Source of the DNA: Desulfovibrionales bacterium
Lineage (GTDB): Bacteria > Desulfobacterota > QYQD01
Reading direction: 5' to 3'
Assembly (NCBI GenBank): GCA_028715605.1
Contig: JAQURM010000001.1
Span: 488,001 to 552,000 of the forward strand
Length of the DNA: 64,000 bases
Both the position numbers and the translations under genes were made by a program. Of this stretch, positions 1 to 64,000 are shown one piece after another. How positions within the stretch are numbered: the stretch's first letter is position 1; the number at the start of each line of letters is the position of its first letter. The notes under the pieces are model-generated. The model worked only from the letters and a program-made list of their open reading frames with translations, was not told where the DNA came from and did no database searches.

Positions 1-735
1 AATGTCCATATCCATACTGCGAAGCTGCCGGAAGGGATAAAAGATCTGGTCATTGCCCAGATTTCAGATGCCCATCTGGGAGTCATTATCGGTGAGGTTA
101 GGCTTAAAAAGATAACCGGGTTGCTTCGCAAGATTAATCCGGACATGATTGTTTCAACCGGCGATCTGGTAGATCAGGGGGTAGATAATATAGACCATTT
201 GGCGGGCGAGCTTAGGTCTTTGACCCCGCCCCTGGGTAAATATGCGGTAATGGGTAACCATGAGTTTTACGCCGGGGTGGGAAAGTCTTCTGAATTTATA
301 AAAAAGTCCGGATTTAGGTTATTGAGAGGAGAGCGCATTAATGTAGAGGGAATAATTAACATAGTCGGTATCGACGACCCGGCCGGCAGGCCTTTTGGGG
401 GCAAGGGAGAAACCGGGGCGGCGTCATTGGTGGCCCGGTGCGATCCGGGGTTATTCACACTTTTTCTCTTTCACCGTCCGCCTGATTCGGAAGATTACGT
501 AACTAATTTGCCCATAGACCTCCAACTATCCGGCCACACGCATGGCGGGCAGCTTTATCCATTTGGCTTTGTCACAAGGATTTTCTTTCCGCTCAAGACC
601 GGACTTTATGTGCTAAACGGCCGGAGGCTCTACGTTAGTCGTGGAGTCGGCACCTGGGGTCCGCCTCTTAGGTTCCTGACCCCACCGGAGATCGTGGTGG
701 TTAGATTGATCCGGGATCCTTTTCACCAAAAATAA
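1..735 (+). CDS. Calcineurin-like metallophosphoesterase, 5' end outside window
   Basis: The reading frame is open from base 1, so the start lies upstream and only the C-terminal ~244 residues are present. The metal-binding motifs appear in order: ISDAHLG (D-x-H), STGDLVD (GD), MGNHEFY (GNHE), a HRPPD histidine, and LSGHTHGGQL (GHTH). This is the complete di-metal site of the YkuE/YaeI-like branch of the family, whose members are often membrane-anchored by an N-terminal helix that would lie outside this window. The substrate cannot be told from sequence. The 3' end overlaps the convergent AMMECR1 gene by 35 bases. Confidence 0.9.
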   Translation, partial: NVHIHTAKLPEGIKDLVIAQISDAHLGVIIGEVRLKKITGLLRKINPDMIVSTGDLVDQGVDNIDHLAGELRSLTPPLGKYAVMGNHEFYAGVGKSSEFIKKSGFRLLRGERINVEGIINIVGIDDPAGRPFGGKGETGAASLVARCDPGLFTLFLFHRPPDSEDYVTNLPIDLQLSGHTHGGQLYPFGFVTRIFFPLKTGLYVLNGRRLYVSRGVGTWGPPLRFLTPPEIVVVRLIRDPFHQK

Positions 736-1267
736 GGGCAGTGAATACGTATATCTCGGCCCCGCTGCGCCAGCAATCCCCATCCAGACCGGCCTTGTAA
801 CAGGTATGTTCGAGGAAGGTAATTTTATCCCACTTCTGTTCGGTAGCCACCTGGGGGAGTAAAACACCGCGATTAAACCCTCTGATAATATAGAGTCCAT
901 GCTTTCCTACTTCTATTTGGTCGATATTATCGATCTTTCTTAGAGGCGATAGCACCGATATCTCGATGTCGATACCAGGGAGTTCGTCGGCCGTAAGCGG
1001 CGCAAACCGCGGATCCTTAACGGCAGCAGAATAGGCCATTTCACGCACTGTTTGATGAAGTGGTTGAGCGGAAGAAAATATGCCGATACAACCCCGAAGG
1101 CGCCCCTGTTTATGGAGGGTGACAAATGCCCCGTGAGGGGCATGGAGCTCCCCGCCGGCGGGCGGGGCTGTCTTTTCTCCGGCGCCCATCAGGTTTTTTG
1201 TGATCTCTTCCCTCGCTACCTGGAGGAGAATCCTCTTTTCTTCCGGGGTCAGGCTGAACTCTTTCAT
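701..1267 (-). CDS. AMMECR1-domain protein (AmmeMemoRadiSam system protein A)
   Basis: A 188-residue protein with the AMMECR1 signature LRGCIG at residues 57-62. Further family blocks are AVKDPRFAPL, DIEISVLSP and GHN-type GLYIIRGFNRGVLLPQVA. The family often sits with a Memo-like protein and a radical-SAM protein; neither is in this window. Its biochemical role is not established. I start at the ATG at 1267, before MKEFSLTPEE, with GAAGG nearby. An upstream in-frame ATG at 1351 would only add residues encoded by an intergenic repeat. The 3' end overlaps the preceding phosphoesterase gene convergently. Confidence 0.85.
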   Translation of the reverse strand: MKEFSLTPEEKRILLQVAREEITKNLMGAGEKTAPPAGGELHAPHGAFVTLHKQGRLRGCIGIFSSAQPLHQTVREMAYSAAVKDPRFAPLTADELPGIDIEISVLSPLRKIDNIDQIEVGKHGLYIIRGFNRGVLLPQVATEQKWDKITFLEHTCYKAGLDGDCWRSGAEIYVFTALIFGEKDPGSI

Positions 1268-1284
1268 TCCCAAAATACCTTCAC

Positions 1285-1350
1285 CGCTCGTGCCAAAGGC
1301 AGATTCGCCGTGGCGAAAAAGGCGCAAAGCACGCAGAGAAAAAATTTTCA
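1285..1350. repeat. Dispersed 'cgcaaagaacgcagagaaa' repeat
   Basis: A purine-rich repeat (GGCGCAAAGCACGCAGAGAA core). Related copies occur near 5451-5480, 14341-14372, 18953-18982, 19188-19222 and 20818-20855. All are intergenic, in either orientation. Confidence 0.6.
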
Positions 1351-1469
1351 AAGTTTAGAGAGGCTCTTATTATACATCAATCAGGATAAAATTGGGCTCT
1401 TTTTTGTAGTTGCCACACCACGATAATTTTATTAAAGTCATTTTGGTTTCTGCGAGGCTGGATTTAGCC

Positions 1470-2042
1470 ATGCGCCACTTTTTGCTGATTATTTTAACAT
1501 GTATAATTTTTAGCACATCGGGCTGTATGACTACGGCCTATCGGTTGGCAACAGACGAACGAACGGTTTGTTGTTGTGTCGATGATACGGTCATTGCAAC
1601 CAGGATACGCAAGAGCTTCATCAATGACCCTATACTAAGTGTCTTTGACATCAAGGTCATGGTTCACAAGGGGCATGTGGTCTTAGCCGGAATTATTAAA
1701 CCCGGCCCCCAGGTTAAACGCGCTGTTTTTCTGGCGCGGAGAGCGCCTGGGGTGCGTGAGGTGAAAACTTATTTTTTGTCCGGACGTAAACCGGGGCATT
1801 CCCTTAATGGCTTTATTGACGATTGCCTGATTACGAGCCGGATCAATACGAAGCTTATCGGTGATCCTAATCTCCGGGTTTTTCAGATAGATGTGTATAC
1901 GGTTTGCGGGCATGTGGTTATGGCGGGGATAGTAAACAGCAAAGAACGCGCCGGTCTGGCTATAAAATATGCTTATGGAGTCTCGGGGGTGCGCAAAGTC
2001 CAGTCTTTTATCATGGTCGGTAAAGGAGACAGCCTTTTTTAG
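1470..2042 (+). CDS. Lipoprotein with two BON domains
   Basis: A 190-residue protein. The N-terminus MRHFLLIILTCIIFSTSGC is a lipoprotein signal with candidate acylated Cys19; the residue at -3 is Thr, so the lipobox is slightly atypical. Two BON domains follow, at roughly residues 38-105 and 112-180. Each begins DDxxIxxRIxxxxIxDP and contains a HVVxAGIV/I turn. BON proteins bind phospholipid or stabilise the envelope; the best known is the outer-membrane-tethered DolP/OsmY group. I prefer ATG 1470 over an upstream ATG at 1410 because it places the signal peptide at the N-terminus. It stands alone between repeats. Confidence 0.85.
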   Translation: MRHFLLIILTCIIFSTSGCMTTAYRLATDERTVCCCVDDTVIATRIRKSFINDPILSVFDIKVMVHKGHVVLAGIIKPGPQVKRAVFLARRAPGVREVKTYFLSGRKPGHSLNGFIDDCLITSRINTKLIGDPNLRVFQIDVYTVCGHVVMAGIVNSKERAGLAIKYAYGVSGVRKVQSFIMVGKGDSLF

Positions 2043-2044
2043 AT

Positions 2045-2290
2045 AGCCTTCAGCGCTCAGCTATCAGCATTCAGCTTTCCGTTATGAGTTATGAGCCATC
2101 AGCCGTGAACTATCCGCAAACGTCACACCGGTGAAAACCGGTGTCCAGAAGGGCTGTAACTGCTTGAAAGGACTGAATTCCGGCATTCGCCGGAATGACG
2201 GGAAACGATATTTTTCGACTTTTTACGAGACCATCTCTATTAATACGTTATTGTTTCTCTGTGTGCTCTGTGGTTAATCTTTTGACAAAA
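2045..2290. repeat. Cluster of short intergenic repeats before purB
   Basis: Three units lie in tandem. The first (2048-2110) is the 'cagctatcagcattcagc' type. The second (about 2122-2213) has two small hairpins: one made of CACCGGTGAAAACCGGTG, and one made of TTCCGGCATTCGCCGGAA. This unit reappears in reverse orientation at 19062-19142. The third (2216-2240) is CGACTTTTTACGAGACCATC, resembling the outer ends of the large inverted repeat at 18927-19244. No gene is supported here. Confidence 0.6.
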
Positions 2291-2315
2291 TGGCTCTGGA
2301 TGGAGGGAAGATGAG

Positions 2316-3608
2316 ATGATCGAACGGTACACACGGCCGGAAATGGCCCGTATATGGTCGCTGGAAAATAAATACCGCACCTGGTTAAGGGTGGAGATAT
2401 TGGCCTGCGAGGCCTGGTCCAAACTGGGGGTTATCCCTAAGGAGGCCTTGCAGGTAATAAAGAAGAAGGCATCTTTTTCTGTATCCCGCATAGACGAGAT
2501 AGAAAAAGAAACGAGGCATGATGTCATAGCCTTTTTGACCAACGTGGCTGAGAACGTCGGGCCGGAGGCCCGGTTTATCCACTGGGGGCTGACCTCATCG
2601 GATATCCTGGATACGAGTATGGCCCTTCTTCTCAAAGAGGCGGCAGACCTTATTATCGAGGATGTGCATAAGCTGCTCTCGGTTATCAAGAGGCGGGCCC
2701 TGGAACACAAGGACACGGTTATGATCGGCCGGTCGCACGGCATCCATGCCGAGCCCATTACTTTCGGCCTGAAGCTGGCCATCTGGCATGATGAGATGCG
2801 GCGCAACCTGGCCCGCTTAAAGGAGGCCAGAGAGACCATTGCCTGCGGGAAGCTTTCCGGCGCAGTGGGCACTTTTGCCAATATTGACCCGGGGGTAGAG
2901 GCCTATGTCTGCAAGAAGTCCGGTCTCAAACCGGCCCCGGCTTCGTCACAGATTATCCAGCGTGATCGCTACGCCCACTTCTTTAACACCCTGGCCGTCC
3001 TGGCCGGTTCTTTAGAAAAGATCGCGGTTGAGATCAGGCATCTTCAGAGGACAGAGGTTCTGGAAGCCGAGGAATATTTTAGCGCCGGACAAAAAGGCTC
3101 TTCGGCTATGCCCCATAAACGCAACCCTATCAATTCTGAAAACATCTGCGGGTTGGCGCGATTGGTGCGTTCCTATGCCGTAGCCGCTATGGAGAATATC
3201 CCTCTCTGGCATGAGCGAGATATAAGCCATTCCTCAGTGGAGCGGGTTATTGCCCCGGATGCCACTATACTGGTTGATTTTATGCTGCATCGCGCTACAA
3301 ATCTCCTCGATCGTTTGGTCGTTTATCCCGAACGGATGGCGGAGAACCTGCGGAAGACGGGCGGACTGATATTTTCGCAGCAGGTCCTTCTCCTTTTGAC
3401 GCAAAAGGGGGTAAGCCGGGAAGAGGCATACCGTATAGTGCAAAGAAATGCCATGCAGGCCTGGGAAAGGGGAGGGGACTTCAAGAAACTCCTTCTGAAG
3501 GATAAAGATTTGGCGCGTTATATAAGCAGAGCAGAACTTGAGCAGACTTTTGATCTCAGGCATCATCTGAAACACGTGGATACTATATTCAAGCGGGTGT
3601 TTGGGTAG
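2316..3608 (+). CDS. purB: Adenylosuccinate lyase
   Basis: A 430-residue member of the fumarase/aspartase superfamily. It cleaves SAICAR in de novo purine synthesis and adenylosuccinate in AMP synthesis, releasing fumarate. The family signature GSSAMPHKRNP is at residues 261-271 and carries the catalytic flexible loop. TSSDILDT (93-100) and GRSHG (139-143, catalytic His) are also present. Length is normal. The ATG at 2316 follows GGAGGGAAG at good spacing; an ATG five bases upstream hits a stop at once. It forms no tight operon: both sides are repeat-filled gaps. Confidence 0.97.
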   Translation: MIERYTRPEMARIWSLENKYRTWLRVEILACEAWSKLGVIPKEALQVIKKKASFSVSRIDEIEKETRHDVIAFLTNVAENVGPEARFIHWGLTSSDILDTSMALLLKEAADLIIEDVHKLLSVIKRRALEHKDTVMIGRSHGIHAEPITFGLKLAIWHDEMRRNLARLKEARETIACGKLSGAVGTFANIDPGVEAYVCKKSGLKPAPASSQIIQRDRYAHFFNTLAVLAGSLEKIAVEIRHLQRTEVLEAEEYFSAGQKGSSAMPHKRNPINSENICGLARLVRSYAVAAMENIPLWHERDISHSSVERVIAPDATILVDFMLHRATNLLDRLVVYPERMAENLRKTGGLIFSQQVLLLLTQKGVSREEAYRIVQRNAMQAWERGGDFKKLLLKDKDLARYISRAELEQTFDLRHHLKHVDTIFKRVFG

Positions 3609-3694
3609 AGTATTTGGACGCAGATGAACGCAGATTGCCAAGATTTTAAATATAGAAAATAAGTATCAGTTTAGCTGTTTGAAAAAGTATTCTT

Positions 3695-3771
3695 AAATCC
3701 CTCCCAACCTCCCTTTTTCAAAGGAAGGAGAAAGACTTCCCCCTTTGGAAAAGGGGGATTGAGGGGGATTT
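3695..3771. repeat. C-tract/G-tract dyad repeat (CCCCCTTT...AAAGGGGG family)
   Basis: Starts AAATCCCTCCC and ends GGGGGATTTT, with an inner CCCCCTTTGGAAAAGGGGG dyad. Other copies lie at 4447-4493, 11291-11328, 28014-28117, 31024-31098, 34867-34982 and 53213-53288, with a related block at 18360-18475. It is followed by AAAGCCTAAAGTGTTACGA, which has relatives near 14138-14160. Confidence 0.75.
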
Positions 3772-3888
3772 TAGTTCTTATAACGCCTTGTTTAGGCATA
3801 TTTTTCAAAAGCCTAAAGTGTTACGAGAATAATTTTCTGCGAATATCAGCGAAAATCTGCGTCCTATTTAACCTGTTAGGAGAAACAC

Positions 3889-4443
3889 ATGGATAGTGAA
3901 AAAGAGCGCCTTAAGGCCATCCTGGTTGAAAAATCTTACCAAAAACGGAAAGTTGTCCTTACTTCCGGCCGGGAGAGTGATTTTTATATAGACTGCAAGC
4001 AGACTACGCTTTCGGCGGAAGGGGCTTATTTAGTGGGAAAGATGATGTTTGAACGTATCCGTAAGGCCCCGGTGAAGGTCCAGGGCGTGGCGGGAATGAC
4101 CTTGGGCGCTGATCCAATGGTTGCGGCCATAGCCGTGGCCAGTTATATGGCCGGGGATCCCATCCATGCCCTTATCATCCGCAAGGAACCCAAGAGGCAT
4201 GGAACGGCTTCCTGGATTGAGGGTAAAAATAACTTACCAGTAGGGGCCGCAGTGACTATAGTGGAAGACGTGGTAACGACCGGCGGCACACTCCTTAAGG
4301 CCATAGAGAGGGCCGAGGCGGAGGGATTCAAGGTTGTCCAGGTATTGGCCCTGGTTGATCGTAACGAAGGTGGAAGGGAATTACTTAAAGAGAAAGGCTA
4401 TGATCTTGAAGCTGTTTTTACGCGTGAGGATTTAACTAAATAG
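3889..4443 (+). CDS. pyrE: Orotate phosphoribosyltransferase
   Basis: A 184-residue cytosolic enzyme that joins orotate and PRPP to give OMP in pyrimidine synthesis. The PRPP-binding motif TIVEDVVTTGGTL spans residues 123-135. DFYIDCKQTTL (31-41) and the flexible-loop RKEPKRHGT (98-106) with its conserved lysines are intact. The ATG follows TTAGGAGAAACAC. Other pyrimidine genes in the window (pyrK, pyrD, carB) are far away, so the pathway is dispersed here. A dyad repeat follows the stop codon almost at once. Confidence 0.96.
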   Translation: MDSEKERLKAILVEKSYQKRKVVLTSGRESDFYIDCKQTTLSAEGAYLVGKMMFERIRKAPVKVQGVAGMTLGADPMVAAIAVASYMAGDPIHALIIRKEPKRHGTASWIEGKNNLPVGAAVTIVEDVVTTGGTLLKAIERAEAEGFKVVQVLALVDRNEGGRELLKEKGYDLEAVFTREDLTK

Positions 4444-4446
4444 TAC

Positions 4447-4493
4447 AAATCCCCCTGTATCCCCCTTTAGCAAAGGGGGGCAGGGGGGATTTT
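4447..4493. repeat. C-tract/G-tract dyad repeat
   Basis: A compact 47-base copy: AAATCCCCCTGTATCCCCC, a short loop, then AAAGGGGGG and CAGGGGGGATTTT. It lies three bases after the pyrE stop. In RNA it could fold as a G/C hairpin ending in U residues, so it may double as the pyrE terminator. Confidence 0.75.
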
Positions 4494-4531
4494 CAGATGA
4501 AAATGCAGGAAATAGCTGAGGAGGACGACGG

Positions 4532-4783
4532 ATGCCAATTTATGAATTTCGCTGTCTGGATTGCCAGCATATCTTTGAGCTCCTGGCGTTAAATAAAGAG
4601 GACCGGATTGAAGCCAAGTGTCCCAAATGCGGATGTGATTCCTTCGAGCGAGTTATGAGCCGCTCTAATTATACTATGGGCGGCGGCCGGTCTGGAGCAG
4701 GTTCCAGTGGTACGAGCGTGAGTAACCGTTCTTGCGCGGGAGGCAGTTGCACGACTATCGACATTCCTGGACCATCCAAATAG
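4532..4783 (+). CDS. FmdB-type zinc-ribbon protein
   Basis: An 83-residue protein starting MPIYEFRCLDCQHIFE, the family hallmark. The first zinc knuckle is CLDC (8-11) and the second CPKC near residue 31. The tail is rich in Gly and Ser with two extra cysteines, as in many homologues. Named after a formamidase-operon regulator, but the real role of this widespread family is unknown. The start follows GAGGAGGACGACGG. It is a single gene between pyrE and a convergent response regulator. Confidence 0.88.
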   Translation: MPIYEFRCLDCQHIFELLALNKEDRIEAKCPKCGCDSFERVMSRSNYTMGGGRSGAGSSGTSVSNRSCAGGSCTTIDIPGPSK

Positions 4784-4834
4784 CTTGCGGAGGTCAAATC
4801 TAGATAACAGATGGCGGGTGGGTCTAGGTGTTCT

Positions 4835-5422
4835 CTATTCCTTTCGATCCGGTTGCATACCCAAGGTATCTGCAAAATATTTATTCATATCATCTTCGAT
4901 CGATTCGGAAAAATATTCCTCCGGCAATACAAAAACATCTTCTGCCGCGTCTTTGGTTATACCCGGATGGCGTCTTTCCAGGTCCTGGATCAGGCGGTCC
5001 TGCTCTTTCAACCGGCACATCATTTTGTGCGCCGCACGTAAGAAATCAAAATGTTTGAGGGTCTGACGGATGGAGACCTTTACCTCCTCATTATCCCAGG
5101 GTTTGGTAAAAAACCGGTAAACCTCGCCCTCGTTGATGGCCCTGAGGACCGTCGGGGTATCGCTCTGCCCGGTAAGAATAATACGGGCCACGGCCGGGTA
5201 TTTTTCCTTGACTGTCTTCAACAGCTCAAACCCATTCATTCCAGGCATCCCGAGGTCGGAAATGATCAGATCGACCGGCGCGGTCTCCAAAATGTCTAGG
5301 GCCTCTACGGCGCTGCCTGCGGTGACTAGCGCATATTCCTCATTGCGCAAGGTCCTTTCCAGGCTCCTCAGTACGTTGGCCTCATCATCTACAAGCAAAA
5401 CGGTATGCGCATAATTTCCCAT
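4835..5422 (-). CDS. Response regulator, REC domain with helical tail
   Basis: A 195-residue protein starting MGNYAHTVLLVDDE. It has the acidic pair, the phospho-acceptor Asp in DLIISDLGMPGMNG, the Thr of IILTGQSD, and Lys in FFTKPWDNEEV. The KPW pattern matches regulators that usually pair with HD-GYP or cyclic-di-GMP outputs. After residue ~125 a predicted helix follows, with no recognisable output domain. Upstream M at 5452 would add only repeat-derived residues. It is divergent from the histidine kinase at 5771, so the two may form a signalling pair. Confidence 0.9.
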   Translation of the reverse strand: MGNYAHTVLLVDDEANVLRSLERTLRNEEYALVTAGSAVEALDILETAPVDLIISDLGMPGMNGFELLKTVKEKYPAVARIILTGQSDTPTVLRAINEGEVYRFFTKPWDNEEVKVSIRQTLKHFDFLRAAHKMMCRLKEQDRLIQDLERRHPGITKDAAEDVFVLPEEYFSESIEDDMNKYFADTLGMQPDRKE

Positions 5423-5449
5423 CGGGCACTTCCGTATTGTCAAAAATTT

Positions 5450-5582
5450 CACCGCAGAGACGCAAAGAACGCAAAGAAAGCATACAGAAGTCAGGAGTCA
5501 GAATGCCTCGATTCTTTCATCTTTCTTCTGTTTTCCGACTTTGATCCCCTGTATTCTGACTCCCGTCTCCTGTCTTCCATTT
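5450..5582. repeat. Inverted repeat between divergent signalling genes
   Basis: A 'caccgcagagacgcaaagaac' repeat (5451-5478) adjoins an imperfect inverted repeat. Its left arm is around 5484-5505 (GAAGTCAGGAGTCAGAATG) and its right arm around 5552-5578 (ATTCTGACTCCCGTCTCCTG). The CTCCTGACTCCTGTCTTC type also occurs at 18126-18147. The rest of 5583-5770 is AT-rich and holds no gene; promoters for both flanking genes should lie here but I cannot pin them. Confidence 0.6.
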
Positions 5583-5770
5583 TCGGAGTAAGGACATAAA
5601 AACTTTAATAAACTGGCTGGTCGCAATAAAAAATATAATGAACGAAATAGGATGCTTTGCTCGTTTATCTCTTTTAATGGATTATTTTTTTAGGCCGATA
5701 TGAATTTAAGAAGCAGGTAAAGTTGTGACGTGACGACATAGCGCCGCTATAATCTTTCGGGGAATATAAG

Positions 5771-7435
5771 ATGAAGAAAGAAGGCAAAAAAATTTTATAT
5801 CTGTCGGATAAAACGGCATGGGTCGCTATAGGATTAGGGCTATCCTTCTGGTTCGTTGAAGCCGCTATCCATTCTTTTATATTACACGAGGGCACTCTTA
5901 TCCGGCATCTATTCAGCCCAGCAGCACATGAAGCCTGGATGCGCAGCGCAGTCACGTTTATATTCATTATATTTGGTGTCTATGCCCAACTCCTTTTCAA
6001 CGCTCGCAAAAAGTTAGAAGGGGAACTGTGCCAACGTGAACAGTTTTTATCCGGCGTATTTGAAAGCATTCAGGATGGCATCAGCGTCCTTCACCCTGAC
6101 CTGACCATCCAATATGTCAATGGCGTGATGAAAAGATGGTACGATCAAAATCTCCCACTCTCGGGCAAGAAGTGTTATGAAGCTTATCATAACCGTGGTA
6201 CGTCATGTGAATCCTGTCCGGCTCTGCGTTCCCTAACGTCCGGTCAATTGGAGTATAACATCGTACCCGGACTCCCGGGTAGCCCCGTTGAATATCTGGA
6301 GCTTTTCACCTATCCGATTAAAGCCCCCGATTCAGATAGACTTACCGGTGTGGTTGAGTTTGTCCGTGATATCACCATGCGCAAACATGCGGAGGAGAAA
6401 TTAAAGAAATACCAGACCGGGCTTGAGAAACTGGTCAAAGAGCGCACCGCTGAACTAATAGCGACTAACGAAGAACTTCAACAGGAACTTGCTGAACGCA
6501 GGCAGATGGAAGAAGAATTATTACAGATTAAAATAAACCTGGAGGAGGCAAATCAGCAACTCAAACAGAATCAGGCCCAACTGGTGCAATCGGAGAAGAT
6601 GGCCTCCATCGGTCAACTGGCCGCCGGTGTGGCCCATGAGATCAACAACCCGGTGGGATTCATCAACAGCAATCTGACCACCTTGGATGAGTACCGGCGG
6701 GACCTGACCACACTCATCAATAATTACCTGGAACTCGAACAGTTGGCGGACAGGGATCCGGCGCTATCCAATAACCATGACCTAGCAGGCGCTTTAGAGG
6801 CCATCCGAAACCTGAAAGAGAAAATGGACCTGGACTTTATCCTCGGCGACTTTGATAAGGTCATCAGCGAATCCCGTGAGGGAGCGGATCGGATCAAGAA
6901 GATTGTGCAGGATTTAAAGGACTTTTCGCACGTGGACAAGGCCGATCTGAACTGGGCGGATTTAAATAAGGGTATGGAGAGCACCTTAAACATCGTCTGG
7001 AATGAACTTAAATACAATGCTAAGGTGACAAAAGACTACGGCGATATACCGGAAGTTTACTGCTACCCCCAGCAGATCAATCAGGTCGTTATGAACATCC
7101 TGGTAAATGCTGCCCATGCCATTGAGGATAAGGGTGAGATAAAGATAAGCACGGCATATATTGATGGCGCTGAGCCGATGGTGGAAATCCGGATAAGTGA
7201 TACGGGGAAAGGTATCCCGCCGGAGAACTTGCCTAAGATATTCGATCCTTTTTTTACCACCAAACCGGTGGGAAAAGGGACGGGGCTTGGTCTTAGTATG
7301 GCGTACAGCATTATCAAAAAACACGATGGAGAGATTAAGGTAGAAAGCGAGGTAGGCAAAGGAACCACCTTTGTCATTGAACTGCCAGTAAATGGACCGA
7401 GGACAAAAGAAGGCGATACTTCGGATACTGGTTAG
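5771..7435 (+). CDS. Membrane sensor histidine kinase with PAS domain
   Basis: A 554-residue kinase. Two membrane segments (about 15-40 and 57-76) flank a short outside loop. A PAS domain (about 95-200) contains extra cysteines (CYEAYHNRGTSCESCPALR), a pattern that may bind a metal or sense redox. A long coiled coil runs from ~205 to 275. The H-box GQLAAGVAHEINNPVG carries the phospho-acceptor His289, followed by an ATPase domain with DTGKGIPPENL and GKGTGLGLS. It heads a run with two response regulators only 18 and ~50 bases apart, which are its likely partners. Confidence 0.93.
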   Translation: MKKEGKKILYLSDKTAWVAIGLGLSFWFVEAAIHSFILHEGTLIRHLFSPAAHEAWMRSAVTFIFIIFGVYAQLLFNARKKLEGELCQREQFLSGVFESIQDGISVLHPDLTIQYVNGVMKRWYDQNLPLSGKKCYEAYHNRGTSCESCPALRSLTSGQLEYNIVPGLPGSPVEYLELFTYPIKAPDSDRLTGVVEFVRDITMRKHAEEKLKKYQTGLEKLVKERTAELIATNEELQQELAERRQMEEELLQIKINLEEANQQLKQNQAQLVQSEKMASIGQLAAGVAHEINNPVGFINSNLTTLDEYRRDLTTLINNYLELEQLADRDPALSNNHDLAGALEAIRNLKEKMDLDFILGDFDKVISESREGADRIKKIVQDLKDFSHVDKADLNWADLNKGMESTLNIVWNELKYNAKVTKDYGDIPEVYCYPQQINQVVMNILVNAAHAIEDKGEIKISTAYIDGAEPMVEIRISDTGKGIPPENLPKIFDPFFTTKPVGKGTGLGLSMAYSIIKKHDGEIKVESEVGKGTTFVIELPVNGPRTKEGDTSDTG

Positions 7436-7453
7436 TGAAGGTAGGGGGTTAGC

Positions 7454-8290
7454 ATGGGAAACAGCACCATACTCATCGTAGATGACGAGGCCAATATCTT
7501 ACAGGCTCTGAAACGCGTCTTCCGCCGGGAGCCTTACCGGGTGCTTACGGCCTCCAGCGGCGCGGAGGGGGTCGAAATCCTGCAGAAAGAGCATATTGAC
7601 CTCATCATCTCTGACCAGAGGATGCCGGAGATGGATGGAACACAGTTTCTGGCCAGGGCCAAGGAACTGTATCCAGAGACGATTCGTATCATCCTGAGTG
7701 GATACACAGACGTCAATTCCATTACCGAGGCCATCAATGTCGGCAATGTTTATAAGTTCATTTTAAAGCCGTGGGAAGATGAGGCCCTAAGAACCACTAT
7801 TAGGGAATCCCTGGATATTGCGCGTCTGCAAAGGGAAAACAAGGCGCTGACCGAAACCATTAAGAAACAGAACGAAGATCTTAAGTATCTTAATAAGAAT
7901 CTGGGGAAAGAAGTGGAAAACAGGGTAGCCGAAATTAAATTGCAGAATGAGGCCCTGAAACTGGCCCGGGACATCCTGGAAAGTCTCCCTATAGCAGTGC
8001 TCGGTACGGATAACGAGGGGTCTATAGCCCTGGTAAATAGTCTGGCCCGGGGTTACTTTGAGCCGGAAGGCCAGGCACTCCTTGGTTCTAACTTAAGGCA
8101 TCATTTTGGCGAGGAACTGATAGGGATTATTACTTATGCCATAAATTTCGAAGAGCAGAAAGAGGGGCAATATAAACATAAAGATGGTAGCAGCTTTGAC
8201 GTGTACTGTATCCCGCTTTCCAGAGGTAATTTCGAAGTGCCCCGGTCTGGAACGGTGATTTCGTTTTTAAATCGGCCACGAAGTCACTAA
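7454..8290 (+). CDS. Response regulator with C-terminal PAS-like domain
   Basis: A 278-residue protein. The REC domain (5-120) has the acidic DDE triplet and Asp54 in LIISDQRMPEMDG, then FILKPWEDEALR. A coiled coil (about 125-170) links it to a PAS-like domain (about 172-278, beginning ARDILESLPIAVLGTDNEG). It has no DNA-binding domain, so it probably passes the signal on through protein contacts. It lies 18 bases after the kinase and ends just before the HD-GYP regulator. Confidence 0.9.
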   Translation: MGNSTILIVDDEANILQALKRVFRREPYRVLTASSGAEGVEILQKEHIDLIISDQRMPEMDGTQFLARAKELYPETIRIILSGYTDVNSITEAINVGNVYKFILKPWEDEALRTTIRESLDIARLQRENKALTETIKKQNEDLKYLNKNLGKEVENRVAEIKLQNEALKLARDILESLPIAVLGTDNEGSIALVNSLARGYFEPEGQALLGSNLRHHFGEELIGIITYAINFEEQKEGQYKHKDGSSFDVYCIPLSRGNFEVPRSGTVISFLNRPRSH

Positions 8291-8341
8291 GAAATGGTTG
8301 AGCGGTTAAATGGTTGAGTGGTTGAAAGGAAAGGATTCACG

Positions 8342-9598
8342 GTGGAAGACACAACGAGAACCATCCTGCTGGTAGATGATGAAGAAAATATCCTTTCTTC
8401 CCTTCAGCGCCTTTTACGGCGGGAAAATTATAATGTCATAACGAACGCCAGTCCTGAGAAGGCTCTTGAGATCCTAAAACACGAACCTGTCTCTCTCATC
8501 ATATCCGACCAGAGAATGCCGGAGATGGATGGGACTGAATTTCTGGAAAAGGCCAGAGAGATCCAGCCAGAGGCTATACGCATTATATTGACCGGATATG
8601 CGGACATTAGCGCGGCCATGGCCGCCATAAACCAGGGGCAGGTCTATCGTTTTATAACCAAGCCCTGGAACGATCTTGATCTTAAGGCAACTATCAAGCA
8701 GGCTATCGATTTTTACCACCTGCGTAGGGAAAATCAGAAGCTCTTTGAACTAACGGTCCGGCAAAACGCCGAGCTTAAAGAGCTAAACGAAAACCTGGAA
8801 AGGAAGGTAGAGGAACGGACCCAGGAGATAAGCCGCCTCTATAAAGAACTTCAGTCGAGCTATTTCAAGACCATTCGCATTTTCATGGATCTCATGCAGA
8901 TGTATGACCCTGCCTTGGGAGGCCATGCCAAAAGGGTAGCCGTCCTTTCCAGACTCTTAGCTGAAAAGTGTGAGTTACGGGGAGAGGAACTGGACGTAGT
9001 AGAGGCGGCGGGCTCCCTCCATGACGTGGGCCTGATCGGTATCCCGCGGGAGATAATAAGAAAGAAGGGATCAGAGCGGACCGCAGCAGAAAAAGCCCTT
9101 TACGAGCAGCACCCGGCCTTGGGCTATGCGATACTTAATTCCGTGCCTAAACTGGATCAGGTCAGCATCTTGGTCAAATCACATCATGAGCGGTTTGATG
9201 GCGCCGGATATCCGGACAGACTGAAGAAAGAAGAGATCCCCATCGGGGCGCGTATCATAGCCGTAGCCGATGCTTATGATCATCTTTCGGTCCGCGGGGA
9301 TATATCGAGAGAGGATGTGCTGCATCGCTTACATAAATTAGCCGGAGATAAAATGGATCCCTCTGTAGTTTCTGCGGCCATAGAAGTATTTTCAGCGATC
9401 GCAAAGGCTGAGAAATCAGAGGTGGCAGTTACCCTTGCGGATTTGCGACCGGATATGGTTCTGGCCCGGGAGTTAAAGACGCATACCGGCCGGCTGCTTA
9501 TGCCGAAGGATGCCGTTCTTAAGGAGGCGTACCTGGAGAAGATCAAGAGGTTTCATGAGATAGACCCTATAGTGGGATGGATTTATGTGTACAGATAA
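8342..9598 (+). CDS. Response regulator with HD-GYP cyclic-di-GMP phosphodiesterase domain
   Basis: A 418-residue RpfG-like protein. REC domain: residues 6-125, Asp56 in SLIISDQRMPEMDG, then FITKPWNDLDLK. After a coiled coil comes the HD-GYP domain with LHDVG (HD at 227-228), QHPALGYAIL and HHERFDGAGYP (281-291). All the key metal ligands and the GYP motif are present, so hydrolysis of cyclic-di-GMP is likely. A small extra domain closes the protein. I choose GTG 8342, behind GAAAGGAAAGG; GTG 8318 is also possible and adds eight residues. It completes the kinase-regulator run. Confidence 0.92.
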   Translation: MEDTTRTILLVDDEENILSSLQRLLRRENYNVITNASPEKALEILKHEPVSLIISDQRMPEMDGTEFLEKAREIQPEAIRIILTGYADISAAMAAINQGQVYRFITKPWNDLDLKATIKQAIDFYHLRRENQKLFELTVRQNAELKELNENLERKVEERTQEISRLYKELQSSYFKTIRIFMDLMQMYDPALGGHAKRVAVLSRLLAEKCELRGEELDVVEAAGSLHDVGLIGIPREIIRKKGSERTAAEKALYEQHPALGYAILNSVPKLDQVSILVKSHHERFDGAGYPDRLKKEEIPIGARIIAVADAYDHLSVRGDISREDVLHRLHKLAGDKMDPSVVSAAIEVFSAIAKAEKSEVAVTLADLRPDMVLARELKTHTGRLLMPKDAVLKEAYLEKIKRFHEIDPIVGWIYVYR

Positions 9599-9641
9599 GA
9601 TAAATTCGAAATCCGAAACACGAAATTCAAAACAAATTCGA
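9599..9641. repeat. Left inverted repeat flanking four-helix-bundle gene
   Basis: AT-rich, built from TTCGAAAT/CCGAAAC-like words. It matches the reverse complement of 10015-10080 imperfectly: both read TAAAT(T/C)CGAAAT, then several CGAAA units. It begins directly after the HD-GYP stop codon. Confidence 0.7.
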
Positions 9642-10007
9642 ATGTCCGAAACAGAAAGTCCGAAACAGTATGATTTAGAAGATCGCACTCTTATATTCGC
9701 AGGAAAGATAAGAACCTTTGTAAATAAGATGCCTAAAACAGTTGCGAATATTGAAGACGGGAGACAACTGATAAGGGCCTCCGGTTCAGTTGGTGCCAAT
9801 TATATTGAAGCGAATGAAGCGCTAAGCAAGAAAGATTTTGTCATGAGAATTAAGATTTGTCGTAAGGAGGCCAAGGAGAGTCGATACTGGTTAAAATTGA
9901 TAGACACCGATGGTGAACAGGGGTGTGAAAACGAACGAGAGGGTTTAGAACAAGAAGCGACGGAACTTATGAATATCTTCGGAGCCATTCTACGTAAGAT
10001 TGAATAA
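9642..10007 (+). CDS. Four-helix-bundle protein of the 23S rRNA intervening-sequence (IVP) family
   Basis: A 121-residue protein starting MSETESPKQYDLEDRT. The family core is present: LIRASGSVGANYIEANEALSKKDF, then KEAKESRYWLKLI. These proteins form pentameric helical bundles and were first found inside insertions in 23S rRNA genes; stand-alone copies are common and their function is unknown. It is embedded between imperfect inverted repeats, interrupting an otherwise continuous signalling gene run. The upstream ATG 9585 would overlap the previous gene and read through the repeat, so I reject it. Confidence 0.9.
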   Translation: MSETESPKQYDLEDRTLIFAGKIRTFVNKMPKTVANIEDGRQLIRASGSVGANYIEANEALSKKDFVMRIKICRKEAKESRYWLKLIDTDGEQGCENEREGLEQEATELMNIFGAILRKIE

Positions 10008-10014
10008 TAATGTT

Positions 10015-10080
10015 TTGAAAATTTGATATTTGAATTTTGTATTTGTTTCGTATTTCGATATTCGAATTTCGGATTTAGGG
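10015..10080. repeat. Right inverted repeat flanking four-helix-bundle gene
   Basis: AT-rich, containing TTTCGTATTTCGATATTCGA and TTCGGATTTA, the inverse counterpart of 9599-9641. The last bases (TTAGGGA) also supply the ribosome site of the next gene. Confidence 0.7.
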
Positions 10081-10087
10081 ATTGATT

Positions 10088-10438
10088 ATGTCTAAACGGT
10101 ATGTGGTCAGGAATGTAAAAATAGATGAGGCCGGGCCGGGATCGGTGGTAGGCAAGGACATGCTGAATCCCCAGGGACAGATGATCCTGGCAAAGGGATC
10201 CAAACTGACACCGGACTTCATGGATAGACTCAAGCGGTTAGGTGTCAGCAGTATCCCTATTGAGATGGAAGAGGAGTCGCCCCATGTTGACCCGAAGGCC
10301 ATGGAAGAAAAAATGCAAAGGGTTGACCTGTTAATTGAGCGGAAGTTCCGCCTCGCTTCTCCCGATAACCGCACTATGATGGGCCTAAAAGAGATATTCA
10401 GGGAGTTTATGAAAGGGAAGATCACCAATGGATCGTGA
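10088..10438 (+). CDS. Small protein resembling the accessory domain of HD-GYP proteins
   Basis: A 116-residue protein. Its core (about residues 14-60: GSVVGKDMLNPQGQMILAKG, then a DFMDRLKRLGV helix) resembles the small beta-rich domain found beside HD-GYP and HDOD domains, including the tail of the HD-GYP protein at 8342-9598 (DMVLARELKTHTGRLLMPKD). No catalytic residues are visible. ATG 10088 sits 8 bases after AGGGA; TTG 10082 is an alternative. The gene overlaps the HDOD gene by 11 bases, so the two are translationally coupled and probably act together. Confidence 0.75.
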   Translation: MSKRYVVRNVKIDEAGPGSVVGKDMLNPQGQMILAKGSKLTPDFMDRLKRLGVSSIPIEMEEESPHVDPKAMEEKMQRVDLLIERKFRLASPDNRTMMGLKEIFREFMKGKITNGS

Positions 10439-11288
10439 AGAGATCAGGGCGAAGATAAAGGAGACCGCCGAGCTTGCCACTATCTCGGCAGTGGCCTTAC
10501 AGACCGCACAGCTCCTCAGAAATCCCGATGTAGCCGTTAATAAGGTCACGGAGATTGTCAGCCTCGATCAGTCATTAACAGCTAAGATGTTACGCCTTGT
10601 CAACTCCTCGTTCTATGGATTTCAGGGGAAGATTAGTTCCCTTCCCCAGGCTATAGTCCTTTTGGGTTTCAATACAGTGCGGAATGTTATCCTTTCGGTT
10701 TCTGTCCTCAAGGCATTTTCCGGTGATAAGGGGTGTAAGGTCTTTGACGCAGGCAAGTTCTGGGGACATTCCGTAGGCACGGCCTTTGTCGCCAAAAATC
10801 TGGCCGAACATATCAAGTTTAAAGATCCTGAGGATGCCTTTATTGGCGGTCTGTTGCATGACATAGGCCGGGTCTTCATAGTCCAGTTTCTGCGCCCGGA
10901 GATGGAGAAAATCATCGATCTTATGATCAAAGAAGATATACCTATGCGGGAGGCCGAGGAAAGAGTATTAGATACGGATCATGCCTGGATAGGTTATGTG
11001 ATGGCCAAGAACTGGCATTTCCCGCCTGTACTCTGTTCTGGTGTAGGCCTTCATCATGCCCCGAACGGCAAGGATGAGGAATTTCTTCTGGCCTCAATTA
11101 TTCATCTGGCAGATATAATCTGCCGGGGGATGGACCTCGGCTGCGGCGGCGATGACTTTGTCCCTAATGTCAGCCCGGCCGCCTGGCGGGAACTTTCCAT
11201 GTCCCTGGAAGATGTAAAGGCCCTAATACAAAAAACAGATGAAAGCCTATACCAGATCGAGGAATTTTTAAGCATCTTACGTTCGTAA
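10428..11288 (+). CDS. HDOD-domain signalling protein
   Basis: A 286-residue HDOD protein. The N-terminal part holds NPDVAVNKVTEIVSLDQSLTAKML and LVNSSFYG, typical of the fold. The HD-like motif GGLLHDIGRVF is at about residues 140-150, and HHAPNG follows at about 210. HDOD proteins mostly lack enzymatic activity and act as scaffolds in signalling, motility and virulence control. It is coupled to the preceding small protein by an 11-base overlap. The position after a kinase/HD-GYP block suggests one pathway. Confidence 0.9.
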   Translation: MDREEIRAKIKETAELATISAVALQTAQLLRNPDVAVNKVTEIVSLDQSLTAKMLRLVNSSFYGFQGKISSLPQAIVLLGFNTVRNVILSVSVLKAFSGDKGCKVFDAGKFWGHSVGTAFVAKNLAEHIKFKDPEDAFIGGLLHDIGRVFIVQFLRPEMEKIIDLMIKEDIPMREAEERVLDTDHAWIGYVMAKNWHFPPVLCSGVGLHHAPNGKDEEFLLASIIHLADIICRGMDLGCGGDDFVPNVSPAAWRELSMSLEDVKALIQKTDESLYQIEEFLSILRS

Positions 11289-11290
11289 CC

Positions 11291-11328
11291 TCTCCTCCCC
11301 CCTTTAGTAAAGGGGGGCAGGGGGGATT
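11291..11328. repeat. C-tract/G-tract dyad repeat; related block at 11405-11450
   Basis: CTCCCCCCTTTAGTAAAGGG then GGGCAGGGGGGATTTG. It directly follows the HDOD stop and could act as a terminator hairpin. A degenerate second unit, CTCCCCTCACCCC...GAGGGGATTACC, lies about 80 bases further on. Confidence 0.7.
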
Positions 11329-11491
11329 TGATTGGTCTGTTAGAAAAAATAGAGAGGCCTTTGAGGATATTAGTGGAGTTCTTGAAAAGATATGGAACTA
11401 TCTATAATCACAAAATCTCCCCTCACCCCTTTTTTCCAAAGAGGGGATTACCATAAGAATGTCTCAAGAATTTCTTTTGGCAAAGAAGAAA

Positions 11492-11568
<77 letters not shown>

Positions 11569-11591
11569 AATTCTAAAAACGTCCAGATGAA

Positions 11592-11620
11592 TTATTAACA
11601 CGGGGTATCTTGCAACGCAA
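11592..11620 (-). promoter_or_regulatory. Candidate sigma-70 promoter of tRNA-Pro
   Basis: On the minus strand, TTGCGT (11620-11615), a 17-base spacer, and TAATAA (11597-11592), ending 23 bases before the tRNA 5' end. The hexamers are moderate matches, and the position suits a short tRNA leader. Confidence 0.4.
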
Positions 11621-11665
11621 GGGCTAATTGTTATCAGTTTTGTTATCCCCGCCCCTTTTGCCCGC

Positions 11666-12319
11666 TTAAATCCTCTTAAGGTCCGCTTTGATATTCTTGG
11701 CATCGATTAAGATCTCTACGTATCCGCCATTTTTCAGCATCCCTGGATTTATAATCATAGTCTGGCCTATGGTGTCATGGCCTGCGGCCTCGTGAATATG
11801 GCCGGTGATACATGCCTGGAGCTGGTGCTCCTCAATGAAGGAGCGCACGGCCTTGCTTCCTACATGGCGGCCACCGGTGACGACATCAACGGCGGTATTA
11901 AACGGAGGAGCGTGGGTAACGAAGATTTTCAGGGCCGCGTCTTTAACCTTTGTAAACCCCTTGTAAATAAAGTCCTTAATCTCTTCTTCGCTATATTCTA
12001 TTGGGGTATTAAAGGGCGTATAATTGGAACCGCCCACACCAAAAATGCCTATATTTCCTATTAGAAATCCGTTGGCGTGGAGGTTTATATGGAGTTCAGT
12101 CAGGTAATCCTGCACTGCCTTCTGATCAAAATTGCCCGCCTGGGCATAAACCTTAGAGTTATATCTTCGGATGTTTTCCAAGACCACTTTGGCCTTATCT
12201 ATCCCTCCCACGTTTGTTAAGTCGCCGGTAATAATGACACAGTCAGCACGGGAGACGTCTTTAATTTTTTTTATATTTTCCGTGCGTTCGTGGATATCGC
12301 CGAAGGCTATAATATGCAT
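11666..12319 (-). CDS. YfcE/MJ0936-like metallophosphoesterase
   Basis: A 217-residue phosphoesterase. Metal ligands are FGDIH (D8, H10), ITGDLT, an AGNFD variant of GNHD, THAPPFN and GHIHEAAG. This is a small single-domain form like predicted phosphodiesterases of the YfcE group; the natural substrate is unknown. The Asn-Phe-Asp version of the GNHD motif is a known variation. It lies downstream of the MBL and flavoprotein genes on the same strand, separated from them by a 131-base repeat element. Confidence 0.85.
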   Translation of the reverse strand: MHIIAFGDIHERTENIKKIKDVSRADCVIITGDLTNVGGIDKAKVVLENIRRYNSKVYAQAGNFDQKAVQDYLTELHINLHANGFLIGNIGIFGVGGSNYTPFNTPIEYSEEEIKDFIYKGFTKVKDAALKIFVTHAPPFNTAVDVVTGGRHVGSKAVRSFIEEHQLQACITGHIHEAAGHDTIGQTMIINPGMLKNGGYVEILIDAKNIKADLKRI

Positions 12320-12336
12320 AACAATTACTTGGGGTT

Positions 12337-12467
12337 CATCCGAAAACTGTCGTTTCCGAATTCAAGCTTTCAGCGATCAGCTGTCAGCCGTCAGCAAAAG
12401 AATAAGAGAAATAGCATGTTAAGCTGAGTGCTGATTGCTCCATCCGGAATTTTGGGGTTTTCGGATG
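12337..12467. repeat. 131-base MITE-like element, copy 1
   Basis: Bounded by a perfect 11-base inverted repeat, CATCCGAAAAC at the left and GTTTTCGGATG at the right. The inside carries TTTCAGCGATCAGC and ATGTTAAGCTGA. A second element of exactly 131 bases with the same ends and the same internal words lies at 40961-41091. It encodes no protein. Confidence 0.8.
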
Positions 12468-12471
12468 GAAA

Positions 12472-13116
12472 TTACTTAATAAAGTCCGTAAGGTAAGCGT
12501 TTGTCTCTCTTTCCTCTCCCAGGGTCGAGACAGGTGAGTCTCCATAATTATGTCCCGGCCAGATGATGGTTTCGTCCGGCAACACCAAAATCCGCTCTTT
12601 TATGGATTGGAGCAGAGTTTCAAATGAGCCGCCGGGGAGGTCGGTTCGCCCTACCGCTCCCACAAACAGGGTATCTCCTGTAAAGAGATTCCCTTCGCCG
12701 TAAAGACAGACAGCCCCAGGAGTATGCCCGGGTGTGTGGATGGCTTCAAGTACAGTATTACCCACGGTTATTGTATCTCCATCTTTGATACGGATGTCCG
12801 CAGGCGGGGCCGGATCAAACCCCATCTGGCGGTAAAACATCTGAGTCTTGGGTTCGGAAAAGAGATCGTCATCCAGCTCGTGCATGACTATCTGTGCCCC
12901 GGTTAATTCCTTTATCCGCCCGTTCCCGCAGGTATGGTCAGGGTGGCCATGCGTATTGACCACATATTGGATTTCAAGCCCAAGGTCTTTTGCGGCCTGT
13001 ACAACTTCATCTTCATTCCCGGCCGGATCGATGAAAAACGCTTTTTTAGTCTGAGGACAGCCGACTATGTAACAACATACCGCCATGTGGCCAACTATCA
13101 TCTGCTTAATAATCAT
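12472..13116 (-). CDS. MBL-fold hydrolase of the glyoxalase II/persulfide dioxygenase type
   Basis: A 214-residue metallo-beta-lactamase-fold enzyme. The HxHxDH motif THGHPDH is at 55-61, with HTPGHTPGAVCL, FTGDTLF and a terminal IIWPGHNYGDS supplying the other metal ligands. It is shorter than true glyoxalase II and close to the YcbL-type thioester hydrolases. The start overlaps the end of the thioredoxin-reductase-like gene by 11 bases, so the two are coupled; a thiol-linked role is plausible but unproven. Confidence 0.85.
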   Translation of the reverse strand: MIIKQMIVGHMAVCCYIVGCPQTKKAFFIDPAGNEDEVVQAAKDLGLEIQYVVNTHGHPDHTCGNGRIKELTGAQIVMHELDDDLFSEPKTQMFYRQMGFDPAPPADIRIKDGDTITVGNTVLEAIHTPGHTPGAVCLYGEGNLFTGDTLFVGAVGRTDLPGGSFETLLQSIKERILVLPDETIIWPGHNYGDSPVSTLGEERETNAYLTDFIK

Positions 13117-14050
13117 GCCCGGGCTCCTGACCTTCAGCGCCTTCCCTTCCCTGTCCTTTTACATAGGTTGCGGCGCTTATGCCGGCCACACAACCTTCGC
13201 CCACTGCTTTGGCCATCTGGAAAGGTAGCCCGCAGATGTCCCCGGCCGCAAATATGCCCGGCACGTTTGTCGCCTGCCTTTTATCCGTTATTATGAATTG
13301 ATAGGATTCGGGATCGAGCGCTATATCGAGATTAAGCGTCAGCTCCGAAATTCCTTTGGCTCCTAGTTCGACAAAAAGGCCGTTTAAAGGGAGGGTGCGG
13401 GTGTCTGTTAGCACAACTTCTTTAAGCTCATCTTCTCCCTTAAGTTCCTTAATCCAATTCCCTTCCAGGCGTTCAATAGCGCTTTCCCTGATCTGGCGTT
13501 CCAGAGACGGGACGACAGAGAGCTGTTTACAGATGAGATAGACCTTTGACGCATACTTGAGGAGGGTAAGGGCGCCGGTGGCCGCAGCCGAACCGTTCCC
13601 GATAACGGCCACCACCTGATTGCGGAAGAAGTTGGCGTCACAATCGACGCAGTAGCTTATTCCCCGCCCCAACAATTCTTTCTCCCCCTTGAGTCCCAAT
13701 TTCTTGCGAGCCGCGCCCGTGGCCAGAATAAGGGCCTGGGCCTGTATTTCTTTGCCGCTTTCACTTTTGACAACAAAGGACCGATCGGCCTTTTCCAACT
13801 CCAGGGCGTCTTCTCCCAGGAGATGGGCACCGAAGGCCTCCGCCTGCTTTTTCCCCGTCTCAAGCAACTCAGCGCCGCTGGATTTTAAAACCGAACAATA
13901 GTTTTCAATATGGGCAGCAGCAAAAAGGCTACTCTTGTCCAACCTTCCCATGACTAACACAGAGACTTTACGCCTCGCCGCATGGATAGCAGCTTGCAGC
14001 CCGGCCGGGCCTGTTCCCAGGATAACCACATCATAATCGAGTGGTGTCAC
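13106..14050 (-). CDS. Thioredoxin-reductase-like FAD/NAD(P) oxidoreductase
   Basis: A 314-residue flavoprotein of thioredoxin reductase size. FAD-binding GTGPAG is at 12-17, the redox pair Cys134-Val-Asp-Cys137 sits in the usual place, the second nucleotide motif GNGSAA is at 151-156, and a GIFAAGDICG motif near the C-terminus binds FAD. I set the start at GTG 14050 because AGGAGG lies six bases upstream (14057-14062); two ATGs further up would add ten residues encoded by the ribosome site itself. Coupled to the MBL hydrolase. Confidence 0.88.
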   Translation of the reverse strand: MTPLDYDVVILGTGPAGLQAAIHAARRKVSVLVMGRLDKSSLFAAAHIENYCSVLKSSGAELLETGKKQAEAFGAHLLGEDALELEKADRSFVVKSESGKEIQAQALILATGAARKKLGLKGEKELLGRGISYCVDCDANFFRNQVVAVIGNGSAAATGALTLLKYASKVYLICKQLSVVPSLERQIRESAIERLEGNWIKELKGEDELKEVVLTDTRTLPLNGLFVELGAKGISELTLNLDIALDPESYQFIITDKRQATNVPGIFAAGDICGLPFQMAKAVGEGCVAGISAATYVKGQGREGAEGQEPGHDY

Positions 14051-14062
14051 ACACAACCTCCT

Positions 14063-14371
14063 CATAAATTCTCGCCGCAAAGGAAAAGCTTTTTTTGTAA
14101 CAATTTAGATTTTTGAAAGCCTGTCGTAAATGCGATGTGTTGTAAAGCCTAAGGTGTTACCACTTATATGAATGAATATGGAAATCAAGAACTCAGGCAT
14201 AGAACAGCATTTTTCTTCATGAGTTCCTGAGTTCCAAATTTAAGAATCTGTACTATTTCAGGCTGTTGAAAGCTGAGGTGATCCAATGTTTTCAAGTAGC
14301 TAAAATGTTACCATTTATTTATTTTTTAAAACTTACTTTTTTTTGCGTTCTTTGCGCCTTTGCGTGAATAG
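14063..14371. other. Gene-free stretch with dispersed repeats
   Basis: Holds AAAGCCTAAGGTGTTACCA (about 14139-14157, related to the one near 3813-3828), a 'gaactcaggcat...gttcctgagttcc' imperfect dyad (14189-14236), and a TTTGCGCCTTTGCGTGAA repeat at 14351-14368 directly beside the yacG stop. No gene or clear promoter was seen. Confidence 0.5.
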
Positions 14372-14551
14372 CTAATCCCCATCTTCCTTCTCCGTATCAG
14401 CCGTTGCAGTCTCCGGTTCACCCGGGATACGATAACCTTCGTCAATCCATTTACCGAGATCGATCAGTTTGCAGCGCTCGGAACAAAAGGGACGGAAGGG
14501 ATTTCCTTCCCACGAAGTTGATTTATGACAGACCGGGCATTTGATCTTCAC
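14372..14551 (-). CDS. yacG: DNA gyrase inhibitor YacG-type zinc protein
   Basis: A 59-residue protein, short but complete. It reads VKIKCPVCHKSTSWEGN, then FCSERCKLIDLGKW, which is the full YacG signature: CPxC and CSxxC zinc ligands followed by DLGxW. E. coli YacG binds GyrB and blocks DNA binding. The GTG start shares its G with the TAG stop of the upstream stress-protein gene, so it is translated by coupling. The tail is acidic. It ends next to a dispersed repeat. Confidence 0.93.
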   Translation of the reverse strand: MKIKCPVCHKSTSWEGNPFRPFCSERCKLIDLGKWIDEGYRIPGEPETATADTEKEDGD

Positions 14552-15489
14552 TATACTATCCAGACGGCAAGGTTCTCAGCGGAGGCCAGAATCTTACTGG
14601 AAACGCTGCCCATAAAAAATTCCCGGGTCTTAGATACCCCTCTCCTGGCCATAACAATCGTACCAAAATCCCGCCGCTGCGCTTCACGCAGAATCTCTCT
14701 GGCTACGTTGGTTGGCCCCTTTTTGATTTTATATTTGACTTGTTTTCCCGGAAGGCCCGCGTCCTGCAGTATCTTTTTCGCCTGTTCAAAGATTGCGTAT
14801 ATGTCTTCGGCCTCCTTTTCCATCCACAGATCTTCAATATCCGAAAGATCGATCTCTTCTTCAGCGGTGAAAAGACCAAGTCCGGGCAGGACGTGATAAA
14901 ACGTGACTTCTATGCCGGGCAGGCCGGCAATCATAAAACCCAGGTGATCGACGGCTTTCAGGGATGCATCTGAGGCGTCCATCGGCATCAGGATCTTATT
15001 GGAGGTTATCTTTCCGTCTATCACCCAGACAGGCCGTGTTTGCAGCGCTTGTACAATCTTTGTAGATATACTCCCCATGATAGCCGATTCCAACTTGGAT
15101 AGACCGCGGCGTCCAACGACCACGGCGTCATAATTTCCTTTTTCGGCCTCAAAGATAATATCCCTGGCCAATCCTATTTTTTTCTCCACGATTTGAGTAT
15201 TAATGACTTCTTCGCCAAGACCCGCCTTCATAAGAATGGCCCTTCCTTTATCTATGACGCTCCGGGCCTTGCGTCTGTGAATATCCATCAGTTGCTGGGC
15301 CTTCTGGCTTAACACCTGCCAGTCGCCGTACCCTTCTCCTTTCTCAGTGAGAACAGGCGGCAGTGGGGGAAGAACGTAAAAAAGAGTTGTCCGGATATTG
15401 GAATCCTTACCGAAGAGATGCCCGATATAGGCTATAGATCTTTCCGAATGTATGGAACCATCAGTGGCCACGAGTATTTTTTTGTCCAT
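14551..15489 (-). CDS. Tandem universal stress protein (two UspA domains)
   Basis: A 312-residue protein with two UspA domains (about 1-153 and 162-312). The first begins KILVATDGSIHSERSIAYIG, the second KILMPMDASDASLKAVDHLG. Each ends with an ATP-loop-like segment: VVGRRGLSKLESAIMGSIS and VMARRGVSKTREFFMGSVSS. Both match the G-2x-G-9x-G(S/T) nucleotide motif, so it probably binds ATP. Its exact role in stress is unknown. The last base of its stop starts yacG. Confidence 0.92.
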   Translation of the reverse strand: MDKKILVATDGSIHSERSIAYIGHLFGKDSNIRTTLFYVLPPLPPVLTEKGEGYGDWQVLSQKAQQLMDIHRRKARSVIDKGRAILMKAGLGEEVINTQIVEKKIGLARDIIFEAEKGNYDAVVVGRRGLSKLESAIMGSISTKIVQALQTRPVWVIDGKITSNKILMPMDASDASLKAVDHLGFMIAGLPGIEVTFYHVLPGLGLFTAEEEIDLSDIEDLWMEKEAEDIYAIFEQAKKILQDAGLPGKQVKYKIKKGPTNVAREILREAQRRDFGTIVMARRGVSKTREFFMGSVSSKILASAENLAVWIV

Positions 15490-15529
15490 GAAGCTGGTCT
15501 CCCTTCATCCTGGATTTCTACCGCCGGTT

Positions 15530-15928
15530 TCATTCCTTTGCCGCCGGTTCTCCGCCAAGGATTGTCTTAACATAGGGCAGGGCGTCCTCAAAAGTGATGT
15601 CCTTATTAAACCCGGGACAATTTTGTTGAATTATCAGAAAGCTGGCCTGATCAAGGAGGCTGGGGACAAAAGGCCATTCACGGCAACGACCGGGCTTAAA
15701 CGCATGTATGGAACATTTGCCATTCCAGAATATGCAGTGGTTATTCACTACGTTCATCTGGACGTATGAGCCTTTGGAGACGCAATATCTTTCCAGAAAT
15801 TCGCTTTCAGTAAGACCCAGGCCGGAGGCGATACGGCGAATATCAGCCGGAGTCAGGCATATAGTATTCTCGCCATAACAGCAGTCATTACACATCTGAC
15901 AGGTAAATAATATTTCTTCTGATTCCAT
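15530..15928 (-). CDS. YkgJ-family cysteine-cluster protein
   Basis: A 132-residue protein with cysteines at 10, 13, 16 and 17 (CQMCNDCC), then CSIHAFKPGRCREWPFVP, the typical C...RPxxCRxxP block of the family, thought to bind zinc or an iron-sulfur cluster. The function is unknown. I start at the ATG at 15928 before ESEEILFTC, behind GGAAAGCG. An in-frame ATG at 15958 lies in a dispersed 'gtcactggtcat' repeat. It leads the operon-like series down to yacG. Confidence 0.8.
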   Translation of the reverse strand: MESEEILFTCQMCNDCCYGENTICLTPADIRRIASGLGLTESEFLERYCVSKGSYVQMNVVNNHCIFWNGKCSIHAFKPGRCREWPFVPSLLDQASFLIIQQNCPGFNKDITFEDALPYVKTILGGEPAAKE

Positions 15929-16058
15929 GTGCTTCGCTTTCCAACTCATGGTTGTCACTGGTCATCGGTCATTAACCAGCGCCATAGCTATGAGCCATGA
16001 CTTCAAGCAAAGGTAGCGTAGTTGTTCTTAATTGGCAAGAATTTTGTTGTTATTGATG

Positions 16059-16316
16059 TTATGCGGGGGCCTTGAAATAGCCTTTTCCCGCTTTTCGGAA
16101 GATAGAAAATTCCAGATGGTATTCTGCCAGCCTCTCCCTGGCGACACCGCCGGCGCTTTCATCTATAGCCAGGGCCATGCCGCAGTCTGAACTGATTTCG
16201 CGCGGGACGGGTATGAGTTCACAGGGGATATCTTCTTTTTTGAGCGCCTTCTCCGCCTTGAGGACATAGTGGATGGAGTCAAAGATAAAGATAATTTTAC
16301 AGTCCGCTGATTTCAT
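16059..16316 (-). CDS. DUF3343 putative Se/S carrier-like protein
   Basis: An 85-residue protein: KIIFIFDSIHYVLKAEKALK, PVPREISSDCGMAL and a C-terminal YF segment. The SSDCGMAL cysteine is the hallmark of DUF3343 and could carry a persulfide or selenide. The gene follows the cysteine desulfurase by 27 bases; DUF3343, a SufS-like desulfurase and YedF co-occur in genomes with selenium metabolism. The start is the ATG at 16316; a TTG two codons upstream is possible. Confidence 0.87.
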   Translation of the reverse strand: MKSADCKIIFIFDSIHYVLKAEKALKKEDIPCELIPVPREISSDCGMALAIDESAGGVARERLAEYHLEFSIFRKAGKGYFKAPA

Positions 16317-16342
16317 AACCAACTCTAAAGCTGATAGCTACT

Positions 16343-17485
16343 TTACATCTTACTGATCTCATATATCGCCCTTATGGCCTGGTCAGCCTCTTCCCTGGTA
16401 TTGAAATAACCGAGGGAAAGACGGACAGTGCCGTTCGGGAACGTACCGATGGTCTTGTGGGCTACAGGAGCGCACTGTAACCCGCCGCGGGTCATTATAC
16501 CATATTTCCTGTCGAGAATAAGACACACCCCAGAGGGACTTTTATCCTCAATATTCAGAGAGACAATGCCCGTCTTTTTGTCGGCAGCCCGGGGGCCATA
16601 AATTTTTACGCCCTTGATACCGCTTAGCCCCTCCATCATCTGCCGGATAAGTTGCAATTCGTGGGCCCGGATGCGTTCAATACCTTGCTCCCGGATGAAT
16701 CTTATTCCGGCATCCAATCCGACGATGCCCATGGTATTGGGCGTGCCGCTTTCATAACGGTCTGGAAGAAAATCAGGATGCGCCCACGACTCAGAACGGC
16801 TTCCGGTTCCACCCCTCTTAAGGGGATTCAGGCGAATATCTTTTGACAGGCAGAGTCCGCCGATGCCCGTGGGACCCAGAAGTGATTTATGGCCGGTAAA
16901 GGCCAGAAAATCGATCCCGGCCTCCTGCATATCAATGGGTATTACCCCGGCGCTCTGCGCCGTATCTACAAGAAAAAAGGCGTCCCCCTTGATTTCACCC
17001 ACTGCTTCAATCGGAAGTATGGTTCCCGTCACGTTAGAGGCATGGTTGACCGCAACGAGTCTTGTCTCCGGCCGCAGGGCCTTTCGGATATTCTCCGGGT
17101 CAATCTGTCCCTGATTGTCACAGGAAACTACAGTAAAATCTACATCGCGGGACTCCTTGAGATATTGCAGGGGGCGCATAACCGAGTTATGTTCCATAGA
17201 GGTGGTAACTACGTGGTCGCCGGGTTGGAGGAGCCCCAAAAGGACGAGGTTCAGGGATTCCGTGACATTGGCCGTAAAGATGACCTGTTCGGAAGAAGGA
17301 CAATTGAAGAAATCCGCTACTCTCTCGCGGGCCTCAAAGACTGCCCTACCTGCCTCTATAGCATATTTGTGTGCCGAACGTCCTGGACTTCCCGAGGTAT
17401 TGGTAAGGAATGACGAGATGGCCTCGACTACTGCTTTCGGTTTGGGGAAAGACGTAGCGGCCTGATCACAGTAAATAGGCATCAT
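16343..17485 (-). CDS. Class V aminotransferase/cysteine desulfurase family protein
   Basis: A 380-residue PLP enzyme. PLP Lys200 sits in FTGHKSLLGP, the cofactor Asp in FLVDTAQSAG, the phosphate-binding region in TANVTESLN, and the likely persulfide Cys in RGGLQCAPVAH near residue 336. The HKSLLGPTGIGGL style matches the desulfurase-like subfamily often linked to selenium genes rather than IscS itself. It lies 3 bases after yedF and ahead of DUF3343. I infer it supplies selenium or sulfur from (seleno)cysteine. Confidence 0.9.
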   Translation of the reverse strand: MMPIYCDQAATSFPKPKAVVEAISSFLTNTSGSPGRSAHKYAIEAGRAVFEARERVADFFNCPSSEQVIFTANVTESLNLVLLGLLQPGDHVVTTSMEHNSVMRPLQYLKESRDVDFTVVSCDNQGQIDPENIRKALRPETRLVAVNHASNVTGTILPIEAVGEIKGDAFFLVDTAQSAGVIPIDMQEAGIDFLAFTGHKSLLGPTGIGGLCLSKDIRLNPLKRGGTGSRSESWAHPDFLPDRYESGTPNTMGIVGLDAGIRFIREQGIERIRAHELQLIRQMMEGLSGIKGVKIYGPRAADKKTGIVSLNIEDKSPSGVCLILDRKYGIMTRGGLQCAPVAHKTIGTFPNGTVRLSLGYFNTREEADQAIRAIYEISKM

Positions 17486-17488
17486 GGT

Positions 17489-18115
17489 TTATGGGAAAAT
17501 GACTTTATCGGCCTTGGCCATGGTTTCCAGGATGGAAAACATGTTGGAAATAGTGCCGACCGCTAATTTTTCCTTCAGGTGATAATAATCCAGGCAGGTG
17601 CCACAGACCAGAATTTCCATACCGTTTGCCGCCAGGTCTTTTAGTGCCGGGAGGACCTCTGAAGCGTCTGTGGTCAGATACACCCCGCGGTTGTAAAAGA
17701 TCAGCTTGTTTGGTTTTTCATCCAGGCTGGACAAGGTCTTGAGCAGGGCCTGAACGAGTATCTTGCCCAGGGCTGCATCTCCGGTGCCCATTTGATCCGA
17801 TTTAAAGACAAAGACGGTTTCCTTTTTTGAGGGCATCTTCTGTTGTCCCGGCTGACAGGTAAGACCTTCAGGAGGCATTATACCGGTCGCTTTGCTCTCT
17901 TCCTTTTCTCCGATGGCGAGATAGAAAACCCCCTCCCTTTTTTTAACAGAGACCTTACATCCCTGGCTTTCCGCAAAGCGGGTAACATTTCCTTTGGCGG
18001 CTTCGTTATCAACTATAACTATTATTGAGCCTGTGGATATCTCTTCCAAGGCTTGCTTGGTGCGGAGAACAGGCTGAGGACAGGCCAGCCCCCGACAGTC
18101 AATGGTTTGTTGCAC
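17489..18115 (-). CDS. yedF: YedF selenium-metabolism protein (TusA-DsrE-like fusion)
   Basis: A 208-residue two-domain protein. Residues 1-75 are a TusA/SirA sulfur-carrier domain, MQQTIDCRGLACPQPVLRTK, with the active CPxP at 12-15. Residues ~95-208 are a DsrE-like domain (VFVFKSDQMGTGDAALGKIL; NRGVYLTT; LVCGTCLDYYHL) with a C-x2-C site. This layout is the family linked by co-occurrence with selenium-using genomes. First gene of a three-gene operon. Direct biochemical evidence for the family is sparse. Confidence 0.92.
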   Translation of the reverse strand: MQQTIDCRGLACPQPVLRTKQALEEISTGSIIVIVDNEAAKGNVTRFAESQGCKVSVKKREGVFYLAIGEKEESKATGIMPPEGLTCQPGQQKMPSKKETVFVFKSDQMGTGDAALGKILVQALLKTLSSLDEKPNKLIFYNRGVYLTTDASEVLPALKDLAANGMEILVCGTCLDYYHLKEKLAVGTISNMFSILETMAKADKVIFP

Positions 18116-18272
18116 AAATACTCTCCGTTACTCCTGACTCCTGTCTTCTGTATTCTTAACATTTGATGAATATCTACAAAAACGGTCGCGCAGTCAAATA
18201 GAAAATGCCAATCTATTATCTATTTTTGATAGGTTTTAGTTATAATGGCTGATGTTATGGGAACAGCGTGGT

Positions 18273-18311
18273 GAAAAATATTTCCACATCTGGATGTGTG
18301 AAATATTTTTC
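18273..18311. repeat. Long AT-rich dyad (hairpin or operator)
   Basis: GAAAAATATTTCCACATC faces GATGTGTGAAATATTTTTC with a two-base centre; the arms differ only by one extra T-G step. It lies between divergent units (yedF and the sigma-54 activator region). It could be an operator or a bidirectional RNA hairpin. Confidence 0.6.
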
Positions 18312-18328
18312 TCTATTTTCCAGTCTTC

Positions 18329-18483
18329 GTCCAGAAACTAATTAATTCCCAGCCGGAAACTTTCCCTCCCTTGGCGGGAGGGGATTAACGGGAGGGAGAA
18401 CAACTTGAAATTGCACATTTTTTTCACCCCCACCCTGACCCTCCCCCGTCAGAGGGAGAGGGAATATGGGAGTTTCCGGATGG
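18329..18483. repeat. Composite repeat with element-like ends
   Basis: Ends GTCCAGAAAC and GTTTCCGGATGG resemble the ends of the 131-base elements at 12337 and 40961. The middle holds CCCTCCCTTGGCGGGAGGGG and a CCTGACCCTCCCCC/AGAGGGAGAGGG block of the C-tract/G-tract type. Confidence 0.5.
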
Positions 18484-18710
18484 AAACTATATGGGATTTT
18501 TTATTGTCTAGAACTATATATTGTATTAACAGATTACATGGCAACTATATTTATAACCTGTTTGGGATATTATTAACTTATCCGTATCACCTTAATAATG
18601 GAAACTTTTTTCACACATGCCTGCTTCAGCCACATGGTACATATTTACGCATAAATTAATCAGTCGTAATTTCCACTAGTTATCAAATATGAGACTTTAA
18701 ATCGAAATGG

Positions 18711-18726
18711 TGGCACAACTGTTGCA
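18711..18726 (+). promoter_or_regulatory. Consensus sigma-54 promoter
   Basis: TGGCAC, five bases, TTGCA: an exact match to the -24/-12 consensus with correct GG-to-GC spacing. Transcription would begin near 18737. No gene starts close by; the first real gene downstream is the PilZ/sigma-54 activator at 19348. It may drive that gene through a 600-base leader, or an unannotated RNA. Confidence 0.65.
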
Positions 18727-18926
18727 AAAATAATGAGTTGCCATTCACTCACACACGCACAGGTGCGCTTTCACCCGATTATTCTTATTCCTACTTTAAG
18801 TCCCCGCTCAAACCGCAATATTTCCTGTAGCTGTAGATTAAGATCAGGGTCTGATGTCTTGCCGGAATGGCGATGGATAATTCTATCTGATCTCCTGATA
18901 AATTTACGTTGGGCAGGTATGGTTGA

Positions 18927-19244
18927 TGAACTCGTAAAAAGTCCAAAATATCACGCAAAGCCGCCAAGGACGCAAAAAGAATAAAATTTGGAACTCATGA
19001 ACTCATGAAAAGATCTTTTATTACTGGAGTCTCTTGCAAAATTCTTATGATCGGATTGTCGTCATTCCGGCGAAAGCCGGAATCCAGTGACCCCGACCAG
19101 ATTAAGACACTCATGGACACCGGTTTTCACCGGTGTGACGACTTTTGCAAGAGCCTCACTGATTTCTTGATTTCCAGATCTTCTTTTTTCCTTAGCGGTC
19201 TTTGCGCCTTTGCGTGAGAAATTGACTTCTTATGAGACCGTCAT
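18927..19244. repeat. Nested large inverted repeat
   Basis: The outer arms are ~95 bases and imperfect: left has AACTCGTAAAAAGTCC and ATCACGCAAAGCCGCCAAGG; right, reversed, has GTCTCATAAGAAGTC and CTCACGCAAAGGCGCAAAGA. Within it lies an inner unit (19034-19155) bounded by CTCTTGCAAAA and TTTTGCAAGAG. That unit encloses two hairpins, TTCCGGCGAAAGCCGGAA and CACCGGTTTTCACCGGTG. It appears to be a MITE-like insertion within another. Confidence 0.65.
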
Positions 19245-19347
19245 GATTGGGATAATAAAATTATAATTGACATGTTAGCACCCGGCCCACAGAATTAAGA
19301 TATATCTACGGTTCAACAATAGGTAACCAGGGAAGGGAGGGATAACG

Positions 19348-20808
19348 GTGCGAACAGAGCCACGGATACCATTTGAAAGTAAGGTCGTCTTCAGTTGTCA
19401 GAATCAAGCCGTATCCGGGTCCATTACCAACCTCAGTTTGAAAGGTATCTTTATTAACGCCCATAATTGCCCCCCAAAACACTCTTTTATTGAACTTGCC
19501 CTGACGATGCCGTTCTTACCCGAGCCGCCTAATGTCATGGCTAAGGTAAAGAGAACGGATCATGGTGGATTTGCTGCCGAATTTTTTGGTATGAATCACG
19601 AGGTTGTTTCCTCTATATGGTCCTTTGTTTGTGCCCGGCTCACATCATTAAATAATTGTCCATACTGTGGTATGCCTGTCGGGGATAAACAGTCTTCCCA
19701 TTGTCCTCACTGCACCTATTTACTATCCTTTGATGACCCGGACTATTTTGAAAAACGTGATACGGCTATCACCAGGAAGGGCCTTATAGATTTCATCGGG
19801 AAGCTTTCCGATCCAGAAGTCCACGCCATCGCCAGAACCATAAGAAGATACCTTTTGGGGCGTAATACTGAGATATCTGGCAATAGCGACGAAGAGATGG
19901 TCGGGACCTGTGATAAGATGAGGACTGTATTTCATTTGATTCGTAAGGTGGCCACAGCAGACGTACCTGTCCTGATTATTGGCGAAACAGGCACGGGCAA
20001 AGAGATGACGGCCAGGGCTATTCATGAAAGGAGCCTTAGGCAAAGCGGCCCGTTTATTCCCATAAATTGTGGGGCTATCCCTAAAGACCTCCTGGAGTCG
20101 GAATTATTTGGCCATGAAAAAGGGGCGTTTACCGGGGCTAAGAGGCAGGTGCGGGGCCGCATTGAGTATGCTGCGGGTGGCACCCTTTTCTTAGATGAAG
20201 TGGGAGAGCTACCCCCACCCCTCCAGGTAAAACTTTTACGGTTTCTGGAGGATTACCGGATCGAGAGAGTGGGCGGCCGGGAGAGCATCCAAGTCGATTT
20301 ACGTATCATCGCCGCTACCAATCGCGACCTTGAAAAGGATATCGCCGAAGGTCGTTTCCGGGAAGATCTCTTTTATAGATTAAACGTCGTCACGATTCAC
20401 ATGCCGGCCTTGTGCGAACGGGGAGAGGACATCGTTATTATGGCGGAAATATTCCTGCGTAAGTATGCCCAAACGGCAGGCAAAAACATAGGTGGTTTTA
20501 CCCGTGAGGCATTGACTGCCCTTAAGACTCACCACTGGCCGGGTAATGTCCGGGAGCTTGTCAACCGTATAAGACGGGCTGCCGTAATGGCGGAACAACG
20601 TTGGATAACCCCGGATAATCTGGAACTTGCGATTGGCCAGGATCAAGGGACAGGGCTTAAGGAAGCCAGTAAGCTTTTTGAGCATAACTTAATAAAAGAG
20701 ACCCTGGGAAGGCATGAAGGTAAAATCAGCCAAACAGCCAAGACCCTTAAAATCAGCCGTTCCGAAATGTACTACCTGCTGAAAAAACACGGTATTCAGC
20801 GGGCCTAA
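19348..20808 (+). CDS. Sigma-54 transcriptional activator with N-terminal PilZ domain
   Basis: A 486-residue regulator. Residues 1-95 form a PilZ domain with both cyclic-di-GMP motifs: R2-TEP-R6 (RxxxR) and N28-LSLK-G33 (NxSxxG). A zinc-ribbon-like segment follows (Cys104, 107, 119, 122). The AAA+ domain has Walker A GETGTGKE (212-219), the sigma-54-contacting GAFTGA loop (259-264) and Walker B TLFLDEVGE. A Fis-type HTH ends the protein (SQTAKTLKISRSEMYYLLKK). GTG start behind GGGAGGG. No receiver domain, so the PilZ module is the likely sensor. It immediately precedes the amyloid-like operon and its sigma-54 promoter. Confidence 0.93.
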   Translation: MRTEPRIPFESKVVFSCQNQAVSGSITNLSLKGIFINAHNCPPKHSFIELALTMPFLPEPPNVMAKVKRTDHGGFAAEFFGMNHEVVSSIWSFVCARLTSLNNCPYCGMPVGDKQSSHCPHCTYLLSFDDPDYFEKRDTAITRKGLIDFIGKLSDPEVHAIARTIRRYLLGRNTEISGNSDEEMVGTCDKMRTVFHLIRKVATADVPVLIIGETGTGKEMTARAIHERSLRQSGPFIPINCGAIPKDLLESELFGHEKGAFTGAKRQVRGRIEYAAGGTLFLDEVGELPPPLQVKLLRFLEDYRIERVGGRESIQVDLRIIAATNRDLEKDIAEGRFREDLFYRLNVVTIHMPALCERGEDIVIMAEIFLRKYAQTAGKNIGGFTREALTALKTHHWPGNVRELVNRIRRAAVMAEQRWITPDNLELAIGQDQGTGLKEASKLFEHNLIKETLGRHEGKISQTAKTLKISRSEMYYLLKKHGIQRA

Positions 20809-20817
20809 AAGACTATA

Positions 20818-20945
20818 TTCACCGCAGAGACGCAAAGAACGCAGAGAAAAAAATATTTTTCATCTGAAAAACCCCTTACAGGCGAGACGCCTGTCCTACT
20901 GGTAAATAATTGCCCTCTAAAAGTAGGTTGGGCGTCTCGCCTGAC
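20818..20945. repeat. Dispersed repeat plus GGCGAGACGCC inverted repeat
   Basis: 20820-20850 is the 'accgcagagacgcaaagaacgc' repeat. 20879-20899 (CAGGCGAGACGCCTGTCCTAC) faces 20923-20943 (GTAGGTTGGGCGTCTCGCCTG) in inverted orientation around a short AT-rich centre. Could also stop transcription leaving the activator gene. Confidence 0.65.
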
Positions 20946-21170
20946 TTGTTTCCATCCTCCTTTATGAGTCAATAGCTCATAAACTTTTTGATGTTACCAG
21001 CTAATCAATAATAATTGAATCTATGTTCAAAACTTAGAACCCGTAACCAATTGATATAGTTTCATTTATATCATCACGGGGGAAAGCGTATAAACATTAG
21101 AACACTTTAGAGGGGGTGAAGAACGACCGGCTATGATACAAATATACGTAAAATCAATGAATTAAGAAGT

Positions 21171-21186
21171 TGGCATCCTCTTTGCG
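21171..21186 (+). promoter_or_regulatory. Sigma-54 promoter of the amyloid-like operon
   Basis: TGGCAT, CCTCT, TTGCG. The GG/GC spacing is exact and only one core position departs from TGGCAC-N5-TTGCW besides the last base. Transcription would start near 21196, just before the AAGGAGGG ribosome site of the first gene (GTG 21214). The upstream 20946-21170 is AT-rich and is where activator sites would be expected; I could not define them. Confidence 0.75.
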
Positions 21187-21213
21187 ATATAGGGAGGTAA
21201 GGAGGGCGCCACG

Positions 21214-21531
21214 GTGAAGAAAGTGGTAGCAGGTCTAATCTTTCTTGCTTCGCTTTCAGCGTTTGCGGCTTTGGCCCAGGAAAGCGGCGATGCAGCGTCC
21301 TTGTTGGGCGAAAAAATTGTCTGCCTTGAGGACGCCGAGTTGCGTCGTATAGCCGGCCGCGGCTTTAGACCCGCCCTGCAGCAGGGTGAAGTCTCCCGGA
21401 TCATCCTCTGGGATGAATGGCGGGCAAAAGGCGATAACGCAAACGCCACCGTTGCCCCTCGGGATATGGGCGCTACGGGAGGTGCGACTGTATCCATATC
21501 GATTAGTTCAGCAAAGAAGGGGGGGATGTAG
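21214..21531 (+). CDS. Small exported protein with double-glycine-like motif
   Basis: A 105-residue protein of unknown family. A clear signal peptide (1-21, ending FAALA-Q) is followed by LEDAELRRIAGRGF (residues 38-51), which looks like the E-L-x-x-I/V-x-G-G leader motif cut by C39 peptidases, with Arg between the glycines. The C-terminus is rich in Ala, Gly and Ser and ends in a beta-prone VSISISS. GTG start behind AAGGAGGG. It is the first gene after the sigma-54 promoter and belongs with the C39 peptidase and amyloid-like proteins downstream. Confidence 0.75.
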   Translation: MKKVVAGLIFLASLSAFAALAQESGDAASLLGEKIVCLEDAELRRIAGRGFRPALQQGEVSRIILWDEWRAKGDNANATVAPRDMGATGGATVSISISSAKKGGM

Positions 21532-21611
21532 GAAGCGGGAAAAAGTAGGAAAATTGATAACATCTGAATTTAGTGAATGGCAGAAAACCAAAAAATCGCA
21601 AGGAGGAGAGT

Positions 21612-22493
21612 ATGAAGAAATCGTTAATAGTATTGGTCGCCATGGCCTTTGTTCTGGCCCTGAGCCTGCCGGCCCTGGCGGATGTGGGGGTAACGGGGAC
21701 GGTTACCGTGTCAAAAGACAAAGTGGTGACCGAGACAGTCGACATCGAAAAGGCCCATTACATCGGGGTGAAACAGACTGCTACCCCGACGCATTCTGCT
21801 GAGGCTTCAGCAGTAAAAAATGATGTAAATACGATGAATCAAGTTAATGAATCACCCATTCCGGCTGAACCACCTGTATATATCTACAACGAGATCAACG
21901 AAACGTGGCAGCTTGATCCCAACCATCCGGGTAAGGCCGCAGTACCAATAACAAAAGGCGCCGTAATTAATACGGGCGTTGGCAATGATTCTGCCGGGGT
22001 AGTAGGGATCAACCAGTCTCCGGGCAGTCTGAACAATCAGGGGAATGCCACCTCTGTCTCTATGGCCGCTGACGGCAACGCTTTTCTCCACGCCGAATCG
22101 GCTGCCGAGAAGAAAAACGGCATAGTGGGGGAAAACGGGAGCGGAAATAGCGTAACTGTCAATGAAATTACTCGGCAGAACACGATAGATGATTCTCTTA
22201 AGGGTGTGGCTGGGATCCTGGGAGTAAACCAGTCTGCAGGCAGTATGAACAACCAGGACAATGCCGCCAGCATGGCTGTGGGGTCCATGTCTATGGCCGC
22301 CCTGTCTGAGGCGGACCTGGGGATGGTCAACAGCGGCAATTGTAGCATGGAAGTCGCAGTGACATTAGCAGACACCCTGGCCAATAATGCCCTCTCCGGG
22401 GCCGACGGCATCGTGGGCGTCAACCAGTCTTCGGGCTGTATGAACAACCAGGCCAATGTCGTGGCCGTCTGTGCAGTTTCTAGCCCGTTCTAA
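21612..22493 (+). CDS. Amyloid-like repeat protein 1 (FapB/FapC-like)
   Basis: A 293-residue secreted protein with a signal peptide (1-23, ALSLPALA-D). Three ~23-residue repeats begin at about 129, 200 and 266, spaced ~70 residues. Each follows G-[IV]-[IVL]-G-[IV]-N-Q-S-x-G-x-[LM]-N-N-Q-x-N. Repeats of the GVN-x3-G-x2-N-x-Q-x-N type are typical of Fap functional amyloids of Pseudomonas. The third repeat has Cys276, with Cys287 near the end. The ATG follows AGGAGGAG. A strong hairpin lies just downstream, suggesting high expression of this subunit. Confidence 0.82.
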   Translation: MKKSLIVLVAMAFVLALSLPALADVGVTGTVTVSKDKVVTETVDIEKAHYIGVKQTATPTHSAEASAVKNDVNTMNQVNESPIPAEPPVYIYNEINETWQLDPNHPGKAAVPITKGAVINTGVGNDSAGVVGINQSPGSLNNQGNATSVSMAADGNAFLHAESAAEKKNGIVGENGSGNSVTVNEITRQNTIDDSLKGVAGILGVNQSAGSMNNQDNAASMAVGSMSMAALSEADLGMVNSGNCSMEVAVTLADTLANNALSGADGIVGVNQSSGCMNNQANVVAVCAVSSPF

Positions 22494-22523
22494 GATGTCT
22501 TATCGTTTGTGAAACGTGAAACT

Positions 22524-22564
22524 GGAGGCGAGGGAAGGGGGGGTTGTCCCCTTCCCTCGCCTCC
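22524..22564. terminator. 17-bp perfect hairpin after amyloid-like gene 1
   Basis: GGAGGCGAGGGAAGGGG pairs perfectly with CCCCTTCCCTCGCCTCC around a seven-base loop. No U-tract follows, so it may be a partial terminator or an mRNA-stabilising hairpin separating the structural gene from the peptidase and export genes. Confidence 0.7.
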
Positions 22565-22585
22565 TAAGTAAGTTATCGGTAATTA

Positions 22586-22672
22586 TGTCATTGCGAACGA
22601 AGTGAAGCAATCTCCAGCGAGATTGCTTCGTCGTTCCCCAGAGGTGAACTCCTCGCAATGACAAGCTGGATA
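22586..22672. repeat. Inverted repeat 'cattgcgaacgaag...cttcgtcg...cgcaatgac'
   Basis: GTCATTGCGAACGAAGTGAA and AGCAATCT on the left face AGATTGCTTCGTCG and CTCGCAATGAC on the right. It resembles REP-like intergenic repeats widespread in deltaproteobacterial and other genomes. Confidence 0.7.
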
Positions 22673-22706
22673 AAATTTTTAATCTTTGAGAGTCCTTAAA
22701 CAGGCG

Positions 22707-23444
22707 ATGAGAAGAAGTAATAAAATATCAGCCCTTACAGGTCTTATTTTTATTCTATTATGCGCCTTGCACTCATCTGCCTGGGCAGGCACTGTGGTAG
22801 TTCGGATGATGTACCGCGGACCGGCCATCTATAAGAAAGTTATCAGTCTGCGAGAAAAAAAGTTCATCAAGATAGTCCCGCAAAGTAAGGATTATAGTTG
22901 TGGCGCAGCGGCCATGGCCACCATTTTATCCTACCAGTTTGGCAAGGAGACTTCGGAAACGGATGCCATGCAGGGTCTGCTGGAGGTCGCAGACCTTGAG
23001 GTGGTAAAGAAAAAGGGTTTTTCACTTTTGGATTTGAAAAGGTATGCGGAGAATATAGGTTACCGGGCCGGCGGTTTCAAGGTCAAGGCCGACCTGCTCC
23101 CAAACATAAACAAACCGACGATTGTCCTCATCGATGTCCGGGGGTATTCGCATTTTGTAGTCCTGAAGGGCGTACGCGGGGAGAACGTCTTCCTGGCTGA
23201 TCCGGCTTGGGGGAACCGCATTATGAATCTCGCGGATTTTTTAAAGGCATGGAACGGCATTGTCTTCGCTTTTGACGGCCCAAAGCTGGCTGATGCCACC
23301 GGGCTGGGGTGCGAAGACCGGGAGGCTATGCCGGTGGACTGTATTCTCCGAATGAAAAGCCTGGACAGCGCCGGACGATTCATCATGGATCCTTCCCAGC
23401 AGAGCGCCATTTTTAAGACCATTTATCGGGACAGCTTGTTATGA
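22707..23444 (+). CDS. C39-family peptidase, FapD-like
   Basis: A 245-residue exported protein with a signal peptide (about 1-27, HSSAWA-G). The C39 fold residues are all present: Gln59 in VPQSKDYSC, catalytic Cys65, His149 in GYSHFVVLKG, and Asp165 in LADPAWG. It has no ABC transporter part, unlike bacteriocin exporters, but like FapD, the periplasmic C39 protein of Fap amyloid operons. I infer it trims one or more co-encoded proteins, two of which carry double-glycine-like motifs. ATG 22707 fits the signal peptide; a TTG seven codons upstream is possible. Its stop overlaps the next gene. Confidence 0.87.
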   Translation: MRRSNKISALTGLIFILLCALHSSAWAGTVVVRMMYRGPAIYKKVISLREKKFIKIVPQSKDYSCGAAAMATILSYQFGKETSETDAMQGLLEVADLEVVKKKGFSLLDLKRYAENIGYRAGGFKVKADLLPNINKPTIVLIDVRGYSHFVVLKGVRGENVFLADPAWGNRIMNLADFLKAWNGIVFAFDGPKLADATGLGCEDREAMPVDCILRMKSLDSAGRFIMDPSQQSAIFKTIYRDSLL

Positions 23445-24034
23445 CGATGAAAATACATAGGTTGCAATTGGCGATAGTGGTGTGGAGTATAGTCCTTAAC
23501 CTCCTATTCCCTCACGCGCTAACGGCCGGTCCACCAAGTGATCTGTTGGGAGTGGAGGCCGAGGCTGTGCCCGAAGAGGAACTGGGAGAAGTGCGGGGTG
23601 GCTATGCCGGTTTCTATTTCGCTTTTGACTTCTCCGGATACTGGAACAATACGAGCGGATGGGGAAGCACAGGCACGGCGCAAAGCTCTGCAACCTATCA
23701 CAGCGATCTGGGGAATATTGATGTGGTAGTCAATGATACAACTTATAATAGTGGAGATGTCACTGTCGAGGCATCCTCTACAAGCAGCTCCACCACCATG
23801 CCTTTTTCTTCTCCGACCAGCACGACCTTGAGCACTGGAGATAAGGTCGTCAAGATGAGCGCCTTTGTGGGCGACATAAACCAGACCCAGGGGGTTATTC
23901 AGATCTGCCAGGTGCCCGGCAGCAACAACATAGTAACCACGGTTATGAACCTCCAGCTTACGGTGATAAACCTGAGCGATCCGTCCAAGATCGACCAGTT
24001 GTCGTCCATATTGCCCGGGCTGGTTGTGAATTGA
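23441..24034 (+). CDS. Secreted protein with double-glycine motif, possible FapE-like partner
   Basis: A 197-residue protein. Signal peptide (1-29, PHALTA-G), then PEEELGEVRGGYAGFYF, a good double-glycine leader motif (GG at 53-54). The remainder is Ser/Thr/Asn-rich and beta-prone, with KMSAFVGDINQTQGVIQI and VPGSNNIVTT. No named domain recognised. The ATG overlaps the peptidase stop by four bases, so the two are co-translated. Its place between the FapD-like peptidase and a second repeat protein resembles FapE, but that is only positional inference. Confidence 0.7.
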   Translation: MTMKIHRLQLAIVVWSIVLNLLFPHALTAGPPSDLLGVEAEAVPEEELGEVRGGYAGFYFAFDFSGYWNNTSGWGSTGTAQSSATYHSDLGNIDVVVNDTTYNSGDVTVEASSTSSSTTMPFSSPTSTTLSTGDKVVKMSAFVGDINQTQGVIQICQVPGSNNIVTTVMNLQLTVINLSDPSKIDQLSSILPGLVVN

Positions 24035-24062
24035 TAGTGGGTGCCTATCGGAGAACTCTGAC

Positions 24063-24857
24063 ATGAGCACAAAAGACTTCAGGACAGTATTAAGAGTAAC
24101 GGTTTTTGCTTGTATAATTTTACTATTTTCATGGTTACCAGCCAGCGCGGATATATCGGATACTATAACTGATACCACCGCCACCACCGTTACGGAAGAG
24201 ACGACTATCGCCACGGATATTGTCGTTGGTGTCAGTCAAACGGCTGAGGTTGACCACTCGGCGGCCAGTTCCGGCACGGCTACGGGAACGAGTAATAATA
24301 ACCAGATAATCGAGAGCACAGGGATAGAAAAATCTGCCGATATCTGGGCCGATTCATTAAGCGGCTCAAGCGGTATTATCGGCATTAATCAGGCCCCCGG
24401 AACGTTGAACAATCAAGGGAGCGCCGTGAATGTCACCTATGCCACCGAGGCTTCAGATACCCTACTCCAAGCCACGACGGCCTTGCAGAACCAGAGCTCT
24501 GGAAATGAACTAAGCGCCGACACTTCCGAGATAACTAATGAGATCCACGGCAATGCCTTTTACGGGGCCACGGGCATAATAACCGTCAATCAATCCGCCG
24601 GCAGCCTTAATAACCAGACCACACTGGTAAACCTTACCGTCGGCGCCAGTTCGGCCGTTTCTCTTTCCGATGCCGACCTCGGTATGCTCAATGCCAATAA
24701 TAAAGTCATGGACGCAGGCGTCTCGCGCACAGATAGCCTGAGCACCTTTGCCCTGCAAGGGGCTAAGGGTATTATCTCCATCAACCAGTCTTCCGGGTGT
24801 CTCAACCACCAGGTTAATGCCATCTCCGTATCCGTGCGAGAATTTACTTTATATTAA
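24063..24857 (+). CDS. Amyloid-like repeat protein 2 (FapB/FapC-like)
   Basis: A 264-residue paralogue of the protein at 21612. Signal peptide 1-29 (WLPASA-D), a Thr-rich segment (32-52), then three repeats at about 103, 170 and 235: GIIGINQAPGTLNNQ, GIITVNQSAGSLNNQ and GIISINQSSGCLNHQ. As in its partner, only the third repeat has a Cys (246). Before it both proteins share L-S-[ED]-A-D-L-G-M-[VL]-N. One may nucleate and the other build the fibre, as with FapB and FapC; which is which cannot be told. Confidence 0.8.
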   Translation: MSTKDFRTVLRVTVFACIILLFSWLPASADISDTITDTTATTVTEETTIATDIVVGVSQTAEVDHSAASSGTATGTSNNNQIIESTGIEKSADIWADSLSGSSGIIGINQAPGTLNNQGSAVNVTYATEASDTLLQATTALQNQSSGNELSADTSEITNEIHGNAFYGATGIITVNQSAGSLNNQTTLVNLTVGASSAVSLSDADLGMLNANNKVMDAGVSRTDSLSTFALQGAKGIISINQSSGCLNHQVNAISVSVREFTLY

Positions 24858-24919
24858 TAAACGACTTATGCTAGCCTAAAGGTAGGGTAAAAGATGTTTT
24901 AAGAAAGGATACCCATACC

Positions 24920-25918
24920 GTGCTACACAAAACCCTTGCCTTTTTGTTTGTTATCTTGGTCTGTTCATCTATATCTCCCCTTTATGCCCTGGCCCAGCAA
25001 GAGGAACGAAAGCCCGTCCCCGGCGTCTCCGTAGAAAAAGGCGGGGCGCTCCTTCCCACGGGGCGATTTGTGCTGGAACCGGCATTTCAATATGCCCATA
25101 ACTCCAGCAAGCAGCTTGTTTCCATAAGCGGCTTTAGCATATTCAATGCCATTCTGATCGGCCGGATCGACCTGAAGGAGATCGAAAGAGATATCTATAT
25201 ACCTTCCATAACGGCCCGGTTAGGTTTCAAGGACATGGAATTAAACGTCAAGGTGCCGTGGATGTACCGGAAAGATAAGGAGACAAACCCGGCCGAAGCA
25301 GGGGCGACTGTCTATTCCGCTGATGACAGCGGCCTTGGAGACGTCGAGGGGGGGTTTTATTATAGGCTGGTCAATGAGAACGGCGCTGTTCCGGATATCA
25401 TCCTTAGCCTGGGCGTCAAATCGGACACAGGACGTGATCCCTACGGGCTGCAAACTGAGACAGTCGGCGGCCAGTTACGCTACAAAGAGTTTCCGACAGG
25501 CACCGGGCACTGGGGTTATTCCGGAGGTCTGATCTTTGTTAAGACTACCGACCCCGCTATTGTATTCCTGAACCTGACGTACTTTTATAATGACTCCAGA
25601 GACATCGGAACAGAGAATGGCACATTTTATGGCGAGGTTGATCCCGGGGACAGCTTTGAATATAACATCGGCACCGTCGTCGCCCTGAACGAGAAGTTTT
25701 CCATGAACTTTACCCTTAACCAGCGCATTACCGGCAAGACTGTACAAGGCGGTTCAGAAATAGCAGATAGTGATCTTAATGCCATTTCTTTTAACCTGGG
25801 CGGCACCTATGCTATCTCTAAACGATTCTCTGTAGATATGACCGCCGGGATTGGGCTGACCTCCGATGCCAACGATGTGACGTTACTGTTACGAATACCC
25901 ATTAATTTTGAATTCTAA
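24920..25918 (+). CDS. Outer-membrane beta-barrel, possible FapF-like exporter
   Basis: A 332-residue protein. Signal peptide 1-25 (LYALA-Q), then alternating beta-strands rich in Gly and aromatics, ending in LLLRIPINFEF with a terminal Phe typical of barrels recognised by the BAM complex. The overall style resembles the phenol-pathway MetA/transporter group to which FapF-like secretion barrels show similarity. It closes the operon, as fapF does, so I infer it exports the repeat proteins. There is no obvious N-terminal coiled coil of the FapF kind. GTG start behind AGAAAGGAT. Confidence 0.72.
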   Translation: MLHKTLAFLFVILVCSSISPLYALAQQEERKPVPGVSVEKGGALLPTGRFVLEPAFQYAHNSSKQLVSISGFSIFNAILIGRIDLKEIERDIYIPSITARLGFKDMELNVKVPWMYRKDKETNPAEAGATVYSADDSGLGDVEGGFYYRLVNENGAVPDIILSLGVKSDTGRDPYGLQTETVGGQLRYKEFPTGTGHWGYSGGLIFVKTTDPAIVFLNLTYFYNDSRDIGTENGTFYGEVDPGDSFEYNIGTVVALNEKFSMNFTLNQRITGKTVQGGSEIADSDLNAISFNLGGTYAISKRFSVDMTAGIGLTSDANDVTLLLRIPINFEF

Positions 25919-25931
25919 TTTATTCTCTTTC

Positions 25932-26045
25932 GTCATTCCCGTGCAAACGGGAATCCAGTAGCCATAGTTCTGTATTCCTGCCCGCTAGGGTCGGCGTCCT
26001 CGTCTCCGCCTGAGGCGGAGGATGTGGACGGCTTTCGCAGGAATG
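25932..26045. repeat. 'gtcattcccgtgcaaacgggaatcc' repeat unit
   Basis: GTCATTCCCGTGCAAACGGG then AATCCAG forms a hairpin; a second small dyad CTCCGCCTGAGGCGGAG lies at 26006-26022, and GCAGGAATGACA closes the unit. Similar material lies at 54958-55046. May serve as the end of the amyloid-like operon. Confidence 0.6.
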
Positions 26046-26085
26046 ACACAATTTATACGAAGGCATTACTGTTACACCACACTGG

Positions 26086-27189
26086 CTATTGCCCTGTGCT
26101 TCTTAACCCCCCGCTTTCATATACAACATGGGCGTGCAGTTGCCCGCAAGCCGCCGATATATCGGCGCCCTTGCTCCGGCGGATCATCGTCGTATAATGG
26201 TTTTTTACCAATATTTGCTGGAAGGCCAGAACTCTTTCCGGTGGCGGGGGCTTGAACTCTGAACCCGGGTAGGCATTAAACGGGATAAGATTGATCTTGG
26301 CCCGGACGTTTTTGAGTAACTTGGCCAAAGCCTGTGCCTGCTCCGGCGCATCATTTACCCCGTATATAAGAAGATACTCAAAGGTTATCATACGCCGCTG
26401 CGGCAGGGGAAAACGCCGGCAGGCCTCAATCAATACCTCCAGGGGATAAGTCCGGTTTATGGGCATGAGGAAGCTGCGGGTATCATTATCCGGGGCGTGG
26501 AGGGAAATGGCCAGGTTAACCGTAATATCCCTGCCCAGTTTCTCCATTTGTGGGACAAGACCACAGGTAGATACCGTCACCCTGCGGCTGGAAAAGCCGC
26601 AGCCCTCATCTGCCAGCAGTATCCGCAGGCTCTTCAGAACATTTTCATAGTTGGCTAAGGGTTCGCCCATGCCCATAAAGACCAGATTGGTCAGCCCGCC
26701 GGGGGCGGACGTGGACGGCTTCTCCCCGGGGAGAAGTGTCCTTTGGATCGCTAAGACCTGATTTACAATCTCCGGGGCCTTTAAGTTACGTTTGAACCCA
26801 CCCTTTCCGGTAAGACAAAACCGGCATCCCATGGCGCAGCCTGCCTGGGATGACAGGCACAACGTGTAATGCCCCTTTTCCGGGATGAGAACACTCTCAA
26901 TATAGTTTCCATCGGAAAGCGCAAAAAGGAATTTTTGTGTGCCGTCTTGCGATCTCTCAATCTCTTTGGGATGAAGGTGGCTGATGTAAGAAAGCTCTGA
27001 TAGTTTTTCCCGCAGTTCCTTCCCGAGGTTGGTCATCTGGTCAAAGGACGCTACATCACCGCGCCATAGCCAGCGGAAGATCTGCCCGGCTCGAAAACGC
27101 TCCAGACCGGCAGATAAAACCCAGTCCTCTAATTCGGGCAAGGTCATATCACGTAAGTCTATTTTTGTCGCTTCTATACTTGGCATCAT
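26086..27189 (-). CDS. rlmN: 23S rRNA/tRNA adenine-C2 methyltransferase RlmN
   Basis: A 367-residue radical-SAM enzyme that methylates A2503 of 23S rRNA. The cluster motif CAMGCRFC (C-x3-C-x2-C) is at ~119-126, after LSSQAG. FMGMGEPLANY contains the SAM-binding GEP motif. RRVTVSTCGLVP and the C-terminal AACGQL region carry the methylation cysteine. Length is typical. Its ATG overlaps the stop of the HI0933-family gene by 4 bases, making them an operon. The C-terminal tail is slightly extended. Confidence 0.95.
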   Translation of the reverse strand: MMPSIEATKIDLRDMTLPELEDWVLSAGLERFRAGQIFRWLWRGDVASFDQMTNLGKELREKLSELSYISHLHPKEIERSQDGTQKFLFALSDGNYIESVLIPEKGHYTLCLSSQAGCAMGCRFCLTGKGGFKRNLKAPEIVNQVLAIQRTLLPGEKPSTSAPGGLTNLVFMGMGEPLANYENVLKSLRILLADEGCGFSSRRVTVSTCGLVPQMEKLGRDITVNLAISLHAPDNDTRSFLMPINRTYPLEVLIEACRRFPLPQRRMITFEYLLIYGVNDAPEQAQALAKLLKNVRAKINLIPFNAYPGSEFKPPPPERVLAFQQILVKNHYTTMIRRSKGADISAACGQLHAHVVYESGGLRSTGQ

Positions 27190-28571
27190 TTTCTTGCAGC
27201 CGATTCTCCCGCTACCCAGCCGGAGGTGAAGGCCATCTGTAGGTTATAACCACCGGTCCTGGCCTGGAGGTCTATAATCTCACCGCAAAAGTAAAGCCCC
27301 TGAATTTTCTTAGATTCCATGGTAACGGGGTTGATCTCCCTCGTCAATACCCCGCCCGCGGTCACAATAGCCTCGGCCAAAGGCCGGGCGCCGGTTACGG
27401 TAAGCCGCCAATCGTGCAGAAAACCTGCCAGCTTGCGCCGCTCTTCTATGGTAATCTCTGCGCCTTTTTTCTCTCCCGGAATAGCAAGCAGATTGGGGAC
27501 AATAGCCGCCAGCCGCTGAGGAAGCAGCGCTAACAGGATATTCTTAAACTGCCTCTTTCCCTGACTCTGGAATTCCCTTATCAATCTGGCATCCAGGGTC
27601 TGGGTGTCCAGGGCCGGTTTCAGGCAGAGGGAGATTTCTATCCGGCCCTTTTCCAGGTGGTCCACTACCGCCCGGCTCAGGCTCAGAATGATCGGGCCCG
27701 AGATGCCGAAGTGGGTAAAAAGCATCTCTCCGAATTCTTCGTCGATCTTTTTCTCACGGGCATAGACAGAGGCCCGGACGTTTTTGAGGGCCAGCCCCTG
27801 GAGTTCTTTGACATAAGGTTCTTTTATCAAAAGGGGCACGAGATAAGGTCTGATGGGGGCTATGGTGTGCCCTAACTCCTGAGCCATCCGAAACCCATCC
27901 CCGGTGGAACCGGTTTGGGGATACGAGGCCCCGCCCGTAGCCAGTATGACCCGGTCGGCGGCGAGATAGCCGCAACTCGTGTCTAATCCAACTACCTGGT
28001 TATTCTCCATCCGAAAATCCCCCCATCCCCCCTTTAAAATCCCCCTATATCCCCCTTTTCCAAAGGGGGACTTAATGGCTGTCCCCCCCTTTACTAAAGG
28101 GGGGTAAGGGGGGATTATTTCCATTGCCCGTTGCCCGCCGCAGGTGGATGCGGGTTCCACCCGGATATGTTTCACCGCACAGTTTTTAATAATGGATACA
28201 CCGTGTTCTTTGGTGAATCGCAATAGGGCGCTAACTACATCAAGGGCGCGGTTGGAGGCCGGAAAGACGCGTTGTCCGCGTTCCACCACCGTCGGCACCC
28301 CCCGGGCATCTAAAAAGTCCGTGAGATCGTGATGGAAAAAGCGATTCAGGGCATTTATCAAAAAACGGCCATCCGGTGTAAAGTTGGCTACATAGTCGTT
28401 GATAGCGCCGATATTGGTAACATTGCAGCGTCCCTTGCCTGTGATGCCCAGTTTTAGGCCAAGCCGCGGCATTTTTTCCAGCAAGGTTACACTGGCCCCA
28501 CAAGCCGCCGCCCTGCCTGCAGCCATAAGACCCGAGGCCCCGCCGCCAATGACTATGATCTTTGCCGGCAC
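27186..28571 (-). CDS. HI0933-family FAD-dependent oxidoreductase (YhiN-like)
   Basis: A 461-residue flavoprotein. FAD motif VIGGGASGLMAA at 7-18, GITGKGRCNVTN (42-53) diagnostic of the family, VILATGGASYPQTGSTGDG, and a C-terminal LYFCGEIIDLQARTGGYNLQ. The reaction of the family is unknown. Residues ~152-186 (IIPPYPPLVKGG... through GGWGDF) are encoded by a double copy of the intergenic C-tract/G-tract repeat inserted in frame, between two core FAD-domain strands. The enzyme therefore has ~35 extra residues. Coupled with rlmN. Confidence 0.92.
   Translation of the reverse strand: MPAKIIVIGGGASGLMAAGRAAACGASVTLLEKMPRLGLKLGITGKGRCNVTNIGAINDYVANFTPDGRFLINALNRFFHHDLTDFLDARGVPTVVERGQRVFPASNRALDVVSALLRFTKEHGVSIIKNCAVKHIRVEPASTCGGQRAMEIIPPYPPLVKGGTAIKSPFGKGGYRGILKGGWGDFRMENNQVVGLDTSCGYLAADRVILATGGASYPQTGSTGDGFRMAQELGHTIAPIRPYLVPLLIKEPYVKELQGLALKNVRASVYAREKKIDEEFGEMLFTHFGISGPIILSLSRAVVDHLEKGRIEISLCLKPALDTQTLDARLIREFQSQGKRQFKNILLALLPQRLAAIVPNLLAIPGEKKGAEITIEERRKLAGFLHDWRLTVTGARPLAEAIVTAGGVLTREINPVTMESKKIQGLYFCGEIIDLQARTGGYNLQMAFTSGWVAGESAARK
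28014..28117. repeat. Double C-tract/G-tract repeat captured inside a coding sequence
   Basis: Two units back to back: AAAATCCCCCCATCCCCCC... and CCCCCTATATCCCCC...AAAGGGGG, then CCCCCCCTTTACTAAAGGGG and GGGGGGATTA. No stop arises in the frame of the HI0933-like gene. Confidence 0.85.
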
Positions 28572-28673
28572 TTTATGCCCAACACCTGTTTGGATATTTA
28601 GACTTAGGATTTGAGTATTGTTTCGAATTTTCCGCCGTGGGCGGATCGACCTCTGTCGAACGCGCTTCGGATT

Positions 28674-29360
28674 TTATGATTTGGCCACTTTCATGGTGCG
28701 CAATTTGGCCAGTTCCCAGGCATAGTCATACAGATGGAGACCCTTACTGCTGGCGATGATCTCTCCGTCTCCCACGCCGATCTCCTGGGCCATATACTCC
28801 TTAAGCATCTGTATGGCCGCCAAATTAGCCGGAAAGCCGTTCCACAGGTCCCAGGAGCGGAAATAGACCATGAAATGGAGTTTGCCGTAGCGGATACGCG
28901 TATCAATACCGCGCAAACAGGGAGGGTCATTGAGGTATATGGTAGAGGGGTCGCCCACGGTCATATAGGCCTGATTGGTGCCGTGGCCGTCTTCTCTATA
29001 CATGCGAATGACTTCCTGGATCTGCGGTTCCAGATATTGACCGTATGTATATTCTTCGTTCGGCCTGCGGGCCGAGGTCATGAGGTAAGGGAGATATTCC
29101 TCTACATAGCCCGGCGCTACAGGATTAGGGATGCCAAGGGACGGCGGGATGTCCGGAATAAGGGGCCGCACGCCGGGATATTTTATGCGCACGACCACAA
29201 AGTCAAACTCCAGCCGCTTTTGCCCTTCGTAACTGCCGCGTTCGATGGTATAGGTGTGTCCCTTTTCTATGATGTGATAGACACATTGGAACCAGGCATC
29301 GGGCAGGTCCCGGGCCTCAATATTTTCGATGTGCAGTCCTTGGTTCATTTTGGCGTTCAT
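28674..29360 (-). CDS. Thymidylate synthase family protein (archaeal-type)
   Basis: A 228-residue protein, shorter than E. coli ThyA (264). It shows the likely catalytic Cys148 in DPPCLRGID and the nucleotide-binding FRSWDLWNGFPANL (168-180), with YGQYLEPQI and KEYMAQEIGV. These fit the divergent archaeal-type branch of the ThyA/dCMP-hydroxymethylase family. It should convert dUMP to dTMP, but a hydroxymethylase-like activity cannot be ruled out. The ATG overlaps the TauE-like stop by 4 bases. The dGTPase gene lies just upstream of that. Confidence 0.8.
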   Translation of the reverse strand: MNAKMNQGLHIENIEARDLPDAWFQCVYHIIEKGHTYTIERGSYEGQKRLEFDFVVVRIKYPGVRPLIPDIPPSLGIPNPVAPGYVEEYLPYLMTSARRPNEEYTYGQYLEPQIQEVIRMYREDGHGTNQAYMTVGDPSTIYLNDPPCLRGIDTRIRYGKLHFMVYFRSWDLWNGFPANLAAIQMLKEYMAQEIGVGDGEIIASSKGLHLYDYAWELAKLRTMKVAKS

Positions 29361-29728
29361 TTTTGAAAAAATATCTTTGCCGCCAGGAGTAGCAGGACGA
29401 CGGCAAATATCTTCTTAAAGGTACCTGTAGAAACGTTTTGCAATAGTCTTGCTCCAACCTGGGCGCCTAAAATTCCACCCAGGCCAAGCAGGGCTCCTAC
29501 TTTGAAATCCACGTGCTGAAACTTACTATGGGCAAACACCGCTGAGAGGGAAATAACCAGTATGGCCGCAAAAGAAGTCCCCACCGCCTCCTGGGCTGAA
29601 AAGCCGATGAAGATCAGGAGCGGAACCATGATAAAACCCCCGCCCAATCCGGTAAAACTGGCCGCTATACCCACTATTATCCCGGCCATTATAAATAAAA
29701 AGTTGCTGTAGGTGGGGTTGAACGTCAT
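29357..29728 (-). CDS. Half-length TauE/SafE-type membrane permease
   Basis: A 123-residue membrane protein with about four hydrophobic helices. It contains the family motif ASFTGLGGGFIMVPLL and AVGTSFAAILVISL, then GILGAQVGARLL. Usual members are ~250 residues with two such halves, so this is a half-size form that would need to dimerise. Substrates of the family are sulfite, sulfoacetate or similar anions. ATG 29728 sits behind CCAGGTG; ATG 29767 is an alternative with 13 unlikely extra residues. Coupled to the thymidylate-synthase-like gene. Confidence 0.8.
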   Translation of the reverse strand: MTFNPTYSNFLFIMAGIIVGIAASFTGLGGGFIMVPLLIFIGFSAQEAVGTSFAAILVISLSAVFAHSKFQHVDFKVGALLGLGGILGAQVGARLLQNVSTGTFKKIFAVVLLLLAAKIFFQK

Positions 29729-29815
29729 GACACCTGGTAATTTAGCCAAAGAGCGCCCATTAGTCAATTGTTTTCCCTTGATGCCGTAAGGTGAAGGGTT
29801 GCTTATCCGGTTCTG

Positions 29816-30979
29816 TCAAAATTTACGTGGCAAGGGGTGAGGCATGAAGGCTATTTGCCCCTGCTCCAGAAAATACTCATCTGTCATCCCGGCGATAAAA
29901 TCGCGCACTACTTCGGCCGGCTCTGTTTCTTCCAGGTAGGATGGACTCATCCCATCTAGAAAGTCTTTGAAGATGCCTGATTCTTGATTGTTGTCCAGGA
30001 GATCCTTTAGATATTTTGCAAAGAGATCAGCGTAGAGGCGTTTGATCTTTGCTGCCTGGGTCTTTATCGCCGGATTTCGATATATCCTTTCGATATTGAA
30101 ATCTTTCAGTTCCTTCAGGGTATTGGCCACTTCCGGACTGAAGGCAACAAAATTTTTCCCCATACTCGACAGTAGAATATCTTCTACCAAGTTATAGACT
30201 ATCGAGCCGTTTGTATCACCCAATCTTTTTTTACAGCGCTCAGGAATATCTTCACGCCGGATAAGATTAAGGCGGATGGCATCTTCTACGTCCCGTCCTA
30301 TGTAACTGATGGTGTCTGCTATGCGCACTACACATCCTTCCGTGGTCATGGGGATAAGTTCCGTCATGGGAGTTTTTTTCTTACTCTCCATCTCCTGTTC
30401 TAACGCAGAGAATGTTTTTTTCTTATGCGGGGCAAGACGGGCGCTGTGCACTTCACCATCATGGCATAATATGCCGTCCAGAACCTGTAAGGATAGGTTC
30501 AATCCACGGCCTTTACGTTCAATCTTTTCCAGGAATCGCACGCTCTGGATGTTGTGTTGGAACGCACCTATACCGTGCTTTACACATATTTCAGAGAGAT
30601 AAGTCTCTCCATCATGGCCAAAAGGAGGATGCCCGATGTCATGGCCCAGGGCGATAGCCTCAATAAGGTCCTCGTTCAGTCCCAGGTACCGGCCAATAGT
30701 CCGGCCTATCTTTGACACCAATTGGACGTGAAGGACGCGGTGCGTAATGTGGTCATTTTTGATAAGGGAGAAGACCTGGGTCTTGTCAATATAGCGGGTA
30801 TAAGCCTGGGAGTGCAGGATGCGATCGGCATCGACTGAAAATTCCTGTCTATGGCCATGGAGTAAGCGTTCTTCCGGTTGTCGGCGCACTGCTTCAGCGC
30901 TGAATGTAGCATAGGATGAGAGATGTTGTCGTTCTCGCGCATTTAATCTCTCTTTCAACAAAACAAGTTCGTTAGCCAT
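29816..30979 (-). CDS. dgt: Deoxyguanosinetriphosphate triphosphohydrolase-like protein
   Basis: A 387-residue HD-domain dNTPase. The N-terminal segment HRQEFSVDADRILHSQAYTRYIDKTQV matches the family block R-x-x-F-x-x-D-x-x-R-I-x-x-S. HRVLHVQLVS and ALGHDIGHPPFGHDGE provide the H...HD metal site, and RIADTISYIGRDVEDA the last Asp. It splits dGTP (or other dNTPs) to nucleoside and triphosphate, trimming dNTP pools. It is separate from the following genes by about 90 bases. Confidence 0.92.
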   Translation of the reverse strand: MANELVLLKERLNARERQHLSSYATFSAEAVRRQPEERLLHGHRQEFSVDADRILHSQAYTRYIDKTQVFSLIKNDHITHRVLHVQLVSKIGRTIGRYLGLNEDLIEAIALGHDIGHPPFGHDGETYLSEICVKHGIGAFQHNIQSVRFLEKIERKGRGLNLSLQVLDGILCHDGEVHSARLAPHKKKTFSALEQEMESKKKTPMTELIPMTTEGCVVRIADTISYIGRDVEDAIRLNLIRREDIPERCKKRLGDTNGSIVYNLVEDILLSSMGKNFVAFSPEVANTLKELKDFNIERIYRNPAIKTQAAKIKRLYADLFAKYLKDLLDNNQESGIFKDFLDGMSPSYLEETEPAEVVRDFIAGMTDEYFLEQGQIAFMPHPLPRKF

Positions 30980-31023
30980 AGTGACATTAATATAAACGAT
31001 AGGTCAAATTGAGCAAATATTTT

Positions 31024-31098
31024 TAAATCCCCCTTTTCCGCACTCAGACGGACATCTTCGACCGAGGCGAAGGGAAAAAGGGGATTTAGGGGGATTTT
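31024..31098. repeat. C-tract/G-tract dyad repeat, long-loop form
   Basis: AAATCCCCCTTTTCCGCACT, a 30-base loop, then GAAAAAGGGGATTTAGGGGG. The same CTTTTCCGCACTCAG...GCGAAGGAAAAGGGG form occurs at 34919-34964. Confidence 0.75.
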
Positions 31099-31180
31099 CA
31101 TGGTTCGCGGGTGGTGCCTCACAATAGGCATTTACTTATAATATCGGAGATGCGCCGTAGGTGTGACGGATATAGGTCTT

Positions 31181-32191
31181 TTAAATGTTACTGGACTGGA
31201 GCGGGGAGAAGATAAAAAATCGCTTCGCGGCTACGAAGGTCTTCTTATAGTAAGGCTTTTCCAAGGAAGAAATGGTCACACTCCTGTCTCTCCGGGCGGC
31301 ATGGATCATCTTGCCTTCACCTATGTAAATTCCAGTATGCCCAATTTGCCCTGACGATGGAGACCGCCTAAAAAACAGGACATCGCCTATTCGGAGCTTT
31401 GACCAGTCAAATTTATTTGTCACCAGCATGCCTACTTTTATTTGTTCCCGGCTGGAGCGGGGTAAGTGCACGCCGAATTTAGCAAAGACCTTTTGTACAA
31501 ATCCGGAGCAGTCAATGCCACTTAACCCCGACACACCACCCAGCCTGTAAGGAGCGCCTAACAGTTGTTTTGCCGTTGTCAGCAACAGGTTGGCAAAACG
31601 CTTGCAGTAGCCTTCTTCTCTGGGCTTATCTGTGTGCGAGAGGCCTGTTGGCTCGGGGCTGACCGCCTTTAAAGAAATGGGGTCACCCCGGGAAGATACG
31701 GGATTTGGGGAGGGTTTTAAACTGCCGCCAGAGCTCAGGGAGTCTGCTATAGAGTTCTTACCCTCCGTATCTTCCTGAGACTTGTTCTGAACATTACTAC
31801 CATCAACACGCCCCGGCGTATCTTGGAGGGGTTTAAGGAGATAATCCCCATTTTCCAGGGGGATAACCTTCATAAGGGGCTTGCGATCGGGGACAAAATT
31901 TTCTTTTTGAACTACGCTGGATGCCTTAGCGCCCGAGACGTTGGAGGCGACATGTCTTTTTAGTCTTTTCCGTGCATGGCGAGATTTTGATTTCTTGCTA
32001 GAAGTCTTCTTATGAGCTACTATCTTTTTGGCTTTAGCCTTAACAATCAGTGGTCTCTTAGTTTTAGCAAGGCTGTCAGATGCAGGGAATACCAGGCAGA
32101 GACTAATAACGGAAAGAATCACTACAATAAAGCGGATAAATGAGGACTTATCTTTTCTCCTGGCTATGCTTTCCTGCCATGGAAAGCTCAT
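31181..32191 (-). CDS. NlpC/P60 peptidoglycan endopeptidase
   Basis: A 336-residue exported enzyme. The N-terminus has a membrane/signal segment (FIRFIVVILSVISLCLVFPA), then a long Lys/Ser-rich low-complexity region, probably a wall-spanning linker. The C-terminal ~120 residues are NlpC/P60: the catalytic Cys in GIDCSGFVQKVF, His in GHTGIYIGEG, and a third polar residue in MIHAARRDRSV. It should cut peptide cross-links or stems in murein. I start at the ATG at 32191 because GGAGG lies five bases upstream; the ATG at 32203 is within that ribosome site. Confidence 0.88.
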   Translation of the reverse strand: MSFPWQESIARRKDKSSFIRFIVVILSVISLCLVFPASDSLAKTKRPLIVKAKAKKIVAHKKTSSKKSKSRHARKRLKRHVASNVSGAKASSVVQKENFVPDRKPLMKVIPLENGDYLLKPLQDTPGRVDGSNVQNKSQEDTEGKNSIADSLSSGGSLKPSPNPVSSRGDPISLKAVSPEPTGLSHTDKPREEGYCKRFANLLLTTAKQLLGAPYRLGGVSGLSGIDCSGFVQKVFAKFGVHLPRSSREQIKVGMLVTNKFDWSKLRIGDVLFFRRSPSSGQIGHTGIYIGEGKMIHAARRDRSVTISSLEKPYYKKTFVAAKRFFIFSPLQSSNI

Positions 32192-32350
32192 TCGTACCTC
32201 CATGTTCGACCTTACATTTAGCTTCTATTTATACTTATCGAGCTTTAAAGAAATTACTTTAGGATAATTTAGGAAGTTTTTTTTTAATATCTGATTCTTA
32301 CCGGATAGTCAAGGGAAATGTGAAAAGCTGTCAGCACTCAGCTAAATTGT

Positions 32351-32379
32351 TTGAAAAGTGGAGGTGACTCTGTTATACT
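32351..32379 (+). promoter_or_regulatory. Sigma-70-type promoter of the kdn operon
   Basis: TTGAAA, 17-base spacer, TATACT, about 50 bases upstream of the kdnB start. Both hexamers match at five of six positions and the spacing is optimal. Confidence 0.6.
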
Positions 32380-32431
32380 GATTGCGCTTTGTTATTTATA
32401 ACTTATTGAAATTACAATAAAAGGAGTAATA

Positions 32432-33598
32432 ATGGCCTCTTTTTCCTTTAAGCTTGCGACATCTATAAGATTTGGGGTCGGAGTGATTGACGAACTGCCG
32501 GATGCTGTCAAAAAACTAAAGGGGACTAAGCCTCTTTTAGTTGCCGATCCGTCCCTGCGCAAGGCCGGTCTGTTAAACAAGCTGGAAGAACCGCTCAAGA
32601 AGACAGGCATTTCGTATGCACTGTTTGAAGAGGTTGATCCTGAACCGGGTCTGAAACTGGCTGACCGCGCTACGGAGATAGCCCGCAAAAACGGGTGCGA
32701 TTGTGTTATCGGGGCCGGCGGCGGCTCGGCTATGGACATTGCCAAGGCAGCGGCTGTTCTTCTGACAAACAAGGGGAAAGCGGTCGATTATGTCGGGCTT
32801 AACAAGGTGGAAAAACCAGGTGTCCCCAAGATCATGGCGCCCACTACGGCCGGGACTGGCAGCGAGGTCACGTTTACGGCGGTCTTCATCAATGAAAAGA
32901 CCAGGTCTAAGGGAGGGATAAACTCTGATTTCCTTTATTCGGAACTGGCTATTCTCGACCCGGCGTTGACTGCCTCTGTGCCTCCTTTAGTGACCGCCTA
33001 TACAGGCATTGATGCCTTTACCCACGCCCTCGAGGCCTTTGTCTCGCGAGCCGCTCAACCTTTCTCCAACCTCTGGGCCCTGGAAGGAATAAGGCTTATC
33101 AGTGGAAGTCTGCGGCGGACCTACTGCCAGGGTGATGACCTGGAGGCCAGAAGCGATATGCTCCTCGGCAGTCTCTATGGCGGACTGGCCCTGGCCACGG
33201 CCGGGGTAGGGTTGGTCCATGCCATGGCCTATCCTCTGGGGGGGCTATACCGGATACCGCACGGCCTGGCCAACGCGGTGCTGTTACCTTATGTAATGGT
33301 CTATAATCTGGTCGGAGACCTCCCAAAGTTCGCTACCATTAACGACGCCATGGGAGAAGATGTATCACACGGCTCACTGCGCGAGACGGCCGAGATGGCC
33401 TGCGAGGCGGTGCGCCTCCTGTGCGCGGATGTGGGCATTCCTGAGTCTCTTAAAGACCTTAACATCCCTGAAAAAGATATACCGAAGATGGCCGAGATCG
33501 CCATGACCGTGGCCAGGCCTATTGCCAATAATCCGCGCACCGTGACCGTGGACGAAGTGATCGCACTTTATGAGATGGCCTATGAAGGGCTCGATTAA
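32432..33598 (+). CDS. kdnB: Iron-containing alcohol dehydrogenase family: Kdo 8-oxidase (KdnB)
   Basis: A 388-residue group III (iron) alcohol dehydrogenase. Cofactor GGGSAMDIAKAAA is at ~95-107 and APTTAGTGSEVT near 142. Metal ligands are in the DAFTHALEAFVSR, GLVHAMAYPLGG and IPHGLANAV segments. The neighbours identify the role: the next gene is a DegT-type aminotransferase and then kdsB. In Shewanella, KdnB oxidises C8 of Kdo and KdnA aminates it to make 8-amino-Kdo. The ATG follows AAAGGAG. Assignment is strong by synteny, not by residue. Confidence 0.85.
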   Translation: MASFSFKLATSIRFGVGVIDELPDAVKKLKGTKPLLVADPSLRKAGLLNKLEEPLKKTGISYALFEEVDPEPGLKLADRATEIARKNGCDCVIGAGGGSAMDIAKAAAVLLTNKGKAVDYVGLNKVEKPGVPKIMAPTTAGTGSEVTFTAVFINEKTRSKGGINSDFLYSELAILDPALTASVPPLVTAYTGIDAFTHALEAFVSRAAQPFSNLWALEGIRLISGSLRRTYCQGDDLEARSDMLLGSLYGGLALATAGVGLVHAMAYPLGGLYRIPHGLANAVLLPYVMVYNLVGDLPKFATINDAMGEDVSHGSLRETAEMACEAVRLLCADVGIPESLKDLNIPEKDIPKMAEIAMTVARPIANNPRTVTVDEVIALYEMAYEGLD

Positions 33599-33624
33599 AG
33601 GCCATAAGGAAAGGAGACTGACCA

Positions 33625-34830
33625 ATGCCTGGATATGAAGTCTTTGGCAAAGAAGAACGGAGACAGATAATGGACGTCCTGAAAACAGGCGTCCTCTTTC
33701 GATATGAGTTTCCTAATGAACGCAAAGGCATCTATAAAGTCAAAGAATTTGAAGAGGCCTTTGCCCGCTACTGTGGCGTAGCCCATGCCCAAGCCGTCTC
33801 CTCCGGGACAGCGGCCCTGAAGGTGGCCCTGGCCGCCATAGGTATCGGCGCCGGCGACGAGGTCATAACCCAGGGATTTACCTTTGTGGCCACCTGGGAG
33901 GCCATCTTTGCCATCGGCGCTATACCGGTGTTCGCAGAGATAGATGAAACCCTGAATATGGACCCGGCAGATGTGGAGAAAAAAATAACCCCGCGCACCA
34001 GGGCCATTATCCCTGTGCACATGTTAGGGGCGCAGGCCAGGATTGAAGAGATCGTGGCTATCGCCCGCCGCCATAACCTGAAGGTGATAGAAGATACCGC
34101 CCAAGCCGCCGGGGGCCGGATAAACGGCAAACATGTAGGCGCTTTCGGCGAGATGGGCACGTTTTCCTTTGATCCGGTTAAGACCATCACTACCGGCGAA
34201 GGCGGTATGGTCATTACCAATGACGCCGGCCTCTACCGAAAGGCCTGCGAATACCACGATCACGGCCATGATCATGTGCCCAATCCCGGCGGGAGGGGCG
34301 GGGAAGGGCGGAGTTTTATCGGTTTGAACTACCGTATGATGGAACTCCAGGGAGCCATCGGCCTGGCCCAATTGGCAAAGCTTGACAGCATCATTGCCCG
34401 GCAGAGGAAAAACAAGGCCCGTATAAAGAAGGCCCTTAAGAAAATTAAAGGGATAACCTTTCGCAGGCTCGTCGATGAGACCGGGGATACGGCTACTTTT
34501 CTGGCCTTTTTCCTGCCGGATGCAGAAAAGGCACGGGCCTTTAATGCCGTTCTCAAAGAAAATGGCGCCGGGGCCATCTATTTTGCCGAAAATACGTGGC
34601 ATTACTACCCGAAATGGGAACATCTCCTGGCTGGTTCCACGCTGGCGGCGAGTGGCTGGCCGTTCCAGCATAAAGAAGCCGGCCGTGACCTTAAATACCG
34701 GCCCGACGCCCTGCCCCAGTCGGCAAGGATCGTGGAACGGTGTCTGGTCTATCCCATCCCGGTAAAGATGCCGAAAGAGCGCCTGGCCCAGATTCTAGGC
34801 GCCATTGAAAAGGCCGCTAAAGTCCAATGA
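33625..34830 (+). CDS. kdnA: 8-amino-3,8-dideoxy-octulosonate transaminase (KdnA), DegT family
   Basis: A 401-residue DegT/DnrJ/EryC1/StrS PLP enzyme. PLP lysine in SFDPVKTITTGEGGM, SSGTAALKVALAA (phosphate contacts) at ~54-66, and VIEDTAQAAGG (cofactor Asp). It would transfer an amino group from glutamate to 8-oxo-Kdo, giving 8-amino-Kdo. The gene follows kdnB by 26 bases and precedes kdsB, a gene order characteristic of this pathway. A plain sugar aminotransferase is the alternative reading. Confidence 0.87.
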   Translation: MPGYEVFGKEERRQIMDVLKTGVLFRYEFPNERKGIYKVKEFEEAFARYCGVAHAQAVSSGTAALKVALAAIGIGAGDEVITQGFTFVATWEAIFAIGAIPVFAEIDETLNMDPADVEKKITPRTRAIIPVHMLGAQARIEEIVAIARRHNLKVIEDTAQAAGGRINGKHVGAFGEMGTFSFDPVKTITTGEGGMVITNDAGLYRKACEYHDHGHDHVPNPGGRGGEGRSFIGLNYRMMELQGAIGLAQLAKLDSIIARQRKNKARIKKALKKIKGITFRRLVDETGDTATFLAFFLPDAEKARAFNAVLKENGAGAIYFAENTWHYYPKWEHLLAGSTLAASGWPFQHKEAGRDLKYRPDALPQSARIVERCLVYPIPVKMPKERLAQILGAIEKAAKVQ

Positions 34831-34866
34831 AACGCGCATCCGCCAGCGGCGGACAAAAGACAATGA

Positions 34867-34983
34867 AAATAATCCCCCCTCCCCCCCCTTTAGTAAAGGG
34901 GGGGACATCCATTAAGTCCCCCTTTTCCGCACTCAGGCGGATTCGCCGGGGCGAAGGAAAAGGGGGATACAGGGGGATTTTCG
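34867..34983. repeat. Double C-tract/G-tract repeat directly before kdsB
   Basis: Two units: ATAATCCCCCCTCCCCCCCC...AAAGGGGGGG and CCCCCTTTTCCGCACT...AAAAGGGGGATACAGGGGG. The last unit ends one base before the kdsB GTG, so its G-run appears to serve as the kdsB ribosome-binding site. Confidence 0.8.
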
Positions 34984-34984
34984 G

Positions 34985-35728
34985 GTGAAGATCGTGGCCA
35001 TAATCCCGGCCCGCTACCCATCGACGCGCTTTCCTGGAAAGCCTCTGGCAGACATCCTTGGAAAGACCATGATCCAGCATGTCTATGAGCGGGCCAAACA
35101 GGTGCAGGAAGTGGCCAGGGTGGTCGCGGCTACGGATGATGAACGCATCTATGATGCTGTGCTCGGGTTTGGCGGCGAGGCGGTCATGACTGCTGCCAGC
35201 CACCCCTCCGGCACAGACCGGATCGCTGAAGCCGCGGATAAGCTATCCCTGGCCGATGAGGACATCGTCGTCAATATCCAGGGCGATCAGCCTTTGTTCC
35301 CGCCTGAAATTATCAAAGACCTCACCGCGCCTCTCCTGGGCGATAAGGCCATCCCCATGTCCACTCTTATCTATAAGATCGTGCGGCCGGAGGAGCTTAC
35401 CGACCCCAATCACGTAAAGACCGTATTTGACCGGGATGGTTATGCCCTTTATTTTTCCAGGGCCACCATCCCTTTTTTTCGCGGAGAAGGCGCACCACCT
35501 GACTACTACAAACACCTCGGTTTCTATGCCTACCGCAAGAGTTTCCTCACGCGCTTTGTCGTCCTGCCCGTGGGGGTCTGGGAGGCGTCGGAGAGGCTGG
35601 AACAACTCCGCGCCCTCGAACACGGCTACCGTATTAAAGTAGTTCTGACCCCGCACGATTCCATCGAGGTGGATACCCCCGTGGATTTAGAGCGGGTCAG
35701 AGAGGTGATGTTGGCAGAGAGCCGATAA
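34985..35728 (+). CDS. kdsB: CMP-Kdo/CMP-8-amino-Kdo synthetase
   Basis: A 247-residue cytidylyltransferase. It starts MKIVAIIPARYPSTRFPGKPL, the nucleotide-binding family motif, with VVNIQGDQPLFPPE and SRATIPFFR, and ends with IEVDTPVDLERVRE. It activates Kdo (here probably 8-amino-Kdo) with CTP for lipid A-core assembly. Starts at GTG 34985, behind repeat-derived GGGGGATTTTCGG. Together with kdnB and kdnA it makes a short LPS-modifying operon. Confidence 0.94.
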   Translation: MKIVAIIPARYPSTRFPGKPLADILGKTMIQHVYERAKQVQEVARVVAATDDERIYDAVLGFGGEAVMTAASHPSGTDRIAEAADKLSLADEDIVVNIQGDQPLFPPEIIKDLTAPLLGDKAIPMSTLIYKIVRPEELTDPNHVKTVFDRDGYALYFSRATIPFFRGEGAPPDYYKHLGFYAYRKSFLTRFVVLPVGVWEASERLEQLRALEHGYRIKVVLTPHDSIEVDTPVDLERVREVMLAESR

Positions 35729-35762
35729 AAAACAAGACGAAAGCTGAATGTTGCTCAATTAG

Positions 35763-36299
35763 TCATTTCTGCCCTGATGGTTTCATAACGTACTCCCAGG
35801 CATTAACTCCTGACGGTAAAATGGCATCCAGGGCCGCCGAGAGGGCAGAAACCTTTTCTTCAAGTTCTTGAGTTTTTTCGTCCGCCGCATCGGGAAATCC
35901 CTTGAATATCGCCACGGATAACCTTTCAATCTCTCTCAATTGCTGTCCCATCCCGGCACCGATTAAGTTTAGATGATCAACCAATACCTGACACACAAAG
36001 GTATTGCATACTGGAGACCTGTATTTGTTTAAGGCACAACCGGTGGAGGTCAGGTATCCGCATCCTTTCCCACTGGTCAGGGGATATTTTGTGGCCCTCA
36101 GGATAGAGATATCTGATGCAATGCCGTTGACTCTGATCTCGGTGATGCGCGGGGTCTGGTCTATGCAGCAGTCACGTTCCTCCTCATCTTTCACACAATA
36201 GCCTACACAAATAGGCACAGTATAACGGTCAAAGAATCCCCTGAGAATCCGCTCGGTTTTCAGATATTGCTCTATAAGCAATCCCTTGTCGATAGACAT
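35763..36299 (-). CDS. Cysteine-rich protein, possible metal-cluster protein
   Basis: A 178-residue protein of unknown function. Its cysteines (CVGYCVKDEEERDCC, GCGYLTSTGCALNKYRSPVC, then FVC) follow a spacing like that of the YkgJ cysteine-cluster family (C...RxxxCxxxxC), so it may bind zinc or an Fe-S cluster. The C-terminal third is a charged helix, predicted coiled coil. Starts MSIDKGLLIEQYLK. It stands between kdsB (convergent) and a radical-SAM gene, with 141 bases of gap. Confidence 0.65.
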   Translation of the reverse strand: MSIDKGLLIEQYLKTERILRGFFDRYTVPICVGYCVKDEEERDCCIDQTPRITEIRVNGIASDISILRATKYPLTSGKGCGYLTSTGCALNKYRSPVCNTFVCQVLVDHLNLIGAGMGQQLREIERLSVAIFKGFPDAADEKTQELEEKVSALSAALDAILPSGVNAWEYVMKPSGQK

Positions 36300-36440
36300 G
36301 GAAGATTTATGTCTTTGCTTTATTTCTTACATTTTCCAAATAGGTCAGTAGTATAAATAGCATATCATCGATATTAATAGGAACTTTTGGCTTGGCTGGA
36401 AGAGGTATATTATAGATGGATTAGGACCGGGGGGAAATAA

Positions 36441-37775
36441 CTATCCGCCGAAAGTGTGATAGCCGTTCATAACACGTTGCCGATAGTAGAGGTTTTGTTT
36501 AATACAGGCGACATATTGAGATAGCGGCAACGGTTTACTGATTATCACCCGTTTTAAAATGGATTTCAAGGAGTATATGTCTTTGAATTTTGACCAATAA
36601 AATTCTTCGAGCTCTGTAGGACTAAAATTTTTCGGGGAAAACAAGACTCTTGTCCCATTGTAATGGGACCAATCATTGTCGAAAATTCTACCCTCTTCTT
36701 CAAATCTGTTTCTTAAAGCTGTCCCAACAACGGGTGTCAAGATGAAGATATGAACCACGCTTACCCTATTGTCCTCTAAGAAATCGACTGTTTCTTGCAA
36801 GGATTCAGGGGTGTCTTCATCGAAACCAAAAATGATACTGGCTTGAATCCAAATACCGGCTTTTTTGAATAATTTTATGATATCCTGATATTGCTCTACC
36901 TTATTAAAGCCCTTGCCAATGCCTTTAAGATTTCGTTGTGAAATGGATTCGAATCCGACGAACATTCTCTGGCAACCACTTTCAGCCATCAGATCAATTA
37001 ACCCCTTGTCTTTTAAAATGGTAGTGCTACATTGTCCACTCCAATTAATTTTTAAGGGCTTTATTGTCTTGAATAATTGACGGGCGTAGACCGGATTCCC
37101 AATGATATTGTCATCAGAAAAGAAAAAATTAAGAGCTCCTTGGCTCCGATAACAGGCAATTTCCTTATAGACATGTTCTACTGGTTTTGTCCTGAACCCC
37201 TTTCCCCAAAACCGTGTGACTGTACAAAAATCACAGTTAAATGGGCAACCCCTGGTTGTCTGGATGGGCAATCTTGGCATAGTAGAACCGTGAGTAATTC
37301 GATAGCTGTCTAATTTAACATACTTGTATTCCGGGATAATCAGCCTTTTAAGATCCGGTTTTTTATCAGATTGATAAATCGGTTTTAGCTGGTCTCCTTT
37401 AGCGTCATCAATTACATTTTCCCATATATCTTCCGCCTCACCTATCACAATAGAATCCGCATACTGTCTGGCCTCATCAGGGAGAGTAGTGACATGAATC
37501 CCTCCCATGACAACCTTTTTGCCCCGTTTTCTAAATTCACCAGCAATTTGATAGGCCCTGGGAATTTGGGATGTCATGCCGGTAATTCCTACTAGGTCTA
37601 CTTCCTGGTCAAAATCGATTTCCTGCACATAATCATCCACAATGGATACATTTACGTCTTTTGGCGTCAGGGCGGCAATGGTAGCCAAGGCGTTACTGGG
37701 CATAAGTGAGATCTTATATTTTCTTACTTGTCTATATTGGTCAAAATGAGAAGGCTGAATGAGTAATAACTTCAT
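36441..37775 (-). CDS. B12-binding radical-SAM protein
   Basis: A 444-residue enzyme of the BchE-like class. The N-terminal 140 residues form a cobalamin-binding Rossmann domain without the base-on His motif (ITGMTSQIPRAYQIA; MGGIHVTTLPDEA). The radical-SAM core has TTRGCPFNCDFCTV (C-x3-C-x2-C), FFSDDNIIG, and ILDM-like FGFDEDTPESLQ. The C-terminal part resembles the DUF4070 group. Substrates in this group include hopanoids, chlorins and lipids; none can be deduced here. Confidence 0.9.
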   Translation of the reverse strand: MKLLLIQPSHFDQYRQVRKYKISLMPSNALATIAALTPKDVNVSIVDDYVQEIDFDQEVDLVGITGMTSQIPRAYQIAGEFRKRGKKVVMGGIHVTTLPDEARQYADSIVIGEAEDIWENVIDDAKGDQLKPIYQSDKKPDLKRLIIPEYKYVKLDSYRITHGSTMPRLPIQTTRGCPFNCDFCTVTRFWGKGFRTKPVEHVYKEIACYRSQGALNFFFSDDNIIGNPVYARQLFKTIKPLKINWSGQCSTTILKDKGLIDLMAESGCQRMFVGFESISQRNLKGIGKGFNKVEQYQDIIKLFKKAGIWIQASIIFGFDEDTPESLQETVDFLEDNRVSVVHIFILTPVVGTALRNRFEEEGRIFDNDWSHYNGTRVLFSPKNFSPTELEEFYWSKFKDIYSLKSILKRVIISKPLPLSQYVACIKQNLYYRQRVMNGYHTFGG

Positions 37776-38190
37776 AATAATCCTAAAAAATATAAAGGCT
37801 GATCAAATGCTTTTTTCAAAAACCGCCATAGAAAGTTTGCCCTTTACTAAATCCCTTTTAGTCTAAAAAGTTAATACAGTCTTTCTGTGGCTTGTCAAGC
37901 TAATTTTGCCGCTCTAGAATTAGCTTTCAATGGATTTGGGTTGCGGAAACGTTTACTTCGGCAGCTTATTGTGGTATTTTTACATAAGATACAGAAGATA
38001 CAAAACCTGTCGCTTTTAGGTGATGGATTAAAACTGCTAATGACATTGCAGGTGAAAATTCTATGGGTTGCTAAAATATCGGCAAGAGCATGCCGAAACG
38101 GTTTATTAAAAGGATGAGTATAAGGCAAGGGGATCTATACGCAAAGCATATTCTGTATGTGTACATGTAAATATACATAAGTAGTTAGGC
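37776..38190. other. Gene-free stretch, unexplained AT-rich block
   Basis: 37889-38118 forms a ~75-codon open block on both strands (starting GGCTTGTCAAGCTAATTTTG) but without a ribosome site or recognisable protein. It reads like a dispersed repeat or relic. 38140-38190 should hold the promoter of the kinase at 38191; ATACATAAGTAGTTAGG precedes its start, and I see no clear -35/-10. Confidence 0.4.
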
Positions 38191-40956
38191 ATGGAAAAAC
38201 ATCATAGCTGTATCAACACGTTGTCTGTCATTGAATATTTTCAAGAGCATGCTCCCGGGCTTGTCGACGAATTGCTTCAACAGTTAGGCCCGGAGGTGGA
38301 TGACCTTCCAGATGTCAAGGGCTTCCTCATGGATCCGAACAACTGGGTGTCCGGCTATGTGTTGATTAACATGTATAGAAATGCCAAACGGCTCCTGGGC
38401 GATGATGTTATCTTCAAGATTGGCTATGATTCGGTGATAAAAAAACGTTTGGGCTACATACAAAGAATCCTCCTATGTGCCCTTCGAGGTCCAGAACAGG
38501 CTATCAAGAGGATTCAGACCCTAAACGATAAATTTAACCGGAATAAAGCCATCCATACGGTTGACCTTAATAACAAAGGCGCGATTCTGCAACTGCACTG
38601 GTTCCGTAACGTTCCCCTTTCCGAAGACTTCTGTTCCGTAAATAAGGGCATATATACTGCTGTCCCCGTATTCTGGGGTCTGCCGCCCGCTCATCTTGAA
38701 GAGACCAGGTGCTTTTTTAAGGGCAACGAGTGTTGCGAATACCATTTAACGTGGAAAAGGGAATCCCCTCTTAAAGAATACTTTTTAAAGGTTTTCCTTC
38801 CATGGAAGGTTATTGAAAACAGTGTTAAGGTCGTTGAAAATAGTATTAGAGAGGTAGAAAGAGACAAGGAACTAATAAAAAAGAAGTATGACGAGGTACA
38901 CAGGCTAAACATCCAGCTTAAGAATAAGATCGACCAGCTCTTAAGCCTTCAGGAAGTGAGCACAGCGATCCTTTCCACCCTGGAGACAGAACGTCTATTT
39001 GATTTGATCTTAAGACTACTGGTCAAGGTGGCCCGACTGGACAGGGCGGCCATCTTTATTGTGGACGAAGAGAAACAGGCCCTTTCTCTGGTACACGCTG
39101 TCGGCGTCTCGCCGGAAGATTTTTCAGAGATCAAGGATTACACGGTATCTTTATCCAAAATAGATAACATCATTGCCCGAACTGCGGCCCGGAATGAGCC
39201 TGTTTTTGTGGAAGATGTGGCAGGATCGGCATTGAACAAGGATAACCCACTCATCAGAAAATTCAGACCCAAAGCGTTCATTTTGGTTCCTCTGGCCGCT
39301 CAGGGTAAAATACTTGGTGTGCTGGTAGGTGATCAAGTCCAGGATAGCCTGAATGTGGCCTTTCCTGATAAGGAATTCTTAACCAGTTTTGCCAACCAGA
39401 TCGCCATGGCCCTGAACAATAGCAATCTCTACAGAAAACTTGCCGAATCCGAAAGAAGATATCGACAGTTGATAGAGAATGCCCATGATGGCATCTGGGT
39501 CCTGGACGATAAAGACAACTTGATTTTGGCCAATCGGCGAATGTCAGAAATCTTTACTAATGGACATCTCATAGGCCAAAATATTCACCGCTACGTGGAT
39601 GGGGAGAATGAGAGGATTCTCAAGAGGCTGCTTGACCAAAACAGGGCTGGTTTAGTGGCCCAGGGAATGATGGAGTTAAAGGGTAAAGACGGCGGGCAGA
39701 TCTCAGCCATAATCAGCAGTGTGCCTTTAATGGAAGAAGGACTGTGCAAAGGCAGTTTTGCCATAGTAACTGATATTAGCCACATAAAGAGATTGGAACG
39801 GCAATTGTACCAGGCCCAAAAAATGGAATCCGTAGGGACTATGGCCGGTGGGATCGCCCATGACTTTAATAATATTTTGACCAGCATCCTGGGGTATACG
39901 GCCCTTCTCAAACAGCAAGTTCAAGATATGGATGCCCAAAAACATCTCGACGTTATAGAAAAGTCGAGCTTAAGGGCCGCAGATCTGGTCAAAAAAATGC
40001 TCACTTTCAGCCGGGGAGGCCAGATTCAAAACCTGGCGCCGGTTGATGTCAATGAAATCATCCTGGAAACAGTACGGTTGTTAGAAAACGTTATTGATAA
40101 AAGGGTGGAGATTCAACTGGGGCTGGATGCTAGCCCGGCTACCATTCTGGGGGATGCCACCCAACTACAGCAGGCCATGCTCAACATCTGTCTCAACGCC
40201 CGTGACGTAATGCCGGATGGCGGAGTACTAGGCATTAAAACGGAAATTTGTACGATAAGTAATGGTTACGACACACACTATCTCTCGGTCGCACGCGGCA
40301 AATACGTAAAAATCAGTATATCTGACACCGGGCCGGGCATTCATGAAAAAGACCTGGGTAAAATTTTCGATCCGTTTTTTACGACTAAACCACTGGGAAA
40401 GGGCACAGGGTTAGGCTTGGCCGTAGTCCACGGAATCGTAACTGGTCTAAAAGGCCGTATATATGTGGATAGTAAGATTGGGAAAGGAAGCATCTTTGAA
40501 TTGTTTTTCCCGGAGGCAGACATCGAAGCTGTTGAACAAGCGACAACAGAACATACGGTAAAGGTTGAAGGCAGAGAAACGATATTGCTGGTAGATGATG
40601 AACAATACAACAGGGAACTGGGAGAAAAGGTGCTCACATTTCACGGCTATAATGTGCTATTGGCCAAAGATGGCCTCGAGGCTGTTGACATATATAAATC
40701 TGCGAAGGACGCGATTGCCCTGGTTATTTTAGATTTCATGATGCCAAACCTATCGGGCCTGGATACCTACAAACGGCTTAAGGAGATTGACCCGGCTGTG
40801 AAGGTGATCATTTGCACCGGTTACGGCCTTGACCATGAGGCCATGCAAGAGCTGCAAGGTGGGATATGTGGCTTTATTCAAAAGCCGTATAATCTTGAAA
40901 AACTGGCCCAGGCAGTCCGCAAAGGTATTGACTCAGGGTTTGTCTTGCCTAACTAG
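38191..40956 (+). CDS. Hybrid histidine kinase (V4R-like, GAF, PAS, kinase, receiver)
   Basis: A 921-residue soluble hybrid kinase. Residues 1-190 resemble the V4R-type small-molecule sensing fold, ending CFFKGNECCEYHLTW. Then a coiled coil (205-250), a GAF domain (255-410), a PAS domain (425-540), a HisKA with GGIAHDFNNIL (H-box near 555), a HATPase with DTGPGIHEKDL and GKGTGLGLAV, and a receiver domain (790-910) with Asp in LVILDFMMPNLSG. No transmembrane segment. The partner is not adjacent. The chemical sensed is unknown. Confidence 0.92.
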   Translation: MEKHHSCINTLSVIEYFQEHAPGLVDELLQQLGPEVDDLPDVKGFLMDPNNWVSGYVLINMYRNAKRLLGDDVIFKIGYDSVIKKRLGYIQRILLCALRGPEQAIKRIQTLNDKFNRNKAIHTVDLNNKGAILQLHWFRNVPLSEDFCSVNKGIYTAVPVFWGLPPAHLEETRCFFKGNECCEYHLTWKRESPLKEYFLKVFLPWKVIENSVKVVENSIREVERDKELIKKKYDEVHRLNIQLKNKIDQLLSLQEVSTAILSTLETERLFDLILRLLVKVARLDRAAIFIVDEEKQALSLVHAVGVSPEDFSEIKDYTVSLSKIDNIIARTAARNEPVFVEDVAGSALNKDNPLIRKFRPKAFILVPLAAQGKILGVLVGDQVQDSLNVAFPDKEFLTSFANQIAMALNNSNLYRKLAESERRYRQLIENAHDGIWVLDDKDNLILANRRMSEIFTNGHLIGQNIHRYVDGENERILKRLLDQNRAGLVAQGMMELKGKDGGQISAIISSVPLMEEGLCKGSFAIVTDISHIKRLERQLYQAQKMESVGTMAGGIAHDFNNILTSILGYTALLKQQVQDMDAQKHLDVIEKSSLRAADLVKKMLTFSRGGQIQNLAPVDVNEIILETVRLLENVIDKRVEIQLGLDASPATILGDATQLQQAMLNICLNARDVMPDGGVLGIKTEICTISNGYDTHYLSVARGKYVKISISDTGPGIHEKDLGKIFDPFFTTKPLGKGTGLGLAVVHGIVTGLKGRIYVDSKIGKGSIFELFFPEADIEAVEQATTEHTVKVEGRETILLVDDEQYNRELGEKVLTFHGYNVLLAKDGLEAVDIYKSAKDAIALVILDFMMPNLSGLDTYKRLKEIDPAVKVIICTGYGLDHEAMQELQGGICGFIQKPYNLEKLAQAVRKGIDSGFVLPN

Positions 40957-40960
40957 TTTT

Positions 40961-41091
40961 CATCCGGAAACTGCCGTTTCCGAATAAATGCTTTCAGCGA
41001 TCAGCAAAAAGTCAAGACAACCAATATGTTAAGCTGAACGCTGATAGCTGACTGCTGACCGCACCATCCAGAAAACTAGGGTTTTCGGATG
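40961..41091. repeat. 131-base MITE-like element, copy 2
   Basis: Bounded by CATCCGGAAAC and GTTTTCGGATG. Length and internal words (TTTCAGCGATCAGC, ATGTTAAGCTGA) match the copy at 12337-12467. It lies just after the hybrid-kinase stop. Confidence 0.8.
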
Positions 41092-41490
41092 GAAACTAAC
41101 TAGCTTATATCTCCTCTGACTTACTGTTTTCCCGCCATAATATCACCACGCGACTCCGAATTTGACATAGTCTTTCTTATCGCAAAAAAAATCTTTTTTT
41201 TCGTTTTGTTATGTGATAGGCATATTCAGCGTTTGAGTGTTTCTTACAGCTAAGCGATTAACTTCTTTTCTCGTGCGGTCTCACTCAAAGCCTCTCTCCA
41301 CTTAGTGAAGGTCAATCAGATATACCTTTAGTGCGGTCGAGGCCGATGACCAACTCTGCTGCTAATAATCGTCTCCCGTCAAAAAACACACTATCATATC
41401 TTTTGTCATCAATATTGTTGATACCTACGTCCAATCCAGTCTTTTTGGATAATGGCCTATATAAAAAATATTACGAAGGAGGTAATTATT
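41092..41490. other. Gene-free stretch before the acyltransferase
   Basis: AT-rich, no protein of recognisable family on either strand. Contains TATCGCAAAAAAAATC and TTTTTTTTCG runs. The GAAGGAGG ribosome site of the next gene ends it. Nothing else convincing was found. Confidence 0.5.
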
Positions 41491-42495
41491 ATGAAAGGAA
41501 CAGGCAAACACATATTCGGCAAGGTCGGACTGAGCCGGTTCTTGCAATCGCGGATTAATACGTACATAGTCCGCTTTCTTCCCCTGGCCATCTCCCGGGC
41601 CTATTTGTGCTTTTTGGGGGGCATATATTACGCACTCAACAAGGGGGAACGAAAAGTCATCGAAAATACCATAGCGGCTATATTGGGAGGAAGATGTCAC
41701 CCCAAAGAAATAAAAAGGATTACCGAATTGGCGATCAAGGGGATTTTCACCCACTACCATGAAAAATTGTTGATGGCTTATGCCAACTATAAGTGGCTGC
41801 GTTCCTTCGTCTTCCAAAACACCCGCCTGAGAAACCAGGAATTGCTCGATGCGGCCCTTAAAAAAGGCCGGGGCGTTATCCTGGTGACCGGTCATTTTGG
41901 AGCGGTAGAACTCATGCCCCTGACACTGGCCCTGCGCAATTATCCTTCGACTATGACCGTTCGTTTTAAGACCAGAAGGCTAAAAAAGGCCTTGCTGGAA
42001 CGGGCCGTACCTTACGGCGTTCGTCTTTTGGATGCCAACGCAGAAAATATAATGTTTGCTGCATTCAGCACACTCAAGGAGAATAGAATACTTATTACCG
42101 AATGTGATGAGTTCGAGTCGTGGAGACCGCACAAAGATAAAAGTACAGAGTTTCTGGGAGTTACCTCTCCAGTGGATAGATCCCTGGATGCACTACAGAG
42201 GAAATATCAGTCCCCAGTCATCTTTACACTCTTAAAGCGCGGCTGGAATGGTAGCTATGTTCTGGAATTTCAAGATGTTACTGAAGACGAGGAGACGAAA
42301 CAAGGCCTTTCTATAGCCGAAAGGGCCCTGTCCATCCTGGAGAATTATATTTACACCTATCCCGAGCAGTGGTATCAATGGAAACAGGTTGGCCTATTCT
42401 TGAGAATGCAGGGAGTCATGGAGCAGAGCAATGAGGTTGGAAGCGCTGGACATCTTTCATCTCCGCATCCCGTTTTTGCTTCTAGTCAAACATAG
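41491..42495 (+). CDS. Lysophospholipid/lipid A acyltransferase-like (LpxL/HtrB family)
   Basis: A 334-residue inner-membrane-associated enzyme. The active-site H-x4-E is in GHFGAVELM, with later blocks resembling the LpxL family. LpxL-type enzymes add secondary acyl chains to lipid A. The ATG at 41491 follows GAAGGAGGTAATT at ideal distance; the ATG at 41452 lies before that ribosome site. Its last 65 bases overlap the next gene in another frame, so the two are co-transcribed. Confidence 0.85.
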   Translation: MKGTGKHIFGKVGLSRFLQSRINTYIVRFLPLAISRAYLCFLGGIYYALNKGERKVIENTIAAILGGRCHPKEIKRITELAIKGIFTHYHEKLLMAYANYKWLRSFVFQNTRLRNQELLDAALKKGRGVILVTGHFGAVELMPLTLALRNYPSTMTVRFKTRRLKKALLERAVPYGVRLLDANAENIMFAAFSTLKENRILITECDEFESWRPHKDKSTEFLGVTSPVDRSLDALQRKYQSPVIFTLLKRGWNGSYVLEFQDVTEDEETKQGLSIAERALSILENYIYTYPEQWYQWKQVGLFLRMQGVMEQSNEVGSAGHLSSPHPVFASSQT

Positions 42496-43570
42496 CCTGG
42501 CAGCCAGACAGTGTTCGGAATCTCTCGTGGTGCGGGTAGAGACGGAATCGGGCATCTCTGGTTATGGGGAAGGGGCTCCCAGAGGCTATGTAACCGGAGA
42601 AAGCATAAGCGAAAATATCGCATTTTTTGAAAAAAATCTTATACCCATGCTTGCCGGGCACATTTTCCCGGATCCGCTAAGCATGCGCGGGTTTCTTGAT
42701 GCATTGTCCGCGCAGGGTGACGCATGCAAAAACCCCTCAGCGGTTTGTGCCCTGGAAACTGCCTTGCTGGATGCGGCCGGGAAGGCATGGCGGCAGTCTG
42801 TATCGGAACTACTCGGCATTGAATGCAAAAAAGGGGACCTTACTTATAGCGCCGTGGTTTCCATGTTATCTTTAGATACATTTCAAACCTATCTGCACAT
42901 GGTCAAACAGAGGGAAATGAGATTCCTTAAATTAAAGGTGGGTAACGAGTCCGACCTGGCCCGTCTGGCATTGGTCCGAGATATCCTGGGAAGCGAGGTT
43001 GATCTCAGGGTAGATGCGAATGGTTACTGGACGGCTGATGAGGCCATCCGGAAGATCGAGGAGATGAAACGATACGGGGTTTCGGCTGTAGAGCAGCCGG
43101 TAGTCAAGGAAGACTTTAAAGGTCTTAAGAAGGTTTTCGAAAACGCCGGCGTTCCCATTATCGCCGACGAATCGCTCTGTAGTGTCGCCGATGCCGAACG
43201 TCTGGCGGAGATGAAGGCCTGTGAAATTTTTGATATTCGTCTCTCAAAATGCGGCGGGTTCCGGAATGCTGTTAAGATATTGGAGATAGGCCGCAAGACG
43301 GGTATAAAAGCCATGCTCGGAAGTCATGTCGGCGAAACGGGTATCCTCTCGGCAGCAGGCCGGCGCTTTGCCCAGTGTTTTGATGAACTTGTCTATATCG
43401 AGGGTTCCTTCTCTTCCCTGCTCCTGAAAGAAGATATCATCCGGGAAGATCTGGTCTTCGGCAAGTGGGGCAGGGCGCCTTCGCTTAAGGGGCCGGGTTT
43501 GGGTATTACGGTGCGGGAAGACGTATTGAAAAAATATGCCGTGCAACAGATAACTTTTCAAAAGCTGTAG
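42431..43570 (+). CDS. Enolase-superfamily enzyme (dipeptide epimerase/muconate lactonizing group)
   Basis: A 379-residue (beta/alpha)8 enzyme. K-x-K motif in FLKLKVG (acid/base lysine), metal Asp in LRVDANGYW, Glu in AVEQPV, Asp in IIADESL, and a C-terminal RLSKCGG lysine. These are residues of the muconate lactonizing subgroup, which includes L-Ala-D/L-Glu epimerases and o-succinylbenzoate synthases. Given its overlap with a cell-envelope acyltransferase gene, murein peptide recycling is a reasonable inference. The convergent FadL gene overlaps its end by 13 bases. Confidence 0.85.
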   Translation: MRLEALDIFHLRIPFLLLVKHSLAARQCSESLVVRVETESGISGYGEGAPRGYVTGESISENIAFFEKNLIPMLAGHIFPDPLSMRGFLDALSAQGDACKNPSAVCALETALLDAAGKAWRQSVSELLGIECKKGDLTYSAVVSMLSLDTFQTYLHMVKQREMRFLKLKVGNESDLARLALVRDILGSEVDLRVDANGYWTADEAIRKIEEMKRYGVSAVEQPVVKEDFKGLKKVFENAGVPIIADESLCSVADAERLAEMKACEIFDIRLSKCGGFRNAVKILEIGRKTGIKAMLGSHVGETGILSAAGRRFAQCFDELVYIEGSFSSLLLKEDIIREDLVFGKWGRAPSLKGPGLGITVREDVLKKYAVQQITFQKL

Positions 43571-44814
43571 GAGATACTGACCGCCAGAGAATGTGAGGTC
43601 TGCTGGTATTCCCCGTTAGTGCGGTTGTCACCGGGTACAACGTCTGCGCCAATGGTATTGTGCTTGTCCCGTTTTTTGCCCAGGATGTAGTTGTAGGCCA
43701 TACCAATAGTAAAATCATTGAGCCGATAATCCCCGCCCAGACAAAATATATGCCGGTCGGCATCCGGGATGGATGGATCCATGGTCTCATCCGGAACCGG
43801 GGATTCATCGAAAATATAACCGGCCCGGATGGTGGTGGACTTATCCCATCGATAATTAACCCCGAAACGATAGGCGAACACATCGTTCCAGTTCCTTGGT
43901 TGAATCGATACCGATGTCTGGGCAGCGCCTACCGGTCTATCCAGGTCAACCCTTAATTCCTCAAAGGTGGACCAGCCCATCCAGGTAAGGTCGCATTCAA
44001 AGACCCAGGGGAACAGCCCCTTGTAGGCCATGCCGGCGAACAGAGAAGGCGGGAAGACTAGCTGACTGTGTGCCCCGCCGCTTGGGAAGAGGTGAGCTAC
44101 AGCCGCGGGCACGCTGAATTCTGCCGCGCCATCAATTTTGACCTTGACCTTGCTCCGGTAGGAAAGGCCAATATTTGTGGCGGGAGTCAATTGGTAAATG
44201 AGACCCAGGTTGTACCCATAGCCGTAATCCGCTCCCTTGAATAACCGGTCACCGTCGGGAAGTGCAAGCGCGCTCAGGTTCAGCTTTCTTCTGAGATCGG
44301 CCTCTGTGCGCATGACATTGGCGCCACCGGCAACGGATAATTCAGGAGATACTCTCCAGGAGAGAACCGGGTTAATATTTAAAGTCTGTAAATCAGAACT
44401 TGTGGCCAGATAGCGGCCGGTCCAACCGCCGTCCCACTTCGTCCCCAGTCCAAAGGGGGAAAAGGCGCCTAGACCTAAGGCCAGATTTGGCATCAACTCG
44501 TGTGTCAAATAGAATTGAGGAGGAGAATATAATTGCGATTCGGTCCTGGTTTTTGCGCCCAGACTATCTTTATACTCGGCTCGCGGGGCAATGGCTGTAG
44601 CTCCCAGATAGACTTGGGTGCCCTTAAGCTGATTTATCCCGGCCGGATTGAAAAAGATAGCCGAAGGATCGTCCGCCTGGGCGACAAAGGCATTTCCCTG
44701 CGCCATAGGCGCGGTGCCCTGTTGGAGAATGGCAAATCCGGCGGCAAAGGCGGCGAGAGGAAAGAGAAGACAAAGCACGCCTGTTGCAGTCGCGATAATT
44801 ATAATTTTATTCAT
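43558..44814 (-). CDS. OmpP1/FadL-family outer-membrane transporter
   Basis: A 418-residue barrel. Signal peptide (1-24, FPLAAFA-A), then GFAILQQGTAPMAQGNAFVAQADDPSAIFFNPAG, the FadL family hatch motif with NPAG. Length and the C-terminal aromatic Phe (LAVSISYSF) match the family, which imports fatty acids or aromatic hydrocarbons by a lateral gate. It is transcribed towards the epimerase gene and divergently from the M23 gene. Substrate is unknown. Confidence 0.93.
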   Translation of the reverse strand: MNKIIIIATATGVLCLLFPLAAFAAGFAILQQGTAPMAQGNAFVAQADDPSAIFFNPAGINQLKGTQVYLGATAIAPRAEYKDSLGAKTRTESQLYSPPQFYLTHELMPNLALGLGAFSPFGLGTKWDGGWTGRYLATSSDLQTLNINPVLSWRVSPELSVAGGANVMRTEADLRRKLNLSALALPDGDRLFKGADYGYGYNLGLIYQLTPATNIGLSYRSKVKVKIDGAAEFSVPAAVAHLFPSGGAHSQLVFPPSLFAGMAYKGLFPWVFECDLTWMGWSTFEELRVDLDRPVGAAQTSVSIQPRNWNDVFAYRFGVNYRWDKSTTIRAGYIFDESPVPDETMDPSIPDADRHIFCLGGDYRLNDFTIGMAYNYILGKKRDKHNTIGADVVPGDNRTNGEYQQTSHSLAVSISYSF

Positions 44815-44998
44815 CAGCTTCCCATACTATCTTGTATCTCCCCGGAAATTCAAGGCCAAAATGCAAGGAGAAGATTATACATCCAATCTACCCACCTATC
44901 GCTCAGAAATATCATTCTTAAATTCAAGTCTTAGCTCAGTCATATCGATAACACATAATAAGCACAGTGGTATATAAAATCGGCAATAGTAATCGGCT

Positions 44999-45931
44999 AT
45001 GAAGATAACGAAGTGGCATAGAAAGCTTTGCCATAAGATAACGTTAATTTTTTTGCCGCATAGCAGTTTGCGGCCATTCCAGTTTCACTTATATCTTCCC
45101 TCGTTACTTTCTATTGTTTCGATCGTGCTCGTTGTTCTGGGATGGTCATTATATGTGAATTCCAGCTATCTCTGCTACAGGTACCTGAGCTACTGTAATG
45201 AACAATTAAAGACCAAGGCTGTATATATTAAGGATGAAGTCAAGCGCATTAATTCCCTTGTGCAGAAGGTCGGCAAGCTCGAACGATCTCTGATAAGCGT
45301 GCTTGAAATGGGTGATCGGCATGATATTATCACCAGAACCGAGAAGGGGCGGGGTGGTCTGAATTCAGATGATAACATCGGTCTTTCAAGGGTGCTCCGT
45401 AGCGACATCGAAGAGCTAAAAGAAGAAGATATCTATTTAAGCTTTATAGAGTTAAGGGATAAAGTAAAAGCCCAGATAGATAGGTATGAAAAGATTTCGG
45501 ATTATATTAAAAAGCAGAAAGATATATACGAAGCCACACCCAATGGCCATCCTGCTGATGGATGCATAACTTCTCCTTTTGGTTATCGCAATGATCCGAT
45601 CTCTGGCGAGCACGAATTTCATACCGGGATAGATATTGCCAATCAGGCGGGAACACCTGTCCATGCCACTGCTACCGGAGTAGTGGCTTTAGAAGGACAT
45701 CACGCCAAGTTGGGTAATTTTATTGTGCTGGAACACGGGTACGCCTTTACAACTGTTTATGGGCATAACAAGAAGAACCTGGTTAAATGCGGAGATTATA
45801 TTCGACGTGGGCAGATTATTGCCTATATGGGGCAAACAGGCTCAACTACCGGGCCACATGTCCACTATGAGGTGTGGAAAAAGAAGAGACCGGTTAACCC
45901 GGCTACTTTTTTAGCCAAGAAAGGAGGCTAA
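44999..45931 (+). CDS. M23 murein endopeptidase with N-terminal membrane anchor
   Basis: A 310-residue protein. One membrane segment (about 35-55, LLSIVSIVLVVLGWSLYV), a long coiled coil (70-170), then an M23 domain: SPFGYRNDPISGEHEFHTGIDI (metal His and Asp) and GPHVHYEVW (HxH). All zinc ligands are present, so it probably cuts peptidoglycan in the periplasm. It stops one base before the bactofilin ATG; M23-bactofilin pairs shape cells, for example in curvature or stalk formation in other proteobacteria. Confidence 0.93.
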   Translation: MKITKWHRKLCHKITLIFLPHSSLRPFQFHLYLPSLLSIVSIVLVVLGWSLYVNSSYLCYRYLSYCNEQLKTKAVYIKDEVKRINSLVQKVGKLERSLISVLEMGDRHDIITRTEKGRGGLNSDDNIGLSRVLRSDIEELKEEDIYLSFIELRDKVKAQIDRYEKISDYIKKQKDIYEATPNGHPADGCITSPFGYRNDPISGEHEFHTGIDIANQAGTPVHATATGVVALEGHHAKLGNFIVLEHGYAFTTVYGHNKKNLVKCGDYIRRGQIIAYMGQTGSTTGPHVHYEVWKKKRPVNPATFLAKKGG

Positions 45932-45932
45932 T

Positions 45933-46352
45933 ATGTTTTTAAAGGAGTGGACTAAAAGTAAGGATCGGAGCGGTTCTTATTTGGGAGATAATATTGGAGG
46001 TACAGGGGAGATTAATACCAATGGCTTAATCCGTATCGATGGCCACTGGGAGGGAAATATTAATGCAGATTCTATCGTTATTGGAGAGACATCTCTAGTA
46101 AAAGGGAATTTAAAGGCCCAACATATTGTTATTAATGGCACTGTTCAGGGTAAACTCGAAGCCGCGGAACTTATTGAAATCCATGATAAGGGCAATGTGC
46201 AGGGGGATATAAAAACAGCGCGCCTGGTAGTTGTAGAGAAGGGTGTTTTGCAGGGTAAATGCCATATATTGCGGGACATGGATGAAAAGGTATTAGAAAT
46301 TGCTCCCAGAGAAGTATCAAAGGGAAAGAAGGTTTCTGAAATATCAGAATGA
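45933..46352 (+). CDS. Bactofilin (polymer-forming cytoskeletal protein)
   Basis: A 139-residue bactofilin. The right-handed beta-helix is marked by periodic hydrophobic turns: GLIRIDGHWEGNI, IVIGETSLVKGNLKAQHIVING, VQGKLEAAELIEIHDKGNVQGDI. The short charged termini are typical. It self-assembles into filaments without nucleotide, usually near the membrane, and localises cell-wall enzymes. One base separates it from the M23 gene, which is probably its client. Confidence 0.95.
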   Translation: MFLKEWTKSKDRSGSYLGDNIGGTGEINTNGLIRIDGHWEGNINADSIVIGETSLVKGNLKAQHIVINGTVQGKLEAAELIEIHDKGNVQGDIKTARLVVVEKGVLQGKCHILRDMDEKVLEIAPREVSKGKKVSEISE

Positions 46353-46374
46353 AAGACATTTCTGAGCGAAGAAA

Positions 46375-46827
46375 CTAAATCTGCGGAACGCAGAGGACCG
46401 GACATGGCAACAGACGCACCACCTTTTCGGCAGTACTGCCAAAAAATATCTCGTCTATCTGTCCTCCCTTGCCATGCTGGCCATATCCTCCCATAACGAT
46501 CAAGTCAACCTTGTCTTTCCTGGCTTTAAGGGCGATCTCGTGGAATGGAACGCCTGCGGCCACTTCCGCGGTACAGGACGCCTTGGTGTTATCCCACTTT
46601 TTGATAAAATCCTTGAGCGCTGTTTTGGCACGACGCATCATCTTTTCCTGTATTTCTTTTAAAGGCGCGCCCGTAAATTCAGCAATGCGTTCGATATGCC
46701 GGGCGTCAATCACATTAAGTAAAATTACTTTGGCTGGAAAAAGCGCAGCCAGGTCCAGGGCATACCTGAATGCCGAGGCCGAACATTCGGAAAAGTCTAT
46801 AGCTACCATAATATTCGAGACCTTCAT
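46375..46827 (-). CDS. Universal stress protein, single UspA domain
   Basis: A 150-residue protein starting MKVSNIMVAIDFSECSASAF. The C-terminal loop GGYGQHGKGGQIDEIFFGSTAEKVV has the G-x2-G-...-G(S/T) motif for ATP. ATG 46827 follows GGAGGAAAT; ATG 46854 is too close to a repeat and lacks a ribosome site. It converges on the bactofilin gene. Stress role is by family only. Confidence 0.93.
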   Translation of the reverse strand: MKVSNIMVAIDFSECSASAFRYALDLAALFPAKVILLNVIDARHIERIAEFTGAPLKEIQEKMMRRAKTALKDFIKKWDNTKASCTAEVAAGVPFHEIALKARKDKVDLIVMGGYGQHGKGGQIDEIFFGSTAEKVVRLLPCPVLCVPQI

Positions 46828-46864
46828 ATTTCCTCCATCCGAGAAATATCTCATTTATAAGCAA

Positions 46865-46948
46865 CGTCACTGGTCATTAGTTAACCGTGGAAGGTTGATC
46901 ACTTTTACCAGTGACAAATGACTACTGACTAATGACATCCACTATAGT
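46865..46948. repeat. ~85-base repeat, copy A
   Basis: CGTCACTGGTCATTAGTTAA, then TTTTACCAGTGACAAATGAC and TGACTAATGACATCCACTAT. Near-identical copy at 48051-48135; the two bracket pgeF in the same orientation. Confidence 0.85.
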
Positions 46949-47273
46949 AGCTACTTATATCTTTCTCCGGGTATTTGTCAACAGTTCTCGCCAATAGGAC
47001 TTTCTAGAAATGGAAGCCATCATTCCTTCGCTTCACGGCTTGCGCAGTGACCCTTTCGGGACTCGCAGGCGGGGAAGGCTTACCCCTTCCAGCCACTAAA
47101 GGGCTGGCTTTCCCCTTCCTGCTCGTCCTCGATCCGCCTGCGGCGGACTGCTCCAGCAAGTTACGCTCAGGAACAATGGCTTCCATAAACATGGGGGAAG
47201 TCCTATCTTCCCGATCAGGCAGGCTTCTTGACAGTCCCGGTGAATAACAGTATAAACGGCATCAGAGAAACGT
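46949..47273. other. Gene-free stretch before pgeF
   Basis: GC-rich, with a dyad CTTCCAGCCACTAAAGGGCT-like segment (47085-47115), a CCGCCTGCGGCGGA palindrome at 47136-47149, and a partial reverse copy of CTTCACGGCTTGCGCAG. No gene on either strand is convincing. Confidence 0.5.
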
Positions 47274-48107
47274 ATGAAAAAGATCAACGTCGGCCCTGTA
47301 GAATTTTACCGGTTTGACCTTCTGAGCAACTTTCCTGAAGTCACACACGCTGTATTCACCCGCCGGGGGGGAGTAAGTCCGGTTCCTTTTGACAGTTTGA
47401 ACGTCAGTTATCACACCGGAGATGACGCAGCCCTGATCCGCAGGAACAGAAAAACAATAACAGCAATAATCGGCGCCACCCATCTGGTCTCGGCGCATCA
47501 AGTGCATAAGAACGGCGTCAGGATTATAGATCACCCTCCCGAGAGCGAGCATGAACCGCAGGGATTTGATGCCTTGTTCACTCATCTCACGGACGTGGCC
47601 CTAATGATAAAGCAGGCCGACTGCCAGGCCATAATCCTCTACGACCCCGGGCGTAAAGCCATCGGCAACGTGCACTGCGGCTGGCGGGGAAATGTCCTGG
47701 ATATTATCGGTCACACTGTTCAGGCCATGACAGATGCCTTTGGGAGCAGGCCGCAGGACATCCTGGCCTGTATCAGCCCTTCTCTTGGTCCATGTTGCGC
47801 CGAATTTAAGAATTTTCGAGAGGAGTTTCCTCCCACACTCTGGCGATATGAGGTAGCACCCGGACATTTTGACCTTTGGGCCATAAGCCGCGACCAGTTG
47901 CTTTCAGCTGGTATTCTGCCGGAGCACGTTGAAATAGCCGGAATATGCACGAAGTGCCGCCGGGATGAGTTCTTTTCGTATCGTGGGGAAAAGATTACCG
48001 GCCGCTCGGGTACGGTAGTAGCCTTGTCTAGCAATGCCTTTTCTAGGCAGCGTCACGGGTCATTAGTTAACTTGGAAAGATCGGTCGCTTTTACCAGTGA
48101 CAAATGA
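47274..48107 (+). CDS. pgeF: PgeF/YfiH family laccase-domain protein
   Basis: A 277-residue protein. It has the family's metal residues: HQVHKNGVRII, ADCQAIILYDP and VHCGWRGNVLDIIG, and CISPSLGPCCAEF. Bacterial YfiH proteins act as zinc or copper-dependent purine-nucleoside hydrolases/phosphorylases; E. coli PgeF corrects murein precursor mis-synthesis. The last ~20 residues (after SSNAFS) are encoded by the repeat at 48051-48135, so the tail is not ancestral. No tight operon partner upstream. Confidence 0.9.
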   Translation: MKKINVGPVEFYRFDLLSNFPEVTHAVFTRRGGVSPVPFDSLNVSYHTGDDAALIRRNRKTITAIIGATHLVSAHQVHKNGVRIIDHPPESEHEPQGFDALFTHLTDVALMIKQADCQAIILYDPGRKAIGNVHCGWRGNVLDIIGHTVQAMTDAFGSRPQDILACISPSLGPCCAEFKNFREEFPPTLWRYEVAPGHFDLWAISRDQLLSAGILPEHVEIAGICTKCRRDEFFSYRGEKITGRSGTVVALSSNAFSRQRHGSLVNLERSVAFTSDK

Positions 48108-48135
48108 CTATTGACTAATGACATTCACTATAGTT
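48051..48135. repeat. ~85-base repeat, copy B, overlapping the pgeF end
   Basis: CGTCACGGGTCATTAGTTAA, TTTTACCAGTGACAAATGAC and TGACTAATGACATTCACTAT. It supplies the stop codon of pgeF (48105-48107) and ends ~25 bases before the pyrK start. Confidence 0.85.
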
Positions 48136-48160
48136 TATGGTACGCGGGGCCAGGAGCAAG

Positions 48161-48934
48161 ATGGATCAAAGCACAGCCACTGTTTTAGAAAACCGGTTCG
48201 CGGCGCCCGGTGTCTATAGGCTGCGCATAGAGGCGCCAGCCCTGGCCAGGGCTGCCCGGCCCGGTCAATTCCTCATGCTACGTGTTGGACAGACCCTGGA
48301 CCCGCTCCTTCGCCGCCCCTTTTCCATACATGCCGTTCATGGTTCCATGACTGTGGATATTCTCTACCGCGTAGTGGGCAAAGGTACGAATATGCTTACT
48401 ACTCTCAGAAGCGGCGAAGGCCTGGATATTGTGGGCCCTCTCGGCTGTGGTTTTTCCTGGCGAGAGGAGTCCCCGTCCCTTCTTGTGGCCGGCGGTATGG
48501 GTATTGCCCCCCTGTTTTTTCTTGCCCAAATCATCGCCCAAAATGGCGCAGGAGACAAGACTTCTGCACTCATCGGCGCCCGAAACAAAACAGAGCTCCT
48601 TTGTGCGGAAGAGCTAAGGACTATGGGGCTTCAGGTGGAGGTGGTTACTGAAGACGGCTCTGCAGGAAAAAGAGGGCTGGTCACGGATTTGATTACAAAC
48701 AGAGTTGCCGCCTCAAGGCCCGTTATTTATAGCTGCGGCCCCTATCCCATGCTCCATGCCGTCGCATCTCTGGCTATGCAGTACGGCCTTTCCTGTCAAG
48801 TCTCCTTAGAGAGCTTTATGGCCTGCGGACTTGGCGCCTGCTTGGGCTGCGTGGCCGAGATGAGAAGCGGCGATTTAGTCCGGGTCTGTAAGGAAGGCCC
48901 GGTCTTTGATGCTTATGAGGTGGCCTGGAAATGA
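48161..48934 (+). CDS. pyrK: Dihydroorotate dehydrogenase B electron-transfer subunit
   Basis: A 257-residue iron-sulfur flavoprotein. FAD motif RRPFSIH (with LxRPFS), NAD-binding [25 protein letters not shown], and the C-terminal cluster C-GLGACLGC...C for a [2Fe-2S] centre. It moves electrons from PyrD to NAD+ (heterotetramer with PyrD). ATG 48161 follows CAGGAGCAAG; ATG 48137 is upstream of that ribosome site. Overlaps pyrD by 4 bases. Confidence 0.94.
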
Positions 48935-49854
48935 AAAAGACGAGACCTGACCTTTCCATCCGGATCGGCCTCCTTAGACTGCAAAACCCGGTGCTTACTG
49001 CCTCGGGCACCTTTGGTTATGGCCAGGAATATGCCGGCCTGCTTGATCTTAACCGTCTGGGCGGGATAATCGTCAAAGGTCTTTCTCTTAACCCTCGTCC
49101 GGGGAATATGCCGCCGCGTACTGTAGAGACCCCCTGCGGCCTGCTGAACGCTATCGGCCTGCAAAATGTAGGGGTAGAAAATTTCATCGCAGACAAGCTT
49201 CCATTTTTACGCAATCTCTCTGTTCCGGTCATCGTCAACATCCTGGGACAAGACATCAAAGAATATCGAAAACTGGCGGAAAGGCTGAGCAACGTCGAGG
49301 GCATAGCGGCCCTGGAGGTCAATATCTCCTGCCCCAACGTGAAGAAAGGCGGCGTGGTCTTTGGGACAGACTACAAGGCCGCAGCGCGGGTTGCCAGGGC
49401 AGTCCGTGCGGCAACGCGGCTTCCAATAATTATCAAACTCAGCCCTAATGTGACGGACGTCGTGAGCATAGCCCGCGCCGTGGAAGAGGCCGGGGCAGAT
49501 TCCATCTCCCTCATCAACACCCTCACGGGCATGGCTATTGATGTTGAGGCAAGACGCCCCAAGCTTCATAATGTCACCGGCGGCCTCTCCGGGCCGGCCA
49601 TTAAACCCATTGCCCTGCGTATGGTCTGGCAGGTAGCCGGTGCGGTGAATATCCCGGTAATCGGTTGCGGCGGCATTATGACCGCAGCTGATGCCCTGGA
49701 GTTCCTCATTGCCGGGGCCTCGGCCGTCCAGGTCGGAACGGCCAACTTTGTCAACCCCAAGGCTACTATGGAGATTATCTCCGGGATAGAAGAATACCTG
49801 GTCAGACATAATCTTAAAGACATAAAATCTTTGGTGGGCAGCCTGATACTATAG
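48931..49854 (+). CDS. pyrD: Dihydroorotate dehydrogenase B catalytic subunit
   Basis: A 307-residue class 1B enzyme. It begins with substrate block [13 protein letters not shown], has [12 protein letters not shown] (with the catalytic Cys), [10 protein letters not shown] and [25 protein letters not shown] for FMN phosphate. It oxidises dihydroorotate to orotate. The class 1B type pairs with PyrK, whose stop overlaps by 4 bases. A hairpin with a T-run follows at 49885-49919. Confidence 0.96.
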
Positions 49855-49884
49855 ATTTCTTGATTTTTTATGGGGTCATCGACT

Positions 49885-49919
49885 TTCCCCTGCCAATTTC
49901 CTTGACAGGGGAATTTTTT
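49885..49919 (+). terminator. Rho-independent terminator of pyrKD
   Basis: TTCCCCTG pairs with CAGGGGAA around a 13-base loop, followed by T6. It lies 31 bases after the pyrD stop. Its second arm overlaps the -35 hexamer of the next promoter. Confidence 0.8.
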
Positions 49920-49929
49920 GTGCTATATT
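49902..49929 (+). promoter_or_regulatory. Sigma-70-type promoter of the DUF134/NifX operon
   Basis: TTGACA (consensus), 16-base spacer, TATATT. ~34 bases before the DUF134 ATG. The -35 lies inside the pyrKD terminator stem. Confidence 0.75.
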
Positions 49930-49948
49930 ATTGGCATATGCTAATAAT
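49927..49948. promoter_or_regulatory. Palindromic operator at the transcription start
   Basis: A 22-base dyad of two 11-base halves, ATTATTGGCAT and ATGCTAATAAT, with one mismatch. It begins within the -10 hexamer and covers the expected start, an ideal repressor position. The DUF134 protein, an HTH regulator, is the obvious candidate to bind it. Confidence 0.65.
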
Positions 49949-49962
49949 TAAAAGAGACAATC

Positions 49963-50439
49963 ATGCCGCGACCTTTTAAATGCAGACGGGTTTGCGGTCT
50001 TCCCCGCGCAGCCTACTTCAAGCCTGCGGGAGTTCCAGTATTTGCCCTGGAACAAGTCAACCTTACGGTGGATGAATTTGAGGCTATCCGGTTGGCTGAT
50101 TTAGAGGGGTTGTATCAGGAAGAGGCCGCTAAGCGGATGGATATTTCGCGGCAGACCTTCGGCAATATCATCGAATCTGCCCACAAGAAGATCGCGGATG
50201 CAATCGTTAATGCCAAGGCGCTACAGATCGAAGGCGGGGCGGTTCAGATGATGCAAAGACGTTTCTTATGTTCGGACTGCACAAACGAATGGGCTATTAC
50301 TGATGATACCGATGTGGCGGTTGAGTGCCCGAAGTGCCGGAGTAAAAATATTCTCAAGGCGCTCTGGGATCATGATTGGACAGACGGCGGAGGGCTGGGC
50401 AGAGGACGGGGCAGGTGCCGCCGGAGAGGCGGGGTATGA
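49963..50439 (+). CDS. DUF134-family HTH protein with zinc ribbon
   Basis: A 158-residue protein. The DUF134 part (1-85) reads MPRPFKCRRVCGLPRAAYFKP and VDEFEAIRLADLEGLYQEEAA, a sigma-70-region-4-like HTH (RMDISRQTFGNIIESAHKK). An extra zinc-ribbon region (CSDC...CPKC, ~93-122) and a Gly/Arg tail enlarge it beyond the usual ~100 residues. DUF134 proteins commonly sit with NifX-like and MinD-like genes. It heads the cluster and may regulate it through the palindrome upstream. Confidence 0.88.
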   Translation: MPRPFKCRRVCGLPRAAYFKPAGVPVFALEQVNLTVDEFEAIRLADLEGLYQEEAAKRMDISRQTFGNIIESAHKKIADAIVNAKALQIEGGAVQMMQRRFLCSDCTNEWAITDDTDVAVECPKCRSKNILKALWDHDWTDGGGLGRGRGRCRRRGGV

Positions 50440-50494
50440 AGGTATGCAATTTCAACTATAAATAATGATAAATAGGAAGAGGAGGTGAACGGGC

Positions 50495-50857
50495 GTGAAG
50501 ATAGCGATTAGTGCAAAAGGTAAGGGGTTAGATGATGAGATTGACCCGCGGTTTGGCAGGGCGGCATATTTTATTATAGTTGACCCCGAAACCATGGAAT
50601 TTAAGGCTGTGGATAACACGCAAAATATCGAAGCCATGCAGGGCGCCGGCATTCAGGCCGCGCGGACTATAGCGGAAGAAGGGGCCGGCGTGCTCATCAC
50701 GGGCCATTGCGGGCCGAAGGCCTTTGTGACCTTGCAGGCAGCGAAGATAAACATGGCGGTTAATGTGACAGGAACAGTTCGAGAGGCGGTCGAGAAATTC
50801 AAGAGAGGCGAAATTTCATATGCAGCCAGTCCCAATGTCGAAGGACACTGGCGCTAA
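50495..50857 (+). CDS. NifX/NifB-type iron-molybdenum cluster-binding protein
   Basis: A 120-residue single-domain protein of the dinitrogenase iron-molybdenum cofactor family. DPRFGRAAYFIIVD is the cluster-binding region and GVLITGHCGPKAF the second loop. Members bind Fe-Mo or Mo-Cu clusters, such as the orange protein of Desulfovibrio. GTG start, behind GAGGAGGTGA. Next genes follow at 12 and 41 bases. Confidence 0.9.
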   Translation: MKIAISAKGKGLDDEIDPRFGRAAYFIIVDPETMEFKAVDNTQNIEAMQGAGIQAARTIAEEGAGVLITGHCGPKAFVTLQAAKINMAVNVTGTVREAVEKFKRGEISYAASPNVEGHWR

Positions 50858-50869
50858 AGGAGGTAAGAT

Positions 50870-51091
50870 ATGCCTATGGGAGATGGAACCGGACCGGCAG
50901 GAAAAGGGCCGGGCACAGGAAGAGGTTCGGGTCGGGGCGGCGGCCGTGGCCGGGGCGGTGGTTTGGGTCTGGGGTCAGGCGGAGAGTGCGTTTGCCCGAG
51001 CTGCGGGCGGACGGCCCCCCATCAGCGGGGCGTCCCCTGTAACACTATTAAGTGCCCGAGTTGCGGCAGCCAAATGACAAGGAAATCTTAA
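50870..51091 (+). CDS. Small Gly-rich zinc-ribbon protein (DUF5320-like)
   Basis: A 73-residue protein. It starts MPMGDGTGPAGKGPGTGRG, the DUF5320-like pattern, followed by a Gly/Arg stretch and a zinc ribbon (CVCPSCG...CPSCG, ~39-66). Such proteins regularly accompany NifX and MinD-ferredoxin genes. Function is unknown. The ATG follows AAGGAGGTAAGAT. Confidence 0.85.
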   Translation: MPMGDGTGPAGKGPGTGRGSGRGGGRGRGGGLGLGSGGECVCPSCGRTAPHQRGVPCNTIKCPSCGSQMTRKS

Positions 51092-51132
51092 AAGGCTGGT
51101 AGGCCGAAAAAAGAAAGGAGTAAGTACCTAAG

Positions 51133-51984
51133 ATGGTAATTACTATAGCCAGCGGCAAAGGTGGCACAGGGAAGACGACGGTGGGTGTGAATATGGCTGT
51201 GTCATTGGATAAAGCGGTAAGGTTTTTGGACTGCGATGTGGAAGAGCCTAATGCTCATCTATTTTTAAAGGCAGTTATCAACGAACAGACTGTAGTTGAT
51301 ACCTTTGTCCCGGAGGTAGATTTTACCAAGTGCACCTATTGCGGAAAGTGCGGCGAGATCTGTCAATTCAATGCCATTGCCGTGCTAAAAGACTATGTGC
51401 TCACCTTCCCTGAGCTGTGTCACAGTTGCCGCGGCTGCCTCCAGGTCTGCCCGGAGAAGGCGGTGCAGGAATCAAGCCGGGAACTGGGCATTATTGAACA
51501 GGGCCGGGCAGGCCACGTGGAATTTATCCATGGCCGCCTGCGCATCGGGGAGGCCATGTCTCCGCCCCTGATCAGGGCAGTTAAAGAGAGGATAGATAAG
51601 GGGCAAATAAATATTATTGATGCCCCGCCCGGTACATCCTGCCCCGTGATTGCCGCCTTAAAGGGCGCTGATTTCGCCCTGTTGGTGACAGAGCCTACGC
51701 CTTTCGGCCTGAATGATCTTATATTGGCAGTAGAGGCCGTGCGGGCGCTCAAGATGCCTCTTGGGGTGGTGCTGAATCGTGCGGGTAATGGTGATAGTGG
51801 TGTGCAATCATATCTGGCCAGAGAAAATATCCCCCTTCTCCTGGAAATACCCATGGATCGAAAGATTGCAGAGGCCTATTCACGGGGTCAGATGATAGTG
51901 GATGTCATGCCGGAATGGAAAGAAAAATTCAGGGGATTGTACCAAAAAATAGAGGGCATAGTTAACAGGCAGGGGGACACATGA
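51133..51984 (+). CDS. MinD-superfamily P-loop ATPase with ferredoxin insert
   Basis: A 283-residue deviant-Walker ATPase. KGGTGKTTVGVN (9-20) is the ParA/MinD nucleotide loop. Two 4Fe-4S motifs, CTYCGKCGEICQF and CHSCRGCLQVCPE, lie near residues 64-110. The Walker B-like IIDAPPGTSCPV follows. These proteins resemble the ATPases of orange-protein clusters and may mobilise metal clusters. Its stop overlaps the next ATPase start by 4 bases. Confidence 0.92.
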   Translation: MVITIASGKGGTGKTTVGVNMAVSLDKAVRFLDCDVEEPNAHLFLKAVINEQTVVDTFVPEVDFTKCTYCGKCGEICQFNAIAVLKDYVLTFPELCHSCRGCLQVCPEKAVQESSRELGIIEQGRAGHVEFIHGRLRIGEAMSPPLIRAVKERIDKGQINIIDAPPGTSCPVIAALKGADFALLVTEPTPFGLNDLILAVEAVRALKMPLGVVLNRAGNGDSGVQSYLARENIPLLLEIPMDRKIAEAYSRGQMIVDVMPEWKEKFRGLYQKIEGIVNRQGDT

Positions 51985-52847
51985 AGGAACTGACTGTAAT
52001 CAGCGGCAAGGGCGGGACCGGGAAGACCAGCCTGGTAGCGGCCTTCGCCGGCCTGGCCGAAAACAAGGTGATGGTGGACGGCGATGTGGATGCCGCGGAT
52101 CTGCACCTGATCCTTAAACCGGAGATAAAAACCCATCAGGAGTTCAAGGGCGGACGGAAAGCAGTAATTAATCCTGTTTTATGCACAGCCTGCGGTCAAT
52201 GCATAGAGTTATGCCAATTCAAGGCCATAAGCAGAGACTATGTGATAGATGAGTTTAGTTGCGAAGGGTGCGGGGTCTGTGTGCATTTTTGCCCGGTTGA
52301 GGCCATAGAGTTTCCGGAAAACATCTGCGGTGAATGGTTCGTCTCGGAGACCAGGTTCGGCCCCTTCGTTCATGCGAAGCTGGGCATTGCCGAGGAGAAT
52401 TCCGGCAAGTTGATTACCATGATAAGGCGCCAGGCCGAGAAATTGGCCGAAGAGCGTAACCTGGGCCTGATCCTCATAGACGGACCTCCGGGTATCGGCT
52501 GTCCGGTCATTGCCGCCACCACCGGGGCCTCAGCGGTGCTGGTTGTCACCGAACCGACCGTTTCCGGTGTGCACGATCTGGAGCGCGTAGGCGATCTGGT
52601 CAGACATTTTAAAATTCCAGCCATGGTCTGTATCAACAAGTTCGACATTAATTTGGATGTGGCGGATCGTATTGAGAAGTATTGTGTTCAGGAGGGCTTT
52701 GAACTCGTGGGCAAAATTCCCTACGACCCGATTTTTACAGAGGCGATGATAGCAGAAAAGACGATTATCGAGTACTCCCCAAACGGGCTTTCGGAGATGG
52801 TTCGTGGAATGTGGGGAAGGATAATAAATAGGATGAAAACTATCTAA
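51981..52847 (+). CDS. Second MinD-superfamily ATPase with ferredoxin insert
   Basis: A 288-residue paralogue of the preceding protein. KGGTGKTSLVAAF (10-22), paired clusters CTACGQCIELCQF and CEGCGVCVHFCPV, then LIDGPPGIGCPV. The two probably form a heterodimer or a functional pair, since the genes overlap by 4 bases and recur together in related clusters. Confidence 0.92.
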   Translation: MKELTVISGKGGTGKTSLVAAFAGLAENKVMVDGDVDAADLHLILKPEIKTHQEFKGGRKAVINPVLCTACGQCIELCQFKAISRDYVIDEFSCEGCGVCVHFCPVEAIEFPENICGEWFVSETRFGPFVHAKLGIAEENSGKLITMIRRQAEKLAEERNLGLILIDGPPGIGCPVIAATTGASAVLVVTEPTVSGVHDLERVGDLVRHFKIPAMVCINKFDINLDVADRIEKYCVQEGFELVGKIPYDPIFTEAMIAEKTIIEYSPNGLSEMVRGMWGRIINRMKTI

Positions 52848-52875
52848 AAATTTTTAGGTCTTGGAGGTATGAAGT

Positions 52876-53208
52876 ATGAAAATAGCATTGCCGGTTGTTG
52901 ACAATAAGCTTTGCAACCATTTCGGTCACTGTGAAAAATTTGCCATTCTGGATATCCAGGATAACAAGATTGCAAACAAGGCATTGGTCATCCCGCCGCC
53001 CCATGAGCCGGGCGTGTTGCCCAGATGGCTGGGGGAAATGGGCGTTAACGTCATTATCGCCGGCGGCATGGGGCAGAGAGCCTTAACGCTGTTTACCGAA
53101 AGGGGGATTAAGGTCATCACCGGCGCGCCCGCTTCATCCCCGGAAGAGCTGGTACAGCAGTACTTAAGCAATAGCCTTGTGTCCGGCCTGAATGTGTGTG
53201 ATCATTAA
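52876..53208 (+). CDS. NifX-type cluster-binding protein
   Basis: A 110-residue single-domain protein. MKIALPVVDNKLCNHFGHCEKF (with CNHFGHC: Cys and His in place of the usual DPRFGR) and VIIAGGMGQRALTLF (GxGxxA loop). It could bind a metal cluster via these Cys/His. Behind GGAGGTATGAAGT. It ends the tightest part of the cluster, followed by a dyad repeat. Confidence 0.9.
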   Translation: MKIALPVVDNKLCNHFGHCEKFAILDIQDNKIANKALVIPPPHEPGVLPRWLGEMGVNVIIAGGMGQRALTLFTERGIKVITGAPASSPEELVQQYLSNSLVSGLNVCDH

Positions 53209-53212
53209 ATAC

Positions 53213-53288
53213 ATCTCCCTTGTCCCCTCTTTCTCAAAGAGGGGACTAACAATATCCCCCCCTTGAAAGGGGGAATAGGGGGAATTTA
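53213..53288. repeat. C-tract/G-tract dyad repeat
   Basis: CATCTCCCTTGTCCCCTCTT...AAAGAGGGGAC and TATCCCCCCCTTGAAAGGGG...TAGGGGGAATTT. Ends ~20 bases before the CDF gene. Confidence 0.75.
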
Positions 53289-53307
53289 AAAAGATTTTCT
53301 AGGTAGC

Positions 53308-54522
53308 ATGCATGAAGAGGGGAGCGGCGCTATCGCCCGGACAATGAGGTTTGAAAAGAGCGAAAAATTAGCCTGTTACTCTATTGTCCTTAGCGTCTTT
53401 CTGGTAGGTTTCAAGTATTTGCTGGGGACCCTTTCCGGTAGTATGGCCCTGATCGCGGACGCGGTCCATTCTTTTGCCGACGTTATTTCTTCGGTTGCTG
53501 TTTTTATTGGTATTCGGCTATCAAAGCGTAAATCCCGTGCCTTTCCTTACGGCCTTTATAAGGTCGAAAATCTGATCTCGCTGGTCATCTCCCTGCTTAT
53601 TTTCGGGGCCGGGGTTGAGGTCGTAAAAACGTCCATAACGCGGGAGAGGGAGCTGATACTTACCCATGTGCCTTTGTCTATAGGGAGCTACCTGTTTATC
53701 ATGACTGCCATCTATGCCTTCTCCCGTTATGAGCTTCGTCAGGGAGAAGAAACAGGATCTCCCAGTCTGATAGCGGACGCCCAGCAGCTCAAGGCAGATT
53801 TGTTTTCATATCTGGTCATTATTGGTGGTCTCATAGGAAGTTACTTTTACCTTTCTCTGGACCGGATTATGACAGTTATAGTCGCTTTTTTTATAGGACG
53901 TTCAGGATGGCGTATCTTTGTAGATGCCATCCGGGTCCTGCTGGATGCTTCGGTGGACCTTACCACATTGGACAGAGTGAAAACCATTACGTCGCAAGAT
54001 CCTCATGTTCGGGAGATAAAGGAACTTCGGGGCCGAAGCTCCGGACGCTACAAATTCATCGAGATGGTTCTAACGCTAAAGGTTCGCAGTCTGGGGAAAG
54101 CGCACTATATTAGCAAAAACATCAAGACCAGGATTAAAGAAAGCATCCCGCAGGTGGACCGGATTCTCATACATTACGAGCCGGAGAAGAAGGACACGGT
54201 CACCTATGCCATACCTCTGGAGAAAGATAGGGCCTCGATATGCGCTCATTTCGGCAGTTCACCCTTTTTTGCATTGATTACCGCAAAAGATAACGATATT
54301 TTTAATGAAGAGATAGTGTCTAATCCTTACTCCCAGGAAGAAAAGAGGAAGGGGATAATGACCAGCAAGTGGCTTATTCAAAAGGGGGTGGATGTTGTGT
54401 TAAGTAAAAGCAGCATGGAGGGCAAGGGGGCCGGATATCCCCTGACCGATGCAGGAGTAGAGATAAAGACCGTGCCTTATGAGAGGATAGAGGAAGTAGT
54501 AAATTTTATCACGCATCTTTGA
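53308..54522 (+). CDS. Cation diffusion facilitator fused to a NifX-type domain
   Basis: A 404-residue membrane protein. Residues 1-~290 are a CDF transporter: six helices, first metal site ADAVHSFADV, second site ADAQQLKADLF in which the usual His is a Gln, plus a cytoplasmic C-terminal domain. Residues ~300-404 form an iron-molybdenum cofactor-type domain (ICAHFGSSPFFALIT; GVDVVLSKSSMEGKGAGYPL). The fusion suggests transport or sensing of a cluster metal. The start ATG is at 53308; an in-frame ATG at 53344 is possible. Confidence 0.88.
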   Translation: MHEEGSGAIARTMRFEKSEKLACYSIVLSVFLVGFKYLLGTLSGSMALIADAVHSFADVISSVAVFIGIRLSKRKSRAFPYGLYKVENLISLVISLLIFGAGVEVVKTSITRERELILTHVPLSIGSYLFIMTAIYAFSRYELRQGEETGSPSLIADAQQLKADLFSYLVIIGGLIGSYFYLSLDRIMTVIVAFFIGRSGWRIFVDAIRVLLDASVDLTTLDRVKTITSQDPHVREIKELRGRSSGRYKFIEMVLTLKVRSLGKAHYISKNIKTRIKESIPQVDRILIHYEPEKKDTVTYAIPLEKDRASICAHFGSSPFFALITAKDNDIFNEEIVSNPYSQEEKRKGIMTSKWLIQKGVDVVLSKSSMEGKGAGYPLTDAGVEIKTVPYERIEEVVNFITHL

Positions 54523-54558
54523 GCAGATGAGTAACTTTTAAAAGAGGAGGGAGAAAAA

Positions 54559-54918
54559 ATGGCAAAAATAGCGATTCTTTCTTGTAAGAAAATCAAAGAC
54601 GTCACCTGCGTATCGTGTATTAAGTGTTTCAAGGCCATGCAGGCCAGAGAAGGAGAATTTGCGCGCTACAAGGACGAAGAATTGGATATAGTGGCCATGG
54701 GTGATTGCGGAGACTGTCCGGGACTGGCTATGCCCAAGTTAGCCCTCATCAGTGATGTGGCCAAACAATATGGGCGTGACTTTGATACCGTACACTTAGG
54801 GACTTGTATAGTAAAAGCCACGACCACCGCTGCCTGCCCTATAAATATCGACCGTCTCAAGGAGATGATCGAAAAGAAAATGAACAAAAAGGTGGTGGTC
54901 GGCACCCACAATTATTAA
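54559..54918 (+). CDS. CGGC-domain protein
   Basis: A 119-residue protein. CKKIKDVTCVSCIKCFKAMQ (four Cys), then GDCGDCPG (the CGxC-like core), and a C-terminal CIVKATTTAACP. This spacing matches the CGGC domain, probably metal-binding. Start behind AGAGGAGGGAGAAAAA. It follows the CDF gene by 37 bases. Confidence 0.85.
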   Translation: MAKIAILSCKKIKDVTCVSCIKCFKAMQAREGEFARYKDEELDIVAMGDCGDCPGLAMPKLALISDVAKQYGRDFDTVHLGTCIVKATTTAACPINIDRLKEMIEKKMNKKVVVGTHNY

Positions 54919-54957
54919 ATCGGGCCGCTTTATTACTCCGGCAGGCAAATACATAAA

Positions 54958-55046
54958 AAATGTCATGCCGGATCCCCAATCAAGTTGAGGACAGGCTTGA
55001 TCCGGCATCCAGTTCCTTGCTGGATTCCCGCTTTCGCGGGAATGAC
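54958..55046. repeat. Repeat unit with CATTCCCGC/GCGGGAATG hairpin
   Basis: TGTCATGCCGGATCCCCAAT then GATCCGGCATCCAG, and GGATTCCCGCTTTCGCGGGA then ATGACA. Related to units at 25932 and 2180. Confidence 0.65.
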
Positions 55047-55079
55047 AGTATTTGGGTATTTAATTGCTGGAGTAATAGT

Positions 55080-55721
55080 ATGAAGATCATCATTGTTTAT
55101 GATAACGAAGCCTTGCGGGAAGGCCTCAAAGCTGACTGGGGCTTCTCCTGCCTCATAGAACCAGAAAATGGCCAGCGGATTCTCTTCGACACCGGGGCGA
55201 GCGGCTCGATTCTTCTCCATAATCTGGAAAGGCTCAACATCGACCCTTGCGCAATTCCCGAGGTCTTCATTTCCCACGCCCACTGGGACCATACCGGGGG
55301 ACTTTTGGATTTGCTTAAGCTCAATAAAGAAGTCAAGGTTTACATTCCCAATTCCTGTCCTAAGCCTCCTGGTGCGGGTAAGGTGATCAGCATTACAGGC
55401 CCTGTTCAAATCCATGAAAACGTATTTTCCACTGGTGAGCTCGAAGGCATAGAGCAATCTCTTGTGGTCAGGGCCAGAGAGGGTCTGGTCGTGGTTACCG
55501 GCTGCTCCCACCCCGGTGTGAGAGCCATCCTTCAGGCCGCATCAAGCTTCGGAAAGGTCGATGCCCTCATTGGAGGTCTGCATGGGTTCAGAGAATTCGA
55601 TCTCATTAGGGATCTAAAACTGGTTTGTCCTTGTCACTGTACTCAGTTTAAGTCGGAAATAAGGCGTCTCTATCCTGAGAAATCTCTTGACTGTGGGGCG
55701 GGCAAGGTTTTGGAAATTTAA
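55080..55721 (+). CDS. MBL-fold metallohydrolase
   Basis: A 213-residue protein. VFISHAHWDHTGGL is the HxHxDH metal motif, FDTGASGSILLHN an early strand, VTGCSHPGV and LIGGLHGF later His ligands. It resembles the group named after a methanopterin-related ribofuranosylaminobenzene phosphate synthase, and commonly sits beside NifX/MinD genes. I start at ATG 55080; an ATG at 54960 lies in repeat DNA. Confidence 0.85.
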   Translation: MKIIIVYDNEALREGLKADWGFSCLIEPENGQRILFDTGASGSILLHNLERLNIDPCAIPEVFISHAHWDHTGGLLDLLKLNKEVKVYIPNSCPKPPGAGKVISITGPVQIHENVFSTGELEGIEQSLVVRAREGLVVVTGCSHPGVRAILQAASSFGKVDALIGGLHGFREFDLIRDLKLVCPCHCTQFKSEIRRLYPEKSLDCGAGKVLEI

Positions 55722-55729
55722 ATTGATGC

Positions 55730-56878
55730 TCAGATGCCATACGCCTTATAACAGGTACGGCATCCTGCCGGCAGAGGATTTCGGGACAGACCGTTTTTCA
55801 GTATCTTTTCAGCCTCCTCCAGTTCATGCCGGTCTGTTGTAAAAGGGCCCATATGGCCATAAGTCTTTTCGAATACATCGAGCCTGTTTTGATAAACTTT
55901 TCTGAATTCCGTATATTCGGGGCTGTTCCATATTTCTATAAAGTCTTTCTTGGCCACATTACCAAAGCATATCCTCGGTATCTCGTGATATGAGCCGCAG
56001 AAGATTTCGGGTATTGACCCCGACTTGGGCAGGTTGAGATACACGCAAGGCGAGACACTGCCGTCATGAGAAAAAAACACGATCTGCAAGGGATTGAGTT
56101 CACACATGATGACCTCTTCCATCTCGAGTGGGTAACAGCGAAAGGGTAGCTTTATTCCCCGCGCTTCTTTTTCTGCTTCTTCCAAGATTCTTTGCAATCT
56201 GCTATCAGTCCCGTGGCAGGAAAAGACTTTTAGATCGTATTGGACTTCAGTTGGGCAATAGTCAAGGTTGTTGGCTACCAGTTCGTTTACGCCTATTTCT
56301 CGCGCCAGACGCACGGCATCCGGCAGTTCTTCGATATTTGTCTTGGTCATCAGGTAGGAGAATACCACCTTTGGGGTCTTTGATTTTAGTTTTGCCTTAA
56401 GCTGAACGAGGATTTTTACGTTAGCAAGCAGGGTATCAAAATGCGAGCCGCACCGTATCGCCTCGTGAGCGCCTTTTGATGCCCCGGCCAAAGAGATGGC
56501 AATTATGTCCAGACCTTCCTTGATCAGTGTTTCTGATCTGTCAGGGGTTAGAAGGACCCCATTTGTGGTCAGACTCACCTGGCAACCCTTGGCCCTGGCG
56601 ATACGAATCATGGCAAGTAATTCGGGGTAGAGGAGTGGCTCCCCCCAACCCTGGAGGTGAACATCCCTGGTGAGGTGAAAGTATCTGCTTATCTTTTCAA
56701 AGACAGGAAGAGGCATATCGCCCGCTACCCATTCATCCTGGAAAGCAGTTTTCGGGCACATTACACACTTAAGCTGACACCTGGAGGTGGGCTCTATCTG
56801 AAAAGACAGAAAGGGTCTTTTCCGGGTTTTAAACTTTGCAAGATAGCTTCTCATAAGACCAGACACAATAGTCTTCAC
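55730..56878 (-). CDS. Radical-SAM/SPASM-domain protein
   Basis: A 382-residue protein. CQLKCVMCPK (CxxxCxxC; residues ~34-42), GWGEPLLYPE (SAM contact), TTNGVLL, and a C-terminal SPASM-like cluster region with CYPLEMEEVIMCELN, CVYLNLP, CFGN and CRTCYKAYG. Substrates of SPASM enzymes are often peptides or metal clusters; the target here is unknown. GTG start. It converges on the MBL gene, ending 9 bases from it. Confidence 0.87.
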   Translation of the reverse strand: MKTIVSGLMRSYLAKFKTRKRPFLSFQIEPTSRCQLKCVMCPKTAFQDEWVAGDMPLPVFEKISRYFHLTRDVHLQGWGEPLLYPELLAMIRIARAKGCQVSLTTNGVLLTPDRSETLIKEGLDIIAISLAGASKGAHEAIRCGSHFDTLLANVKILVQLKAKLKSKTPKVVFSYLMTKTNIEELPDAVRLAREIGVNELVANNLDYCPTEVQYDLKVFSCHGTDSRLQRILEEAEKEARGIKLPFRCYPLEMEEVIMCELNPLQIVFFSHDGSVSPCVYLNLPKSGSIPEIFCGSYHEIPRICFGNVAKKDFIEIWNSPEYTEFRKVYQNRLDVFEKTYGHMGPFTTDRHELEEAEKILKNGLSRNPLPAGCRTCYKAYGI

Positions 56879-56973
56879 AGCTACATTCTCTTTTAACCCT
56901 TATAGGATAAAAACACAATTTTGGTTTCACTTTAGTCTTTTGAAAATGCCGCGAAACCCAGGACCAGATCATT

Positions 56974-57258
56974 ATGCTAAGGCTTACAAGTGAAGACACA
57001 AAATTATTGCGAAGGATAACCAAAGCCAATGCTGCCAGAATGCACCCGCTTCCTGGTCCATTATTTCACTTTCTCCGTTGGGGACTTGCCTTTTCAAGAT
57101 TGTATGCGATGTTCGCTGTATGTCCTTTTTGCGGGCGGGTTGGTTGCCCGGTTGGAGCCGGTAGCGCTGGTTTGGTGGGTGGATTCTTTGCTTTATGTAT
57201 GCAGACCTGGAAGACACCAAAGCGCACTTTACTAAATAAGTCTGACATCACGCATTGA
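56974..57258 (+). CDS. Small membrane protein with CPFCGxxGCPxGAG motif
   Basis: A 94-residue possible gene. MLRLTSEDTKLLRRITKANA is followed by a Cys-rich core CPFCGRVGCPVGAGSAGLVGG (residues ~50-70) and a hydrophobic stretch, AGLVGGFFALCM. The regular C-x2-C-x3-G-C-P pattern and its position just ahead of a NifX-type gene argue that it is real. The ribosome site is weak (CCAGGACC). No family name given; the rest of 56879-57355 holds no other gene. Confidence 0.5.
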   Translation: MLRLTSEDTKLLRRITKANAARMHPLPGPLFHFLRWGLAFSRLYAMFAVCPFCGRVGCPVGAGSAGLVGGFFALCMQTWKTPKRTLLNKSDITH

Positions 57259-57355
57259 TCAAGGAACCTATGGGTCAGAAAGGTTATATTAAATTTATTT
57301 GAAGGCATGATAGGATTAACATATTGATCCAATAATTTCGCACTGGAGGGGAAAT

Positions 57356-57919
57356 ATGAGGATTGCGGTATCAGCAAACCAGCCGAGTCTGGACGGTGAG
57401 ATAGACCCCCGTTTTGGAAGATGCCAATATTTCGTTATCGTTGATCCGGAAACCATGGAGTTTGAGGTGGTTGAGAACCCTAACGCTGGGGCAAGCGGAG
57501 GAGCCGGGATTATGACGGCTCAGCTTATCGCCGGCACACAGGTTCAGGCGATAATTACGGGAAGTATCGGTCCTAATGCCAGCCGGGTGTTGTCGGCAGC
57601 AGCAGGGATTCAAATGGTTACCGGAGTTACGGGCAAAATCGATGATGCTATCGAAGCATATAAGTCCGGCCGAATTGAGATAAGCCCGCAGCCTGGGATA
57701 GGTAGAGGCATGGGGATGGGTATGGCTGGAGGCCGGGGAATGGGTCGAGGTCCAGGTTTTTCGCCGGGGATGGCTCGCGGACGAAGGCCAGAGACCGGTT
57801 CTGCCTACCAGCTAAGCCCTGGAGAGGAAATCTCCGACCTCAAACACCGGGTCCAAGCGCTAGCTGAGGAGCTAGCCGAAATCCAGCGTCGCATTAAAGA
57901 CCTGGAGAAGAAAGATTAA
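57356..57919 (+). CDS. NifX-type cluster-binding protein with coiled-coil tail
   Basis: A 187-residue protein. The domain (1-115) reads DPRFGRCQYFVIVDPETMEF and IITGSIGPNASRVL, very close to the one at 50495. A Gly/Met/Arg-rich linker follows (about 120-140), and the C-terminus (about 160-187) is a charged coiled coil (ALAEELAEIQRRIKDLEKK). Starts behind GGAGGGGAAAT. A fourth copy of the domain in this region. Confidence 0.9.
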   Translation: MRIAVSANQPSLDGEIDPRFGRCQYFVIVDPETMEFEVVENPNAGASGGAGIMTAQLIAGTQVQAIITGSIGPNASRVLSAAAGIQMVTGVTGKIDDAIEAYKSGRIEISPQPGIGRGMGMGMAGGRGMGRGPGFSPGMARGRRPETGSAYQLSPGEEISDLKHRVQALAEELAEIQRRIKDLEKKD

Positions 57920-57944
57920 GAAAAAATCTTGAACAGGCTCCGAT

Positions 57945-58022
57945 ATGAAGATGATCGTCGGCTATGATAAGGAAGCCCCTAAAAAGGACGTTAAGGCTGA
58001 CATGCTGGGTAAGACCTTATGA
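57945..58022 (+). CDS. Possible 25-residue leader-type ORF
   Basis: ATG at 57945 to TGA at 58022, encoding MKMIVGYDKEAPKKDVKADM and four to five more residues. The stop overlaps the next gene's ATG by four bases (ATGA). It could act by coupling or be a relic. No family. Confidence 0.3.
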   Translation: MKMIVGYDKEAPKKDVKADMLGKTL

Positions 58023-59023
58023 AGAAAAGCAGGCTGGAAAAAGGAGGGTTTCCTCTTGAGGGTATAAATTTGGCCCTCTGCGAAAACCCTCTTCCCCCCA
58101 TAGATGAAGCCATAGAGGCGGCCAGGAAAGAGATCCGTCTGGGCAATCACTATACAGAACCCTATTCATGGAAGCTGAAAGAGAGAATATCAGACTATGT
58201 CAAGGTTCCTGTGGAAAATATCCACATAAATGCAGGCTCTGAACTTATACTCCGCCAATTGTTTTTACTTTATGGCCAGAGGGCGCATTTAATCTCTCCT
58301 ACCTATTATCTTTTCGAGGAAATTGCAGAGAAAAAGACTTGTACTTTTTTGGCTGAAAAGGAAGATTTCCTTTTTAATATGAAAGGCCTTGAAATACCGA
58401 AAGATACAACTGTGGCAGTAATCGTTAACCCGAATAATCCTACCGGCACCGTCTTTAATATAAAGGAGAATCTTTCGCTTATCGAAAGACATCCTGATAC
58501 CATGTTCTTAATCGATGAGGCATTCATTGAGTTCGGAAGCAACACAGCGGCAGATCTGATTTTTGAATACAAAAATGTTATTGTAACTCGTACGTTCTCA
58601 AAGGCATTTAGTTTGGCAGGTTTTAGGGTAGGCTATGCCATCGCAGATAACGAATTGATACGCTGTCTGAATAATCATAATGATGCCTATCCGCTGGCAA
58701 GGACTGCCGAGGCTGCGGCAATGGCATCTCTTGAACATTTGGATAAAATTGATGCCAGAGTTGTAATGCTGAAAGACCTGACCAAGGATTTTACAAAATC
58801 ATTACAGAATTTAGGCATTACGACGTACCCTACAGAGACCTATTTTTTTCTGGGCAAGATTCCTCATATGAGCGCAGATGAATTTGCCAAGGTTTTAAGT
58901 GAAAAAAACATCCGCATAAGGCCCCTTCATCAGGAAGGGCTGGGAAATAATTTTTTAAGGTTTGCGACTTCCACCTCTGAAAATAACAGGATAGTCCTGG
59001 ATACCATAAGAGAAATCTTGTGA
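58019..59023 (+). CDS. Histidinol-phosphate/threonine-phosphate aminotransferase-like
   Basis: A 334-residue PLP aminotransferase of fold type I. NPNNPTGT, DEAFIEF and RTFSKAFSLAGFRVGY (with the PLP Lys) are the class I/II motifs, plus the FLRFATSTSENN Arg for the carboxylate. HisC and CobD are the closest named types, both taking phosphorylated amino acids. The neighbour genes do not tell which. Starts within the previous reading frame's stop. Confidence 0.88.
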   Translation: MKKSRLEKGGFPLEGINLALCENPLPPIDEAIEAARKEIRLGNHYTEPYSWKLKERISDYVKVPVENIHINAGSELILRQLFLLYGQRAHLISPTYYLFEEIAEKKTCTFLAEKEDFLFNMKGLEIPKDTTVAVIVNPNNPTGTVFNIKENLSLIERHPDTMFLIDEAFIEFGSNTAADLIFEYKNVIVTRTFSKAFSLAGFRVGYAIADNELIRCLNNHNDAYPLARTAEAAAMASLEHLDKIDARVVMLKDLTKDFTKSLQNLGITTYPTETYFFLGKIPHMSADEFAKVLSEKNIRIRPLHQEGLGNNFLRFATSTSENNRIVLDTIREIL

Positions 59024-59084
59024 AAGTCTGTAGCCATGAAGGTTAGCATTTTCAAGGTCGATTCTATCCCGGATTAAAATCGAT

Positions 59085-59486
59085 ATGGATGAGTTCAGTG
59101 TCATAGTGGCCACGCACGGGCATTTAGGTGAGGAAATGATCCGCGTGGCTACTCATATTATGGGCCATAAGCTGCCCGTGATGGCGGCATTTTCCGTCCC
59201 ATTTTCAGCAGATAATAGTTCCGGGCTTAAGGCGGCCCTGAGAAACCAAATAGCCAGGCTTGACTGTGGAGGAGGGGTGCTCATCCTGACCGACATACTG
59301 GGGGGGACCCCTACCAATCTGGCGCGTTCCCTCCTGGATGAAGGCAGGATAGGCATCGTAACCGGTGTCAACCTCCCCATGCTGCTAAAGCTGCCTAAAA
59401 TTAAAGACCTGACCTTAGAAGATGCGGTGGCAATTCTGGCCGGCCTGGCGCGGAAGACGATCCAGCCGATCAGCAGGAGCTCATGA
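59085..59486 (+). CDS. PTS mannose-type EIIA domain protein
   Basis: A 133-residue stand-alone EIIA. VIVATHGHLGEEM carries the phospho-His, and LTDILGGTPTNLA is the conserved second block. No EIIB, EIIC or EIID genes are adjacent, so it may work in regulation (as in incomplete PTS of deltaproteobacteria) rather than sugar uptake. The ATG follows no strong ribosome site (GATTAAAATCGAT). Confidence 0.88.
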   Translation: MDEFSVIVATHGHLGEEMIRVATHIMGHKLPVMAAFSVPFSADNSSGLKAALRNQIARLDCGGGVLILTDILGGTPTNLARSLLDEGRIGIVTGVNLPMLLKLPKIKDLTLEDAVAILAGLARKTIQPISRSS

Positions 59487-59538
59487 AGATGCGGCCATAC
59501 AGGCTAGCCGAGATTCTTATGCGCAGGACGCTCTAACA

Positions 59539-60065
59539 ATGATCTTGACTTACATCATCATATTCAGTTTTGCGGGCAGTATAGGCGCCATCGCCGGGGC
59601 GTCCATTCTCATGTTGCTCGGGGATAAGGTTAAGAAGGTAATTCTTTATATTTTAAGTTATGCCATAGGTACCTTATTGGGTGCCGCCTTTCTGGGTATG
59701 CTGCCCAAGGCCATGAATATGCTCAGCCCGGTCCTTGCCTTGAGATATGTCCTAATAGGTCTCTTATTTTTTTCCTCCTCGAAAAAATAGTTATCTGGCG
59801 GCATTGTCATGATCCAGAGTGCGATGTCCACAGTGCGGCTGGTTACTTAATCCTGATCGGAGACGCCTTTCACAACTTCATGGACGGCATCGTCATTGCC
59901 ACCGCTTTTATGATTTCCATACCTCTTGGAATTGGGACATCCCTGGCCGTAATAGCCCATGAAATTCCTCGGGAGGTAGGGGATGTTGCTATACTCCTGG
60001 ACTCCGGGATTGCCAATACTGGGTCTTTGCCAAAAACAGATTCCACTTCTCTGATTATCTCCTAA
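59539..60065 (+). pseudogene. ZIP-family metal transporter, frameshifted and truncated
   Basis: The first part (from ATG 59539) encodes LTYIIIFSFAGSIGAIAGAS and further helices typical of ZIP, then hits a stop at 59788 after a T7 run (about 59764-59770). In the -1 frame the reading continues: LEKIVIWRH, GDAFHNFMDGIVIATAF and IAHEIPREVGD, the core HNFxDG and HEIPxE metal motifs. It then ends early in DSGIANTGSLPK where ZIP proteins normally go on for ~80 residues. Two lesions point to decay. Confidence 0.7.
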
Positions 60066-60172
60066 ATGGAAGGTTTTCCGGAAAGCTCTCTTAAGACGGG
60101 CAGGTTAGTGTCGAACTTTTTATTTCCGAGCCTTAGCAGCAGAAAAAGCAAAAACGTGTGTATGTTTTTAAC

Positions 60173-60201
60173 TTGACACACGACCGGGGCTCTCCTATAT
60201 T
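60173..60201 (+). promoter_or_regulatory. Sigma-70 promoter of carB
   Basis: TTGACA (consensus), 17-base spacer, TATATT, ~68 bases before the carB ATG. Strong match with ideal spacing. Confidence 0.78.
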
Positions 60202-60268
60202 CCCGGCAGTCGGAAGCAACGCCTAATCCGTTGTTTCTTGCATACGCGATGGATTTAAAGGAGATACC

Positions 60269-63200
60269 ATGCCAAGACGTGAGGACATCAAAAAGGTAAT
60301 GATCATCGGTTCCGGGCCTATTGTCATCGGTCAGGCCTGTGAATTTGATTATTCCGGTACCCAGGCCTGCAAGGCGCTGCGCAAATTTGGTTATGAGATA
60401 GTACTGGTTAATTCCAACCCGGCTACCATCATGACCGACCCGGGCACGGCCGACTTCACCTATATTGAGCCGCTTAATCTCCAGAGTCTGGTGGAAATCA
60501 TTGAGAAAGAACGGCCTGACGTCCTGCTGCCCAATCTGGGCGGCCAGACTGGTCTAAACCTCTGCTCTGAACTGGCGCATGCGGGCGTACTTGAGAAATA
60601 CGGTGTAAAAGTAATCGGTGTAGAGGTAGAGGCCATCAAACGCGGCGAAGACCGGATTGCCTTCAAGGAAACCATGGACAGGCTGGGTATCGAAATGCCA
60701 AGAAGCGCACCTGCTTTCACCGTGAAGGAGGCTGAGGTCATAGCTAATGAGCTCGGCTACCCGGTGGTCATCCGTCCTGCTTACACCTTAGGGGGTACGG
60801 GAGGCGGCCTGGTCTATAATGTAGAAGAACTACGCGTTATAGTCAGCCGCGGTATATCAGCCAGTCTTGTGAGGCAGGTATTGGTAGAAGAGTCCGTCTT
60901 GGGATGGGAGGAACTGGAGCTTGAGGTAGTCCGCGATGCCAAGAACCAGATGATCACCGTCTGTTTTATCGAAAACGTGGATGCCATGGGCGTCCACACC
61001 GGAGACTCATTCTGTGTCGCCCCCATGCTCACCATCGATCCTGCCCTGCAGAAGCGCCTGCAGAAATATTCCTATGACATTGTCGAGGCCATCCGGGTTA
61101 TCGGAGGGACCAATATCCAGTTTGCCCATGATCCCAAGACCGGCCGGGTGGTGGTAATCGAGATTAACCCCAGGACTTCCCGGTCTTCTGCCCTGGCCTC
61201 CAAGGCCACCGGCTTCCCCATTGCCCTCATCTCTTCCATGCTGGCCGCCGGTATCAGCCTGGATGAAATCCCTTACTGGCGGGAGGGGACGCTTGATAAA
61301 TATACCCCATCCGGCGACTACGTGGTTGTGAAATTCGCACGGTGGGCCTTCGAAAAGTTTGAGGGCGTCGAAGATAAACTCGGCACCCAGATGCGGGCCG
61401 TGGGCGAAGTCATGAGCATCGGAAAGAATTACAAAGAAGCATTACAGAAGGCCATCCGTTCCCTGGAAACCAGCCGCTATGGACTTGGTTTTGCTAAGGA
61501 CTTTCATAAACGTTCTCTGCCGGAACTCATGGAGACCCTGGCCGAGCCGTCCAGTGAGCGCCAGTTTATCATGTACGAGGCGCTGCGGAAGGGCGCTACA
61601 GTAGAGGATCTCTATGCCAAGACCTATATAAAACCCTGGTTTATCCGGCAGATGAAAGAACTGGTAGAGATGGAAGGGCAAATCCTGCGCTATAAGGGAA
61701 AGGACCTGCCGGAGGAACTTTTGCGACAGGCAAAAAAGGATGGATTTTCCGATCGCTACCTGTCGCAGATTCTCGGTATTCCAGAGGCAGAGATCAGGCG
61801 GCAGCGTACCCAAGCCGGGATAGTTGAGGCCTGGGACTCCCTACCCGTGAGTGGTGTGGAAAATGCGGCTTACTATTTTTCCACCTATAATGCCCCCGAT
61901 AAGGTCGTGACCAGCAAAAGGCGTAAGATAATGGTCCTGGGCGGGGGACCCAACCGGATCGGCCAGGGGATTGAATTTGATTACTGCTGCGTTCATGCCG
62001 CTTTTGCCCTGCGTGACGAAGGCTATGAGTCTATCATGGTCAACTGTAATCCCGAGACCGTCTCTACGGACTACGACACCTCAGATAGGCTTTACTTTGA
62101 GCCGCTCACGGTAGAGGATGTCCTGAGTATCTATGAGAAGGAGAAACCGGAAGGGGTAATCGTACAGTTCGGCGGCCAGACTCCGCTTAACATTGCCAAT
62201 GAGCTGGCCCAGGCAGGCGTTAGAATCATCGGAACCTCGCCGGAGGCCATTGATCTGGCTGAGGACCGGGACCGCTTCCGCCAGATGATGACCAAAATAG
62301 GCATACCGGAGCCTGAATCCGGCATGGCCAGCAACCCGGAAGAGGCCTTGGCCGTGGCCAAACAGATCGGCTATCCGCTGATGGTGCGGCCATCCTATGT
62401 CCTGGGCGGACGCGCCATGCAGGTGATCCACGACGAGGAGATGCTCACCCATTATGTTTCCGCGGCCGTAGATATTTCACCAGAGCGGCCCATTTTGATT
62501 GATAAGTTTCTGGAAAATGCTATCGAGGTCGAGGCAGACGCCATCGCTGATGGCTCAAACGCCTTTGTCCCCGCGGTTATGGAACACATCGAGCTGGCTG
62601 GTATTCACTCCGGCGACTCCGCCTGCGTGATTCCACCTATCAGCATACCAGCCAAACACCTCGACACCATCTACGAATATACAAGAAGAATAGCCCTGGA
62701 GCTTCGGGTGGTCGGTCTGATGAATATCCAGTACGCCATAGCCAATGATACCGTTTACGTTCTGGAGGCGAACCCGCGGGCCTCCCGGACCGTTCCTCTG
62801 GTCTCAAAGGTATGCAACATTTCCATGGTGCGCCTGGCCACCCAGATACTTCTGGGTAAAAAACTTTCCGATTTGAATCTCAAGCGGCAGTCGATTCCGC
62901 ATTACGGCGTCAAGGAAGCAGTCTTTCCGTTTAACATGTTCCCTGAGGTTGACCCGCTACTTGGTCCGGAAATGCGGTCCACCGGAGAGGTATTGGGACT
63001 GGCGGACTCTTTTGGGCTCGCCTTTTACAAGGCCCAGGAGGCCGCCCAGCAGTTGCTGCCTTCCGAGGGAACCGTCTTGATTACCGTCTCTGAAAACGAT
63101 CGGCCGGCAGTGCTGGAGGTGGCCCGCCAGTTTAGCAAGCTTGGGTTCAGGATCAGAGCTACCGCCGGAACCCAGTCCTTTTTAGCCGCGAAGGGAATCC

Positions 63201-63469
63201 AATCCGAGCCTATCAATAAGATGCATGAAGGACGTCCCAACATCGTTGATACTATTAAGAACGAAGAGATCCAGCTAGTGATCAACACCCCTAGCGGCAA
63301 GCTGAGCAAACACGACGACTCCTATATTCGTAAGGCCGCCATAAAGTACAAGGTGCCCTACATTACTACTCTGGCCGCAGCTCTGGCCGCAGCCAGAGGG
63401 ATTGCCAAGCGCCGGAAGGGTCACGGCCAGGTGCGGTCTCTGCAGAGCTACCATGCAGAAATTTCATAG
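60269..63469 (+). CDS. carB: Carbamoyl-phosphate synthase large subunit
   Basis: A 1066-residue enzyme, standard length. Two ATP-grasp halves, one per phosphorylation step: GSGPIVIGQACEFDYSGTQA with PAYTLGGTGGG in the first, GGGPNRIGQGIEFDYCCVHA with PSYVLGGRAMQ in the second. The C-terminal MGS-like domain (from ~935) receives allosteric signals. It makes carbamoyl phosphate for pyrimidines and arginine with CarA, not present here. The ATG follows AAGGAGATACC. Confidence 0.98.
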   Translation: MPRREDIKKVMIIGSGPIVIGQACEFDYSGTQACKALRKFGYEIVLVNSNPATIMTDPGTADFTYIEPLNLQSLVEIIEKERPDVLLPNLGGQTGLNLCSELAHAGVLEKYGVKVIGVEVEAIKRGEDRIAFKETMDRLGIEMPRSAPAFTVKEAEVIANELGYPVVIRPAYTLGGTGGGLVYNVEELRVIVSRGISASLVRQVLVEESVLGWEELELEVVRDAKNQMITVCFIENVDAMGVHTGDSFCVAPMLTIDPALQKRLQKYSYDIVEAIRVIGGTNIQFAHDPKTGRVVVIEINPRTSRSSALASKATGFPIALISSMLAAGISLDEIPYWREGTLDKYTPSGDYVVVKFARWAFEKFEGVEDKLGTQMRAVGEVMSIGKNYKEALQKAIRSLETSRYGLGFAKDFHKRSLPELMETLAEPSSERQFIMYEALRKGATVEDLYAKTYIKPWFIRQMKELVEMEGQILRYKGKDLPEELLRQAKKDGFSDRYLSQILGIPEAEIRRQRTQAGIVEAWDSLPVSGVENAAYYFSTYNAPDKVVTSKRRKIMVLGGGPNRIGQGIEFDYCCVHAAFALRDEGYESIMVNCNPETVSTDYDTSDRLYFEPLTVEDVLSIYEKEKPEGVIVQFGGQTPLNIANELAQAGVRIIGTSPEAIDLAEDRDRFRQMMTKIGIPEPESGMASNPEEALAVAKQIGYPLMVRPSYVLGGRAMQVIHDEEMLTHYVSAAVDISPERPILIDKFLENAIEVEADAIADGSNAFVPAVMEHIELAGIHSGDSACVIPPISIPAKHLDTIYEYTRRIALELRVVGLMNIQYAIANDTVYVLEANPRASRTVPLVSKVCNISMVRLATQILLGKKLSDLNLKRQSIPHYGVKEAVFPFNMFPEVDPLLGPEMRSTGEVLGLADSFGLAFYKAQEAAQQLLPSEGTVLITVSENDRPAVLEVARQFSKLGFRIRATAGTQSFLAAKGIQSEPINKMHEGRPNIVDTIKNEEIQLVINTPSGKLSKHDDSYIRKAAIKYKVPYITTLAAALAAARGIAKRRKGHGQVRSLQSYHAEIS

Positions 63470-63593
63470 ACGTGTCACATGACGACTCAAAAAATCCGGG
63501 CGGCCTCTCCGGGAAAAGGCTTTCCGTGTAACGTGGGGCCAAACTGTCTTTTCCTCTTGGCTGGTGTCTGTCCGGAAATTCTTCTCCCCCTGG

Positions 63594-64000
63594 CTATTTC
63601 TTTTCCCGCAGCACCCGTTTATCCCCCACCCGAATAGTGACCTTCGCGGCATCGAAGTATTCCAGGAGAGGGATCATGTACTTGCGTGAAAGGTTGGTCA
63701 CCTCTTTGAACTGGGCCGGGGTTATCTCCTGGTGTTTTCTGAGAAAATCTACGATGCGGTCTCTAAGGTCAGTTAAGGGCTTGTCATGGAAGCAGAGGTC
63801 TTCCTTTACCTTTATCAATATATTTTCCCGGATGAGGAGGTCGATAAATTTCCCGGCTTGGGCGCCGTCTTTCCCCAGAAGCTCTGATACTGCGCTACGC
63901 GAGGGCGGCTCCCATCCCGCCTCAAGGTATATCTTTTCTATCTTATCCTTCAGGCCCTTTTCATCCACCTGCAAATCCACTTTATGACCGGGCAGGCGCA
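63594..64000 (-). CDS. selB: Selenocysteine-specific elongation factor SelB, C-terminal part
   Basis: The frame runs off the right window edge. The visible ~135 residues, from RLPGHKVDL on, match the C-terminal winged-helix region: GWEPPSRSAVSELLG, LIRENILIKVKEDLCFH, and DFLRKHQEITPAQFKEVTNLSRKYMIPLLEYFD. This domain binds the SECIS hairpin of selenoprotein mRNAs. It ends VGDKRVLREKK. SelB fits with the selenium-type cluster at 16-18 kb. Confidence 0.88.
   Translation of the reverse strand, partial: RLPGHKVDLQVDEKGLKDKIEKIYLEAGWEPPSRSAVSELLGKDGAQAGKFIDLLIRENILIKVKEDLCFHDKPLTDLRDRIVDFLRKHQEITPAQFKEVTNLSRKYMIPLLEYFDAAKVTIRVGDKRVLREKK

Follow-up and report, generated by a model that had tools for sequence, protein, structure and literature searches.

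Does a stand-alone C39 peptidase encoded in an amyloid operon recognize and cut its exported neighbours at leader-like sequences that lie behind their Sec signal peptides? The question is raised by a locus in a 64,000-nucleotide stretch of Desulfovibrionales DNA (the window), for which a preliminary description had pointed to double-glycine-like motifs in two exported proteins of 105 and 197 residues, and had suggested that the peptidase makes a second, periplasmic cut in them during amyloid assembly. Both ORFs and both motifs lie where that description had placed them, with the C39 ORF between the two (Table 1). In Pseudomonas, FapD is periplasmic and its Cys38 is essential for FapC secretion (Rouse et al. 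2017, PMC5557850). FapD's target and recognition sequence were called unclear in 2017 (PMC5557850), and FapE had by then been suggested as its substrate from mass spectrometry, being the only Fap protein without N-terminal peptides (PMC5557850); a 2025 review still presents the processing of FapE and FapF by FapD as a supposition (PMC12822426).

A divergent Fap operon led by an additional gene

The window contains a divergent Fap amyloid operon: FapB/C-like subunit, FapD C39 peptidase, FapE-like protein, second FapB/C-like subunit and FapF-like channel, with the gene for the 105-residue protein in the lead. The features that mark Fap membership are present, namely a FapD with a Sec signal, FapB/FapC subunits with imperfect repeats, FapF and FapE; the NCBIfam matches of FapD, FapF and both FapB-type proteins all fall below the curated equivalog cut-offs. 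As in the Pseudomonas system (FapABCDEF), homologues of FapD, FapE, FapF and FapB/C are encoded in a single operon, and the canonical FapE likewise has the motif directly past its signal peptide. The window operon differs in its divergence, in having a FapB/C-like gene on either side of fapD-fapE, in the extra gene ahead, and in that no fapA is recognised: an NCBIfam profile search returned no FapA match for the 105-residue protein or any other operon protein. The FapA chaperone is optional in known Fap operons.

A sigma-54 pattern lies 35-195 bp 5′ of the gene for the 105-residue protein in the window and in six relatives (L013, L024, L029, L120, L124 and L129). Together with the adjacent upstream PilZ/sigma-54 activator, which is the probable regulator of the operon, this promoter suggests that the Fap operon is under c-di-GMP-linked control.

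Table 1. Features of the Fap locus (window coordinates), followed by FapA proteins of other loci (coordinates within each locus)
Feature	Position	Strand	Basis or remarks
PilZ domain, sigma-54 activator and Fis-type HTH	19348..20808	+	Pfam PF07238 2e-6, PF00158 2e-71, PF02954 6e-8
Sigma-54 -24/-12 promoter TTGGCATCCTCTTTGCG, 5′ of the gene for the 105-residue protein	21170..21186	+	Pattern match
105-residue exported protein, encoded by the lead gene of the operon	21214..21531	+	Sec signal peptide ~1-21, predicted propeptide ~22-49, mature 50-105
C39-type motif LEDAELRRIAGR of the 105-residue protein	21325..21360	+	PCAT1/LahT-leader register; family conservation; predicted cut after R49
Second conserved block of the 105-residue family, RIILWDEW	21397..21420	+	Family alignment
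FapB/FapC-like amyloid subunit, three repeats	21612..22493	+	NF058557 1e-13, NF058558 4e-11
FapD, stand-alone C39 cysteine peptidase, N-terminal Sec signal	22707..23444	+	PF03412 5e-23, NF058616 6e-57
Catalytic Cys65 codon tgt	22899..22901	+	Invariant residue of FapD (ATG 22707, stop 23444)
FapE-like exported protein, 197 residues	23441..24034	+	Sec signal peptide ~1-29, predicted propeptide ~30-54, mature 55-197
C39-type motif VPEEELGEVRGG of the 197-residue protein	23567..23602	+	Family conservation; predicted cut between G54 and Y55
Second FapB/FapC-like amyloid subunit	24063..24857	+	NF058557 8e-15
FapF-like outer-membrane channel	24920..25918	+	NF058560 7e-57; PF13557 6e-11
FapA with mid-protein C39-like sequence, L125	4803-5255	-	
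FapA with mid-protein C39-like sequence, L127	5262-5699	-	
FapA with mid-protein C39-like sequence, L156			
FapA with mid-protein C39-like sequence, L157			
FapA with mid-protein C39-like sequence, L158			

FapD is a C39 peptidase that stands alone

FapD comprises 245 residues with no domain besides C39, and is neither fused to nor partnered with an ABC transporter as in type 1 secretion and PCAT systems. It scores 81.9 bits against PF03412 (cut-off 22) and 192 bits against NF058616 (curated cut-off 330), and its residues Q59, C65, H149 and D165 are invariant in 66/66 homologues. An AF2 model (mean pLDDT 84) is closest, by Foldseek, to the C39 domains of PCAT1, ComA and LahT; the matching LahT domain is the one that was crystallised with its leader, and a sequence search agreed with this match. 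We also sought FapD residues that would separate AG-type from GG/GR-type substrates; the groups were uneven (9 versus 33) and confounded with phylogeny, and so we make no claim about specificity residues.

Two motifs in the register of C39 leaders

Complex structures of C39 domains with leaders define the consensus L(-12)xxxE(-8)L(-7)xxxxG(-2)G(-1), in which the residues at -12, -7 and -4 act as hydrophobic anchors (PMC6959990; PMC10885120); the -4 residue determines specificity (PMC6959990), and characterised leaders terminate in GG, GA or GS (PMC10885120). The motif of the 105-residue protein (L38-E39-D40-A41-E42-L43-R44-R45-I46-A47-G48-R49) reads in this register as L(-12)EDA-E(-8)-L(-7)-RR-I(-4)-A-G(-2)-R(-1), and that of the 197-residue protein (V43-P-E-E-E47-L48-G-E-V51-R52-G53-G54) as V(-12)PEE-E(-8)-L(-7)-GE-V(-4)-R-G(-2)-G(-1). 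Both end 25-28 residues past the likely signal-peptide cut. The 197-residue protein has every feature of a double-glycine leader (hydrophobic at -12, -7 and -4, acidic at -8, small at -2 and -1), and the 105-residue protein all but the last, its -1 residue being Arg. The motifs are real, and the form in which they had been proposed, ExELxxIxG[G/R], is better replaced by one defined by position (-12, -8, -7, -4, -2, -1).

A loose version of the motif rule was dropped as too permissive (it accepted 55% of neighbouring ORFs, and was also common in shuffles) in favour of a strict positional form, which arises by chance in ~0.5% of shuffled signal-peptide ORFs. In the host genome (1.48 Mb of 2.56 Mb, or 58%), the strict motif occurs in 7/723 signal-peptide ORFs, as against 3.8 in shuffles; two of these seven are the 105- and 197-residue proteins, encoded 1.9 kb apart. 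The decisive evidence is conservation, by which we judge that the two motifs are not chance matches: in the alignment of homologues that the preliminary description had proposed as a check, the motif is found in every examined member of both families, as set out below.

The 197-residue protein is a divergent FapE

A direct profile search gave no significant Pfam or NCBIfam match for the 197-residue protein. A profile-profile comparison (hhalign) with canonical FapE gave a probability of 96.9% (E 2e-10); from this match and from the position of its gene, which follows fapD and precedes another fap gene, we identify it as FapE. An AF2 model was of low confidence (pLDDT 44) and uninformative. An alignment of the protein with 11 relatives has 11 invariant columns, which include E47, R52, G53 and G54. 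More broadly, [E/D/Q/S][L/M]xxxRG[G/R/K] is retained in each of the 29 FapE relatives examined, which range from Pseudomonas-type (a label assigned by FapE model score) to Thermodesulfobacteriota: the Arg and Gly are invariant, L/M(-7) is present in 29/29 and E(-8) in 26/29, position -1 is G, R or K, and these positions rank among the most conserved of the protein. Canonical FapE proteins, a set found with the NCBIfam model and including seven above its cut-off, carry ELKDAEMAELRGRYV and similar sequences directly past the signal peptide; in the Aeromonas caviae FapE the motif is LADGELAHLRGRY.

The 105-residue protein represents an unnamed family

The 105-residue protein matches nothing in Pfam or NCBIfam, and we take it, from its homologues, as the founder of an unnamed family. 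Its homologues in other phyla have nothing in common beyond the signal peptide, the motif and a [VI]I[IL]WDE block, and the motif register is kept across phyla in all members examined. At L129, where genes from FapB to FapF are present, the homologue is the first gene and precedes a separate FapA-like gene. The possibility that the 105-residue protein is itself FapA was rejected, as it has no FapA-model match and L129 has both genes; the FapA-like gene at L129 itself has no FapA-model match.

At another locus (L018, G057 C30 12000-26000), FapD-like and FapF-like genes accompany three motif-type exported proteins, of which one is a homologue of the 105-residue protein with RIILWDE and one has 630 residues; no FapB/C gene was noticed there, and the locus may encode a Fap-like system that handles other cargo.

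Similar sequences within FapA and the amyloid subunits

Five FapA proteins (Table 1) carry a C39-like sequence in the same register in mid-protein (ELSDRDIGGISSG, DELSDEDYAGMGAG, EMTDEDFATMSSG), which might make FapA a further protein that FapD binds or cuts. The FapB/C-like subunits of the window (21612-22493 and 24063-24857) and of L013, L014, L024, L027 and L029 share a conserved ALSEADLGxVN(x)GN in the linker of repeats 2 and 3; in the first window subunit this linker contains ALSEADLGMVNSGN. The linker sequence fits the leader register from -12 to -4, and often at -1, without Gly or Ala at -2.

The motif accompanies FapD-like peptidases in many phyla

A FapD-based genome scan yielded 80 loci with stand-alone FapD-like peptidases, distributed over Pseudomonadota, Thermodesulfobacteriota, Nitrospinota, Methylomirabilota, Omnitrophota, Verrucomicrobia and one Kuenenia MAG. 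With ORFs called mechanically and signal peptides by a crude, simple rule, 83 of the 316 signal-peptide ORFs on the same strand and no more than 3.5 kb from the C39 gene had the strict motif; shuffled sets gave 1.6 on average and 6 at most, and the motif was present in 8/143 antisense and 3/147 distant ORFs. In its strict form the motif occurs at 47/75 loci; the loci were chosen by FapD similarity and are related by ancestry, and so the motif counts are not independent events. Most motifs end 16-39 residues past the predicted signal-peptide cut, and 80 distinct motifs give the consensus L-[TS]-D-x-[QE]-[ML]-D-x-V-[TS]-A-G. The cargo sequences that follow the motif are for the most part unrelated (similar in 83/3349 between-locus pairs), and so the element that is shared is the leader. 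A shared leader over unrelated cargo is, at the level of sequence, what would be expected of substrates of one kind of processing enzyme.

At several of the motif loci tested, a FapF-like gene lies near the C39 gene (E 1.5e-9 to 2e-40). The enrichment beside FapD-like C39 genes bears out the link to this peptidase that had been suggested; the association reaches beyond amyloid assembly, because at many loci there is a FapF-like channel and no FapB/C subunits were seen. At L017 (G039 C44), a 507-residue FapD-like peptidase is clustered with several DUF6160-like exported proteins, every one of which has a leader such as LEDEDLSEVTGQ.

A model for periplasmic leader processing, and its alternatives

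We consider it probable that FapD, encoded next to both proteins, recognizes and cleaves them at the two motifs; most likely it trims a short propeptide from each once Sec has delivered them to the periplasm. Beside what was observed (the motifs, their conservation and register, their linkage to stand-alone C39 genes, the intact catalytic site and the FapE homology), we infer a cut, its bond, the order of events and the role of the mature products as follows. Both proteins would cross the inner membrane via Sec and lose their signal peptides, exposing propeptides of 25-28 residues, the last 12 residues of which would form a short helix that fits the C39 leader groove (anchors at -12, -7 and -4) and positions Gly(-2)-Gly/Arg(-1) at Cys65 of FapD. 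Cleavage would release mature FapE starting at Tyr55 and a small product of the 105-residue protein starting at Gly50; mature FapE, itself exported in a FapF-dependent manner, would then contribute to exporting and anchoring the FapB/C fibre, processes that likewise depend on FapF. In this way the periplasm would host a form of double-glycine leader processing that otherwise takes place at the cytosolic side of an ABC transporter. The precise bond to be cut is uncertain, because position -1 is often Arg, Lys or Gln, unlike the GG, GA or GS of characterised C39 leaders. The published gap in FapE peptides extends to residue ~70 (PMC5557850), and the cut predicted for Pseudomonas-type FapE, at residue ~40 of 247, falls short of its end: the missing peptides would cover the whole propeptide, and the absence of residues 41-69 would have to be explained otherwise, for instance by a short tryptic peptide and a long hydrophobic one.

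The main rival reading, which we regard as unlikely, is that FapD (or a FapD-FapF pair) binds the motif without cutting and reads it as a signal for docking or sorting, in the manner of the C39-like chaperone domains of RTX transporters. The look-alikes in mid-FapA and in the FapB/C linkers would suit such a signal, as would the coverage of FapA-C throughout by mass spectrometry (PMC5557850) and a -1 residue that is not Gly in every case. Set against these points are the invariance of Gln, Cys, His and Asp in all FapD homologues, unlike chaperone-type C39-like domains; the loss of secretion when Pseudomonas Cys38 is changed to Ala, together with the missing N-terminus of FapE (PMC5557850); and the retention of Gly/Ala at -2, as cleavage needs, in FapE, the 105-residue family and the small-protein families.

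Less probable by a clear margin of judgement is that the motif serves the structure of the FapE-type fold and resembles C39 leaders by coincidence: the Arg at -3 of FapE is also invariant, though C39 leaders do not require Arg there, yet the same register recurs, always next to a stand-alone C39 gene, in proteins otherwise unrelated to FapE (the 105-residue family, FilA/DUF6160 and numerous small exported ones). We give slightly less credence still to use of the motif by another protease or a cytosolic ABC-linked C39. ABC-linked C39 domains are the usual cutters of double-glycine leaders; here the motif follows a Sec signal in both proteins and shows enrichment next to C39 genes that stand alone. 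No ABC-linked C39 was found in the host genome, and because its sole other C39 is a PA2778-family protein, no ABC-linked enzyme competes; the cytosolic ABC-C39 route was rejected on these grounds.

Relation to known C39 systems

With PCAT1, ComA and LahT and their double-glycine leaders, the window system shares the C39 fold, the catalytic residues and the leader register -12/-8/-7/-4/-2; it differs in that it lacks an ABC transporter, relies on Sec to bring both peptidase and substrates to the periplasm, and often has Arg, Lys or Gln at -1. The Fil system of Acinetobacter (FilA-FilB-FilC) is another parallel: FilB is a stand-alone C39, FilC resembles FapF, and in FilA a signal peptide is followed by MDDAALSAATGQ. 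In that system no FapB/C subunits were seen, the cargo is unrelated to FapE, and the motif ends in GQ. A related protein of another locus matches both DUF6160 and FilA. The host genome also has a PA2778/PA2779 pair, at L135 2912-3971 (G000 contig C3 near 100 kb), in which a PA2778-family cysteine peptidase of C39 type adjoins a PA2779-family protein containing AGG (SERITAGGDG, ahead of a membrane helix), both of them exported. This peptidase belongs to another C39 subfamily; in its partner the -12/-8/-7/-4 register is absent and the membrane helix is C-terminal.

In the literature searched, which included few subscription journals, we found no description of a C39-type motif in FapE, FilA/FilB, DUF6160 or a periplasmic C39 context, nor of the breadth of this recognition motif or of the 105-residue family; the suspected processing of FapE is already published.

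FapD is essential for Fap amyloid secretion, and a motif fixed in place in every FapE examined makes its recognition testable by single-residue changes. On balance, we lean towards a widespread two-step Gram-negative export route, in which Sec export would be followed by periplasmic maturation, by FapD/FilB-type C39 peptidases, of a leader behind the signal peptide, and by passage through a FapF/FilC-type channel; Fap amyloid would be one cargo set among many, and the 105-residue family an unnamed Fap component. If this is true, the motif near FapD-like peptidases in many phyla, including that of Acinetobacter FilA, would mark a general periplasmic maturation route, and the cargo of such a route would be predictable from sequence.
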